A stretch of DNA of 39,744 bases from a virus. Positions 1-39,744 of the stretch are shown piece after piece; positions within the stretch are counted from its first letter, which is position 1; the number at the start of each line of letters is the position of its first letter. The notes beneath the pieces were generated by a model that made no database searches, was not told the origin of the DNA, and saw only the letters and a list, made by a program, of their open reading frames with translations. The stretch covers positions 1 to 39,744 of IMG/VR virus record IMGVR_UViG_3300033052_000019, one strand, 5' to 3'. The translations under genes and the position numbers were made by a program.

Positions 1-731
1 TTCTTGAATCGCTGGATCCCAGCAATGAATCGATCCATGATCGCTTCGCTATTGATCAAGTTGGAATTGACAGCAACACGAAGATCTGGATTTCGTTGTA
101 ATGCGAAGTCCAGTGTGGCAAACAGTTCATGATGGAGCAAAGGCTCACCGCCAGTGATTCGAAGAGTTTCGAGACCACCAACTACGGATTCAAACCATTC
201 CCAGAACAGTGGTCCATTGTAGTCGCGAACCAAGTACTCATCTCGATCATAGTGGTGGCGAGAGTCAGTTGGAATGTTGACATACTTGCCGTTGACGCGA
301 ATGTCGTTGACCCAAGCCGTACTGAAGTCTGGGTTGCAGTAAGAGCACGCCAGATTACAGGTCTTTTGGAAAGACAGTTCAAGATACTTGGGTTTGAAGA
401 TATGAGACGGATTCTTGTAGAAGTGAATCGGCTCATGATCCTTGAAGAGGCGTGAGAAGATCGTTCTGTCGCTGACTACGCCCTGGGCCTCTGTATTCCA
501 ACAGTAGTTGCAGCCTGTTGGTTTACCTCCATCGAGCATTTGTTTTTGCTCCTGACGGCGAACCTGCGTATTGTAGAACGTCTCTAGCGTAGTTCCGAGT
601 GGAGTCAGAGGATTGTGGTAGCAACCAGCAATCTCATTTCGAAACAAGGTGATATTGGCATGATGGAACTTAGCGAGACACATGGTCTCGCTAGTTTGTT
701 CAACAACGTCCTTTAGGATTTCAAGTTCCAT
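1..731 (-). CDS. Radical SAM domain protein, 3' end outside window
   Basis: This gene reads off the left edge, so its C-terminus is missing. The visible 243 residues contain the [4Fe-4S] cluster motif CNLACSYC at about residues 125-132 and a GGEPL stretch near residue 190, the usual signatures of the radical SAM fold. Before the core is a cysteine-containing segment (MCLAKF, then GCNYC) like that preceding the core in SPASM/twitch-type phage and bacterial homologues. I chose the ATG at 731 because it keeps residues ahead of the MCLAKF segment; it overlaps the upstream gene by 19 nt. The ATG at 683 is the alternative, and neither has a strong ribosome binding site. The substrate is unknown; peptide or nucleoside modification is possible. 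Confidence 0.85.
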   Translation of the reverse strand, partial: MELEILKDVVEQTSETMCLAKFHHANITLFRNEIAGCYHNPLTPLGTTLETFYNTQVRRQEQKQMLDGGKPTGCNYCWNTEAQGVVSDRTIFSRLFKDHEPIHFYKNPSHIFKPKYLELSFQKTCNLACSYCNPDFSTAWVNDIRVNGKYVNIPTDSRHHYDRDEYLVRDYNGPLFWEWFESVVGGLETLRITGGEPLLHHELFATLDFALQRNPDLRVAVNSNLINSEAIMDRFIAGIQRFK

Positions 732-895
732 GGAACAACCGGTTGAATCGAATACATGATCGGCTCTTGCTTAATCCATTCGCCGTTCGTCCATTGGTAG
801 ATGCCAGCTTCAGGACCATCGACCCTGAGAATATGCATATGACCTTCTACAAGATCTTCCGTATTCGGGAATGTTGAAAAACTTGTAATCGACAT
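713..895 (-). CDS. Small hypothetical protein, 60 aa
   Basis: A 60-residue protein starting MSITSFSTF and ending PWNLKS. Its ATG lies directly after the TAA stop of the upstream gene (TAATATG arrangement), so it is probably translated by coupling. Its tail overlaps the radical SAM gene. A HILRVDGPEAGIYQWTNGEW stretch resembles the C-terminal part of the upstream 140-aa protein (HIHFLQ..., ...VFMYNASGLDNPWKRV), so the two may be a split or duplicated small domain. I do not recognise the family. Confidence 0.7.
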   Translation of the reverse strand: MSITSFSTFPNTEDLVEGHMHILRVDGPEAGIYQWTNGEWIKQEPIMYSIQPVVPWNLKS

Positions 896-896
896 A

Positions 897-1319
897 TTAG
901 CCCTTTGGATGATAGCCTGGCACGTTTGGAGCACCAGCTGCTGGGTTTGGTCGAACCACGCCGTCCAGTCCAATGATTGTGGCTGGCTCTTTGTACGGAG
1001 TGTCGTCCACACGCTTCCATGGATTGTCTAAGCCGCTTGCATTGTACATGAACACCTGAACTTCGTTGTTTTCTTTTTGCAGGAAGTGGATGTGGCCATG
1101 ATCAACACCAACTGGGAATTCCGGACCAAACGAAGCTTGATTGAACGTCTTGTCGAAGTCAGCATCATAGTCGTCCTCTTCCGGACCACCAAGATGATCG
1201 AACAGAATGTCCATGAAGATGAAGACTGAGGCGCCGAGGAAGATCAAGCCAAGAACTAAGTCATGGCTAACGATCAGAGCCCAAAGAGCGACCAATCCAA
1301 AAAATGTACCGAGTTTCAT
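897..1319 (-). CDS. Membrane-anchored hypothetical protein, 140 aa
   Basis: The N-terminus has two hydrophobic stretches (about residues 4-19 and 22-38), which suggest a membrane hairpin or an uncleaved signal anchor. An acidic segment follows (PEEDDYDADFD), then a soluble domain with a HGHIHFLQ motif. The start is supported by AAGGATAAT just before the ATG. The glycine- and proline-rich tail ends YHPKG. It sits first in a short run with the 60-aa protein and the radical SAM gene. No family is recognised. Confidence 0.75.
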   Translation of the reverse strand: MKLGTFFGLVALWALIVSHDLVLGLIFLGASVFIFMDILFDHLGGPEEDDYDADFDKTFNQASFGPEFPVGVDHGHIHFLQKENNEVQVFMYNASGLDNPWKRVDDTPYKEPATIIGLDGVVRPNPAAGAPNVPGYHPKG

Positions 1320-1361
1320 ATTATCCTTATTATTTGGTTTTGTTGCTTCGAAAATTATACA

Positions 1362-1727
1362 TTAGACTGCCAATTCAGCTACAACATTTTTTTGATTGTA
1401 AAACCGACTTGATGTCGCTGCTCGAAACTTATTCATCCAACGCTGCTCTTGATTCTTAATCTCTTTTGGATCCTCTACATACTCAAGAATGATTCTTTCA
1501 AACTTCGTGATCCCATAGTATTCAAAGACCTTGCGGAACTTCGAACCAGATCCACGATAGTCATCATGAACGATGCCCTTGTGGCTCCCGATATAGAACA
1601 TGTCTTCAGGAATACACTTCCACATGTAGATGAATCCAGCATACTTTTCTGGCTTGGTCTCTGCTTGGAGCGACTGATAATTTTCGAGGAGAGGATTCTT
1701 GTGGGTAAGAGAGATGATTGGCTTCAT
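1362..1727 (-). CDS. GIY-YIG nuclease-like protein
   Basis: The 121-aa protein has a compact GIY-YIG fold signature: GFIYMW near residues 31-36 (the GIY strand), YIGSHKG near 44-50 (the YIG strand), a YRGSG turn near 56-60, and a glutamate in QEQRWM near residue 94. In this family that glutamate binds the metal. Stand-alone GIY-YIG proteins of this size in phages are often homing endonucleases or nuclease-like mobile genes. The gene is monocistronic: a late-type promoter and a hairpin sit directly upstream of its ATG, and no Shine-Dalgarno sequence is visible. Nuclease activity is inferred from the family. Confidence 0.75.
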   Translation of the reverse strand: MKPIISLTHKNPLLENYQSLQAETKPEKYAGFIYMWKCIPEDMFYIGSHKGIVHDDYRGSGSKFRKVFEYYGITKFERIILEYVEDPKEIKNQEQRWMNKFRAATSSRFYNQKNVVAELAV

Positions 1728-1728
1728 A

Positions 1729-1759
1729 GGCTAGTCGAAGAGTGACTAGCCTATTTATG
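1729..1759 (-). promoter_or_regulatory. Late-type promoter overlapping a leader hairpin of the GIY-YIG gene
   Basis: CATAAATA (minus strand, 1759-1752) matches the T4 late promoter pattern. Directly downstream is a perfect 8-bp stem (GGCTAGTC at 1751-1744 with GACTAGCC at 1736-1729, 7-nt loop) that ends one base before the ATG. T4-type late transcripts start about 6 nt past the box, so a late RNA would begin inside the left arm and could not form the hairpin. Read-through RNA from upstream would form it. Confidence 0.6.
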
Positions 1760-1767
1760 CAGCCAAT

Positions 1768-2085
1768 TTACACGAGGCGTACGTACCGAGACAGAACGTC
1801 GAGTTCGTTTTCGTCGAAGTAGATTTCTTCGACACAGTCAGCATTCAATGCACGCTGCATGTCTTCGAGAACGGGCATGTCGAACACGCCATACATTGAC
1901 GGATATTCACCGAAGTCTCTGGTTGGCTTTGTTGCACCAAACCATTGTTCGATCTTGCCAAAGAAGCTATTACGCCATTCTTGTTCGTACTTGGTATCGT
2001 TAATTTGGCGAACGCCTTCTATCATGGCAATTGCTTCTTCAACACGACCTTGCCAGACGCTAGGATTCTTGATTTTGATTTTCAT
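1768..2085 (-). CDS. Hypothetical protein, 105 aa
   Basis: The start at MKIKIKNPS is chosen because GGAG lies 5 nt upstream; an earlier in-frame start lacks a site. The protein is mixed alpha/beta by eye, with no cysteines, no membrane segment and an acidic C-terminal half (NADCVEEIYFDENELD). It lies downstream of the Ro60 gene and its terminator, and it may be transcribed from read-through. Family not recognised. Confidence 0.7.
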   Translation of the reverse strand: MKIKIKNPSVWQGRVEEAIAMIEGVRQINDTKYEQEWRNSFFGKIEQWFGATKPTRDFGEYPSMYGVFDMPVLEDMQRALNADCVEEIYFDENELDVLSRYVRLV

Positions 2086-2100
2086 GTAGGCTCCAAACAA

Positions 2101-2126
2101 AAAGTGAGGACCGAAGTCCTCACTTT
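2101..2126 (-). terminator. Terminator after the Ro60 gene
   Basis: An 11-bp perfect stem (AAAGTGAGGAC with GTCCTCACTTT) closed by a UUCG loop on the minus strand. It is followed by TTGTTTG and placed just after the Ro60 stop codon. Confidence 0.85.
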
Positions 2127-2127
2127 C

Positions 2128-3723
2128 TTAGTTCTTGAACAGGGTCTTGACGCTCATGCCGAGGTACGGAACAGACAGAACTTGCACGACCGATTGGCCA
2201 TTGCGCATTGCTGGGATGAAGTCGAACAGCTTCTCGCTCCAACCAGCCAGCTGGTACCAACCGTCCTTCTCGCCGATCGGAGTCGAATCACGTGAGTTCA
2301 GGTTGATTGCGATCTTGACCGCAGTCGCGCCAAACGCGTTTCGAACATCCGAGCCACGGAGCTGGTTAACTTCCATGTCGGACAGAACAACAACAGTATC
2401 CGGTTCGAAGCCAAGCTGCGGCTTCTGGGCAATTGCTGCACCCAGGTTCGTGCCGCCGCCATACGACTTCTTCTCGAGAGACTGGGTCAGAGTCATGATC
2501 GAATCATGGGTATTCATCGCCACGAACTCCGAACGGTCCGAAAACATCGTCAGGCGCAGGTTGTTCGCATCCTTGTTCGCCTTGGCCAGAGCTGCAGCAA
2601 ACAGACATGCCGTCTTGAGAGGCGAACCCTTGACCTTGTAGCGCTGTTCGCTCGTCATGTTGCCGTAGTATTCGTAGCCGTAGCTCCGCATCGAGCCAGA
2701 CACGTCCATGATGATCCAGACGTTTTCGCCAAGCTTAGGCAGATTCCCAAGGGAATGCTCGAGCGCTTGAACGATTGCGCTGGTGACATGTTGGTTGCCA
2801 AATTCAAACACGGCTTCGTATGCGTTCAGGAACGCGAACGGAAACTGCTTCGACTTGGCGACATTGTCCTTGTTCGAGATCACGTCACAGACATGCGTCT
2901 TCAGGACTTCGGTGTCGAGGCCAGCTTGGACGATGTTGCGCAGGTTACGCAGCAAAGCCATGTAGCCGACTTGACCGGACGACACGAGTTCAGTCCAGAT
3001 GTCCTTGTCGGACAGGCGATCCTTGCCACCGAGTTGACCATTCGCAGACAGACGAACTTCCCAGGTGTACGGTGCTTCCAGGGTTTCCTTCATGATCTTG
3101 TCGAACAACACGCCTTGATCTTCGTCCTTCGGAGTCGGGTGCACGATTTGCAGAACATCACGCAGCTTAACAGTACCACCGCGATTGTACTTGGCGAATG
3201 CGTACTCGTTGAACTTGTTGCATGCATCAGCAATGCCACGCTTGATTGCCATTGGCATCTTCTGAACGCCGAGACGTTCCGGTTGCTTGGCATTCTTCGG
3301 AGCTCCGAAGAACATCTTTGCAGCGACAACCATGTCAGCGAGCTGGTCAGCGCGTTGGATCACGTCCTTGACGAGTTGACGCAGTTGCGGATACGACTTG
3401 TTCTGGTCACGCAAGGCCTTGGCGAATGCGGCAGTCAGAACGATCGGCATCGTCCGGATGTTCATCACGGTACGAGCATGGACGATCACATTCGCAACGA
3501 AGTCGAGGTTGCCACGAGCCACGACCTTAGTCATCGCGGCTTCCATGCGCTTCATGGTCTTATTCTCGGACTCGTAGTAGTTCTGGTCCTTGCCATACAG
3601 AGTCGAGACAGCGATTTCGTACAGCTCTTGTTCAGGAGACTTCTTCTCCTGCAGATTGCCATTGCCCGAATAGGCCATGTCAGCAGGAACATTGGTGCGA
3701 CCGCGCGAATTTAGCTTCGACAT
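2128..3723 (-). CDS. Ro60/TROVE domain RNA-binding protein
   Basis: This 531-aa protein has the Ro60 (Rsr) layout. An N-terminal alpha-helical repeat (TROVE) ring covers roughly residues 25-330. A von Willebrand A domain follows, with the metal-site motif DVSGSM at about 340-345, GGGTN further on and SDME near the end. Ro60 proteins bind misfolded RNAs in the ring cavity and Y RNAs on its outer face, and in bacteria Y RNAs tether them to nucleases such as PNPase. The start at MSKLNS follows GGAGAATAAT; an upstream in-frame TTG has no spacing for a site. A Y-RNA-like array lies at 7023-8448 on the same strand, so the RNA partner is probably phage-encoded. A terminator follows the gene. Confidence 0.93.
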   Translation of the reverse strand: MSKLNSRGRTNVPADMAYSGNGNLQEKKSPEQELYEIAVSTLYGKDQNYYESENKTMKRMEAAMTKVVARGNLDFVANVIVHARTVMNIRTMPIVLTAAFAKALRDQNKSYPQLRQLVKDVIQRADQLADMVVAAKMFFGAPKNAKQPERLGVQKMPMAIKRGIADACNKFNEYAFAKYNRGGTVKLRDVLQIVHPTPKDEDQGVLFDKIMKETLEAPYTWEVRLSANGQLGGKDRLSDKDIWTELVSSGQVGYMALLRNLRNIVQAGLDTEVLKTHVCDVISNKDNVAKSKQFPFAFLNAYEAVFEFGNQHVTSAIVQALEHSLGNLPKLGENVWIIMDVSGSMRSYGYEYYGNMTSEQRYKVKGSPLKTACLFAAALAKANKDANNLRLTMFSDRSEFVAMNTHDSIMTLTQSLEKKSYGGGTNLGAAIAQKPQLGFEPDTVVVLSDMEVNQLRGSDVRNAFGATAVKIAINLNSRDSTPIGEKDGWYQLAGWSEKLFDFIPAMRNGQSVVQVLSVPYLGMSVKTLFKN

Positions 3724-3806
3724 ATTATTCTCCAAGAGGAATTGCAGCTTGTATTATTTTTGGTTGATCCCATTGCGAGATCAGATGGAGAATTATAAAT
3801 GGAAAA

Positions 3807-3843
3807 GTTCTGGAAATATCACTTGAAGAAATATTTCCAGAAC
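3807..3843 (-). terminator. Terminator after the repeat-protein gene
   Basis: A 13-bp perfect stem (GTTCTGGAAATAT with its complement) around an 11-nt loop. It is followed on the minus strand by TTTTCC and lies 6 nt after the stop codon of the 3849-4277 gene. The gap up to the Ro60 start holds no other gene; a TATAAT-like box lies near 3790. Confidence 0.8.
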
Positions 3844-3848
3844 AAGTT

Positions 3849-4277
3849 TTACATGCAGATCATGACTTGCGGTTGAGGTTTATTCGCGAAGAAAACGTTT
3901 GACGAAAGAACTTCGACAACAACTTGTTGAAGTCTTGCTGGTGCCGTCGGCATGTACAAAACTTCAGACGTGACTTGCGAAACACGAGCACCAGAAGTTG
4001 GAAGCGTAAGTGTTTCGGCTACAACTTGAGAAACCTGGCTTGTTGGAGCAGAAGCAATAACTTCAATATACAGATTTCGTAAACGCGTTTTAGATGCAAC
4101 ATCCGAAAAGGTACCAACTGCTTCTACGTATAGGTTTCTTAGGCGAGATTTGGTCAACACATCAGAGAATGTGCTGACCGCTTCTGCATATAAATTTCGG
4201 ACGCGAGTTTTCGTCGATGCATCCGTAAATGCACCGATTGTTTCTGTATATGAATATCGTAGGCGAGTCGATGCCAC
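3849..4277 (-). CDS. Short-repeat virion protein, probably tail/decoration
   Basis: The 142-aa protein is almost entirely repeats. The first half has four 20-residue units built on TRLRNLYVEAVGTFSDVA. The second half has about three 17-residue units of the VSQVVAETLTLPTSGAR kind. Beta-strand repeats of the ARVSQV..EVL type are common in phage tail and capsid accessory proteins (family knowledge). It starts with GTG just past the TAA of the upstream paralogue gene, so it belongs to the tail operon 3849-6923. The DNA repeats are degenerate, so the array is not a recent expansion. Confidence 0.7.
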   Translation of the reverse strand: MASTRLRYSYTETIGAFTDASTKTRVRNLYAEAVSTFSDVLTKSRLRNLYVEAVGTFSDVASKTRLRNLYIEVIASAPTSQVSQVVAETLTLPTSGARVSQVTSEVLYMPTAPARLQQVVVEVLSSNVFFANKPQPQVMICM

Positions 4278-4279
4278 GA

Positions 4280-5299
4280 TTAGTCACCAATGCCAACTTG
4301 CATTGCGTTTACATTAGCTGCGGTCCACGCCGCAGCAGCTGCATCCTTGTAAAACGCATTCTGGTATAGTGTGTTGACACCGCCGGATGGCAAGACGAAT
4401 GTGCTACCAGAAATTGTTGTGCCGCCGGTTCTCAACTTAGCAATCAGATTTGGGTTGCCAGTGCCGGGATTTTGAGCCCAGTAGTTTGCAACAACCGCCT
4501 TGATTGTCGATGGAGTATACGACAAGTCCGTGTGGTCATACAAATCAATGTTGCCAGTCCCACCATCTTCAACATAGTTAGCACTGCTGTATCCACCGGT
4601 GACTTGAGTATAGTGCGTTGTGCCAGAGTTTGTTGTGAACTGCAAACTTGCACCATCGCCGTTTGGCGTCAGCGTTGTAATGCGCTGTGGGCCAATTGGC
4701 GAAGTGTTGAAGTCCGATCCAGTGCTGTCCCACACGATGAAGTCATCATAGAAGACGTTAAGGGTGTTGTTGCAGAACATATGAAACAACGTGAGCGGAA
4801 ATACTGACGAGTTCTGGCATGTTGCAGTGCTTGAAATCGAGCCTTGGCTGATCCCGTCGATATACAAGGTTGCAGCTCCGGTTGCGGTATAGTGAGCAGT
4901 AAACCAAAGTTCAATCCAGTGCCACTGGGCATCGGCAATAGTAGCAGTACTTGTCATTAAGACCGCGCTATCTCCAGGTCTTACGAGTCTGAGAAAGCCG
5001 CCAGAAACGGTTGTCAGCAAATCAAAATTACCTGCATTGCCGGTCAGTCTAACGGTTTGGCCAGTATATCCAATTGGATACTTCACCCAAAATCCAAACC
5101 CAATCGTACTGCCTGCTGCAATCGGGGTTGGGAATGCTTTTTGCATTGCGTCTTGGCCATTACCACCTTGTGCCGCTCCACCGCCAAAACGTCCACCGGT
5201 CGCGTTATATGAAAAGTTAGATGGGGAGTAGTACCACTTCTTGGTGAAGTCGGCCGTAGCCGAGTAGCTATCAAAACCATCACAGAAAAGTAAAGCCAT
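4280..5299 (-). CDS. Tail-fibre/lectin-like structural protein, paralogue 1
   Basis: The 339-aa protein begins MALLFCDGFDSYSATADFTKKW. The body is rich in Gly, Ser, Thr and aromatic strands, and an FGFWV-type strand plus a WHWIELWF strand suggest a concanavalin-like jelly roll in the N-terminal two thirds. The next gene upstream encodes a clear paralogue (MALLFIDGFDHYASADALKKW). The C-terminal parts also correspond (IYGVQT-type and TALN-type segments before a YSD/YKD aromatic turn). Its ATG overlaps the upstream stop as TAATG, so the two are translationally coupled. A receptor-binding or decoration role is inferred. Confidence 0.72.
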   Translation of the reverse strand: MALLFCDGFDSYSATADFTKKWYYSPSNFSYNATGGRFGGGAAQGGNGQDAMQKAFPTPIAAGSTIGFGFWVKYPIGYTGQTVRLTGNAGNFDLLTTVSGGFLRLVRPGDSAVLMTSTATIADAQWHWIELWFTAHYTATGAATLYIDGISQGSISSTATCQNSSVFPLTLFHMFCNNTLNVFYDDFIVWDSTGSDFNTSPIGPQRITTLTPNGDGASLQFTTNSGTTHYTQVTGGYSSANYVEDGGTGNIDLYDHTDLSYTPSTIKAVVANYWAQNPGTGNPNLIAKLRTGGTTISGSTFVLPSGGVNTLYQNAFYKDAAAAAWTAANVNAMQVGIGD

Positions 5300-6303
5300 T
5301 ATGCTGCCTCCACGCCGAATTCGGCATTGTTAACTCCGCTTTGTGTCCAAGCGGTAGAAGTATTTGGGTCTGTTGCAAACACGTCGGAATAGTAATTTTG
5401 CGTAGTGTTAAGCGCCTGTGTTGCACCGTTTGCTACAGTGGCTGAAGACTTAACAACAGATTTAATGCTGCGGCTACCTGCATCATTCTTTAGTGCAGCG
5501 ATACTAGTTTGAACTCCGTAGATCACACCATTAGTTGTCATGTCTTGGAATCCATATGTGTCTCGGTTGCCAATGGTTGAGCTTTCGACGTAGTCGGTCG
5601 AGTTTGGCGCAGTTTCATCAACCGTTGTATAGTGAGTGCCACCTGGGGTTGGAGACCATTGTTGATATGTCCCGTCAGCATTCGGCATTAACGAATCAAT
5701 ACGACAGTCACCTAAGAAGTTGTTATTAGTGGCGCCGGTGTCATCACATAGGTATAAGTCATCGTAATACTGAACCAACCAGTTTCCAGACGAGGTGCCA
5801 AGCAAAAGATTATCTGCGTTATTATTAGCGCTTGATGTCGTATCGACGCTAGTACCAGTCAACCACGTAGTGCCGTTCACTCGCAACTCATAGGAGCCAG
5901 TATTACTGAACACTACCTTAAATTCGATATAGTTAAAGCCATTTTGCAGAGATAGCGAGCTAGTTCCAAGAAGTGTTCCGCCTACACCTCCACGAAATAC
6001 CTTTAGACGGTTCAACGGATCAAGTGCTAAGCCAATTTGCGTCGTACTGGAGTCACGGAGGCGGATAATATCTAGATCGCTTCCAGCAGTGTTATCGTAC
6101 TTGCAGGCGGCGCCAAAGATTAACGTAGACTTTGATGAGCCAATGTTTTTAATTAGGTACTGAGACGCGCCATTACTCACAATCAAGCAACCGCCACCGC
6201 GGCGCCCGCTGGTTGTGTTGATTGAGCATGAGCCAGATGTCCACTTCTTGAGAGCGTCGGCAGATGCGTAGTGGTCAAATCCATCAATAAACAATAAAGC
6301 CAT
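5299..6303 (-). CDS. Tail-fibre/lectin-like structural protein, paralogue 2
   Basis: The 334-aa paralogue of the downstream protein shares the start MALLF-DGFD, a glycine-rich RRGGGC turn near residue 35, and a YYDDLYLCD strand matching FYDDFIVWD in the partner. A C-terminal region follows (YGVQTSIAALKNDAG...YYSDVF). Length and composition fit a phage tail appendage subunit with a LamG-like beta sandwich. Its ATG overlaps the upstream gene's stop (TAATG). The two copies are diverged at about the protein level of distant paralogues, so they may recognise different surface structures; this is inference. Confidence 0.72.
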   Translation of the reverse strand: MALLFIDGFDHYASADALKKWTSGSCSINTTSGRRGGGCLIVSNGASQYLIKNIGSSKSTLIFGAACKYDNTAGSDLDIIRLRDSSTTQIGLALDPLNRLKVFRGGVGGTLLGTSSLSLQNGFNYIEFKVVFSNTGSYELRVNGTTWLTGTSVDTTSSANNNADNLLLGTSSGNWLVQYYDDLYLCDDTGATNNNFLGDCRIDSLMPNADGTYQQWSPTPGGTHYTTVDETAPNSTDYVESSTIGNRDTYGFQDMTTNGVIYGVQTSIAALKNDAGSRSIKSVVKSSATVANGATQALNTTQNYYSDVFATDPNTSTAWTQSGVNNAEFGVEAA

Positions 6304-6923
6304 TATCGTGTTCCCATTAGAGTAATGCTGATGTCAGCTAGGGTTGCATCGGCAGTGGCTTGATTGTAGAGATAGAGACGATTGCCTGGTGCCAAAGTGA
6401 CAGCAGACGAGAACGTGAACGTTCCGTTTGATGAACCAGCCGAGAATGTAACTGTTCCGATTGAAGTCAGTGATGCCCCATCCCAATGCTTGATGGTTAG
6501 AGTCGTTGACAATGTCGCTGCAACTTCCGAAGTTGCAATCGAACCAGTTAAGTTGATAGGGAGAGTAATAGTGCGGACAATGCCAATGCGCGCCATAAGT
6601 TCCGAAGTGCCCGGAATACCCTTATAGAAGATTGGCATGTCATATGGTTGTGCAGATAGCGAGAGAACGCCGCTGCCATCGATCGTGAAGGACGACCCAA
6701 CCATAATGCCTCCGAGAACAGAGCTGGAGGCAATTGGGAGAGAGTAAGTAGCACCAGTATTGACGAGGCCCCATTGACCGCCGTCAAAAACATAAAGCCC
6801 GAGAGGAGTTTGTGTGAGATAAAACAGTTGTCCAGCGCGAGGCGATGGAGGAAACGAGAGTCCACCTTCAATGACTCCTCGTTCAATCGCGCCATCTAAC
6901 AACGTAATGCTGTCGGTTAACAT
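6303..6923 (-). CDS. Tail-fibre-like structural protein
   Basis: The 206-aa protein starts MLTDSITLLDGAIERGV, with AGGAG upstream; an earlier in-frame start at 7076 would run into the RNA array and has no site. Its N-terminal third (SFPPSPRAGQLFYLT, then LGLYVFDGGQWGLV) matches the short motif seen at the start of many phage fibre and adhesin proteins. The rest is Thr/Ser-rich beta structure (GSIATSEVAATLSTTLTI). It is the first gene of the tail operon behind a late-type promoter at 6967-6974. Confidence 0.72.
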   Translation of the reverse strand: MLTDSITLLDGAIERGVIEGGLSFPPSPRAGQLFYLTQTPLGLYVFDGGQWGLVNTGATYSLPIASSSVLGGIMVGSSFTIDGSGVLSLSAQPYDMPIFYKGIPGTSELMARIGIVRTITLPINLTGSIATSEVAATLSTTLTIKHWDGASLTSIGTVTFSAGSSNGTFTFSSAVTLAPGNRLYLYNQATADATLADISITLMGTR

Positions 6924-6966
6924 ACGACCTGCTCCTAAAAGTTTTTGGAACAACCTCGATATCGTG

Positions 6967-6974
6967 TATTTATC
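6967..6974 (-). promoter_or_regulatory. Late-type promoter of the tail operon
   Basis: GATAAATA on the minus strand, 44 nt before the ATG of the first tail gene. It sits in the loop of an 8-bp hairpin (ATATCGTG with CACGATAT, about 6959-6981). The hairpin may also end or define the 3' end of the preceding RNA array transcript. Confidence 0.6.
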
Positions 6975-7022
6975 ACGATATGAAAAACTTTTAGAAAAAT
7001 AATCGTATGCTAACGAATGCGG

Positions 7023-7152
7023 AGAATGCTGAGTTAAAACCGATAAGAGGCTTGCAAAAAGCGCCTGTCCTACCATTAGACGACAAGCCGGGATTCGAAC
7101 CCAGATTCGGCGCGGGACGTAGAAGTAACTCTTACCTACGCAACAGCATTCT
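7023..7152 (-). ncRNA. Y-RNA-like permuted tRNA mimic, unit E
   Basis: Minus-strand order: outer stem arm AGAATGCTG (7152-7144), loop box TTGCGTAGG, inner arm TAAGAG (7134-7129), TTACTTCTA, then stem arm GCGCC (7113-7109). A T-arm with loop TTCGAAT follows (7104-7088), a 6-nt turn CTTGTC, a D-arm with AATGGTA loop (7081-7067), stem arm GGCGC (7065-7061), inner arm CTCTTA (7049-7044), TCGGTTTTAACT, and outer arm CAGCATTCT (7031-7023). All three stems are perfect. The acceptor stem is replaced by the 6-nt turn, as expected for a tRNA mimic rather than a tRNA. The outer arm overlaps that of unit A. Confidence 0.72.
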
Positions 7153-7326
7153 TAATCGAAATCCCTGAGATAAAGTCGCAGAGAGATAGTTTTTCGTTGT
7201 CCTGAACCACTAGACGAACCCCATGTAGAAATACTACATTGGCATGGGGTATGGGATTCGAACCCATGTCTCCGCCTGGAAATGGAAGTAGCTCTCAACT
7301 ACGCAACAAGAATTCCGATTAAGAAT
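7148..7326 (-). ncRNA. Y-RNA-like unit A with complete permuted Glu-like tRNA ends
   Basis: The outer stem is 20 consecutive pairs including wobbles (7326-7307 with 7167-7148). The loop box TTGCGTAG follows, then the inner stem GAGAG with CTCTC (7296-7292, 7185-7181). The tRNA-like part has T-arm ATGGG-TTCGAAT-CCCAT (7267-7251), acceptor strand ACCCCAT (7250-7244), discriminator G and encoded CCA (7242-7240). A 15-nt linker leads to acceptor strand ATGGGGT (7224-7218) and a D-arm (7215-7199) in a TTCGTCTAG context typical of glutamate tRNAs. ATTTCCAGGCGG before the T-arm also looks like a Glu (TTC) anticodon arm, but its 5' stem strand is missing. The acceptor pairing is 7/7. Confidence 0.78.
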
Positions 7327-7329
7327 ACT

Positions 7330-7490
7330 AAACAAAGATCCGAGAAAGATCGACAAGAGTAGTTTACGCGCCTTACCATTGGACCAAATCACCATAAAAC
7401 CCTGCATTGGTGGTGACTCCGGGAATCGAACCACGGATCTCGTCCTGTATGAGTGGAAGTAACTCTTACCTACGCAACGGACCTTTGTTT
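7330..7490 (-). ncRNA. Y-RNA-like unit B with complete permuted tRNA ends
   Basis: The outer stem is 13 pairs (7490-7478 with 7342-7330). The box TTGCGTAGG follows, then the inner stem TAAGAG with CTCTTG (7468-7463, 7359-7354). The tRNA-like part has a CTCATAC loop (7453-7447), which would be a Met CAT anticodon, a T-arm with TTCGATT loop (7436-7419) and acceptor strand AGTCACC (7418-7412). Discriminator A and encoded CCA (7410-7408) follow, then a 14-nt linker, acceptor strand GGTGATT (7393-7387) and a D-arm (7385-7370). The acceptor pairing is 7/7 with one wobble. It fits no neighbouring unit, so the permuted order is real. The T-stem needs one bulged base. Confidence 0.75.
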
Positions 7491-7493
7491 AAT

Positions 7494-7835
7494 ACACTTC
7501 AATGGACAGAGGTTGTAGTACAAAACTAAGTAAGTACTAAACGCGTCAGAGCATTTACCGACGCCAAGTTCACCCTACGATTCCGTATTACTACGGATCA
7601 CCGGTTCATCTCCGGCCTGAACTTCAACCACTGCTGATGTTTCCAGTCTTATCCACTATACTGGTTTAATGTAAGGTGAGTGGAGCACCTAAGCGCGGGG
7701 AGCAAACCGCGAGTTTGGTGGGCTGTACTTCCCTAACCCTCTAGTTCCCTTTTGTCGGTAGAACCAGACGTATACGTTGAGCATGACCTACGGAAGTATC
7801 TGAGTCATACCAGGCTATTTGCAACCCATTGTTCT
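7494..7835 (-). ncRNA. Structured RNA candidate between the small gene and unit B
   Basis: This 340-nt stretch has no credible gene but many stems. They are 7516-7521/7534-7539 (TAGTAC), 7543-7547/7560-7564 (GCGTC), 7643-7647/7660-7664, 7674-7678/7686-7690 and 7694-7698/7707-7711. AAGTTCA 7566-7572 with 7618-7624 encloses two sub-hairpins: CCGTA 7583-7587/7592-7596, with a GTAA loop on the minus strand, and CCGG 7601-7604/7612-7615. The nested three-way junction with a GNRA-type loop is typical of ornate phage RNAs found near tRNA clusters. Strand is inferred from neighbours. I cannot assign a family. Confidence 0.5.
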
Positions 7836-8114
7836 TCATGCAACGCTAGGGCCATCATCTTCTGGAACTTCGATGAAAAGATCATCTTCTTCCGGAAAGA
7901 TGTCCTGCGGATATTGATCGGGGTTTGCCTGAACATCGCGCAGAAATTCAACGCGAGATTCGAGCTCTTCCGGCAATTCCGATTCGTACTCGAGCAAGCT
8001 CGCAAATACGATGTAGCTGGACAGCTCACTGATCGCTGTCTCAACCTTTTCGTTTTGACGAAGCCGAGCATTTCGGCAAAGGTTGAGAAGATCTTCAGTC
8101 TTGTGTGTTGCCAT
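7836..8114 (-). CDS. Acidic hypothetical protein inside the RNA array, 92 aa
   Basis: The 92-aa protein MATHKTEDLL...DDGPSVA has a helical N-terminal half and a very acidic C-terminus (FPEEDDLFIEVPEDDG). GGGAAC precedes the ATG by 3-8 nt. The gene sits between RNA units D and B, and the 3' arm of unit D (8150-8143) lies in its leader, so RNA processing and translation may be linked. No family is recognised. Given its position it could be a partner of the RNA units, but that is speculation. Confidence 0.75.
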   Translation of the reverse strand: MATHKTEDLLNLCRNARLRQNEKVETAISELSSYIVFASLLEYESELPEELESRVEFLRDVQANPDQYPQDIFPEEDDLFIEVPEDDGPSVA

Positions 8115-8142
8115 GTTGTTCCCAATTATTTTTATGAAAGGG

Positions 8143-8299
8143 ATGTTCTGAGTTTAAATCAAGCAGAGAACTGATCGTTAAATCGGCCGCGTCTCCCAGT
8201 TTCGCCACCTGCCAGCACTTTCGATATGGCCATTGGAGAGGATTCGAACCTCCAGAAGGCTGATAGTTAGAAGTAACTCTACTTTACGCAACAGAACAT
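8143..8299 (-). ncRNA. Y-RNA-like permuted tRNA mimic, unit D (Leu-like D-arm)
   Basis: The outer stem ATGTTCTG (8299-8292) pairs perfectly with C AGAACAT at 8150-8143. The box TTGCGTAAAG follows, then the inner stem TAGAG with CTCTG (8281-8277, 8168-8164) and TTACTTCTA. A T-arm GGAGG-TTCGAAT-CCTCT (8253-8237) precedes a D-arm (8208-8191) reading GTGGCGAAACTGGGAGAC, as in leucine tRNAs. The sequences between the T and D arms do not form a clear 7-bp acceptor stem and carry no clean CCA end. The long variable arm expected for Leu is absent, so this is a mimic rather than a tRNA. Confidence 0.65.
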
Positions 8300-8448
8300 T
8301 TAACAGGATTGGCTGAGATAAATTCGGCAACAGTGGCTTTGTCTCCGGCCCCAGTAGACATGTTACGGAATCGAACCGTAACCCGGTTGGTTTCTTAGCA
8401 TGAATGTAGAAGTAACTGTTATCCTACGCAGCAACCAAGCCAGTTAAA
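8299..8448 (-). ncRNA. Y-RNA-like permuted tRNA mimic, unit C
   Basis: First unit downstream of a late-type promoter. The outer stem is about 17 positions with two mismatches (8448-8432 with 8315-8299). The box CTGCGTAGG follows, then the inner stem AACAG with CTGTT (8420-8416, 8333-8329), whose bases differ from the other units yet still pair. After TTACTTCTA comes a T-arm with loop TTCGATT (8380-8364), a 4-nt turn and a D-arm-like hairpin GTCT/AGAC (8359-8341). No acceptor stem is present. This is the most diverged unit; the D-arm assignment is the weakest part. Confidence 0.6.
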
Positions 8449-8463
8449 TGATCTATTATTTTT

Positions 8464-8471
8464 TATTTATC
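8464..8471 (-). promoter_or_regulatory. Late-type promoter of the RNA array
   Basis: GATAAATA on the minus strand lies between the long inverted repeat and unit C, followed by an A/T-rich run. It would drive units C and D and the 92-aa gene, and probably units B, A and E, as one late transcript. Confidence 0.6.
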
Positions 8472-8811
8472 GTGAGAAAACATGTTGTTGGAAACCGCGA
8501 TCTAATCTTCAACCTTGGTATGCTAGAATTCCGAGCTTGTGCACAGCTCATTGGAACTCACGGAAGACCTTCGTGTTATCTCGGTGGTTAACACTTTACC
8601 ACGGTCAATGCTCTAATCCCATACATCGCGCACGTTCTGTTGCTCAGTCAGCTCGGTGAAGCGTGCTGGAGTGACTACTCCACATCTTCAGCTGCTTCCG
8701 TATTTGCTCAAACGTCTGGGCTTCATGTCCATTGCCATTGACAACCAATTCCAAATCTCGTTCAGTAGATGTCAACCTACCGACGTGGTTCCCAACAACA
8801 TGTTTTCTCAC
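8472..8811 (-). ncRNA. Large structured RNA closed by a 25-bp terminal stem
   Basis: 8472-8496 and 8787-8811 are inverted copies that pair over 25 positions with a single wobble when read as minus-strand RNA. They enclose 290 nt with further hairpins: 8533-8537/8545-8549 (GAGCT, loop holding the palindrome GTGCAC), 8559-8575 (CACG/CGTG with inner pairs), 8584-8588/8598-8602, and 8668-8672/8677-8681 (GGAGT, 4-nt loop). No convincing ORF is present. The size, terminal stem and position next to tRNA-like genes recall large phage RNAs such as GOLLD or ROOL, but I see no motif that assigns it. The strand is inferred. Confidence 0.55.
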
Positions 8812-8830
8812 TTAATTTTGAAAGAGCATT

Positions 8831-8849
8831 GCTGTGTTTGTGTCACAGC
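8831..8849 (-). other. Hairpin upstream of the large structured RNA
   Basis: GCTGTG pairs with CACAGC around a 7-nt loop, perfectly. It lies between the dehydrogenase terminator and the 25-bp terminal stem and could be a 5' domain of that RNA. Confidence 0.5.
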
Positions 8850-8879
8850 GCATGAGTTGAATTCTACATAGGCTAACGA

Positions 8880-8918
8880 ATTAGTGCGAATATTTGTGCT
8901 TGAAATATTCGCACTAAT
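8880..8918 (-). terminator. Hairpin after the nucleotide-sugar dehydrogenase gene
   Basis: A perfect 16-bp stem (8880-8895 with 8903-8918) with a 7-nt loop, 8 nt after the stop codon. The minus-strand side lacks a long T run (TTCGTT), so it may act as an RNase-processed or 3'-protecting hairpin as much as an intrinsic terminator. Confidence 0.7.
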
Positions 8919-8926
8919 TTCATCAA

Positions 8927-10195
8927 TTACATACGCCAAACTTTGTCAGCAACAGACTCAAACATACTTGGATCGAATTTGCCTTTAACATCAACAAATG
9001 TTCCTTGGTTCTTGAGTTTCGAGATGAAAGCACCCTCGCCAAGATTCAAATATGTATGATGTGGAACCGCTAATACAACCACGTCACAAACCGGAATATT
9101 CTCGAATCGAGTTGAATTGAATCCGTACTCGTGAACTACATCTTCTTCATCGGCAATGACATCGTTGACAAAGACCTCGGCGCCAACATCCTTGAATGCC
9201 TTGACCAAGTCAACGACCTTTGAATTGCGCATGTCCTTGCAATCTTCCTTGAATGTCAGGCCGAACACTGCGACCTTGAGTTTGCTCGGATCCTCGACGC
9301 CTTCCAATGCTTGACTTGCGATAAAGCTAGCCATCGAGTTGTTGACTTCGCGGGCTTGTTTCAGGAACTTGGAATCATGTCCGACGGAATCGGCTTTGCT
9401 AATCAAGTAGTATGGGTCAACACCTATGCAATGTCCACCAACCAAACCAGGACGGAAATTCACGAAGTTCCACTTGGACGAAGCAGCATCAAGAACTTCA
9501 TTGGTATCAAGATCCAGCTTGTTGAAGATCGTGGACAACTCGTTCATCAAGGCAATGTTGACATCCCGCTGGATATTCTCGACGACCTTGGCTGCCTCGG
9601 CTACGCGGATGCTAGGAGCTTCGTAGACGCCGGCTTCAATGATCAGTTTGTATAGGGTTGAAACTGCACCTAGGGTCGCCCTCGTGTCTCCTGAGACGAT
9701 CTTTTTGATCTTGGTCAGAGTTCGTTGCTTGTCACCTGGACTGATCCGTTCAGGCGAGTACCCGACATAGAAATCCTTCTTCCATTCAAGGCCAGAGAAC
9801 TCTTCAAGAACCGGGATGCACACTTCTTCCGTTGCGCCTGGATATACGGTCGATTCATAGATCACGGTCGATCCAGCTTTCATGTTCTGGCCGACAATCG
9901 TGCTTGCATCAATCAGGCATTGGAAATCTGGAACATTGTTCTCGTCCACTGGAGTTGGCATCGCAATGATGATGAAGTCTGCATTGCGAATCTCTGTGAT
10001 ATCTGTTGTGGGTTTGAACTTGGTCGCAACTTGAAAGTCGCCGAAGCTGACTTCGCCAGATGGATCGATATGTTGTTCGTATGCTTTTATTTTTTGTTCT
10101 GAGATGTCATAGCCGATCGTTTCGTAATGCTTCCCAAACTCGAGAGCGAGAGGCAATCCGACGTAGCCTAGACCGATGACTGCAATTTGTTTCAT
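8927..10195 (-). CDS. UDP-sugar / nucleotide-sugar dehydrogenase (WbpO/TviB-like)
   Basis: The 422-aa enzyme oxidises a nucleotide-activated sugar at C6 to the uronate with two NAD+. The N-terminal Rossmann motif GLGYVGLP is at residues 8-15, ESTVYPGATEE near 115, and the catalytic-cysteine block GGHCIGVDPYYL at 253-264 (Cys256). A C-terminal UDP-binding domain follows (FGLTFKEDCKDMRNSK). All active-site blocks are intact and the length is normal. A late-type promoter lies 30 nt upstream and a strong hairpin follows, so it is a single-gene unit. Surface-polysaccharide modification of the host, or glycosylation of virions, is plausible. It resembles acquired host metabolism genes. Confidence 0.93.
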   Translation of the reverse strand: MKQIAVIGLGYVGLPLALEFGKHYETIGYDISEQKIKAYEQHIDPSGEVSFGDFQVATKFKPTTDITEIRNADFIIIAMPTPVDENNVPDFQCLIDASTIVGQNMKAGSTVIYESTVYPGATEEVCIPVLEEFSGLEWKKDFYVGYSPERISPGDKQRTLTKIKKIVSGDTRATLGAVSTLYKLIIEAGVYEAPSIRVAEAAKVVENIQRDVNIALMNELSTIFNKLDLDTNEVLDAASSKWNFVNFRPGLVGGHCIGVDPYYLISKADSVGHDSKFLKQAREVNNSMASFIASQALEGVEDPSKLKVAVFGLTFKEDCKDMRNSKVVDLVKAFKDVGAEVFVNDVIADEEDVVHEYGFNSTRFENIPVCDVVVLAVPHHTYLNLGEGAFISKLKNQGTFVDVKGKFDPSMFESVADKVWRM

Positions 10196-10224
10196 TTCTG
10201 GTGCCGTATGGATATGGTTTCTAG

Positions 10225-10232
10225 TATTTATT
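10225..10232 (-). promoter_or_regulatory. Late-type promoter of the dehydrogenase gene
   Basis: AATAAATA on the minus strand, 30 nt before the ATG of the 8927-10195 gene. Confidence 0.55.
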
Positions 10233-10299
10233 CCTAGCCACCAGACACGACTTGAAGAAATGAGGATTCCTTTGTTACTGGATGTTAATGAGCGACCAA

Positions 10300-10383
10300 C
10301 TAGGAACGCGCCAGGGACAGCAGACCGGGATTGGCATAGGATTTAGTCCAAGACGAGGATTGGATCCCCTGGCGCGTTCCTAG
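10300..10383 (-). ncRNA. 84-nt hairpin RNA candidate
   Basis: A perfect 17-bp inverted repeat (10300-10316 and 10367-10383) encloses a 50-nt loop that itself holds short complementary pieces (CCAA with TTGG, GGATT with AATCC). It lies between the terminator of the 10435 gene and the late promoter of the dehydrogenase gene. No ORF is present. It could be a processed small RNA or a large stable 3' structure. The strand is inferred. The rest of the 10196-10434 gap holds only the promoter and terminator listed. Confidence 0.5.
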
Positions 10384-10390
10384 AAACAAG

Positions 10391-10414
10391 AAAGGCCTCC
10401 AAATGGAGGCCTTT
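10391..10414 (-). terminator. Terminator after the 116-aa gene
   Basis: A 10-bp perfect stem AAAGGCCTCC with GGAGGCCTTT around a 4-nt loop. The flanks (CTTGTTT on the minus side) allow termination mainly on the minus strand. Confidence 0.8.
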
Positions 10415-10434
10415 TGGCGATGGACTGAGGCGCT

Positions 10435-10785
10435 TTAGAGGATTCGGCCGTTGTAGTAGTACCAACCTTCCCAAGCGAAGGTATATGCCGGCCGCTGCAT
10501 ATTGTCCTTCCCGAGCAGCGATCGCAACTTGCCGACCATTCGACCTTGCTGCTTGACGAAATGGATGGCATAGCTAACATCGGCTGCGGTCAGATAACCG
10601 AGATCGTCATCGCCGCTGTGTGAGAAGACGTGGTACTTCTTGCCATCTTTCTCATCTGGAAATGCTACGCCTTCGACCATCGTCTTGATGACCTTACCGA
10701 AGTGTTCTCCGGCTTTGGCAATCATGGCGTCAACCGCATTGACATTGAACTTGGTGTTCTGGATGGCTTCTACAACTCCGGACAT
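10435..10785 (-). CDS. Hypothetical protein, 116 aa
   Basis: The protein reads MSGVVEAIQNTKFNV...EGWYYYNGRIL, with a helical N-terminus and an aromatic C-terminus (FAWEGWYYYNG). AGGAG lies 7-8 nt before the ATG. It follows the AAA ATPase gene but is separated from it by a terminator, and another terminator follows it. It contains no cysteines or membrane segment. Family not recognised. Confidence 0.75.
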   Translation of the reverse strand: MSGVVEAIQNTKFNVNAVDAMIAKAGEHFGKVIKTMVEGVAFPDEKDGKKYHVFSHSGDDDLGYLTAADVSYAIHFVKQQGRMVGKLRSLLGKDNMQRPAYTFAWEGWYYYNGRIL

Positions 10786-10809
10786 CTCGGCACTCCTTGA
10801 AGAAAAGAG

Positions 10810-10837
10810 AAAGGCATCAAAACATCTTGATGCCTTT
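10810..10837 (-). terminator. Terminator after the AAA ATPase gene
   Basis: An 11-bp stem AAAGGCATCAA with TTGATGCCTTT and a 6-nt loop. It starts 12 nt past the stop codon and is followed on the minus strand by CTCTTTTC. Confidence 0.8.
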
Positions 10838-10849
10838 CAAAACTTGGAA

Positions 10850-11896
10850 TTAGGCGGTCAGGGAGTACAGAGCTTGACGTTCCCAGTTCGGCTTGTTCGC
10901 CTTGCAGAACTTGATCGTGTCGAGCAGGGACCGGAGGCTCAGGTTGCTCGCGACATCCATGTGCTCTTCCAGGAAGTTCACAGCAGCTTCCTTGATCTCT
11001 TCCGAGACATCGGGCTGGAACGTCGGTTGGGTGATGATGTGGCGCATCCGTTCGATCTTCTCGGCGGCGGTCATCGACAGATCGACTCGCATGCAGCGGG
11101 TCTTGAGGTTGCCATCGATTCGGTGCTGCGACCAGTTCGAGATGAAGATCACGCGGCCAGTGAACTGGAACTGCTTCGGAAGCTTGTTCGAACCACGGCC
11201 TTCCTCGGCATTCCAAGAGATCCAGCGTTCGTCGGACGAGTCGAGAGCACCTTTCAGGATGTTCACTGCGTTCGCGTCTTTCTGGATCGAATCACAATCA
11301 TCGAACAGGATCAGCTTGCCGTTGTTCTCGTACAGCGTGCGGTACAGGCCTTTCGCAGACGAGAAACCCTTGACGACGTGGACTTGGCCGGGGTTAACCC
11401 ATGCGATGTCTTCGTCTTCATCTTCGTCGCCATCATCTTCGTCACCACCCTTTGCCTTGTCTTTCTCAGCGGGCGGCTCGAACTGCGAGGTGAACGTCAG
11501 GCCAGCTGCGCGGATTGCTTGCATCACGGTGAACGACTTACCGAGGCCACCTTCACCGGTCACGAGAACCGCGTTGGCCGTGCCATCGATGGCCATGTTC
11601 GACAGGTTTTCCAGGAACTCGAAGCGTTCGCCGATCGTGAACTCGGGCTTGGCCGGAACCTCGAAGTTGTTTGCTTGAAGCAGATCGCCAATCGTGCCAC
11701 TGGTCAGTTCAACGCAGTGCGTGACACCGCAGGCGACGGCGGTCTTGTTCAGGCCTCGCGAGATCGTGTCGACGATGTACTGGCGGCTCTTCGAGCGGGC
11801 GATGATTTGGCCTTGGAACGTGGCCTTCCAAACATTCTCGGCGGGATCGAGGACCAGGCTAGCGGCTTGACCTGCGGAAGAGGTTGCGGTGTTCAT
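10850..11896 (-). CDS. AAA-family ATPase
   Basis: The 348-aa protein has a P-loop GEGGLGKS near residue 116, followed by a strongly acidic insertion (GGDEDDGDEDEDED) and an LILFDDCD Walker B around 190. A sensor-1-like FISNWSQ strand and a sensor/arginine region near LKTRCMRVDL follow. The C-terminal lid is helical. The N-terminal 80 residues resemble a small separate domain. Such single-domain AAA proteins in phages serve in DNA packaging, replication or remodelling; the exact role is unknown. It has its own sigma70-type promoter and AAGGATAAT before the start. Confidence 0.82.
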   Translation of the reverse strand: MNTATSSAGQAASLVLDPAENVWKATFQGQIIARSKSRQYIVDTISRGLNKTAVACGVTHCVELTSGTIGDLLQANNFEVPAKPEFTIGERFEFLENLSNMAIDGTANAVLVTGEGGLGKSFTVMQAIRAAGLTFTSQFEPPAEKDKAKGGDEDDGDEDEDEDIAWVNPGQVHVVKGFSSAKGLYRTLYENNGKLILFDDCDSIQKDANAVNILKGALDSSDERWISWNAEEGRGSNKLPKQFQFTGRVIFISNWSQHRIDGNLKTRCMRVDLSMTAAEKIERMRHIITQPTFQPDVSEEIKEAAVNFLEEHMDVASNLSLRSLLDTIKFCKANKPNWERQALYSLTA

Positions 11897-11940
11897 CGTA
11901 TTATCCTTGAAAGTTTCAGTTCACATCCACCATGAAAGTA

Positions 11941-11969
11941 ATTCTATACTGTCCAAAGTGTTTTGTAAA
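11941..11969 (-). promoter_or_regulatory. Early (sigma70-like) promoter of the AAA ATPase gene
   Basis: The -35 TTTACA (11969-11964), a 17-nt spacer and the -10 TAGAAT (11946-11941) on the minus strand, about 45 nt before the ATG. Confidence 0.65.
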
Positions 11970-11996
11970 CTGAAACTTAAAGAAAAAATGTAACGA

Positions 11997-12164
11997 TCAG
12001 CTGGGCGGCTTCCCGAGCTTTTCCAGTTCCAGACATCTCGGGCAGTTCTGGAAAACCTTGAACTGGTACCGGATGCCTGGTCTGAGGATCACCCTCTCGG
12101 ATTCACACAGGGCCATCTCGATGTCATGGATCGCCGCCTGTTGGGCTTGATTGTCTTCGGACAT
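11997..12164 (-). CDS. Small protein with CPRC motif, 55 aa
   Basis: A 55-residue ORF starting MSEDNQAQQAAIHDIEM and ending KLGKPPS. It has cysteines at about residue 20 and in a NCPRCLEL motif near 40, suggesting a small metal-binding or redox site. It fills the gap between the AAA gene promoter and the 160-aa gene and keeps the codon style of its neighbours. No strong ribosome binding site is visible. Confidence 0.6.
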   Translation of the reverse strand: MSEDNQAQQAAIHDIEMALCESERVILRPGIRYQFKVFQNCPRCLELEKLGKPPS

Positions 12165-12203
12165 AGATTATAACTCGTTGTTGGCCGAATGGCCCAGGAG
12201 TGT

Positions 12204-12686
12204 TTAGTGTTTCGTTTCGAACAGACCATCAAGGAACCTCAGGCCCATGACATGCCTGGAACCATCATGGAATTCCGTGAACACGATCTTCTTGCCAACA
12301 TGCTTGAAGGCCTGGGTAAAGTACACCTTTTCCTTGTCCCGGTTGACGCCTTGAATGTTGATGACTTCGATTCGATCCGGATGTTGGCTCGGGCGAACCT
12401 TTCCGATTTCTTCAACTTGGCTGACAGTCATCCAAGCTTCGGCGATCAGAATGACCGTATCGGCGTCATGAAGCTCGACCAACTCGCGGATCGCGAGAGT
12501 CATGAGATCCTTGGTTTCATGCTCGACTCCAGCGAAGCCGACAAACGTGACCTCGGGTTCGGTACCAAGGTTCTTGATCAATGCCACGACAGGCTGGAGA
12601 CGGCCATCGCGCTTGAGGTTAATCTTGGCCATCCGAAGCATCTCCTTTCCGAGATCTTGGATGGTGAGCGGTTTCTTGTTAGCCAT
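12204..12686 (-). CDS. Hypothetical protein, 160 aa
   Basis: The start MANKKPLTIQDL is set by GGAG 9 nt upstream; an earlier in-frame TTG is less likely. The protein is an alternating alpha/beta fold by eye, with an AEAWMTVS segment and VEVINIQGVNRDKEKV strands. In many phage proteins this kind of sequence (DTVILIAEAWM) belongs to a small conserved family of unknown role. A long hairpin separates it from the upstream 59-aa gene. No catalytic motif is evident. Confidence 0.75.
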   Translation of the reverse strand: MANKKPLTIQDLGKEMLRMAKINLKRDGRLQPVVALIKNLGTEPEVTFVGFAGVEHETKDLMTLAIRELVELHDADTVILIAEAWMTVSQVEEIGKVRPSQHPDRIEVINIQGVNRDKEKVYFTQAFKHVGKKIVFTEFHDGSRHVMGLRFLDGLFETKH

Positions 12687-12710
12687 GATTGGGGCTCCCA
12701 GAGTCAAAGC

Positions 12711-12745
12711 ACTAGGAAGATTACTGAGCCAGTAGTCTTCCTAGT
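12711..12745 (-). terminator. Hairpin between the 59-aa and 160-aa genes
   Basis: ACTAGGAAGA pairs with TCTTCCTAGT (10 bp), and the stem continues with TACTG/CAGTA after one mismatch. It is followed by GCTTTG on the minus strand, so termination may be partial. Confidence 0.6.
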
Positions 12746-12752
12746 GTCATGA

Positions 12753-12932
12753 TCAGAGCTTGCGAAGGTTCTCGATCTCGACCCACTCATGGTGGCTGAA
12801 CTCATAGTCCTCATCAACGCAGCGGACCCAAGCCATGGTTTCCGGTTCGCTGAAGTGCTGGATCGTCCCGCGAACGGTCTTATCCTTCTGAGCAGAGTCA
12901 AACTCTACATCGTCAAATTCTGAGAATTCCAT
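12753..12932 (-). CDS. Small acidic hypothetical protein, 59 aa
   Basis: MEFSEFDDVEFDS starts a 59-residue acidic protein ending EIENLRKL. AAGGA lies 6 nt before the ATG. It is placed between the DUF932 gene's terminator hairpin and the hairpin that precedes the 160-aa gene. The middle (ETMAWVRCVDEDYEFSHHEW) is aromatic-rich. No family is recognised. Confidence 0.75.
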   Translation of the reverse strand: MEFSEFDDVEFDSAQKDKTVRGTIQHFSEPETMAWVRCVDEDYEFSHHEWVEIENLRKL

Positions 12933-12958
12933 GATTGGTCCTTCAGTCAGGTAAGGTT

Positions 12959-12982
12959 GAGACCGGCTGGATTGCCGGTCTC
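12959..12982 (-). terminator. Terminator-like hairpin after the DUF932 gene
   Basis: A 9-bp perfect stem GAGACCGGC with GCCGGTCTC and a 6-nt loop, 12 nt past the stop. It is followed by AACCTTACC with no T run. Confidence 0.6.
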
Positions 12983-12994
12983 ATGAAGGTCTGG

Positions 12995-14032
12995 TTAGAC
13001 CATTTCCAGGGCCAGGTCGTAGGCCTTGTTCTTCAGGTTCTCGCTGTAACCGAACCAGGAGTTCCAGAGCTTGTTGTCATCGATCTTGCCGATGCGATGG
13101 TCGGCGTATTCGGTAACTGCGTTCAGCGCTCCCCACAGGGTACCGGTGACCATGTCGGCACCCATGCCATCACCCTTGTACATGTTGAAGATCGTGTCGA
13201 GCTTGGCCTGGACTCGCTTGTGAACTTCGTCTTCCTCGGATTCGAAGGCCTCGAGCTGATCCTTGTTCAGCATGATCTCGGCGATGAACTTCTTGACATC
13301 GTTGTCAGTGACCTTCTTCTTGGCCATCGCCTTGAGATTGCCCATGAAGGTCTCCCAACCCGCGTCGATCAGACCGAGGGAATCCTTGATCTTCTTCGGA
13401 TCGAACGTGGCACCGTGAGTCACACGAACCTGTTGCTTGGCTTCGCCATCGACGTTTTCACCCAGGGCGATCTTCAGGGTGTTGTTGCAGACGACACGTT
13501 CGGAGACGAACTTGGCGGTCGTCGCCAGGGTTCCGTCGCAGCTCGTGGTCAGGAGTAGGCGGGCCTTGACACGATCGTTCTTGATCACGTCGGCTTCGTG
13601 CTCGGTGTGAGCCATGGCCCAGTAGCGGGTTCCACCGAAAAGGGCACCGGCCGTTTCCAGGTACATGCTGCCACCGCCTTCGGCGACCAGGTCACGGAAG
13701 AACTCGAGGACTTCCTTCGGCTGGACGATGTTGTACGAATCGGAGACCACCGACAGGGCCTTCTGCGTGTCACCGCGGTACAGGACCTTGCGACCGGAGA
13801 ATTCGTGGACGACGCTGTCCATCTTCAGGGCTTTCAGCGTCGAGCTGTCGCCGGGCATCGGGACTTCGAACTTGACCGGCGCTGCGATGATGTCGTAGTT
13901 CAGGCCGGATTCCTTGACCCAGGTTTCGATCGGCGCACCCTTCGAGAGTTGCTGACCGAGGCCGTGCCAGGGCGTTTCACCGACGAAAGCGATCGAAGCC
14001 TTACCCTTGACAAATGCGAGTTCGTGTGCCAT
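12995..14032 (-). CDS. DUF932 (phage/plasmid-like TIGR03299) protein
   Basis: The 345-aa protein starts MAHELAFVKGKASIAFVGETPWHGLG; the GETPWHGLG motif and overall length match the DUF932 family found in phages and plasmids. AAGGAG lies 6 nt before this ATG, so the three upstream in-frame ATGs are rejected. Family members are often highly expressed early genes of unknown function. Here the gene has an excellent sigma70-like promoter (TTTACT, 17 nt, TATAAT) 40-70 nt upstream, in line with early expression. Confidence 0.88.
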   Translation of the reverse strand: MAHELAFVKGKASIAFVGETPWHGLGQQLSKGAPIETWVKESGLNYDIIAAPVKFEVPMPGDSSTLKALKMDSVVHEFSGRKVLYRGDTQKALSVVSDSYNIVQPKEVLEFFRDLVAEGGGSMYLETAGALFGGTRYWAMAHTEHEADVIKNDRVKARLLLTTSCDGTLATTAKFVSERVVCNNTLKIALGENVDGEAKQQVRVTHGATFDPKKIKDSLGLIDAGWETFMGNLKAMAKKKVTDNDVKKFIAEIMLNKDQLEAFESEEDEVHKRVQAKLDTIFNMYKGDGMGADMVTGTLWGALNAVTEYADHRIGKIDDNKLWNSWFGYSENLKNKAYDLALEMV

Positions 14033-14075
14033 TTTCTTCTCCTTGAGTTCGTCGGTCATCACCGACCATGGAATC

Positions 14076-14104
14076 ATTATATTCAAAGACTTCAGAAAAG
14101 TAAA
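14076..14104 (-). promoter_or_regulatory. Early (sigma70-like) promoter of the DUF932 gene
   Basis: The -35 TTTACT (14104-14099), a 17-nt spacer and a perfect -10 TATAAT (14081-14076) on the minus strand. Confidence 0.75.
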
Positions 14105-14132
14105 CTGGAATCTTTGCGGAACTTGAAAAATT

Positions 14133-14432
14133 TTACAGGTACTTGTTCCAGTCAGGCTGGAGGTTGTTAATACATTGCAGGAAGTCCATCGAGTTCATCA
14201 TGGCGATCGTGACCAGCTCGTCGGTCGTGAAGTAGCCAGAATCTTCCAGCTGGGCCATAAACTCGGAACCGAGTTGCTGAATCTTCTTGTCTTGCATCTT
14301 CGGGTACGTCTCGGGGTCGAACTTGCCGAGCGGCACAGTCTTCCCGAAGAACGTGAACTGGAGAGTCAGGTCATCGAACTTGATGCGCTGACCAGTGCGG
14401 GTATAGAAATCCCCACTGAGATCTTGAGGCAT
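14133..14432 (-). CDS. Hypothetical protein, 99 aa
   Basis: MPQDLSGDFYTRTGQRIKF starts a 99-residue protein with GGAG upstream. The N-terminal half is beta-like (LTLQFTFFGKTVPLGKFDP) and the C-terminal half helical (TTDELVTIAMMNSMDFLQCI). It has its own early-type promoter with an extended -10. No family recognised. Confidence 0.75.
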   Translation of the reverse strand: MPQDLSGDFYTRTGQRIKFDDLTLQFTFFGKTVPLGKFDPETYPKMQDKKIQQLGSEFMAQLEDSGYFTTDELVTIAMMNSMDFLQCINNLQPDWNKYL

Positions 14433-14464
14433 CTCGGTTCTCCAAAGTGTTTGAACATGTAAGC

Positions 14465-14492
14465 ATTATATCAAAGTCCCTAGGAAAGTAAA
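14465..14492 (-). promoter_or_regulatory. Early promoter with extended -10
   Basis: TTTACT (14492-14487), a 16-nt spacer and TGATATAAT ending at 14465 on the minus strand, ahead of the 99-aa gene. Confidence 0.75.
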
Positions 14493-14512
14493 CTTTTTCA
14501 AGAAACAAAAAA

Positions 14513-14530
14513 GGGAGACCGAAGTCTCCC
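14513..14530 (-). terminator. Strong intrinsic terminator after the 273-aa gene
   Basis: GGGAGAC, UUCG loop, GTCTCCC, then six T residues on the minus strand. The same core recurs at 31677-31700. Confidence 0.92.
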
Positions 14531-14580
14531 TGGATGTTAAGATTGGTGTACTGCTAGAAAAGGCTTCTTGACTTAGGCCT

Positions 14581-15402
14581 TTACTTGATAAGAGACCAGA
14601 GCTTGTTCGCAAGGCCCTTGTTGCCAGCGATGATCCGGAGCGATTGTAACAAGCTTTCGTTCTCGATGGAATCCGGAAGATCTAGTTCCATAATGTTCTC
14701 ATACTCAGAATAAACATTGTACTGAGGCGTCGTTTCGTTCTTTGCACGGACTGCTTTCTTCAAGCCTTCGCCGCCGCCCTTCTTAATATCTTCTTCAGTG
14801 ACACCGTAGTCATCGACTACATTGCTAAGGATAAACTTGTCTTTCTGTGTAGCAAGATAGAACTTGTTCCAACCGGCCTTAGAATGCTTCTTGACAAAGG
14901 CTGCAACTTCTTCAATGCGTTCCTTTGTGATCGATTTTACTTGCTTAGCTTTCGCAGCCGCGCGATTCTTTGCCGCTTGCTCCAGTTCCTTCTTGACACG
15001 AGCTACGATTTGTGGATCAACCTTCGTGATGATTGAATCCAAGTCTTTATCTGGGATTCCATCGGCTGTCATATTTGCGCCGATGAATAGCTGAGGTGGC
15101 TTGTAGCCAGGCTCGTGATTCATGCGATTGGTAACATACTCTTCAATCTCATGAACCATTGCTTCGATACCGTAGGCCAGATGATTCTTAATATCGTCCA
15201 GATTTTGATCCTTGAATGCTTGCTGCAAATCGTCGAAGTCGCTTACCCAGAATTGATCAGTATCACGAGCGAGTTGTCGAAGTTGCGAAACAACTTCCTT
15301 GGTCTTTGGCGAAGACTTGATCTTGCTGAAGACATAGTCGTAAACGACTTGCTGCATTTGGCCAAAGCTCATAGCTTCTAGTAGGATTTCATTTACTTTC
15401 AT
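14581..15402 (-). CDS. Hypothetical protein, paralogue 1 of a tandem pair, 273 aa
   Basis: The protein shares its N-terminal block with the upstream gene's product: MSFGQMQQVVYDYVFSKIKSSPKT here, FAKMQQVIYDYVTSKIRADKDT there. Both also have a KVESITDEV-like and a WNKFYLATQK/WKYLFQFLAKQ segment and a C-terminal ENIMEL(D/Q) plus LRII block. They are therefore tandem paralogues. The protein is mostly helical and highly charged, with no membrane segment or catalytic motif that I can name. A strong terminator follows it. Confidence 0.75.
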   Translation of the reverse strand: MKVNEILLEAMSFGQMQQVVYDYVFSKIKSSPKTKEVVSQLRQLARDTDQFWVSDFDDLQQAFKDQNLDDIKNHLAYGIEAMVHEIEEYVTNRMNHEPGYKPPQLFIGANMTADGIPDKDLDSIITKVDPQIVARVKKELEQAAKNRAAAKAKQVKSITKERIEEVAAFVKKHSKAGWNKFYLATQKDKFILSNVVDDYGVTEEDIKKGGGEGLKKAVRAKNETTPQYNVYSEYENIMELDLPDSIENESLLQSLRIIAGNKGLANKLWSLIK

Positions 15403-15424
15403 GTTGGTTCCTTTATTATTGTAA

Positions 15425-16258
15425 TCATATCATGGCCATGAACTTCTTGCTCAAGCCATCATCGCGCTGGATGATGCGAAGAGCTGCAACTCCAGAGACT
15501 ACATCTTGGTTCTTGTTATTTAATGCAGTTTCAACTTGTGGAATTTGCATGATGTTCTCGAACACAGTGACCATGTATTCCCTGGCGCTGACCTTCTTCT
15601 TGAACAATTCCTTCAAGTCCTTCTCTGACTTGACATCATCAAAGTTCTCGTTGTGGAGTTCTTGTGGGATGAAATCTTTAATCTGTTCAGCATCAAAGTA
15701 TTGCTTGGCTAGGAATTGGAACAGATACTTCCAACCAAAGTCATCCCACTTCTTGACGAAGGTCGCAGTTTCCTTCATGACCTCATCTGTGATGCTTTCG
15801 ATTTCGACTTTACGAGTCTTGGCTTTGGCTTGCTCGTATTCTTCGTCATCCTTCTTCTGCTTTTCGATTGCCTCCGGGCAAATCTGCTTGATCAGATTAA
15901 AGATGTCGTCACGTGGAATCTTGCCAAATCTTAGCGTGTCTGGGAAGTGAACACCAGCTGGTAGACGACCATCATTGGCTTCACCAAGATGTTCTTCCAT
16001 GCTATGAGCAATGACAGAGATTGCACGAGCAATGGTCTCATCGAGGCCATAGAAGCTCTTCTCACGCATGGCATCATACACATAGTCGAACGACTCGTCC
16101 CAAAAGTCTCCAGCCGCCACGATCTCTTTTAGAGCAGCGATGGTGTCCTTATCAGCTCGAATCTTGCTGGTGACGTAATCATAGATGACTTGCTGCATCT
16201 TTGCAAAGGTGGCGTTCTCTGTAAGAAGTCTGAATTCTAAGTCTTTAAGTAGGTTCAT
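15425..16258 (-). CDS. Hypothetical protein, paralogue 2 of a tandem pair, 277 aa
   Basis: The 277-aa partner of the downstream gene begins MNLLKDLEFRLLTENATFAKMQQVIYDYV. Shared landmarks are the MQQV(I/V)YDYV helix, an IAHSMEEHLG/MVHEIEEYV helix and a lysine-rich middle. A late-type promoter (16284-16291) sits 26 nt upstream. Two diverged copies side by side suggest subunits of one complex or specialisation. The function is unknown; virion or late-stage roles fit the promoter. Confidence 0.75.
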   Translation of the reverse strand: MNLLKDLEFRLLTENATFAKMQQVIYDYVTSKIRADKDTIAALKEIVAAGDFWDESFDYVYDAMREKSFYGLDETIARAISVIAHSMEEHLGEANDGRLPAGVHFPDTLRFGKIPRDDIFNLIKQICPEAIEKQKKDDEEYEQAKAKTRKVEIESITDEVMKETATFVKKWDDFGWKYLFQFLAKQYFDAEQIKDFIPQELHNENFDDVKSEKDLKELFKKKVSAREYMVTVFENIMQIPQVETALNNKNQDVVSGVAALRIIQRDDGLSKKFMAMI

Positions 16259-16283
16259 GTTACTGGGTAGATAGGTGATTCTT

Positions 16284-16291
16284 TATTTATC
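16284..16291 (-). promoter_or_regulatory. Late-type promoter of the tandem paralogue operon
   Basis: GATAAATA on the minus strand, touching the stop codon region of the upstream gene, 26 nt before the ATG at 16258. Confidence 0.6.
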
Positions 16292-17346
16292 TACTTGGTC
16301 ACATGGTACCGACTCGTCACGATCCCTTTCTCGACATGGCCGCGTTGGTGTTCATGTCTCCACCAACGAACCCCGCCACACTTGTTCTTGCACTCCCAAT
16401 GAAGTGGCTTAGTCTCTTCCCAGTCATGATCACATGTGCTGAACCTGGCTTCTTTGTTATGACAGAAGTGTCCGCGAACATCGTGAAGTCGGCGCCAAAC
16501 TCCAGGCCCGGCGACTAAGGTCCTCAATCTTGGAAGAGGATTCAGTTTCAAACTGATGACTGAGTGTTTGAGCATTGGGCCTGGTTTGGACCCAAACATC
16601 CCACGGCCATGGCCGATTTCACGAGTGACTGTGTCCTTACTCGTTCGGTTCATGAACAGAAGCATGGCGATAATGTTTCTGACATCACCAGCCATTCCTT
16701 CCCAGAGCCGGCTCATGACTTGGTGTTCTTCGGCGACTTTGGAGGTGCAGACTTCAACGGAGTGATTGGCCCGCAATGCGCGAAGGCCTTCCTTATCTTG
16801 CTCGCTCCTGAGAATGTTGGCCGATGACCCCCAGTACATGCTATCAATCTGCATCCTTGAAATCTTAGCCCGATTACAGAAATCTAGCTCTTGTTCAATC
16901 GTCCACGGCTGGAAGAGCTTGTATTGGATTGGAAGGACCGTGACATCATAGTCGCTCTCTACAGTCTTAGCGTACGTGATGACCCGGACGACCGGCCCAA
17001 CGATCAAGTATCCGACTTTTAGATCACCAGTCGGAAGGATTGGTTGGCCGGCAATCGTCTCAAACATGACTTCGGCTGAGTATTCGATCCATGTCTTTTG
17101 GAATGGTGGAATGGCAAAGTCTTGAGCATCGGCGATGATTCGTGGCATCTCGCGAATCATCTCACCGACATAAGCCGTAGCTTGATCATCGAAGACGAAT
17201 CGATGGGCCTGCCTCAGGTTGTCGCAAGTCGTGTCGAAGAAGTGAGGCGCAAATAAAGTCTTGCGCCGGACGTCAGTGTATGGGCTAGTTGGAGCATACG
17301 TAAGAAACATGTCTGCAAGGGTTGGTTCTCGTTTCTTGATAGCCAT
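16291..17346 (-). CDS. Phage protein with C-terminal His/Cys-rich motif, 351 aa
   Basis: The start MAIKKREPTLADMF follows GGAGACCAAC. The N-terminal three quarters are a mixed fold without known motifs. The last 80 residues read RLHDVRGHFCHNKEARFSTCDHDWE, then CKNKCGGVRWWRHEHQRG, a His/Cys-rich block that repeats a layout seen at the end of many phage hypothetical proteins (HVRGHF then WRxPHxRG). The cysteines and histidines probably bind zinc. Its neighbours downstream on the strand are the late paralogue pair, and the upstream neighbour is a cysteine-rich small protein. The function is unknown. Confidence 0.75.
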   Translation of the reverse strand: MAIKKREPTLADMFLTYAPTSPYTDVRRKTLFAPHFFDTTCDNLRQAHRFVFDDQATAYVGEMIREMPRIIADAQDFAIPPFQKTWIEYSAEVMFETIAGQPILPTGDLKVGYLIVGPVVRVITYAKTVESDYDVTVLPIQYKLFQPWTIEQELDFCNRAKISRMQIDSMYWGSSANILRSEQDKEGLRALRANHSVEVCTSKVAEEHQVMSRLWEGMAGDVRNIIAMLLFMNRTSKDTVTREIGHGRGMFGSKPGPMLKHSVISLKLNPLPRLRTLVAGPGVWRRLHDVRGHFCHNKEARFSTCDHDWEETKPLHWECKNKCGGVRWWRHEHQRGHVEKGIVTSRYHVTK

Positions 17347-17359
17347 GTTGGTCTCCAAA

Positions 17360-17710
17360 CTACTTCATTCGTTTGAACTCCAGGACTTCGATCTCTTCCC
17401 GGACTTTGAAGTACTTCTCAGTCCAGTCTGGATCATCACGCTTGTACCCAAGGCCGTTGATGTCACACGTATGAAGCGTGCAGTTCGGCCTCAAATGAGG
17501 TGCCGCTGTGCATCCGCTAGGGCCCATCAGCGGCAGTTTCGGATGGTCGGTACGCTGGAGCTCCACGCCCCAGGATTCCTTCGCATACTCGATCGTGTAT
17601 TCGCAGTATTCTGGCGAACAGCATGTCTGAGGACATTGACAACTCAGCCTACACTCGGGCTCGGTCATGTCATACATGGTCTTGTAAAGCTTGATCAACT
17701 GTTCGGACAT
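17360..17710 (-). CDS. Cysteine-rich hypothetical protein, 116 aa
   Basis: Start MSEQLIKLYKTMYDM, chosen because GGAAG lies 7 nt upstream. Nine cysteines include CRLSCQCPQTCCSPEYCEYT near the N-terminus and CTLHTC further on, so it probably binds one or two metal ions. Similar small cysteine-rich proteins with ESWGVELQRTDHPKLPLMGPSGC-type middles occur widely in phages. It is packed between the 351-aa and 74-aa genes with 2-13 nt gaps, forming one operon with UvrB. Confidence 0.75.
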   Translation of the reverse strand: MSEQLIKLYKTMYDMTEPECRLSCQCPQTCCSPEYCEYTIEYAKESWGVELQRTDHPKLPLMGPSGCTAAPHLRPNCTLHTCDINGLGYKRDDPDWTEKYFKVREEIEVLEFKRMK

Positions 17711-17712
17711 GA

Positions 17713-17937
17713 TCATCTTCCACGAGGCTGAGTGAGGCCAGCGACAATATCCTTCACCATGTCAGCCCAATTTTCCGGTGGTTCTGGTAATTTCAGTTCG
17801 GCGTAAGTCATGTCCCTGAATAGGATGAACCAGAACAACCCGCCGCCATTAGGGTCTGGGACCACTGTGTGGATTTCTTCGAGCGATTTGTTCAACTCTC
17901 TTGAAGCCTTCTCAACAACTTGTTGCAGGGATTTCAT
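17713..17937 (-). CDS. Hypothetical protein, 74 aa
   Basis: Start MKSLQQVVEKASREL, with AGGAG 8 nt upstream; the longer in-frame start at 17988 lacks a site and would overlap the small tryptophan-rich gene. Residues 40-50 are hydrophobic and aromatic (GGGLFWFILFRDM), and the C-terminus is acidic and proline-rich (ELKLPEPPENWADMV). Family not recognised. Confidence 0.7.
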   Translation of the reverse strand: MKSLQQVVEKASRELNKSLEEIHTVVPDPNGGGLFWFILFRDMTYAELKLPEPPENWADMVKDIVAGLTQPRGR

Positions 17938-17948
17938 GATTGGTTCTC

Positions 17949-18062
17949 CTATGCAGCCCAAGACGGCTTGCTGATCTGAGGCGAGCAACCAACGTACCAG
18001 CCCTTGCGAACTGGATCATACCACCACCAGAAACCATCTGCAAAGTACGGGTTCGTGCCCAT
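17949..18062 (-). CDS. Tryptophan-rich micro-protein, 37 aa
   Basis: MGTNPYFADGFWWWYDPVRK begins a 37-residue protein ending SKPSWAA. AAGGA lies 6 nt before the ATG, right behind the UvrB stop, and the stop is followed at once by the AGGAG of the next gene. Aromatics make up about a quarter of residues (WWWYDP, GWYVG). The WWYDPVRKGWYVG pattern resembles a WW-like or short beta-sheet domain. Too short for most gene finders, but placement and site support it. Confidence 0.65.
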   Translation of the reverse strand: MGTNPYFADGFWWWYDPVRKGWYVGCSPQISKPSWAA

Positions 18063-18072
18063 ATTCATTCCT

Positions 18073-20052
18073 TCAAGAATGTCCTACTGATTGACGATGG
18101 AGTTCCTTCATGCGATCCCGATACTTGGCAGCCTTCTCGAATTCAAGATTCTTAGCTGCTTCCTTCATGAGACGCTCGAGTTTCTTTGCAGACAGATTGT
18201 ACAACTTCTCGTCGAACTCTTGTTCAACAGGTTCTTGATCAAGCATAGCCCGAATCTGGTTCGATGCATTTTCTGGAATGATCTTGTGCTTCTTGTTATA
18301 GTCAAGCTGCTTCTTCCGGCGGCGAGCTGTTTCATCCATGGCTGCCTTCATGGATTTAGTCACCTTGTCTGCATAGAAGATAGCATGCCCAACGATGTTT
18401 CGGGCAGCTCGACCAATCGTTTGAATCAAGCTCCTTGCATTGCGCAGGAACCCTTCCTTGTCCGCGTCCATGACGGCGACAAGAGATACTTCAGGCAGGT
18501 CCAATCCTTCCCTGAGAAGGTTAATCCCGATCAGCACGTCAAACTTGCCAAGCCGAAGATCTCGAAGGATTTCGACTCGCTCGACTGCTTCCACATCACC
18601 ATGCAAGTAACGAGCTTTTATGCCATGGTCGTTGTAATACTCGGCCAACTGCTCAGCCATTTGCTTGGTCAAGGTTGTGACCAATACGCGCTCATTCTTT
18701 GCAGCGCGTGCAGTGATTTCCGACATCAAGTCATCGACTTGAGTGGCTGTCGGTCGAACCTCGACTTCTGGGTCAACTATGCCGGTCGGGCGAATCACTT
18801 GTTCAGCAACATCGCCAGCCGACATTTTAAGTTCCCATTCACCAGGCGTAGCAGAGACGAAGATGGTCTGCGTCATGCGAGCCTTGACTTCTTCGAAATT
18901 CAGCGGACGGGCATCATATGCGCTCGGTAACCGAAAGCCGTGATCGACTAGAACATCCTTTCGCGACTTGTCGCCAGCATACATTGCGCTCAGCTGCGGA
19001 ACAGTCGTATGACTTTCATCGATAAAGATGATTGCTTTCTCGGGCAAGTAATCGAGGAGAGTCGGAGGAGGTTGACCAACATTGCGCCCAGTCAAGTGAC
19101 GCGAGTAATTTTCGATGCCTCGGCAATAGCCAAGTTCATTAAGCATCTCGAGGTCAAAGTTGACACGTTCAGAAATGCGTTGGGCCTCGATATACTTGCC
19201 TTGGCTCGTGAAGAACTCGACGCGCTCTTCCATTTCCTTGCGAATCGCATCCAGTGCAGGACTGAGCTTTTCTTGACCGACGACATAGTGACTGGCTGGA
19301 AACAGCGTGTACGAATGCAGGTCTTCTTGCACAGTCCCGAGAACCGGATCGATCTTCTTGATCGACTCGATCATGTCGTCCCAGAATTCGATACGGATTG
19401 CGTAGTCTTCGGTTTCAGCAGGCATGATGATCAGCACATCGCCAAGCTTCTTGAACTCGCCGGACTTGATGATTTTCTCGGCCGGCGTCGAGTGATACTG
19501 TGCCTTGACGAGTTGCTTGACGATCTCACTGGGATCAATCTTGCGAGTGACCTTCAAGTGAACAGCATGTTGCTGGATTTCGTACGTCTCACCGAGACCA
19601 TAGATCGCCGAAACCGTGGCGACAATGATCGTATCTTGGCGAGTGAGGATAGACTTCGTTGCAGCGAGACGCAACGTCTGCAAGTATTCGTTGACCATCG
19701 AATCTTTATCGATGTACTTGTCTTGTGCCGGAAGATAGGTCTCGGGCTGGTAGTAGTCGAAGTACGAGACAAAGTACTCGACCGCAGCATTCGGAAAGAA
19801 GGCTTTCATCTCCGAATAAAGCTGTGCGCATAGGGTCTTGTTAGGCGCGATGACGAGGGCTGGGCGATTTGTCTCCGCAATGACTTGCGCCATTGAGTAC
19901 GTTTTGCCTGTCCCAGTTGCACCGAGGAGGGTTTGAAAGGCGAGGCCATCATTCAAGCCTTCGACCAATTGCTTGATAGCGGTCGGTTGATCACCCTTAG
20001 GCGTGTTCGGGGTGAAGATCTTGAACGGGTCTTTAATGTATTCGAAGGACAA
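18073..20052 (-). CDS. uvrB: UvrB, excinuclease ABC subunit B
   Basis: A full-length 659-aa UvrB, the damage-verifying helicase-like subunit of nucleotide excision repair. The Walker A GATGTGKT is at residues 44-51, and the beta-hairpin that clamps DNA is seen in YFVSYFDYYQPETYLPA near 93-109. Walker B is IFIDESH near 340, followed by a VSATPGEWE motif and QTIGRAARN motif VI. The C-terminal UVR coiled hairpin (LERLMKEAAKNLEFEKAAKYR) binds UvrA and UvrC. The start is TTG, six nt after GGAG; no ATG fits. No uvrA or uvrC is in view, so it may team up with the host proteins. A TGATATAAT box lies 30 nt upstream. Confidence 0.95.
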   Translation of the reverse strand: MSFEYIKDPFKIFTPNTPKGDQPTAIKQLVEGLNDGLAFQTLLGATGTGKTYSMAQVIAETNRPALVIAPNKTLCAQLYSEMKAFFPNAAVEYFVSYFDYYQPETYLPAQDKYIDKDSMVNEYLQTLRLAATKSILTRQDTIIVATVSAIYGLGETYEIQQHAVHLKVTRKIDPSEIVKQLVKAQYHSTPAEKIIKSGEFKKLGDVLIIMPAETEDYAIRIEFWDDMIESIKKIDPVLGTVQEDLHSYTLFPASHYVVGQEKLSPALDAIRKEMEERVEFFTSQGKYIEAQRISERVNFDLEMLNELGYCRGIENYSRHLTGRNVGQPPPTLLDYLPEKAIIFIDESHTTVPQLSAMYAGDKSRKDVLVDHGFRLPSAYDARPLNFEEVKARMTQTIFVSATPGEWELKMSAGDVAEQVIRPTGIVDPEVEVRPTATQVDDLMSEITARAAKNERVLVTTLTKQMAEQLAEYYNDHGIKARYLHGDVEAVERVEILRDLRLGKFDVLIGINLLREGLDLPEVSLVAVMDADKEGFLRNARSLIQTIGRAARNIVGHAIFYADKVTKSMKAAMDETARRRKKQLDYNKKHKIIPENASNQIRAMLDQEPVEQEFDEKLYNLSAKKLERLMKEAAKNLEFEKAAKYRDRMKELHRQSVGHS

Positions 20053-20081
20053 CTTTCACTCCAGCCATATCCAATAAAGCA

Positions 20082-20087
20082 ATTATA
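20082..20087 (-). promoter_or_regulatory. Possible extended -10 promoter of uvrB
   Basis: TGATATAAT on the minus strand (box 20087-20082) with no good -35. It is placed between the terminator of the upstream gene and the uvrB start. Confidence 0.5.
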
Positions 20088-20106
20088 TCATGGATGGAGT
20101 TAAAGA

Positions 20107-20131
20107 AAAAGGGATCCAATGGATCCCTTTT
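20107..20131 (-). terminator. Intrinsic terminator after the 139-aa gene
   Basis: An 11-bp stem AAAAGGGATCC with GGATCCCTTTT and a 3-nt loop, followed by TCTTT on the minus strand. Confidence 0.85.
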
Positions 20132-20147
20132 CTAGTGTGAAGGCAGA

Positions 20148-20567
20148 TTATCGGCCTTTCTTCATGTTGCTGGACAATTGACCGAGTGCACCGATCAGGC
20201 TACGGGATCGATCATGATCGGTCACCGTAAATTCTTCCTGGCCGCTGACATTGAGTTGCCATGCGATCTTGCCATCATCGCGAGTCTTTTCGCCTTGTTT
20301 AAACGGCTCGAGCATGAAGGCCAGCTTCAACGTATTGCCTTCATGTTTCCAAGTTACACAATGGCCACCTTCCGATGCCTTGCCTTTGACAAGCTTCTTG
20401 AGATCGCTCATTTGCTTGAGGCTTTCGGCTTCGGAAGCCGAGGCACGGACCGAATTCAGGTACGACGGGATCTCGGATCGCAAAGAGTCCAGATGTTCGG
20501 CAATAGATTTTCTAGCCGAGGTTCCTTCGTGAAGGTCTTGCGCCGATTTGATTTCATTCAGTTTCAT
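20148..20567 (-). CDS. Hypothetical protein, 139 aa
   Basis: MKLNEIKSAQDLHEGTSARK starts a 139-residue protein, helical in the first half and beta-like in the second (KIAWQLNVSGQEEFTVTDHDRS). The motif MKLNEI at the N-terminus recalls the start of the tandem paralogue protein at 14581 (MKVNEILLEAM), suggesting a shared late-protein leader. Two promoters precede it, one early-type and one late-type, so it is probably made throughout infection. Family unknown. Confidence 0.75.
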   Translation of the reverse strand: MKLNEIKSAQDLHEGTSARKSIAEHLDSLRSEIPSYLNSVRASASEAESLKQMSDLKKLVKGKASEGGHCVTWKHEGNTLKLAFMLEPFKQGEKTRDDGKIAWQLNVSGQEEFTVTDHDRSRSLIGALGQLSSNMKKGR

Positions 20568-20592
20568 GATGTTTCCTTAAAGGACGTTCATG

Positions 20593-20600
20593 TATTTATC
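20593..20600 (-). promoter_or_regulatory. Late-type promoter of the 139-aa gene
   Basis: GATAAATA on the minus strand, 26 nt before the ATG at 20567. Confidence 0.6.
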
Positions 20601-20619
20601 AGACCATAGTGTTAGGTAG

Positions 20620-20647
20620 ATTATATCATGACTTTAAGAAAAGTAAA
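20620..20647 (-). promoter_or_regulatory. Early promoter of the 139-aa gene
   Basis: TTTACT (20647-20642), a 16-nt spacer and TGATATAAT ending at 20620 on the minus strand. With the late box just downstream, the gene has dual early/late control. Confidence 0.75.
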
Positions 20648-20649
20648 CC

Positions 20650-20925
20650 TCAGCAAGGTTCTTCAAGGAACGTGTGTGGGTTGACCTTGACCACGACAGT
20701 CTTCGGATTCTCACTCACATTCTCGAACAGCATCGTGTTGAAGAAGGCTACACAGTCCTTGATGTAGACGTATGAGTACGAGCTGCTCCGTTCAACATGG
20801 TCAACTTCATACTCAACTCCCAAATCAAGAATCTTGCGAGCATCAGCCATCTGATGTTCAAGCGTTGACCCGATCACATGTTCATTAAGGCGAACGAATT
20901 CGCCTGGTGCAGTATAGATGTTCAT
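20650..20925 (-). CDS. Hypothetical protein, 91 aa
   Basis: MNIYTAPGEFVRLNEHVIG starts a 91-residue protein. Its ATG overlaps the stop of the preceding gene as ATGA, which supports this start over the longer open frame. The sequence alternates strands and a helix (YVYIKDCVAFFNTMLFENV). It ends an operon of small genes reading from about 21.9 kb. No motif identified. Confidence 0.75.
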   Translation of the reverse strand: MNIYTAPGEFVRLNEHVIGSTLEHQMADARKILDLGVEYEVDHVERSSSYSYVYIKDCVAFFNTMLFENVSENPKTVVVKVNPHTFLEEPC

Positions 20926-21152
20926 TCGATGAAGTGCTTCTCGTAGAGCTTCACGAACTCGTCCTTGTCGGCTTGGTTCATGAACGTAAAGTAGTCCCAT
21001 GGAAAATCGCTGTAGACGCACTTGTACGAACGAGTATTGGCCCAATCATAGAAAGCTTCATAGACTTGGCCAACGCCACGACATCCATAGTGAGTGGTTC
21101 CGTCAATGCCATCGTATGCACCGAAAACCACAAAATTATTCTTGTCTCTCAT
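20922..21152 (-). CDS. Hypothetical protein, 76 aa
   Basis: MRDKNNFVVFGAYDGIDG begins a 76-residue protein. Its ATG overlaps the stop of the 53-aa gene (ATGA) and its own stop overlaps the next start (ATGA), so three genes are coupled. Aromatics are frequent (VYEAFYDWANTRSYKCVYSDFPWDYF in pieces). No known motif. Confidence 0.75.
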   Translation of the reverse strand: MRDKNNFVVFGAYDGIDGTTHYGCRGVGQVYEAFYDWANTRSYKCVYSDFPWDYFTFMNQADKDEFVKLYEKHFIE

Positions 21153-21310
21153 CCGCAGATTTCCTTGATCAGTGCCTTCTCTAGCTCAGCAAAAACTTCT
21201 GGGTCTGGCTCTTCGGCGATATCTTCGTACTCGATCTTCCAGTCTCCGACGAGCTTTCGAGATTTTGGAGTAATCACTACTCGTTCAAGTTGTGGAACTT
21301 TGTTTGTCAC
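21149..21310 (-). CDS. Small acidic protein, 53 aa, GTG start
   Basis: A 53-residue ORF starting GTG (MTNKVPQLERVVITPKSRKL) and ending ALIKEICG. Its start overlaps the end of the 88-aa gene and its stop overlaps the next ATG (ATGA), so it fits the coupled operon exactly. The C-terminal half is acidic (EYEDIAEEPDPEVFAELE). It is too short and GTG-started to show up easily. Confidence 0.65.
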   Translation of the reverse strand: MTNKVPQLERVVITPKSRKLVGDWKIEYEDIAEEPDPEVFAELEKALIKEICG

Positions 21311-21551
21311 GTTTCAGTCTTTCCATGTTGATGTTGATCCGACGATAGTGGACCATTCGATACTGCTCGCGAAGAGGCTGAAGCTGTTCCTCGCGTTCTG
21401 CTTCGTCTTTGATTTGCTGGACTTCCTTGAGTCGTGCATCAAGGACAGCGAGATCATTATTTGTCGCTTGCCATTGATTGTCAAGGGCATCTGGAAATGG
21501 CCACGTCTTAGGTGGCCACTCATCAAAGCCGTTCATGTAGATGATGGTCAT
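21285..21551 (-). CDS. Hypothetical protein, 88 aa
   Basis: Start MTIIYMNGFDEWPPKTW, chosen because its ATG overlaps the TAA of the upstream membrane protein (TAATG). The C-terminal two thirds form a charged helix that may be a coiled coil (LDARLKEVQQIKDEAEREEQ). No family recognised. Confidence 0.75.
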   Translation of the reverse strand: MTIIYMNGFDEWPPKTWPFPDALDNQWQATNNDLAVLDARLKEVQQIKDEAEREEQLQPLREQYRMVHYRRININMERLKRDKQSSTT

Positions 21552-21727
21552 TACCAGAACTTGGAGATGAAGTGAATCGCAGTGTAGCCGATTGCACCGA
21601 GGATCCCAAGACCAACGAGCCATGCAGTGATGATGATCGTCTTGTACAGCTTGATCGTCTTCTCGACTGCGGCACTGCCTTGATTGATCAATCCCAGCAC
21701 ATCAGACATTTCTTTGGATGGTTTCAT
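21551..21727 (-). CDS. Small single-pass membrane protein, 58 aa
   Basis: MKPSKEMSDVLGLINQGSAA starts a 58-residue protein with one strong transmembrane helix (IIITAWLVGLGILGAIGYTA) near residues 31-50. AAGGATAAAA precedes the ATG. It lies next to another small membrane protein gene upstream; the pair could act on the inner membrane, as spanin, lysis-control or superinfection-exclusion proteins do, but no sequence motif proves it. Confidence 0.7.
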   Translation of the reverse strand: MKPSKEMSDVLGLINQGSAAVEKTIKLYKTIIITAWLVGLGILGAIGYTAIHFISKFW

Positions 21728-21729
21728 TT

Positions 21730-21921
21730 TTATCCTTTATCCTTATAGAGTTTCTTGTGAACGTAAAACCAGAGTCCTGCTAGGAGCATAATCGGCAGCA
21801 TCGTCAACAGCAAGCCTTTGGCGATAGCCCAAAGCAGGGCCATGCCGAAAGCGCAGAATACGATTGCAATGCTAAATGCGACACACAGTGACGAAAACAA
21901 CTTCTTTGCTTGATCGAACAT
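21730..21921 (-). CDS. Small membrane protein, 63 aa
   Basis: MFDQAKKLFSSLCVAFSIAI starts a 63-residue protein that is mostly hydrophobic, with two transmembrane helices (about residues 12-32 and 36-54) and a lysine-rich C-terminus (VHKKLYKDKG). The in-frame GTG at 21930 is an alternative start. AAGG lies 8 nt upstream of the ATG. It follows the helicase gene and precedes another small membrane protein gene by 2 nt. Confidence 0.7.
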   Translation of the reverse strand: MFDQAKKLFSSLCVAFSIAIVFCAFGMALLWAIAKGLLLTMLPIMLLAGLWFYVHKKLYKDKG

Positions 21922-21933
21922 GGCCTTCACCTT

Positions 21934-23565
21934 TTACATTTGAACGCGATCTTTGAACCAACTTGGTAACGCACGCTTCGACTTGTCATAGAAGTACGGG
22001 AACGATGCGTCGAGAATATACGTAGTCGAATAGTCATCCATGTTACGGGTCGCTCGACCAGACGCCTGTAACAATTCAATCCACATCTGCATCGTGTACC
22101 AATCGCTGAACAACTCCGACTTGCGCTTAATCCGAGGATCAGCCAGCGACGGGAATGGCAGCTTGACCACAATCTGGAACCGGGCCATGTCATCGTACAA
22201 GTCAATGCCAGTCGTCATCGAAGGCGACAACAGCACAGTCGGCTCATCATTCGAATAGTGCAGCTTCAGGAGTTCCTGATTGTGCATCTTCGAAGGGCCC
22301 ATATCACGAGCGATCAGGCGTTGCTTGGTGGCCTTATCAACACCTTCCAAGATTTCCTTGGCGATGCGATAGTTGCCAGTATGAATCAAGCCCTTCTCGT
22401 TCTTGTGGCCATCCATGATTGCTTCAACAGCTTCGATGATCTTTGGGAGCCCACGATCGAGTTCCTTGTAATTCATCTTTGTGATCGGCAACACAACGAT
22501 CGGCGACTTCTCAGGCTCGAATGGCGTGTTGACTTCCACGTAGTACAGCTCTTCTTCCTTGATTCCGAGTTCGAGACATAGGTCCTTCTTCGGAGGCAGC
22601 GTTGCCGACATGAACACAAGCTTCTCGCCCCATTCGTCCATCATCAGCTTGAACAGGTACTTCGAAGTCAGTGGCGACAGAATGATCGAGTTTTCTTCGA
22701 AGTTTGGCGTCTCAACCCAAGGCGAATCCGTGTAGTTACGAGTCTCCGTGTAGATGAAGATTTTTGACACGTAGTTCTGGAGCACAGTCTTCTTCGAGTT
22801 GATCTTACGGACCTTCTCTTGAACCGACTTCGGGATGTTCTTAGGGCCGCGTTGCATGAACGTGCCTTCATTGAAAATCTCTTCGATCTTGTCATCCATC
22901 TCCTGGATCTTTGCAACCATTTGCTGCATGATCGAAGTCAGAAGCTGGACATTCTTGGTCGAGTCTTCGGTAAACCGCCACTCTTCATCGCCAATCCCAA
23001 AGTTCGAGTACAGGTCATTCAGATTGATCTTGAGTTCAGCAATGTTGATCAGCTGTTTCTCGAGATCATGGGCTTCGTCCATGACAACTGCAGTTCGTTG
23101 CGTCCACTCGCTATCTTCATCGGCGTTCGACGTGACAGTCAGGAAGTACGAGTAGTTGGTGATCATCATCTGAGACTTGATCGCCTTCGTCTTCTGGTTG
23201 TAGTAGTCGCAAGTTCCAGCTTGGATGCACGAGCTCTTGAGTTCCTTGTTTGCAAGACACGGGGCTTCATCGGCGTTGAACATCGGGTTGACGTTGCAGA
23301 TGTAGTTGCCACGGCCCTTGATGTCGATGACCTTGGAACTAGAACGTTCGTATTGGGCTTGGAGGTCTTTGGTTCCAGTCAGAAGATACGACTTCGGAAT
23401 CGAATCGGCCAGCGCAAGAGCAATGTGCGTCTTGCCAACGCCAGTCGGCGCGCTGATTGCGAAGTACTTGTATTGCTCCCAGGCTCCTTCGAGTTTCTGG
23501 AGGACTTCAAGCTGTGCCGATCGTCCTTGGAGTTTTTGTCGACTGAAGTAGTCAGTGAAGTTCAT
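21934..23565 (-). CDS. DinG/XPD-family DNA helicase with Fe-S cluster
   Basis: The 543-aa superfamily 2 helicase has Walker A APTGVGKT near residues 39-46. Four cysteines between residues 105 and 150 (YICNVN, EAPCLAN, SSCIQAGTC) match the Fe-S cluster spacing of DinG/XPD. A DEAH box (VVMDEAHDLEK) near 176, SATLPPKK, and a C-terminal QASGRATRN motif VI follow. These enzymes unwind 5' to 3' and clear R-loops or G-quadruplexes. The start follows ACAATAAT with no Shine-Dalgarno sequence. All motifs are present, so it is likely active. Confidence 0.9.
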   Translation of the reverse strand: MNFTDYFSRQKLQGRSAQLEVLQKLEGAWEQYKYFAISAPTGVGKTHIALALADSIPKSYLLTGTKDLQAQYERSSSKVIDIKGRGNYICNVNPMFNADEAPCLANKELKSSCIQAGTCDYYNQKTKAIKSQMMITNYSYFLTVTSNADEDSEWTQRTAVVMDEAHDLEKQLINIAELKINLNDLYSNFGIGDEEWRFTEDSTKNVQLLTSIMQQMVAKIQEMDDKIEEIFNEGTFMQRGPKNIPKSVQEKVRKINSKKTVLQNYVSKIFIYTETRNYTDSPWVETPNFEENSIILSPLTSKYLFKLMMDEWGEKLVFMSATLPPKKDLCLELGIKEEELYYVEVNTPFEPEKSPIVVLPITKMNYKELDRGLPKIIEAVEAIMDGHKNEKGLIHTGNYRIAKEILEGVDKATKQRLIARDMGPSKMHNQELLKLHYSNDEPTVLLSPSMTTGIDLYDDMARFQIVVKLPFPSLADPRIKRKSELFSDWYTMQMWIELLQASGRATRNMDDYSTTYILDASFPYFYDKSKRALPSWFKDRVQM

Positions 23566-23566
23566 A

Positions 23567-23860
23567 TTATTGTTTTGGTTTCTTCGGAATCAGATCACGC
23601 TGAGTGTAGTACTCGATGTAGTTTTTGCAGAGAGAATATGAGATGTCAAAGTGAGCCATGAGCTGCTGTGGAGTCCAACCTTCGAATTCATGCTTGGCTC
23701 GAAGATCGAGGATTTGTTCCTTCGTCAGCTTCGCAACCCATTTCTTTTCAGGTTTCGGTTCCTTCTTAGGCTCCGGATTTGAAGAAGCCATATTGCGAAG
23801 AATCGAATTGAACGGCGAATTGCGAATGGTCAGCGGCGCACCAGCATGAAAACGTCCCAT
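23567..23860 (-). CDS. Hypothetical protein with possible helix-turn-helix, 97 aa
   Basis: MGRFHAGAPLTIRNSPF starts a 97-residue basic protein with GAGG 5 nt upstream. A Lys/Pro-rich linker (EPKKEPKPEKKW) precedes a C-terminal helical part: KEQILDLRAKHEFEGWTPQQ, then LMAHFDISYSLCKNYIEY. TPQQLMAHFDISYSLCKNYI looks like a short helix-turn-helix, so it may bind DNA. It is immediately upstream of the helicase gene. Confidence 0.7.
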   Translation of the reverse strand: MGRFHAGAPLTIRNSPFNSILRNMASSNPEPKKEPKPEKKWVAKLTKEQILDLRAKHEFEGWTPQQLMAHFDISYSLCKNYIEYYTQRDLIPKKPKQ

Positions 23861-23887
23861 ATGTTCCTCAAATATTATTTTTTTGGA

Positions 23888-24445
23888 TTACGCGTTTTGG
23901 CGTACGTATGTTACAAAATTATATCCATACGTATTGTGGTCATCAGCTGGATATTTCTCTTCAGCGACCTTTCGCCATTCCTTCCGATCAAATTCTGGGA
24001 AGTGTGCATCGCCTTCCAATTCAATATCGAGCTCTGTCAGATACATGACATCAGCATATTGCATGGCTTCATAGAACATCTTGTTGCCACCAATCACGAA
24101 TGCGCGGGTGTTATTGAATGGACGCGATCCTTGTCGACATGAATAGCTATGGAAGAACACGCCAGCTTCGCGAGCCGGAAACAGAATGCTTGGGCTCGCT
24201 GGGCTTGGATCAAGCACATATTTGGCATGATCTTGCTTGAACTTCTCAACGTCAGACGTGATCACGAAGTTCTTTCGACCAGGAAGAGGAGCACCCAACG
24301 ACTCATAGGTCTTGCGCCCCATGATGATTGGACACCCATACGTCAGACCTTTGAAGCGTTGGAGATCATTGGCTTGTTTCCAAGGCATGCCGCCATTCAA
24401 ACCAATGACATTATTGGCAGTCTTTGCTGCGATGATAGCTAACAT
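23888..24445 (-). CDS. Dihydrofolate reductase
   Basis: The 185-aa DHFR reduces dihydrofolate to tetrahydrofolate with NADPH to feed thymidylate synthesis. Signature blocks: GGMPWKQANDLQRFK near residue 18-32 (the acidic residue needed for catalysis is present), GRKTYESLG, LPGRKNFVIT and VIGGNKMFYEA. An insertion around residues 85-115 (SPASPSILFPAREAGVF) makes it longer than the usual 160 aa. A TGATATAAT box sits 25 nt upstream. Phage DHFR genes usually accompany nucleotide-metabolism genes; no thymidylate synthase is in this window. Confidence 0.93.
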   Translation of the reverse strand: MLAIIAAKTANNVIGLNGGMPWKQANDLQRFKGLTYGCPIIMGRKTYESLGAPLPGRKNFVITSDVEKFKQDHAKYVLDPSPASPSILFPAREAGVFFHSYSCRQGSRPFNNTRAFVIGGNKMFYEAMQYADVMYLTELDIELEGDAHFPEFDRKEWRKVAEEKYPADDHNTYGYNFVTYVRQNA

Positions 24446-24469
24446 ATTATTTTTTATTTTGATTTGTTA

Positions 24470-24475
24470 ATTATA
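24470..24475 (-). promoter_or_regulatory. Possible extended -10 promoter of the DHFR gene
   Basis: TGATATAAT overlapping the stop of the upstream gene; the -35 (TTCAAA) is poor. Confidence 0.45.
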
Positions 24476-25093
24476 TCACGGGTATTTGTTTTTGAAGTAG
24501 TGTTCGACGATCTGGTATTTTAGGCCATCGAGTATTTGATCAACAACTACGGCAAAATCTTCTGTACGATCCAAAAACAAAAGGGATTGACTCGCATATC
24601 GAAAGATGGCATGATCGGATTTGGCCATGACATGATACTGTGGTTCCATTGTCGCGGCCGAGGTATCTTTGTAGAAGTGAAATCGGTCCACCTCATGAAG
24701 GATAATCGAGCTTCGTCTTGCGTCATATGGAACTTGCTCCATTGGAAGATTAATGCTATGGCGCGGAATCTTCAAATTAGAAGCGGCTTGAATTTGCTTT
24801 GGATTATCTGCATGAATGATCATCGACTCCCGTTCTTGTTCAGCTTCTCGAATCCGTTTATCCTTTTCTTCAAGGATCACTTTCATGCTGATTGCTTCGA
24901 GAACTTTTTCCTGATAGTCTTTGACCAGACAATCATTTTGCTTGTCAATCTTCGACAGTTGTCGCTCGATGTCTACGGCTTCGGTTTCGAGTTCTAAGTT
25001 GCGAAGAGCAAGGCTGTTATTCTCGGCTTCGAGGATGCGAACTCGTTCCTTAAGAATAAAGTATTGCTCTTCTAATTCGTCATACGTGAGCAT
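24476..25093 (-). CDS. Coiled-coil hypothetical protein, 205 aa
   Basis: The first 100 residues form a long predicted coiled coil (LEEQYFILKERVRILEAEN and onward, heptad leucines). A C-terminal globular part follows (VPYDARRSSIILHEVDRFHF...). The start overlaps the end of the 142-aa gene by 14 nt. The family is unknown. Such proteins can be tail-assembly or chaperone-like, but the sequence gives no proof. Confidence 0.75.
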   Translation of the reverse strand: MLTYDELEEQYFILKERVRILEAENNSLALRNLELETEAVDIERQLSKIDKQNDCLVKDYQEKVLEAISMKVILEEKDKRIREAEQERESMIIHADNPKQIQAASNLKIPRHSINLPMEQVPYDARRSSIILHEVDRFHFYKDTSAATMEPQYHVMAKSDHAIFRYASQSLLFLDRTEDFAVVVDQILDGLKYQIVEHYFKNKYP

Positions 25094-25508
25094 TGGCTAC
25101 CTGTGAGGAGGCAGCTTCCATCAGAGCGTGATAGAGAAGGACGCAATAAAGTCTGGCTTTGGTTTCACATGAGAGCGGAATGCTGAGATAGACTCGCTCG
25201 TTCATTGCAAAGCCAGCTTGCCAGCCTATGAGATTGTCGTCAGTAAAGCTAGGGCTGTAGACACAGAAGACTAGACCAGTGTCGTCTTCTAGCGCAGCGA
25301 CTTCGTTTCGATCATTGACGAAGTCTTGTTCTTCTATTTGTAATTTGGCTGCGATGAAGCTGTTTAGGTTGTTGTGGACTTCATTATATCTCCATTGCGA
25401 GATTAATCCCTCACTTAGAAGCGTGAATTCATCAGCTTCTGTTGAAGTCCTGAATTTGACTTTTGGTTTACTACTCCGAAATGCTTTCAAGCTTACAACT
25501 GATCCCAT
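25080..25508 (-). CDS. Hypothetical protein, 142 aa
   Basis: MGSVVSLKAFRSSKPKVKFR starts a 142-residue protein with AAAGGAG upstream. The middle reads EDDTGLVFCVYSPSFTDDN and the C-terminal helix carries LYCVLLYHALMEAAS. It has a late-type promoter 30 nt upstream and overlaps the coiled-coil gene, suggesting a two-gene late operon. Family unknown. Confidence 0.75.
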   Translation of the reverse strand: MGSVVSLKAFRSSKPKVKFRTSTEADEFTLLSEGLISQWRYNEVHNNLNSFIAAKLQIEEQDFVNDRNEVAALEDDTGLVFCVYSPSFTDDNLIGWQAGFAMNERVYLSIPLSCETKARLYCVLLYHALMEAASSQVANAHV

Positions 25509-25534
25509 GACAAATCTCCTTTGAAGGACATTCG

Positions 25535-25542
25535 TATTTATG
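25535..25542 (-). promoter_or_regulatory. Late-type promoter of the 142-aa gene
   Basis: CATAAATA on the minus strand, 26 nt before the ATG at 25508 and just past the stop of the 38-aa gene. Confidence 0.6.
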
Positions 25543-25544
25543 GT

Positions 25545-25661
25545 TCACTTGAGATTCGAGAGAATGTGATGAAGGGTGTAGAGGCTTGCGGAAGCCGCAG
25601 TCAAACTTGCTACAGTTCGTGCGACTTCCATTGCCACTCTTATTTTAGTAAGACGATCCAT
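25545..25661 (-). CDS. Micro-protein coupled to the phosphoesterase gene, 38 aa
   Basis: A 38-residue ORF starting MDRLTKIRVAMEVARTVASL. Its ATG overlaps the TAA stop of the metallophosphoesterase gene (TAATG), a coupling used elsewhere in this genome. The middle is alanine-rich and could be an amphipathic or membrane helix. It fills the gap before the next late promoter. Too short for usual calls. Confidence 0.55.
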   Translation of the reverse strand: MDRLTKIRVAMEVARTVASLTAASASLYTLHHILSNLK

Positions 25662-26446
25662 TACAATTCGATCTTAAATTCTGGATTGAACATCCAGTTC
25701 AAGTCCGACGGATAATAGCCACGCGGGTTTGCGATGATCCGGCAATCCCCAATCTCGTAGTCCGAGTTGTTGTGGCAATGTCCGTGGAACCAGTACTTGA
25801 TGTTTGGATGATCAAGCATCAGTTCGCTGAAGTCCGAGTGATAGCATCCGTTGCCATGGTAATCGTTCCCATACATCGGATCGACACTGTATGAGTGCGG
25901 CGCATGATGAGTAGCAACAATGATCGTACCATCGAACGGCTTGGCCAACTCTTCTTCAAGGAACTGTTTGAACTTGATCCATTCGCCTAAGGCCACGTTT
26001 GGATGAAACTTCCGTTCGTAGTTCTTGTGACGAATCTTGCGGTAGTCGTTCATGTTCTGAACAGCTAATTGCATCGTGACTGGATGACCCTTGTTGAAGT
26101 CGGTCCAGCACGTCCCGCCAATGAGCTTGACTTTGTCCGTGATCATGAAGACATCGTTGTCAAGGACGGTGACGTTAGTCAGCCCAAGTTCCTTGATCTT
26201 GTCTTTGATCTTTGGAACAGTTCGATCAATGCTCGAACCATAGTGTTCGTGGTTTCCAACTAAGTACGCAATATGAGCAAATCGCGCTGCATGGTTTTGG
26301 AGCCAATCATTTCGAAAGATTTTGTCTTGGACATGGATGTCTCCACACAAGAGCAGAATCGTTTCGTTATCCGTATCTAGAGCAGGTACCTCAAACGGAC
26401 CAAACTCTAAATGAAGGTCGGACATTTCGCGGAGGTACCTGATCAT
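25661..26446 (-). CDS. Calcineurin-like metallophosphoesterase
   Basis: The 261-aa protein has all metallophosphoesterase blocks: SDLHLEFG near residues 9-16, LLCGDIH near 33, GNHEHYG near 64, ATHHAPHS near 180 and HGHCHNN near 225. These residues coordinate two metal ions for phosphoester hydrolysis. Substrates in phage relatives include nucleotides, cyclic nucleotides and RNA ends; the target here is open. The reading frame continues directly into a 38-aa coupled gene. Confidence 0.92.
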   Translation of the reverse strand: MIRYLREMSDLHLEFGPFEVPALDTDNETILLLCGDIHVQDKIFRNDWLQNHAARFAHIAYLVGNHEHYGSSIDRTVPKIKDKIKELGLTNVTVLDNDVFMITDKVKLIGGTCWTDFNKGHPVTMQLAVQNMNDYRKIRHKNYERKFHPNVALGEWIKFKQFLEEELAKPFDGTIIVATHHAPHSYSVDPMYGNDYHGNGCYHSDFSELMLDHPNIKYWFHGHCHNNSDYEIGDCRIIANPRGYYPSDLNWMFNPEFKIEL

Positions 26447-26449
26447 GAC

Positions 26450-26608
26450 TTATTCCTTTATGAGTTGTTCACATCGATGCCATTCGAAGATGCACTCCCG
26501 CAGCAATCTGATATTCTGTCCGATGGTGTTCTTATCGTTATAGATGTCTAGTATAAATGACAAGAGATTCTCGTTCTCGTCTTTTATAATTTGCTTGGAA
26601 GTGCTCAT
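26450..26608 (-). CDS. Small hypothetical protein, 52 aa
   Basis: Start MSTSKQIIKDENENLLSFIL, supported by GGAGATAATC; the longer in-frame start has no site. The protein is all-helical by eye with a REC/HRCE cysteine pair near the end (RECIFEWHRCEQLI). It precedes the phosphoesterase gene by 3 nt and is likely cotranscribed with it. Confidence 0.7.
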   Translation of the reverse strand: MSTSKQIIKDENENLLSFILDIYNDKNTIGQNIRLLRECIFEWHRCEQLIKE

Positions 26609-26804
26609 GATTATCTCCAGCGGGTTACAGAGATATTTACATGAAAACAGCAATCTTTAAAATGTTACGAGGGTTTTCAGCAATCGATGATAAATAGACG
26701 TCTATAGGCCGCGTCTTAGGCGGCCTCGTGTCTGGTATTATTCTTTCATCGAAAGCTTGGATCCGTCCCTGGCGGCGTCCTACACAACCAGAGACGTATT
26801 CCTA
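26609..26804. other. Non-coding gap with hairpins and a plus-strand late-type box
   Basis: There is no convincing ORF on either strand. It holds GATAAATA on the plus strand (26689-26696), a 7-bp hairpin AGGCCGC/GCGGCCT (26706-26726) and a 9-pair hairpin CGTCCCTGG/CCAGAGACG (26764-26772 with 26788-26796, one wobble when read from the minus strand). The hairpins could end the ligase transcript. The plus-strand box would make an RNA antisense to ligase or a small RNA. Confidence 0.5.
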
Positions 26805-28187
26805 TTAAGCCATGTCGGCCACTGCCTTGATCGCAGCATCGAACTGTGCTTGGATCCGTTCAATCGTATCGCCTTCGCGCTTGTCGCTACGGATCTCGAT
26901 ATGGCGAGGCAGGAACATCGAGTACGTGATCTTCTTGCGCGACGGCTCCATGATCCCGTTGGCACGCACACACATGATCTTTTCAAGCACGTGATCACGA
27001 TCTTCCCAGATCTTCTTGCGCAACGGGTCAGGGAAGCCAGAGACATTCACAACTAGCTTGCCATCTTCGCTCTCGCAGCGGATCGAGCCGAACGTCTTTG
27101 CGTTCTTGCCATTGCCGGGATTGAAGCCCTTGATTCGGAGATCGACTTCAAATTCCAGCTTGAGCTTGACCTGGTTCTTCGAGGTCGTGTCTTCCCAGAT
27201 CGCATCCGGATTCTTGACGACCGTGCCTTCCAGGCCATTCTCGAGGCATTCGAGGTAATGGTCAAAGGCTTCCTTCAGCGAGTACACAATCTTGTATTCG
27301 ATGACTCGCAGGATCGAGCTCTCGTTGTATTCGCCGATATAGCCTTCCAGCGCCTTGAACCGGTTTTCATAGGCGACATGATACTTGTTCTTGACCTTGG
27401 CTTCCGAATACGGAATCATGTCCCACGCATCGTACACCGCGATCATGTCCGGATCTTCGACTTCGCCTTCTTGCTGGATCGAGTTGAACTGGCCATTGCC
27501 AACTTGACGGGGCAGGACCTTGCCATCCTTCATCATCAGCAATTCACCATGGACTTGGAAGCCACGAGGAATCTTGGCCTTGATCTCGGCAACCAGATCC
27601 GTGAAGAAGTCGAGCGGATACGGCGAGCCAGCTCGAGTCATCATCGTCACCGTACCATCTTCGTGGTGGGTGATGTTCGTAAACGTGCCATCAGCCTTGA
27701 TCTGCGAGTACACACCACGAGCCCACGGGAACGCCTTGAGATTCGTCTCTTTCGGTAGGCAGCAACGCATGTACGGAATGTCGGTCAATAGACCAGGCCA
27801 AACCGTGTTGATCGTCGAGACATTGAACCCAGCCTTGACATCACGACCAATCAGCAGGGTCAGGAGTTCCTTCTCCCATTCATGTTCGAACCCGTTGTAC
27901 AGGTTCGCGATCCAGGACTTGGCGGCTTTGCCAGTGACTTGGCGCGTCGACAGCTGATCAACGATTTGGTCGAACAGTTCACGAGTGAACTTGATCGTTC
28001 CGCCAAGCTTGTTGGTCGCGAACTTCGGCTCGACCTTCTTCATGTAGAAGTTGACGCGCTGCTCGTATGCGGCGTCGAGGAACGACTTGACATCGTCATT
28101 GCTAGCCATCGCTTCCAGAATCGCGATCTTGGCCAGCTTGCCGGAATCATTACGAGCTTTGACAATGGTTTCGTAGACGTGATGCAT
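26805..28187 (-). CDS. ATP-dependent DNA ligase (T4 gp30-like)
   Basis: The 460-aa protein starts MHHVYETIVKARNDS behind AAGGATAATCAC; the upstream in-frame start has no site. The adenylated lysine lies in the KADG motif (Lys164), near the position of Lys159 in T4 ligase. An adenylation-domain glutamate-containing segment and LEGTVVKNPDAIWE (motif IV, with EG) follow. QVKLKLEFEVDLRI (motif V) and a C-terminal OB domain (FGSIRCESEDGKLVVNVSGF) complete it. It seals nicks in DNA during replication and repair. Size and motif order match T4-type ligases. Confidence 0.93.
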   Translation of the reverse strand: MHHVYETIVKARNDSGKLAKIAILEAMASNDDVKSFLDAAYEQRVNFYMKKVEPKFATNKLGGTIKFTRELFDQIVDQLSTRQVTGKAAKSWIANLYNGFEHEWEKELLTLLIGRDVKAGFNVSTINTVWPGLLTDIPYMRCCLPKETNLKAFPWARGVYSQIKADGTFTNITHHEDGTVTMMTRAGSPYPLDFFTDLVAEIKAKIPRGFQVHGELLMMKDGKVLPRQVGNGQFNSIQQEGEVEDPDMIAVYDAWDMIPYSEAKVKNKYHVAYENRFKALEGYIGEYNESSILRVIEYKIVYSLKEAFDHYLECLENGLEGTVVKNPDAIWEDTTSKNQVKLKLEFEVDLRIKGFNPGNGKNAKTFGSIRCESEDGKLVVNVSGFPDPLRKKIWEDRDHVLEKIMCVRANGIMEPSRKKITYSMFLPRHIEIRSDKREGDTIERIQAQFDAAIKAVADMA

Positions 28188-28243
28188 GTGATTATCCTTA
28201 TTAGAGTTGTGGAGGCATTGTACCAACACCTCCACTACAAGTG

Positions 28244-28990
28244 TCAGCGCCCGATGAATTGCTTGCGAGCTTCAACCATCTTGTGGATTCGGCTTCCACT
28301 CTCGTCATACAGATGGTCCCAAGTCTTGGTTGCCGGATCGTACTTCATCGGATAACCTTCAGGATGCGAGGCCATGATTCCGAGGAGCTGATTCGTCGCA
28401 TTGTCATAGTAGTAGTGATGGAACCAACCACTCGGTCGCTTCTTGAGCTCAGCTCTGATTCCAGTCGTGCGCTTGGTCTTCGGCTTGGCCTCGGTCTCGA
28501 GCGTCGGAGCCGTGAACGTCTTGCCATTGATCAAGTTGATGCGGAGCTTGCGGTAGATCGTCTGGAAGAATTCATCATGGCCGCGCTCGAATTCCAGATC
28601 ATTGTTCAGCGCGGCTTGGATGTGCTCATCGGCGACTGCGTACTGGATGGCGTGGGCCAACTCATGAGCAATGCACGCGGCCAACCGAGTCGTCCACGGA
28701 ATATTCCGGATCGAACCAATCTCGGGATCATTGGCATAGTGATCATACTCGACGAAGGTCCCATTGTAGTTACGTTCAAAAGGCGCAACATACTTGTGGG
28801 CAGCAATGCTGATGTACCCATCACCGCACTTGTGACCACCCCACGAACGCTTCCGCTTGTTGCTGAACGAGATTCGGGTCTTAACCTTGAAGTTCTCGTC
28901 GAACTCCGCACGGATGAACTGAACTTGGCGAGCCACCTCCTGCTTAATGAACGCAGTGATGACTTGGTGGGTCTTCGAGACGATCAGCAT
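28244..28990 (-). CDS. SprT-like zinc metalloprotease
   Basis: The 248-aa protein carries HELAHAIQ near residue 135 (the HExxH zinc site), with a further histidine in RGHDEFF downstream (third ligand), the SprT/Spartan arrangement. GGHKCGDGYISI precedes it. The C-terminal tail (KTKRTTGIRAELKKR...) is basic. SprT-like proteases remove DNA-protein crosslinks in cells; in phages they may process proteins on DNA or inactivate host factors. It directly precedes the ligase gene, in keeping with a DNA repair setting. Confidence 0.8.
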   Translation of the reverse strand: MLIVSKTHQVITAFIKQEVARQVQFIRAEFDENFKVKTRISFSNKRKRSWGGHKCGDGYISIAAHKYVAPFERNYNGTFVEYDHYANDPEIGSIRNIPWTTRLAACIAHELAHAIQYAVADEHIQAALNNDLEFERGHDEFFQTIYRKLRINLINGKTFTAPTLETEAKPKTKRTTGIRAELKKRPSGWFHHYYYDNATNQLLGIMASHPEGYPMKYDPATKTWDHLYDESGSRIHKMVEARKQFIGR

Positions 28991-29023
28991 ATTATAGTTC
29001 TCTGGCGTTGGTCAGTGTAGGTA

Positions 29024-29251
29024 TTATACTGCAACCAGCACGTACTCGGGGCCTTCAGTACGGAGCAGGAGACCTTTGGCTTCCAGCTCATCCATCTCGG
29101 CTGCGACTTCCGAGGACTTCTTCGAACACAGGAGCTTGGCCATCGAGACATCGACCCAGAAGAATTTCTTGAGGCCAATCTTTTCGCAGCTGTTCATCTC
29201 GGGAGCCAGCTTGGTGTATTCTTGCGCAGCTTCGAAGAAGGTCGGCTTCAT
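29024..29251 (-). CDS. Hypothetical protein, 75 aa
   Basis: MKPTFFEAAQEYTKLAPEM begins a 75-residue protein. Helices around residues 32-60 (SMAKLLCSKKSSEVAAEMDELEAKG) resemble a winged-helix or MarR-like mini-domain ending in strands LLLRTEGPEYVLVAV. DNA binding is possible but not shown. A TATAGAAT-type box lies 20 nt upstream. Confidence 0.7.
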   Translation of the reverse strand: MKPTFFEAAQEYTKLAPEMNSCEKIGLKKFFWVDVSMAKLLCSKKSSEVAAEMDELEAKGLLLRTEGPEYVLVAV

Positions 29252-29314
29252 GATTCAGTTCCGGTGTGTCAATAGAAGTATTCTATCAAGAAATCTTGAA
29301 GGTGTACACTATTT

Positions 29315-29509
29315 TTAGTAGGAGCCAGGATATTCTTCGTTGTACGCAGACATGAACTGAATTGCGAAATCCTCGGCGGAGTTGTTGACCAGGACGCCGT
29401 ACTTCTTGGCGGTATCATACGGGCCTTTACGATCGAACTCGGGCTGCAGCTTTTCGATGGAACCGACTTGGGCCAGGACTTGATCGAGAAGAGGGCGGTT
29501 CGTGGTCAT
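29315..29509 (-). CDS. Hypothetical protein, 64 aa
   Basis: Start MTTNRPLLDQVLAQVGSIEK, set by GGAGATACGAA; the longer frame to 29569 has no site and overlaps the promoter. The protein is helical and acidic at its end (AYNEEYPGSY). An early-type promoter (TGTACA, 17 nt, TATAAT) lies just upstream. Family unknown. Confidence 0.7.
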   Translation of the reverse strand: MTTNRPLLDQVLAQVGSIEKLQPEFDRKGPYDTAKKYGVLVNNSAEDFAIQFMSAYNEEYPGSY

Positions 29510-29539
29510 TTCGTATCTCCATTGCTTGACTGTGATTCC

Positions 29540-29568
29540 ATTATATTCAAGTTCCTGGGACTTGTACA
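29540..29568 (-). promoter_or_regulatory. Early promoter of the 64-aa gene
   Basis: TGTACA (29568-29563), a 17-nt spacer and TATAAT (29545-29540) on the minus strand. Within 50 nt a plus-strand late box points the other way. Confidence 0.7.
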
Positions 29569-29592
29569 TACTTTCTTAAAAATTTTTTTGCG

Positions 29593-29600
29593 GATAAATA
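29593..29600 (+). promoter_or_regulatory. Late-type promoter of the plus-strand gene
   Basis: GATAAATA on the plus strand, 31 nt before the GTG start of the only plus-strand gene. Confidence 0.65.
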
Positions 29601-29630
29601 TCGATACACAGATCCATAAGGAATACAACA

Positions 29631-30134
29631 GTGTCGAAGAAAAACGCCCCGCCACTCATTTTGGAAGAGCTTCAAGACAAGGCCAACTACTTGTACTTGA
29701 CGCTGATTGAATACAAGAAGGAACGATATCTCACGATCATCGACAACATCCGTGGCTCGGACATCTCGGCATATGTCCTTGACTACGTGGATGCTGAAGA
29801 CATCGACATGGCTTGGCTACTAAGTGTTGCGAACATTTGGTATTACAAGTCTAGTGAGAAGTATCCATTGTCTTTTGAATTCGCTAAGCTTGGTGTCAAG
29901 GATAAGGTTGAACCGATCCTTCGCACCTTCAACATCGACTATGTCTCGCGCATGATTGGCAAGATCTTTGTCTATGACATCGATGCCAAACCAAAGATCA
30001 AGCGCAAGCGAGTCAACATCATCCCATCTACTGTAGAGATCAAACTCAAAAAGACCACGAAGGTCGATAACGGAATCTTGAAAGATGGTTCGCTTGTGAT
30101 GACATCCGGTCAAGACGTCTCATTCGAGAAATAA
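29631..30134 (+). CDS. Hypothetical protein, only plus-strand gene, 167 aa
   Basis: Starts GTG with AAGGA 8 nt upstream (MSKKNAPPLILEELQDKANY). The first 90 residues are helical and rich in Tyr and acidic residues. The C-terminal third turns basic (KIKRKRVNIIPSTVEIKLKK), which could bind nucleic acid. It has its own late-type promoter and ends at a shared bidirectional terminator facing the lipoprotein gene. No family recognised. Confidence 0.8.
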   Translation: MSKKNAPPLILEELQDKANYLYLTLIEYKKERYLTIIDNIRGSDISAYVLDYVDAEDIDMAWLLSVANIWYYKSSEKYPLSFEFAKLGVKDKVEPILRTFNIDYVSRMIGKIFVYDIDAKPKIKRKRVNIIPSTVEIKLKKTTKVDNGILKDGSLVMTSGQDVSFEK

Positions 30135-30139
30135 CAAAA

Positions 30140-30161
30140 AAGGCTTCCTTTCGGAAGCCTT
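30140..30161. terminator. Bidirectional terminator between convergent genes
   Basis: A 9-bp stem AAGGCTTCC with GGAAGCCTT and a 4-nt loop. It is preceded by six A residues and followed by CTTCG, serving the plus-strand 167-aa gene and the minus-strand lipoprotein gene. Confidence 0.85.
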
Positions 30162-30182
30162 CTTCGTTTCTAGCTGGTTCGC

Positions 30183-31556
30183 TTACTGGGCGACGCTGAC
30201 ACCATAGTCGCTGTTCAGGCTTTCGATCTTGCCGTCGGACGGGATGATCCAGTTGATCCACGACATGTACTTCTTGAAGTTCGCCGAGTTCGTGTACAGC
30301 GTGGTCGAAACATTCGTCGCCTGATCAACCTTCTCGATCTTGCTGAAGCCGTACATCGGACCAGTCGTATTGATGTGAACCCGGTTCAGGTAGATCGCGT
30401 TGTTCTTGAAGACCAGATCCAGGGTCGTCGTGAAGCTTGCATCAGTCGTCAGAACCTTGTCGGTCGTGAAGTGCTGGGTTCCATCGTTCGAGATGATCGT
30501 CGGCTTGTAGCCTTGAGCACCACTTTCTTCACCGGCCAAGAACGCATCGACCGTACCATTCGCATCGAAGTCAACCAGTTCGGCAGTGTAAATCTGCGAG
30601 TTCATCGGAACCGTGCCAAGACGAGTCGTGTCTTCAGCGAACGAACCGTTCTTGTCATTAACGAGCATGTACGGCTTGCCGTGGCCAATGTTGTCGGTCA
30701 CGAGCACGTCAGCGTAGCCGTTGCTCGAGAAGTCTGCCGCAGATGCACTGTGACAAAAGCAGGTCGTCGGCACCGCTACGTTCTTGTACTTGCCATCGGC
30801 CTGGCTCATCAGCACACGAGGCTGTTCACCCGCGAAAGGTGCAGCATCGAACCCATGGCAGGCGAAGAACACATCGGGCTTGCCATCGGCGTTGAAATCG
30901 GCAACCGCTGCCTTGCGAGGATGCAGGCAACCGGAGTTCGATTCAAGGACTTCGGGCGTGTGATCGACCCAGGCCGAGTTCTCGAATTTCCAGAAGTGGA
31001 TGTGGCCAAACTTGCTTGCCGTTGCGGTATTGGTCGGATCGTATTCGAGGGAATGAGTGACCATCGAGTACGTGCCTTCCTGGAAGAAGTCGGCGAACGC
31101 TACCGCATTGCCGCCATCGACTTCATCCGGCAGCTTCTGGGCGCCGATCGCTTCGGCGGCATTGGCCTTGTTCTGGTACGAGGTCTTGGCAACAGGCAGC
31201 GGCACCATCAGATACGCGGTTTGCGTCGCAGCAGTGCCATCAGCGGCCTTGCAAGTCAGGGTGTACGGGGTTTGCCCAGGAGTCGAAGCCGAGAACACAG
31301 ACGTTCCGGTCATCGGTTGAGAACCAGCCCAGGCGCCAGAGGCTTCGCAGCTCGTTGCACCAGACACGGTCCAGTTGAGCTTGGCGGTCTCGCCGGCCGC
31401 GGCCTTCGGGTTGTCGAATGCGAGGGTGATCTTCGGCGATTCACTCGGCTGTGCGCTCGGCGGATTGACTACAGAAGGCGGCGATGCACCTTCACCACCT
31501 CCACCGCCACAGGCAGCAAGAGCCAGACACAATGCAACTCCCAGAATCTTCTTCAT
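30183..31556 (-). CDS. Lipoprotein with FG-GAP/VCBS beta-propeller repeats
   Basis: The 457-aa protein has a lipoprotein signal peptide MKKILGVALCLALAACGGGG (lipobox LAAC, acylated Cys16), then a Ser/Pro-rich linker and an Ig-like domain (residues 40-115, TAKLNWTVSGATSCEASGAW). A propeller with calcium-binding FG-GAP loops follows (DFNADGKPDV, DFSSNGYADV, DFDANGTVDA). It would be exported and anchored in a host membrane, probably facing outward. It looks bacterial and more GC-rich than its neighbours, flanked by a terminator, which fits a moron (an acquired cargo gene). Possible roles are superinfection exclusion or host-surface change; this is inference. Confidence 0.88.
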   Translation of the reverse strand: MKKILGVALCLALAACGGGGGEGASPPSVVNPPSAQPSESPKITLAFDNPKAAAGETAKLNWTVSGATSCEASGAWAGSQPMTGTSVFSASTPGQTPYTLTCKAADGTAATQTAYLMVPLPVAKTSYQNKANAAEAIGAQKLPDEVDGGNAVAFADFFQEGTYSMVTHSLEYDPTNTATASKFGHIHFWKFENSAWVDHTPEVLESNSGCLHPRKAAVADFNADGKPDVFFACHGFDAAPFAGEQPRVLMSQADGKYKNVAVPTTCFCHSASAADFSSNGYADVLVTDNIGHGKPYMLVNDKNGSFAEDTTRLGTVPMNSQIYTAELVDFDANGTVDAFLAGEESGAQGYKPTIISNDGTQHFTTDKVLTTDASFTTTLDLVFKNNAIYLNRVHINTTGPMYGFSKIEKVDQATNVSTTLYTNSANFKKYMSWINWIIPSDGKIESLNSDYGVSVAQ

Positions 31557-31676
31557 GTTCTTCTCCCGTTCTTGTTTAATTCAGCACAGTTGGCTGAACT
31601 TGTTAGCAATATTATTGCTTAGAAAAGTAGAAGTAACTTGAATAAAAATTTATTTAGGAATTTTGCGGAAACAGCA

Positions 31677-31700
31677 AAATGGAGACCGAAGTCTCCATTT
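31677..31700 (-). terminator. Terminator after the nucleotidyltransferase gene
   Basis: A 10-bp stem AAATGGAGAC with GTCTCCATTT around a UUCG loop (minus strand). It is close to the stop codon and nearly identical in its core to the hairpin at 14513-14530. The rest of the 31557-31702 gap shows no gene. Confidence 0.85.
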
Positions 31701-31702
31701 CA

Positions 31703-32761
31703 TTAATGCCAGTTGTACGAATTAACTCGCGCGTCATAAAACGCATAGAAGCGCATCATCCAATCCTTGAGCCATCCTTCGAATTGCCCGAGGAGAAGAT
31801 CAGACCGTTCTGGCAGTTCTGTCTTCTCTTTCACTTCGTCCAATTCAACGAATAGATCCTCAAGCAGCTTCGACACTTCTTCAAATGTCCTTTCACCATG
31901 CTTGATCGACAGAAGCAAATCAACTTCTTCTTGTGGGAATGGGAACGACAGCTTCTTATCACGCAGCAATTGGATTGCTTGCTTAGTGATTCGAACAGCA
32001 TGCGCCGTTGCCTTCCAATCGATGCCGGCAGCCTGTTCGGCCGCTTCGGCACGCGATCCATACTTGCTCATCAGATTGTTGACACGATCCAGGGCTTCAG
32101 CCAATGTAATGTTCGACGGATACAGCTTCTCAAGAACACTGATTGCCGGAAGCATCTTGTCCATGTGCTCGTAAGTCGCCATGAACAGATACTTGTCTTT
32201 ATTCGCTTCAACCCAAGGCGTCAAGACTTCAAGACGAGCGTCCGAAGGCGTTGTCTCAAGAACAGTGACTAGATGATCATGGAGCTTGCGCACCGAGGCG
32301 AGACGAGTTCCCTTGATCCCATAGATCTGCGCTTGATTCATCGCATAGCCAATCATGGCCTTGATGTTCGAAGTCAAGAACTTCTTTGTCATGTCATAGA
32401 CAAAGTCTCGGAACAGATTGCTATCATCGGTCAGGACTTGGCCGGCATGGTTCGTCTCCATTTGGAGAACTCCAAAGGCGAGTTCAAGCGCATATGTCTG
32501 TCCACCGATGAAATCATTCGCGAAAACCTGGATCGGGATGTACTCGTAATCGACATCATCTTTAGTGTTGCGAGTCTTGTCACCGCCAGTTGAGACAACA
32601 ACGTTGGTTGGTTTGCGGCCGATCAGAAGCTGTGCCTTCTCAGGAAGGAACACTTCTTTCCAGTCGATATCCGACGATGGAGTGTTGGTTCCGTAAAGGC
32701 GAGACCCGAACATCGTCTTGTAAAGGGTTTGGCGCCCCTTTAACGCTTTATGATTTGCCAT
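31703..32761 (-). CDS. RlaP-like nucleotidyltransferase (RNA repair-type)
   Basis: The 352-aa protein carries the DNA-polymerase-beta-fold nucleotidyltransferase motif GSRLYGTNTPSSDIDWK near residues 20-36 (GS, then DxD), as in the RlaP / PF10127 family described with RNA ligases. Downstream helices fit its C-terminal region. Family members are thought to add nucleotides to RNA ends in repair, which is notable beside a Ro60 gene and tRNA-like RNAs. The start follows GAAGAATAAT. It ends a four-gene late operon that begins at 33750. Confidence 0.82.
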   Translation of the reverse strand: MANHKALKGRQTLYKTMFGSRLYGTNTPSSDIDWKEVFLPEKAQLLIGRKPTNVVVSTGGDKTRNTKDDVDYEYIPIQVFANDFIGGQTYALELAFGVLQMETNHAGQVLTDDSNLFRDFVYDMTKKFLTSNIKAMIGYAMNQAQIYGIKGTRLASVRKLHDHLVTVLETTPSDARLEVLTPWVEANKDKYLFMATYEHMDKMLPAISVLEKLYPSNITLAEALDRVNNLMSKYGSRAEAAEQAAGIDWKATAHAVRITKQAIQLLRDKKLSFPFPQEEVDLLLSIKHGERTFEEVSKLLEDLFVELDEVKEKTELPERSDLLLGQFEGWLKDWMMRFYAFYDARVNSYNWH

Positions 32762-32782
32762 ATTATTCTTCTTGTGATCTTG

Positions 32783-33361
32783 TTATTCGAAACTGATTCC
32801 GGCTGAAATCAGGTGCAACTGTAAAACGATGACCTGGGCATAGGCAATCGCGTGGCCCTTCTTGAACGAATACTCTTCATCCGTGTAGTCGTACAGGAGG
32901 CGACGAATCTCTTGCTTGTGCGTCAGGTATTTGTCGACCATGTGCCGTTTGCCAGGACGAATCAAGGCAATTGCATCAGCAAGATCGTTGATGGACTTCG
33001 GTTGGAGTTGCTTGATCAGATCGAAATGCTTGGAGATCTGAAATAGCTGCTTGACAATCGAGGCAGACTTCAAAAGATCCCAAGGAGGATCGAGCTCAAG
33101 AAGAGCGTTGATTTCTTCCTTGGATTCGAAATAATTATACACCGAGTTGTGCAGCATATCGATCTTAAAATATCCAAGAGTCTCGGCATCTTTGTATGGT
33201 ATCGCAGCGAGCCCAGTCAGAGGATCGGTTGGGATCTTCTGTGGGTGGATTCCACACGGATGCTTGAGAGCACGCCCGTTGACAACTTGCATTGCCAAAG
33301 GCCAGTGTGCAAAGATTTTAGCGATCGGGGTATCCGATCGCAGATCGATGTCGATATCCAT
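32783..33361 (-). CDS. Miniature DnaE-like protein (DNA polymerase III alpha fragment)
   Basis: The 192-aa protein aligns by eye with the region around residues 610-780 of bacterial DnaE. LKHPCGIHP corresponds to the HAGGVVIAP area, LGYFKIDML to VKFDFLGL, LQPKSINDLADAIALIRPGK to [20 protein letters not shown], and YSFKKGHAIAYAQVIVLQLH to GFNKSHSAAYALVSYQ. The palm with its catalytic aspartates, PHP and tau-binding parts are absent, so it cannot polymerise alone. It may act as an accessory or decoy protein. It belongs to the late operon from 33750. Confidence 0.75.
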   Translation of the reverse strand: MDIDIDLRSDTPIAKIFAHWPLAMQVVNGRALKHPCGIHPQKIPTDPLTGLAAIPYKDAETLGYFKIDMLHNSVYNYFESKEEINALLELDPPWDLLKSASIVKQLFQISKHFDLIKQLQPKSINDLADAIALIRPGKRHMVDKYLTHKQEIRRLLYDYTDEEYSFKKGHAIAYAQVIVLQLHLISAGISFE

Positions 33362-33367
33362 AGTGAA

Positions 33368-33592
33368 TCAGTTGTCTGTTAGATCAGACATCCGTTGAAG
33401 CATATAGAGTTTACGAAGATAGTCGTCGTACTCGTCTTGCGTCATGTCTTTGATGTATTGCTTACAGAACCCTGTCTTCACCAAGTGTTCGTTGAACTTG
33501 AGGCGGGTGAACATCTGCCCGAAGACCTCACGCGACTTTGCGTCAAATCCTCGGCGTCGTTCGTCACCAGCTGGTGCCAAAACTACAGTCAT
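33368..33592 (-). CDS. Hypothetical protein, 74 aa
   Basis: MTVVLAPAGDERRRGFDAKS starts a 74-residue helical protein. Its ATG overlaps the stop of the coiled-coil gene (ATGA), and its stop precedes the DnaE-like gene by 6 nt. A charged helix (YIKDMTQDEYDDYLRKLYML) fills the C-terminal half. Family unknown. Its position suggests a partner of the DnaE-like protein. Confidence 0.75.
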   Translation of the reverse strand: MTVVLAPAGDERRRGFDAKSREVFGQMFTRLKFNEHLVKTGFCKQYIKDMTQDEYDDYLRKLYMLQRMSDLTDN

Positions 33593-33750
33593 TTGTTTTG
33601 TTTATTGGTTTGAGTTTGTGTAGGATTCCCGGTCTGGTATTGAGTCAGAATGCTCTTCAACATGTAGTTCTCTTCGACAAGAGAGTTAATGATATTGTTG
33701 AGTTTCTGAATATCACTTTCTAGACGTTTAGCATTTTTACCGACAGACAT
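33589..33750 (-). CDS. Small coiled-coil protein, 53 aa
   Basis: MSVGKNAKRLESDIQKLNNI starts a 53-residue coiled coil with a polar Gln/Thr tail (TQTQTNKQNK). A near-perfect Shine-Dalgarno GGAGG precedes the ATG, and the best T4-like late box in the window (TATAAATA) lies 42 nt upstream. It heads the late operon with the 74-aa, DnaE-like and nucleotidyltransferase genes. Confidence 0.75.
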   Translation of the reverse strand: MSVGKNAKRLESDIQKLNNIINSLVEENYMLKSILTQYQTGNPTQTQTNKQNK

Positions 33751-33791
33751 AATAACCTCCTACGTATGGAAATTGTAAGTGTAGCTAAACT

Positions 33792-33799
33792 TATTTATA
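33792..33799 (-). promoter_or_regulatory. Canonical T4-like late promoter
   Basis: TATAAATA on the minus strand, an exact match to the T4 late consensus, 42 nt before the ATG at 33750. Confidence 0.75.
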
Positions 33800-33827
33800 C
33801 CCGACTTTCGATTTTTACTATCAAGTT

Positions 33828-34133
33828 TTATGACTTGAGAGCTTTGCCTTTTGGTTTCGTGAGTTGTTTGAGATACGCCAAGGCTTCGTCTTGATCATCG
33901 AAGAATTTAACATTGGGTACTGAGAGTGCCCAATTCACCGCGGATTGGCCTAACGTTCTGAAGCCCGGCGAATTGCGATACACGCTATAGCCCCAGATGT
34001 ACAAGACTCCATCGCCTCTAGAAGGCCAGATCTTACAGCACAGGATTGATGGGAAACTATCATACCCATACACGACCCATAATGGGATGTTTTGTAATTC
34101 TGGGTTTGCCGCAATATCATCCATTGTGATCAT
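33828..34133 (-). CDS. Hypothetical protein, 101 aa
   Basis: MITMDDIAANPELQNIPLWV starts a 101-residue protein; its ATG overlaps the stop of the zinc-finger gene (ATGA), with the ATG at 34124 (MDDIAA) as an alternative. The middle is beta-rich (YGYDSFPSILCCKIWPSRGD) and the tail basic. No family recognised. Confidence 0.7.
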   Translation of the reverse strand: MITMDDIAANPELQNIPLWVVYGYDSFPSILCCKIWPSRGDGVLYIWGYSVYRNSPGFRTLGQSAVNWALSVPNVKFFDDQDEALAYLKQLTKPKGKALKS

Positions 34134-34798
34134 ATGCCTAGCTCCTTTGCAATCATCTTCATGTGGTCAACGACCTTTGGATTGGCCTGAAACTTCTCAG
34201 CCCAATAGTTGTACCCGATCAGGTTCATCAACTCTTCTCTCTCGGGACCGGAGAGCGCCGCCAGGAACGCTTTGAATTGAGACGAGCACAGCAATAGCCA
34301 TGGACTCAATTGACGTTGCCTGATAAGGTGCATGACCTCTCTGTGATTGACGACAGAGAAGACCCTTTGAACTGGCATTTCGGCGGCTTCAGCAATCTTG
34401 TACAACGTGTCAACCGTGTTGACGGCTTGATCAAGTGGATCCGACTTGCGGTCAATCCATTCCAAGTAGAGCGAGTAGCATTCGTCCTTGCACCACATCA
34501 TCGGCGAAATCTGCTTGTCAGACATGAGCTTGATGTACTGCTCTGTCGAAGGCAGATTGAGCTTACGAGCCCGATCAACAAAGTTCAGGAATGATTTGAA
34601 GTACCGAGATGTCGAGAATGTTTCGATTGGCGGAACTTTGCGATTATAGTTTCGCATCCACTGCGAGTACATGTCATAAGCCGCCATTCCTTCTGGAGTC
34701 TTGAGGTCATCAGCTCGCTCCATCTGAGGACACTTGTGCTTCATGAATGATGCTTCACGGACAAATGTCTTGAAGCAGTAGTTACATTCGTATGCCAT
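34130..34798 (-). CDS. Zinc-finger phage protein, 222 aa
   Basis: Begins MAYECNYCFKTFVREASF; the residues CNYC, then H, then C (C-x2-C-x12-H-x3-C, residues 5 to 24) form a single C2H2-type zinc finger. The rest is helical with WMRNYNRKVP and WCKDECYSLY segments and looks like a globular domain conserved among T4-like phages, but I cannot name it. Starts and stops touch those of its neighbours. Nucleic-acid binding is plausible from the finger. Confidence 0.75.
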   Translation of the reverse strand: MAYECNYCFKTFVREASFMKHKCPQMERADDLKTPEGMAAYDMYSQWMRNYNRKVPPIETFSTSRYFKSFLNFVDRARKLNLPSTEQYIKLMSDKQISPMMWCKDECYSLYLEWIDRKSDPLDQAVNTVDTLYKIAEAAEMPVQRVFSVVNHREVMHLIRQRQLSPWLLLCSSQFKAFLAALSGPEREELMNLIGYNYWAEKFQANPKVVDHMKMIAKELGI

Positions 34799-35197
34799 TT
34801 ACTTCCTCTCTTCAGGCGAACCGCAGAACAAGCAGCAATCATCCGTCTCCCAGTTCGGATTATAGCTGCCATCCTCGTCCTTGCAGTCTTCAGGGATATC
34901 GACTAGAATACCACCGGCGAGTTTGACCTTGCCACCTTCGGAAAAGTAATGGCAAGCATGATCAGGCGATTTCGGACAATACCATCCGAGGTCCTCACCA
35001 CATAGTTCGCACCAAGCCGAACCGCAATCCCAGTTGCCGCTATCTTCGGTATACGAGACTACATGAATACATTGGTCCTTCTTGGCTTGATATGCATCCT
35101 TTGCTTTCCGCATAGCCTTATGGAGAGCAGTCAATTGATCCGCAAATACCTTCTGGGCTTCGGTGAGTTCTGTGGTGTGGACCTTTCTCTTTTTCAT
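34799..35197 (-). CDS. Cysteine-rich zinc-ribbon-like protein, 132 aa
   Basis: MKKRKVHTTELTEAQKVFAD starts a 132-residue protein. A basic helix (residues 14-42) precedes cysteine pairs at WCELCGED, WYCPKSPDHACHYF and DDCCLFCG, enough for one or two zinc sites. Its stop abuts the start of the 222-aa zinc-finger gene and it overlaps the clamp-loader gene by 4 nt. Function unknown; DNA or RNA contact is likely. Confidence 0.75.
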   Translation of the reverse strand: MKKRKVHTTELTEAQKVFADQLTALHKAMRKAKDAYQAKKDQCIHVVSYTEDSGNWDCGSAWCELCGEDLGWYCPKSPDHACHYFSEGGKVKLAGGILVDIPEDCKDEDGSYNPNWETDDCCLFCGSPEERK

Positions 35198-35652
35198 TTC
35201 AGTTCTTTCTTCAGCTTTGCCAATTCTTCTTTTTGGTAGCCAAGCTCTTCTGCCATGCCAAGAATATCTTCCGCATCAAGGATGCGCATCGCGTCCTTGG
35301 CTTTCTTAGGACCAAAGTTGTAGTAGTCCATGACCACATCAATGCCTTTGACCTTCTTGACTGTATTCTTTGCACCAAGCCATCCGTATCGGCGAGGAGT
35401 CTTTGAGCTCGCTGCACATTGAAGCTTGTACAGTAGTTCGGGATGCTTACCAAGAGGAAAGACATACCGATTGACCAGCTCATTGACATACAAGATTTGC
35501 TTGGTGTCTGAAGTGCCAGTCGTCCAACGCATTGCGATCAATGGTGAGTACCCTTTCTTCTGTTCATCAGACAGCTTTGAATAGAGGAGCGTATCGTTCT
35601 TGTCGATCGAGCCAAGCAGTTGGAAAATATCTAGTGCGAATTCTTTTGCCAT
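35194..35652 (-). CDS. Clamp loader small subunit (gp62-like)
   Basis: The 152-aa protein starts MAKEFALDIFQLLGS behind GAATAAT; the longer open frame lacks a start site. It resembles T4-superfamily gp62: YSPLIAMRWTTGTSDTKQIL, then LVNRYVFPLGKHPELLYKLQ, then KTPRRYGWL and VVMDYYNFGPKKAKDAMRIL, matching the family order (NR..S...D.....NEMNRY, PKKRF..W, YY.YS..KA..AL..L). With gp44 it loads the sliding clamp onto primed DNA. The gp44-like gene lies 700 nt away, separated by two small genes. Confidence 0.75.
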   Translation of the reverse strand: MAKEFALDIFQLLGSIDKNDTLLYSKLSDEQKKGYSPLIAMRWTTGTSDTKQILYVNELVNRYVFPLGKHPELLYKLQCAASSKTPRRYGWLGAKNTVKKVKGIDVVMDYYNFGPKKAKDAMRILDAEDILGMAEELGYQKEELAKLKKELK

Positions 35653-35659
35653 ATTATTC

Positions 35660-36019
35660 TTATTTGATCGCCATTGGGCATGGGCCATTCTCGCAGTATG
35701 GAGGTGGATTGCCTGGGATATGAGTTAGCCCGCATCGCGTACACTCATAGACAGGCTTTTTGTTCTTCTGAATGTAGTAGATCATCATGCTAATCCAGAG
35801 GCTGTTCGCTACCATGATCGCAATACCACCAGCAAAGCTCCAGTACTGGTTGAGTGATGGATAGAAAAACAGATTCCATACACCCCAAGCGAAGAAGTAG
35901 ATTGTACTCCATACGCTCACACCTTTGACCGTCTTGTCGCGATAGAGCATGAGGCAGTTGCGGAACAGGAAAATCGAACCAGTGAACTCAAAGAGTCCAT
36001 TGATCATGTCATTGGTCAT
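35660..36019 (-). CDS. SemiSWEET/PQ-loop-like membrane protein with Cys tail, 119 aa
   Basis: Start MTNDMINGLFEF, with GGAG 7 nt upstream and an 11-nt overlap with the previous gene. Three transmembrane helices (about residues 5-22, 33-54 and 62-83) surround a TVKGVSVWST loop like those of SemiSWEET sugar transporters. The C-terminal tail has YECTRCGLTHIP and YCENGPCP, a rubredoxin-like four-cysteine knuckle that normal SemiSWEETs lack. A transport or sensor role is possible. Confidence 0.65.
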   Translation of the reverse strand: MTNDMINGLFEFTGSIFLFRNCLMLYRDKTVKGVSVWSTIYFFAWGVWNLFFYPSLNQYWSFAGGIAIMVANSLWISMMIYYIQKNKKPVYECTRCGLTHIPGNPPPYCENGPCPMAIK

Positions 36020-36320
36020 CAAACAACTCCAGTTGTACCCATTTCTTTTCGCGAAGAGTTCTGATGTTGACTTGGAATGGCCAATTGGTTCCAATCGCAA
36101 ACAGCGACTGGTATTGGACGCCCAAGACTTCATGGACCTCTTCGTAGATGTGCAGCGAATTATGTACTTCAATCGGATCCAGAGGAGCAAGAATTTCACG
36201 ATAGAAGTGCGACGCATCTTCCAGCTCTTCGTAGATGTATGTCCCGAGAACTTTGTCGATGATTCGATCCATAACATCCGAAGGGATGTTCTTGTATGGG
36301 CTCAGTTTTTCTTGTTCCAT
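36009..36320 (-). CDS. Hypothetical protein, 103 aa
   Basis: MEQEKLSPYKNIPSDVMDRI begins a 103-residue protein behind GGAGACAGAA. It is helical and acidic with several His/Tyr residues (IEVHNSLHIYEEVHEVLGV). Its end overlaps the membrane-protein gene. It lies between the two clamp-loader genes but has no recognised family. Confidence 0.72.
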   Translation of the reverse strand: MEQEKLSPYKNIPSDVMDRIIDKVLGTYIYEELEDASHFYREILAPLDPIEVHNSLHIYEEVHEVLGVQYQSLFAIGTNWPFQVNIRTLREKKWVQLELFDDQ

Positions 36321-36339
36321 TTCTGTCTCCGATTTGAGA

Positions 36340-37263
36340 TTACAGGCTATTCAGACGAATACACATGGCTGCGAAGTTGATTTCAGGGTCAGCGACGAGC
36401 GAGTGACGATACAGATATTCTGCAATCAGCACAATGCCTTTCTCTGTTTTTTCGGCATCAAAGCCTTCGGCCTTATGCAGGTTCTCATACATGAAGCGAT
36501 ACACGTCTTCATACTCTTCACGACCCACGTTGTCGCACACGACCTTACGGAGACCGCCGATGTTGCCTGCACCAAGCAGATCGACTAGTTGGAACTTGTA
36601 GTCGCTGCTCGCTTCAGTGGTCGGCTCATGCAGCTTGCCATCGTACGAGTTCTCCTGCAGTGCGCCGATCAGGGCACGCAGGTCTGGGTAGTATGCGGTG
36701 ATGTAGCGTTCGAGCAGTTCGACTTCAAAGTCAATGCCTTCACCGACTAGAATATTTGCCACGAGAACGGCGGAGTCTTCGAACGAAGGCGCCTTGAATT
36801 CGTAGTGGGTCATCCGCGACTTAAGAGCTGGAATGATCTTGTTCGCGTAGTTGCAAGTGCAAATGAAGCGAACGTAATCACTGTATTCAGACATCATGAC
36901 ACGAAGAGCACCTTGTGCGTTCGGCGACATGTAGTCCATTTCTTCAAGCTGGACGACCTTGAACGCGCTGTTGGCATAGGTCTGGACGAAGTTGAAGATG
37001 CGATCACGAACCACGTCAACGCTGGTTTCCTTCGACACGTCAATGTTCAGAACATCGATCGGATCAAGTTTGAACTCGGCAACTAGCGCATTGGAGATCG
37101 AAGACTTGCCTGAACCTTGCACACCAGTTAGGAGCAGGTGAGGGAATTCACCTTCCTTGAGATAGCGCATGAACTGCGCCTTCTGTGCAGGATTTTGGAA
37201 CACCACTTCCGACAGAGACTGGGGTGCATGCTTCTTATACCAAAGCTTTTTGATCTTGGCCAT
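36340..37263 (-). CDS. Clamp loader ATPase subunit (gp44-like)
   Basis: The 307-aa AAA+ protein has Walker A GVQGSGKSS near residues 46-54, Walker B VVQLEEMDYM near 103-112 and a sensor-1 ICTCNYANKI near 135. The loader RFC-type segment reads KSRMTHYEF, where the SRC motif of clamp loaders has methionine instead of cysteine. The N-terminal KKHAPQSLSEVVFQ corresponds to the RP.SL.D motif. It uses ATP to open and load the sliding clamp with gp62. Its leader has no Shine-Dalgarno sequence, as in other genes here. Confidence 0.88.
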   Translation of the reverse strand: MAKIKKLWYKKHAPQSLSEVVFQNPAQKAQFMRYLKEGEFPHLLLTGVQGSGKSSISNALVAEFKLDPIDVLNIDVSKETSVDVVRDRIFNFVQTYANSAFKVVQLEEMDYMSPNAQGALRVMMSEYSDYVRFICTCNYANKIIPALKSRMTHYEFKAPSFEDSAVLVANILVGEGIDFEVELLERYITAYYPDLRALIGALQENSYDGKLHEPTTEASSDYKFQLVDLLGAGNIGGLRKVVCDNVGREEYEDVYRFMYENLHKAEGFDAEKTEKGIVLIAEYLYRHSLVADPEINFAAMCIRLNSL

Positions 37264-37333
37264 ATGATTTTATAGGTGGAGTGAAAACAAGAAGACTTGA
37301 CATTCTTTATGAATGCCAAATATTATTTTGATT

Positions 37334-37368
37334 GTGTGATACAACTTATGTCGAAAATTGTATCACAC
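37334..37368 (-). terminator. Hairpin after the large membrane protein gene
   Basis: An 11-bp stem GTGTGATACAA with TTGTATCACAC around a 13-nt loop, soon after the stop codon; no T run follows on the minus strand. Confidence 0.65.
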
Positions 37369-37374
37369 TAATTT

Positions 37375-38976
37375 TTATTTAGCAGGTTGATCGCCGTAAA
37401 TTTCCTGCAACTTAGGATTGATCCAATGCGGTCCAACGAATTCGTGGTTGGCACCCTTAATGTGATTAAGGCTTGGATCATCTAATGCGGACTTTGGCTG
37501 TTGCTGATAGTCGATCGTCGAAATCTCTCCATGAACCAAGTCATTGAGAGCTTGCTCGGATTCGATCTGCGCTTCCGGTTCTTCAAGCTTAGGATCTTGT
37601 TGAATCTCCAAGTCTTCTTCCATCGCCACAGGAACGGCGTCAGATGAAGCGACCTGATGAGGAATGATTTCCTCAACCTGTTCTGGCTCGGCTTCAACAG
37701 GCGGCGTCTCTTGGGCCTGAGGAGTAAAGATTCGATCAATCGCCTGCTCAAGGCGTTGCTTGTCTTCGCCGCTCAAGGTTCCGTTGGCATAGCTGTGAAT
37801 CTGCTTCAAGACTTCATCAAGATATTCCTTTTGAGGTTCTTCTTGAACTTGCTCAACCACTGGCTTTGGATCCAATGGAAAGATCGGCGGAACTTCAGGT
37901 GATGTCGGTTCATTGACGATGACCTTTGGTTCCTCAATCGGCACCAATTGGAGGTCTTGGCCTTGAGGTAGCTTCTTGAAGAAGTCTTCTGGCAATTCGG
38001 TGAATGGCGCAGGTTCTTCGACCGAGGGAGCTTTTTGTCCAGTCGCCATCTCCTCAAGACGCGTCAGCTCTTCAAGATGCTTTTCACGAACCGCTTGCCT
38101 TGTGATCTCTTGGTCGACTGCTAGATCATCATCGAATGCACCCCACTCCGGTGCCGGATAGTTGTCTTTGACTGGTGCCCATCCAGCTTCTTCCAATGCA
38201 GTTTGCAGTGTGTCATCTTTACGCGTCTCATGATTGGAAAAAGGAATTAAAGGCTCTACCGGATGTGAGCGTTTTTCCTCTTCTTCCTGTTTCTTCTCTT
38301 CAGCTCTGACATTCAATAGTCTGTTGCCGGTAATCAGGAACACGATCGACAATGGATCAAACACGAAGATGATCATCGCAATGACAATCGACACAGCCTT
38401 CTCAACTGAGATTCCAAGGGCTTCAGCCAAGAAGATGATTGGACCAACTTCCGAGTGCTGCTCAACCTTTTGAGTTTGGAGCAGTGGAAGCTTGGCATCG
38501 ATTTCTGCTAGGCGTGAATTGATGCGATCGGCTTCTGGCTTAAACTCAGCCATGAGCTTTTGACGACCACGGACATTGTTAGCAGGCAGTTGCGAGATTT
38601 GCTTGTCGATTTCCTTCTTACGCTCTGTCAGGGTTTGTTGTTCTTTGACTAGGTTGTCGAGAACAATTTGATTCCCTTGCGTTGGAAGAATAGCTTTCTG
38701 GAACGAGTTCGAGAGATAGCCAGCGACCCCAGACGATGTAATCGTCATGAGGACAATTGTAGACGCAATCAAATAGACTTTGATTGCTGCATTGAGTTTG
38801 GCCCATTTCTTTGATAGGGCGCTTACTGCAATGATCTTAGAGAAATCGAGAATGACTGCCATTGTCAGAATGATTGGATCAGCAGCGAAGGCTGCTGATA
38901 AACCAATAACTGAAATGTAAGTTCCGATTCCTTCTAATGACATTGCTGCCAAAAAAAGTAACAAAACTAAAAACAT
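37375..38976 (-). CDS. Membrane protein with coiled coil and acidic tail, 533 aa
   Basis: Four hydrophobic segments lie in the N-terminal 230 residues (about 1-20, 25-45, 65-88 and 195-225). A soluble coiled coil sits between the third and fourth (LVKEQQTLTERKKEIDKQIS, residues 110-170). The remaining 300 residues are a long, low-complexity, Glu/Pro-rich cytoplasmic tail (EEPAPFTELPEDF, EPEQVEEIIPHQ). The start follows AAGG at about 9 nt. It could organise something at the inner membrane; no enzymatic motif is seen. Confidence 0.78.
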   Translation of the reverse strand: MFLVLLLFLAAMSLEGIGTYISVIGLSAAFAADPIILTMAVILDFSKIIAVSALSKKWAKLNAAIKVYLIASTIVLMTITSSGVAGYLSNSFQKAILPTQGNQIVLDNLVKEQQTLTERKKEIDKQISQLPANNVRGRQKLMAEFKPEADRINSRLAEIDAKLPLLQTQKVEQHSEVGPIIFLAEALGISVEKAVSIVIAMIIFVFDPLSIVFLITGNRLLNVRAEEKKQEEEEKRSHPVEPLIPFSNHETRKDDTLQTALEEAGWAPVKDNYPAPEWGAFDDDLAVDQEITRQAVREKHLEELTRLEEMATGQKAPSVEEPAPFTELPEDFFKKLPQGQDLQLVPIEEPKVIVNEPTSPEVPPIFPLDPKPVVEQVQEEPQKEYLDEVLKQIHSYANGTLSGEDKQRLEQAIDRIFTPQAQETPPVEAEPEQVEEIIPHQVASSDAVPVAMEEDLEIQQDPKLEEPEAQIESEQALNDLVHGEISTIDYQQQPKSALDDPSLNHIKGANHEFVGPHWINPKLQEIYGDQPAK

Positions 38977-39000
38977 AAAATTCAGCCTTAAAGTGAAAGA

Positions 39001-39315
39001 TTAAAACGAGTTGACTGGTTCCTTTGAAGTAGCCATGACCTTGTCGGAATCGGTCTTCCAGAACTTGATCCCGTCATACTCGAAACCCGGCGTCCACATC
39101 AGTGGTTCAACCAGAATGTATTCGCCGACCTTGATTTCTTCTGTATCTACGGCAGGACCTACGAGAACGACTTTGCCCCATTTAGGAGTTCGGTTATGAT
39201 CGAGGTTTTGCTGTGTCAGAATAATGCTTCCGCCAGAGCTAGGAATGAAGCCCGAGCCGGAAGTTTCCTCTACAAAAATGAAAATGATATTCTTGCCAAG
39301 AGGTTGTAGTTTCAT
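39001..39315 (-). CDS. GroES-like co-chaperonin (gp31-like)
   Basis: The 104-aa protein begins MKLQPLGKNIIFIFVEET, like the Cpn10 start. It has a mobile-loop-like segment (SGSGFIPSSGGSIILTQ) and the strand set WGKVVLVGPAVDTEEIKVGE, then YILVEPLMWTPGFEYDG, characteristic of the GroES beta-barrel. T4 gp31 replaces GroES so that GroEL can fold the large capsid protein. Placement in this T4-like gene set supports the same role. Confidence 0.88.
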   Translation of the reverse strand: MKLQPLGKNIIFIFVEETSGSGFIPSSGGSIILTQQNLDHNRTPKWGKVVLVGPAVDTEEIKVGEYILVEPLMWTPGFEYDGIKFWKTDSDKVMATSKEPVNSF

Positions 39316-39356
39316 TGGAGATCCGTATTATTATTGTTATATGTTATGGGTGCTGC

Positions 39357-39566
39357 TTACTTACGTTTTCGTGCATCCGCGATTAAATCATTTAATCTGG
39401 ATTGATCATCTTCAGAGAGTTGTTTGGCTCGAGATGCGAACCAAACAAATCCTGCTTTGATTGTCGATCCATGCGGAGTGGAGAACTCTATCATGCCGCC
39501 ATCACGTTCAGTGACGTGGCCCAAAAGACCTTCTACATTAATCGGCGAACCGACATGGAATTCCAT
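39357..39566 (-). CDS. Hypothetical protein, 69 aa
   Basis: MEFHVGSPINVEGLLGHVTE starts a 69-residue protein. Strands (GGMIEFSTPHGSTIKAGFVW) lead to a basic helix (DDQSRLNDLIADARKRK). Its ATG follows the TAA of the upstream gene by 3 nt, so the two are coupled. Family unknown. Confidence 0.72.
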   Translation of the reverse strand: MEFHVGSPINVEGLLGHVTERDGGMIEFSTPHGSTIKAGFVWFASRAKQLSEDDQSRLNDLIADARKRK

Positions 39567-39569
39567 TAC

Positions 39570-39744
39570 TTATTCTTCGTCTGGGGTTTCGAACTCATCA
39601 GCTCCGCTATTATCCGACACGCTAATTGGATTCAAAATCGTATCCTTGAGAGGACGACCTGCTTCCTTGTTGTCGATGTATTCGCGGCGGCTGGTGACTT
39701 CAATCGGAGGCGGTGCGCTTGCCAATTGCTGACGGATGGCGATC
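39570..39744 (-). CDS. C-terminus of a gene running off the right edge
   Basis: A 57-residue open reading frame continues past the window end and closes with TAA. It contains RQQLASAPPPIEVTSRREYI and an acidic tail (GADEFETPDEE). The N-terminal part is outside the window, so the function cannot be judged. The following gene starts 3 nt after this stop. Confidence 0.7.
   Translation of the reverse strand, partial: IAIRQQLASAPPPIEVTSRREYIDNKEAGRPLKDTILNPISVSDNSGADEFETPDEE

What the first reader, a model, noticed from the sequence alone, without database searches (positions are those of the whole stretch)
7148..7490. Units A and B carry complete permuted acceptor stems with CCA
In unit A, ACCCCAT-G-CCA is followed 15 nt later by ATGGGGT. 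In unit B, AGTCACC-A-CCA is followed 14 nt later by GGTGATT. Both pairs are 7/7 and do not fit any neighbouring unit. This is the order of a circularly permuted tRNA. RNase P and 3' processing at the linker could free genuine tRNA ends. Joining the 5' half (after CG or CGT) to the CC before the anticodon-like loop would rebuild 4-5 bp of an anticodon stem. These units may sit between tRNA mimic and real permuted tRNA.
Basis: partly seen in the sequence, partly recalled or inferred. Interest (0 to 1): 0.85.

Follow-up and report, generated by a model that had tools for sequence, protein, structure and literature searches.

The report
Phage Y RNAs mimicking permuted tRNAs
The two 'permuted tRNAs' are tRNA-shaped modules of a cluster of phage Y RNAs, small RNAs that partner a ring protein called Ro which this phage also encodes; the unusual part is that these copies keep a full tRNA acceptor end with CCA, which the reference model of bacterial Y RNAs replaces with a closed loop.

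Summary
In detail: on the minus strand, units A and B carry the tRNA 3' half, then RCCA and a short linker, then the 5' half, with 7/7 acceptor pairing to themselves and 3/7 to each other. Each unit is enclosed by a conserved two-helix module (P1 / UUGCGUA·GAYUUUNUCU / 8-bp P2 / NUACUUC). I found this or a related module with permuted tRNA-like inserts in more than 30 phage records. TROVE/Ro60 genes occur in 29 of 36 records with these units, including the window (2128-3735), against 2 of 36 comparison records, one of which proved to carry the module. Rfam's Y RNA-like family YrlA matches actinophage relatives below its cut-off, and its consensus has the same permuted order. Two Ro-positive phages found by protein search alone carry units just upstream of ro. 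So A and B are most likely Y RNAs, a known kind. New here: 12 of 39 permuted units keep N-CCA (p about 6e-13) while the rest mostly have short closing loops; rejoined halves read as tRNA-Glu and tRNA-Met; some phages carry the module inside a normal-order tRNA. Nothing indicates splicing; RtcB is absent from all 36 records. Ro binding and RNase P processing are untested.

The parts
2128..3735 (-). Phage Ro60/Rsr-like protein (TROVE domain followed by von Willebrand A domain), the expected protein partner
   Evidence: Pfam TROVE 83.2 bits, VWA_2 31.2 bits; 85.1 bits combined; matches solved TROVE proteins 9l5y and 9kop, E 1e-20
7145..7329 (-). Y RNA unit A, whole: outer stem P1 (arms 7307-7329 and 7145-7167) closing module and permuted tRNA-Glu-like domain
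   Evidence: inverted repeat I3; fold z -5.4
7285..7306 (-). Unit A 5' side of the module: TTGCGTA-P2-CTACTTC
   Evidence: 0-mismatch pattern hit; 0.07 hits expected in the window for the pattern at up to 3 mismatches
7244..7284 (-). Unit A tRNA 3' half: anticodon loop ATTTCCA, T-arm, acceptor 3' strand ACCCCAT
7225..7243 (-). Unit A linker GCCA + ATGTAGTATTTCTAC (discriminator G73, CCA)
7195..7224 (-). Unit A tRNA 5' half: acceptor 5' strand ATGGGGT, D-arm, ACG
7167..7185 (-). Unit A 3' side of the module: P2' and GACTTTATCTC
7314..7506 (-). Y RNA unit B, whole: outer stem P1 (arms 7478-7506 and 7314-7342), permuted tRNA-Met-like domain
   Evidence: inverted repeat I2; fold z -2.9
7456..7482 (-). 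Unit B 5' side of the module
7412..7455 (-). Unit B tRNA 3' half, acceptor 3' strand AGTCACC
7394..7411 (-). Unit B linker ACCA + ATGCAGGGTTTTAT
7366..7393 (-). Unit B tRNA 5' half GGTGATT..GCGCGT
7342..7359 (-). Unit B 3' side of the module: P2' and GATCTTTCTC
7031..7147 (-). Unit C: module enclosing T-arm and D-arm without an acceptor stem
8150..8291 (-). Unit D: module enclosing a permuted Leu-like tRNA module, weak acceptor (5/7)
8315..8431 (-). Unit E: module enclosing a long T-arm and a D-arm, no acceptor

Best explanation
Units A-E are phage-encoded Y RNAs of the bacterial YrlA kind. The outer stem P1, the internal loop UUGCGUA/GAYUUUNUCU and the 8-bp P2 form the module that the phage Ro protein binds (inferred). 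The tRNA-like domain hangs from P2 at the point where a tRNA would have its anticodon stem, so tRNA 3' half, acceptor and 5' half necessarily appear in permuted order (shown). The tRNA-like domain is probably the effector end, recognised by host tRNA-handling enzymes or nucleases and tethered to Ro (inferred from cellular Y RNAs). A and B belong to a subset in which the acceptor is not closed by a short loop but keeps RCCA and a linker, so RNase P and 3' trimming could open it and leave a Ro-bound tRNA mimic with a tRNA-like CCA end (possible, not shown). Ligation of the halves into a decoding tRNA is not needed and not indicated.
For: The same module encloses permuted tRNA-like units in many phages. 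TROVE/Ro60 is in 29 of 36 records with the units, including the window, against 2 of 36 comparison records, one of which (L047) itself carries the module. In many records ro lies a few hundred bases from the units on the same strand. Reverse test: Streptomyces phage BRock and Brevundimonas phage Marchewka, taken only for their TROVE protein, carry such units just upstream of ro. Rfam YrlA matches units of Gordonia phage GMA2, A3Wally and Magritte at 43.1, 40.8 and 36.6 bits, and its consensus has the order T-arm, closed acceptor hairpin, UA, D-arm. P1 covaries: 127 of 135 pairs against 58.6 +/- 5.8 with partners swapped, and P1-2 and P1-3 pair in 27 of 27 units with 4-5 pair types. YrlA is described as an outer stem of 5' and 3' ends bound by Rsr plus a tRNA-like domain modified by DusA and TruB (PMC8394870).
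Against: The window units themselves score nothing with Rfam YrlA even at E<=10. YrlA matches in relatives are below the curated cut-off of 69 bits. Seven of 36 records with the units lack a TROVE match (several are fragments, but phiM12 is complete). Six of eight Ro-positive phages examined gave no unit with the strict descriptor. P2 pairing was used in selecting units, so only P1 covariation is close to independent. Direct Ro binding was not testable.
Confidence: 0.87

Rival explanations
1. Genuine permuted tRNA genes: RNase P and 3' processing free the acceptor ends, the Ro-type module acts as an intron, and the halves are ligated at the anticodon stem to give working tRNA-Glu and tRNA-Met.
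For: Rejoined halves are called as tRNAs of several isotypes at the motif-defined joint; 12 of 39 units keep N-CCA; natural-order tRNAs with the module inserted give canonical tRNAs when it is excised.
Against: Many homologous units have the acceptor closed by tetraloops or no acceptor at all. RtcB in 0 of 36 records; each T4-type RNA ligase family in only 11 of 36. Joint position is not constant to the base between units. Ro linkage and YrlA similarity explain the module without splicing.
Confidence: 0.06
2. Y RNAs whose main job is to act as decoys for tRNA-targeting defence nucleases: several different anticodon arms are displayed on stable, Ro-protected RNAs. This agrees with the best explanation on identity and differs on function.
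For: Units display many different anticodon-like loops; the idea that YrlA competitively inhibits an anticodon nuclease was put forward for Salmonella (PMC7790460).
Against: No nuclease or binding data; acceptor-less and hairpin-only units in the same phages would be poor decoys.
Confidence: 0.2
3. Decayed or chimeric tRNA genes without function.
For: ARAGORN and Rfam find no intact tRNA in the window.
Against: P1 covariation, fold z-scores, five copies with the same module in one window, and conservation across unrelated phages.
Confidence: 0.03
4. A new small self-splicing or self-cleaving ribozyme inserted in tRNAs, present in permuted and normal order.
For: Conserved internal loops and exon-like boundaries.
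Against: The motif is tied to the Ro gene and resembles YrlA; units without any tRNA exons exist; no known ribozyme family matches the window.
Confidence: 0.02

Closest known systems
Bacterial Y RNA, YrlA (Rfam RF02553; Rsr/Ro60 partner RNA)
   Same: Outer stem formed by 5' and 3' ends, internal loop, second helix, then T-arm, acceptor-like hairpin, UA and D-arm in permuted order; encoded near a Ro gene; phages already reported to carry YrlA (statement cited in PMC7765460).
   Different: Module sequence UUGCGUA/GAYUUUNUCU is not detected by the Rfam model in the window; acceptor of A and B is a full 7 bp with RCCA and a linker of 18-19 nt (CCA included) instead of a short closing loop; five copies in one window.
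Permuted tRNA genes of red algae and some archaea (from own knowledge)
   Same: 3' half precedes 5' half; 7-bp acceptor; ends to be freed in the linker.
   Different: No bulge-helix-bulge motif seen; the flanking sequence is a Ro-linked structured module; many homologues have closed acceptors, so joining into a tRNA is not the shared function.
Permuted tmRNA (Rfam RF04321)
   Same: A tRNA-like domain in permuted order.
   Different: No tag reading frame was seen as part of the units, full D-arms are present, and there is no match to the permuted tmRNA model in the window.
Theta ribozymes beside phage tRNAs (PMC10879173; title and abstract only)
   Same: A structured RNA element beside phage tRNA genes.
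   Different: An HDV-like self-cleaving ribozyme; no such family matches here.

Membership tests
Bacterial Y RNA / YrlA | Encoded by a genome with a Ro60/Rsr (TROVE) gene, usually nearby | tested here: met
   TROVE+VWA at 2128-3735, about 3.3 kb from the nearest unit; 29 of 36 related records
Bacterial Y RNA / YrlA | 5' and 3' ends form a long stem interrupted by a conserved internal loop | tested here: met
   P1 covariation 127/135 and inverted repeats I2, I3
Bacterial Y RNA / YrlA | tRNA-like domain with T-arm and D-arm in permuted order | tested here: met
Bacterial Y RNA / YrlA | Match to the Rfam RF02553 covariance model (a detection criterion rather than a biological one) | tested here: not met
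   No match in the window at E<=10; relatives in three actinophages match below the cut-off
Bacterial Y RNA / YrlA | Physical binding to Ro | not testable with these tools
   needs binding assay or co-purification
Permuted tRNA gene | 3' half upstream of 5' half with self-complementary acceptor | tested here: met
Permuted tRNA gene | Rejoined halves form a canonical tRNA | tested here: met
   Glu(ttc) and Met(cat) by ARAGORN; A has C at position 37 and B a 9-nt loop at that joint, so quality is imperfect
Permuted tRNA gene | Splicing signal and machinery | tested here: inconclusive
   RtcB in 0 of 36 records; T4-type RNA ligases in 11 of 36 each and none in the window, which is a fragment; host enzymes cannot be assessed
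Permuted tRNA gene | Mature circularised or processed tRNA in cells | not testable with these tools
   no RNA-seq

The most novel reading that the evidence does not exclude
The RCCA-type units are opened at the acceptor by RNase P and 3' trimming, giving Ro-bound, two-piece tRNAs with a CCA end that can be aminoacylated or sensed as tRNA; the normal-order tRNAs carrying the same module in the anticodon arm (L130, L190 and others) are the one-piece version of the same object. This would be a class of Y RNA-tRNA chimeras not described for cellular Y RNAs, to my knowledge.
Probability: 0.25. Interest if true: 0.78.

Novelty: new variant of a known kind. Interest (0 to 1): 0.55.

Why it matters
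What bacterial Y RNAs do with their tRNA-like end is an open question. A large set of phage Y RNAs, some with a closed acceptor and some with an intact RCCA acceptor and recognisable anticodon arms, plus normal-order tRNAs carrying the same module, gives a natural series for testing whether the tRNA end must be charged, cut, modified or only shaped. It also warns that tRNA finders and Rfam miss these RNAs: units in phiM12, Phosso, A3Wally, Zooman and BRock overlap no annotated RNA gene, and the one in Trina overlaps a 'tRNA-OTHER' pseudogene.

Tried and rejected
Group I intron, ribozyme and tmRNA readings: no Rfam match in the window at gathering thresholds, and only miRNA look-alikes and T-arm fragments below them. 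A self-splicing small intron was my working idea after because of the normal-order tRNAs; I set it aside when TROVE proved to be linked to the motif. The exact joint of the halves could not be fixed: TACTT|C fits A, L074 and L129, TACT|TC fits L190 and L067. A scan for short units with an exact 3' pattern found nothing because the pattern was too strict, and so did a first pattern for the second sequence type. A search for close relatives of the window's Ro protein in viral contigs found none, so conservation of CCA in close relatives of A and B could not be tested. In the bacterial genome collection, 17 pattern hits were returned and none passed the structural scans. One comparison record for TROVE (L047) turned out to be a true carrier of the motif.

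Full report
Observation. On the minus strand the two units are as described. Unit A has ACCCCAT-G-CCA, 15 nt, ATGGGGT; unit B has AGTCACC-A-CCA, 14 nt, GGTGATT. Self-pairing is 7/7 in both (one G-U in B) and cross-pairing is 3/7; a chance 7/7 partner at that distance arises at about 1.4% of positions. T-arms and D-arms lie where a permuted tRNA would have them. ARAGORN sees no tRNA in the raw window.

What encloses the halves. Before each 3' half stands TTGCGTA-8 nt-NTACTTC; after each 5' half stands an 8-nt complement of that 8-mer and GAYTTTNTCTC. Pattern scans and a structural script show the same arrangement in many other phage contigs: P1 - UUGCGUA - P2 (8 bp) - NUACUUC - insert - P2' - GAYUUUNUCU - P1'. 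In 27 aligned units the outer helix P1 pairs at 127 of 135 positions, against 58.6 +/- 5.8 when partners are swapped, with four or more pair types at most positions. P2 was part of the selection and is weaker evidence. Unit A folds with z -5.4 and its P1 is about 23 bp long; unit B folds with z -2.9. The window holds five such units: A and B with full acceptors, D with a weak one, C and E with T-arm and D-arm but no acceptor.

What the inserts are. Across phages the insert is a permuted tRNA with a full acceptor, a permuted tRNA without acceptor, or a plain hairpin of a few dozen bases. In 39 non-redundant permuted units the closing sequence of the acceptor falls into two groups. Most are short loops, often UUCG, GNRA or CUUG; 12 have N-CCA directly after the acceptor 3' strand (binomial p about 6e-13; one of the 12, CCCAG, is probably chance, and units are not fully independent by descent). 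Among 11 units with RCCA, read, the discriminator base agrees with the usual bacterial base for the isotype in 10 (G for Asn, Trp and Glu; A for the rest; rule from own knowledge; L269 is read here as Tyr from its loop). The exception is a Glu unit of Sinorhizobium phage Phosso with A73. The base before the 5' half is U in 7 of the 12, as RNase P prefers (own knowledge).

The decisive link. The window encodes a TROVE plus von Willebrand A protein, the Ro60/Rsr architecture, at 2128-3735 minus, related to solved TROVE proteins. TROVE occurs in 29 of 36 records that carry the units and in 2 of 36 records that had matched only by sequence pattern. One of those two, L047, carries the module itself; the other, L161, does not. 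In many records the units lie a few hundred bases from ro on the same strand. The link also works in reverse: of eight Ro-positive phages taken only for their protein, BRock and Marchewka carry permuted units just upstream of ro. The other six gave none with that strict descriptor.

Family. Rfam YrlA (RF02553) matches units of Gordonia phage GMA2, Microbacterium phages A3Wally and Magritte, all below its cut-off of 69 bits. The printed consensus has the outer stem, internal loop, second helix, T-arm, closed acceptor hairpin, UA and D-arm. YrlA is described as an outer stem bound by the ring protein Rsr and a tRNA-like domain with D, T and acceptor arms, modified by DusA and TruB and tethering PNPase (PMC8394870). 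Phages are already reported to carry Ro and YrlA (PMC7824862 and PMC7765460). The window's own units are not found by the Rfam model even at E<=10, so they are a divergent sequence type. A second type, with CCGA and GGTTATC in place of TTGCGTA and TACTTC, occurs in Phosso, Trina, A3Wally, Zooman, Magritte and IMG/VR contigs; its CCGA, UUAUC and CACUUG stretches resemble animal Y RNAs as I remember them, which is a lead and not a test.

Splicing. RtcB is absent from all 36 records. Two ATP-dependent RNA ligase families are each present in 11 of 36, not in the window, and mostly in the longer records. The joint that rebuilds an anticodon stem differs by one base between units. Homologues with missing acceptors could never give a tRNA. 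Splicing is therefore unlikely as the shared function, though not excluded for single units.

A variant worth attention. In L112, L130, L190, L129, L045 and L067 the module is closed at P1 and sits as a 52-61 nt insert in the anticodon arm of a tRNA in normal order. ARAGORN calls none of them as they stand and calls Arg, Pro, Gln, Ile and Val tRNAs when the insert is removed; L129 gives an irregular anticodon and one L067 unit none. L130 ends in CCA. Records of L112, L130, L190 and L129 also encode TROVE. In three dimensions these would be the same object as an RCCA-type Y RNA opened in its linker. This is my reason for not dismissing RNase P processing.

Verdict. Units A and B are real, structured and tRNA-derived, and most likely the tRNA-like modules of phage Y RNAs partnered with a phage Ro protein: a known kind, in a variant with an intact RCCA acceptor. 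Shown: sequence, pairing, covariation, Ro linkage, two closing types. Inferred: Ro binding by the module and effector role of the tRNA end. Open: RNase P cleavage, charging, decoy or tether function.

Noticed in passing
window 8470-8812 (-): A separate 343-nt stretch closed by a 25-28 bp terminal stem, MFE -121.8 kcal/mol, z -5.4, no Rfam match and no convincing similar sequence in the fetched loci: probably another structured RNA of unknown kind.
   Followed up: partly
window 7507-7830 (-): About 320 bases between unit B and the small ORF at 7836-8114, not covered by a Y RNA unit and without similarity to the fetched loci; function unknown.
   Followed up: partly
window 31703-32761 (-): phrog_388 nucleotidyltransferase with a Pfam RlaP match (RNA repair pathway polymerase-beta family), possibly part of the same RNA-repair equipment as Ro.
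   Followed up: no
window 8879-8919: Perfect 17-bp inverted repeat with a 7-nt loop between the RNA cluster and the UDP-glucose dehydrogenase gene, possibly a terminator-like hairpin.
   Followed up: no
L112:600-840, L130:1650-1830, L190:1400-1620, L129:1540-1800, L045:3090-3310, L067 (two units): Normal-order tRNAs with the Ro-type module inserted in the anticodon arm.
   Followed up: partly
L327:2460-2620 (phage phiM12) and L330 (phiN3): Unannotated permuted tRNA-Glu-like unit with a closed acceptor (CGCAA / ACGCAA), 14-bp outer stem, in Sinorhizobium phages; TROVE not found in phiM12.
   Followed up: partly
L344:901-957 (Gordonia phage GMA2): Pistol ribozyme above its cut-off directly after a tRNA gene (826-897) in a phage tRNA array.
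   Followed up: no
L360:9791-10048 (Brevundimonas phage Marchewka): Permuted tmRNA match above its cut-off in a phage.
   Followed up: no
L045:2488+, L067:7714- and 7950-, L129:1225+: Further units with a third spelling of the module (TGCRTAGTG..GGATTTCTTC or GACTTCTTC), same permuted tRNA layout, in phages rich in tRNAs.
   Followed up: no
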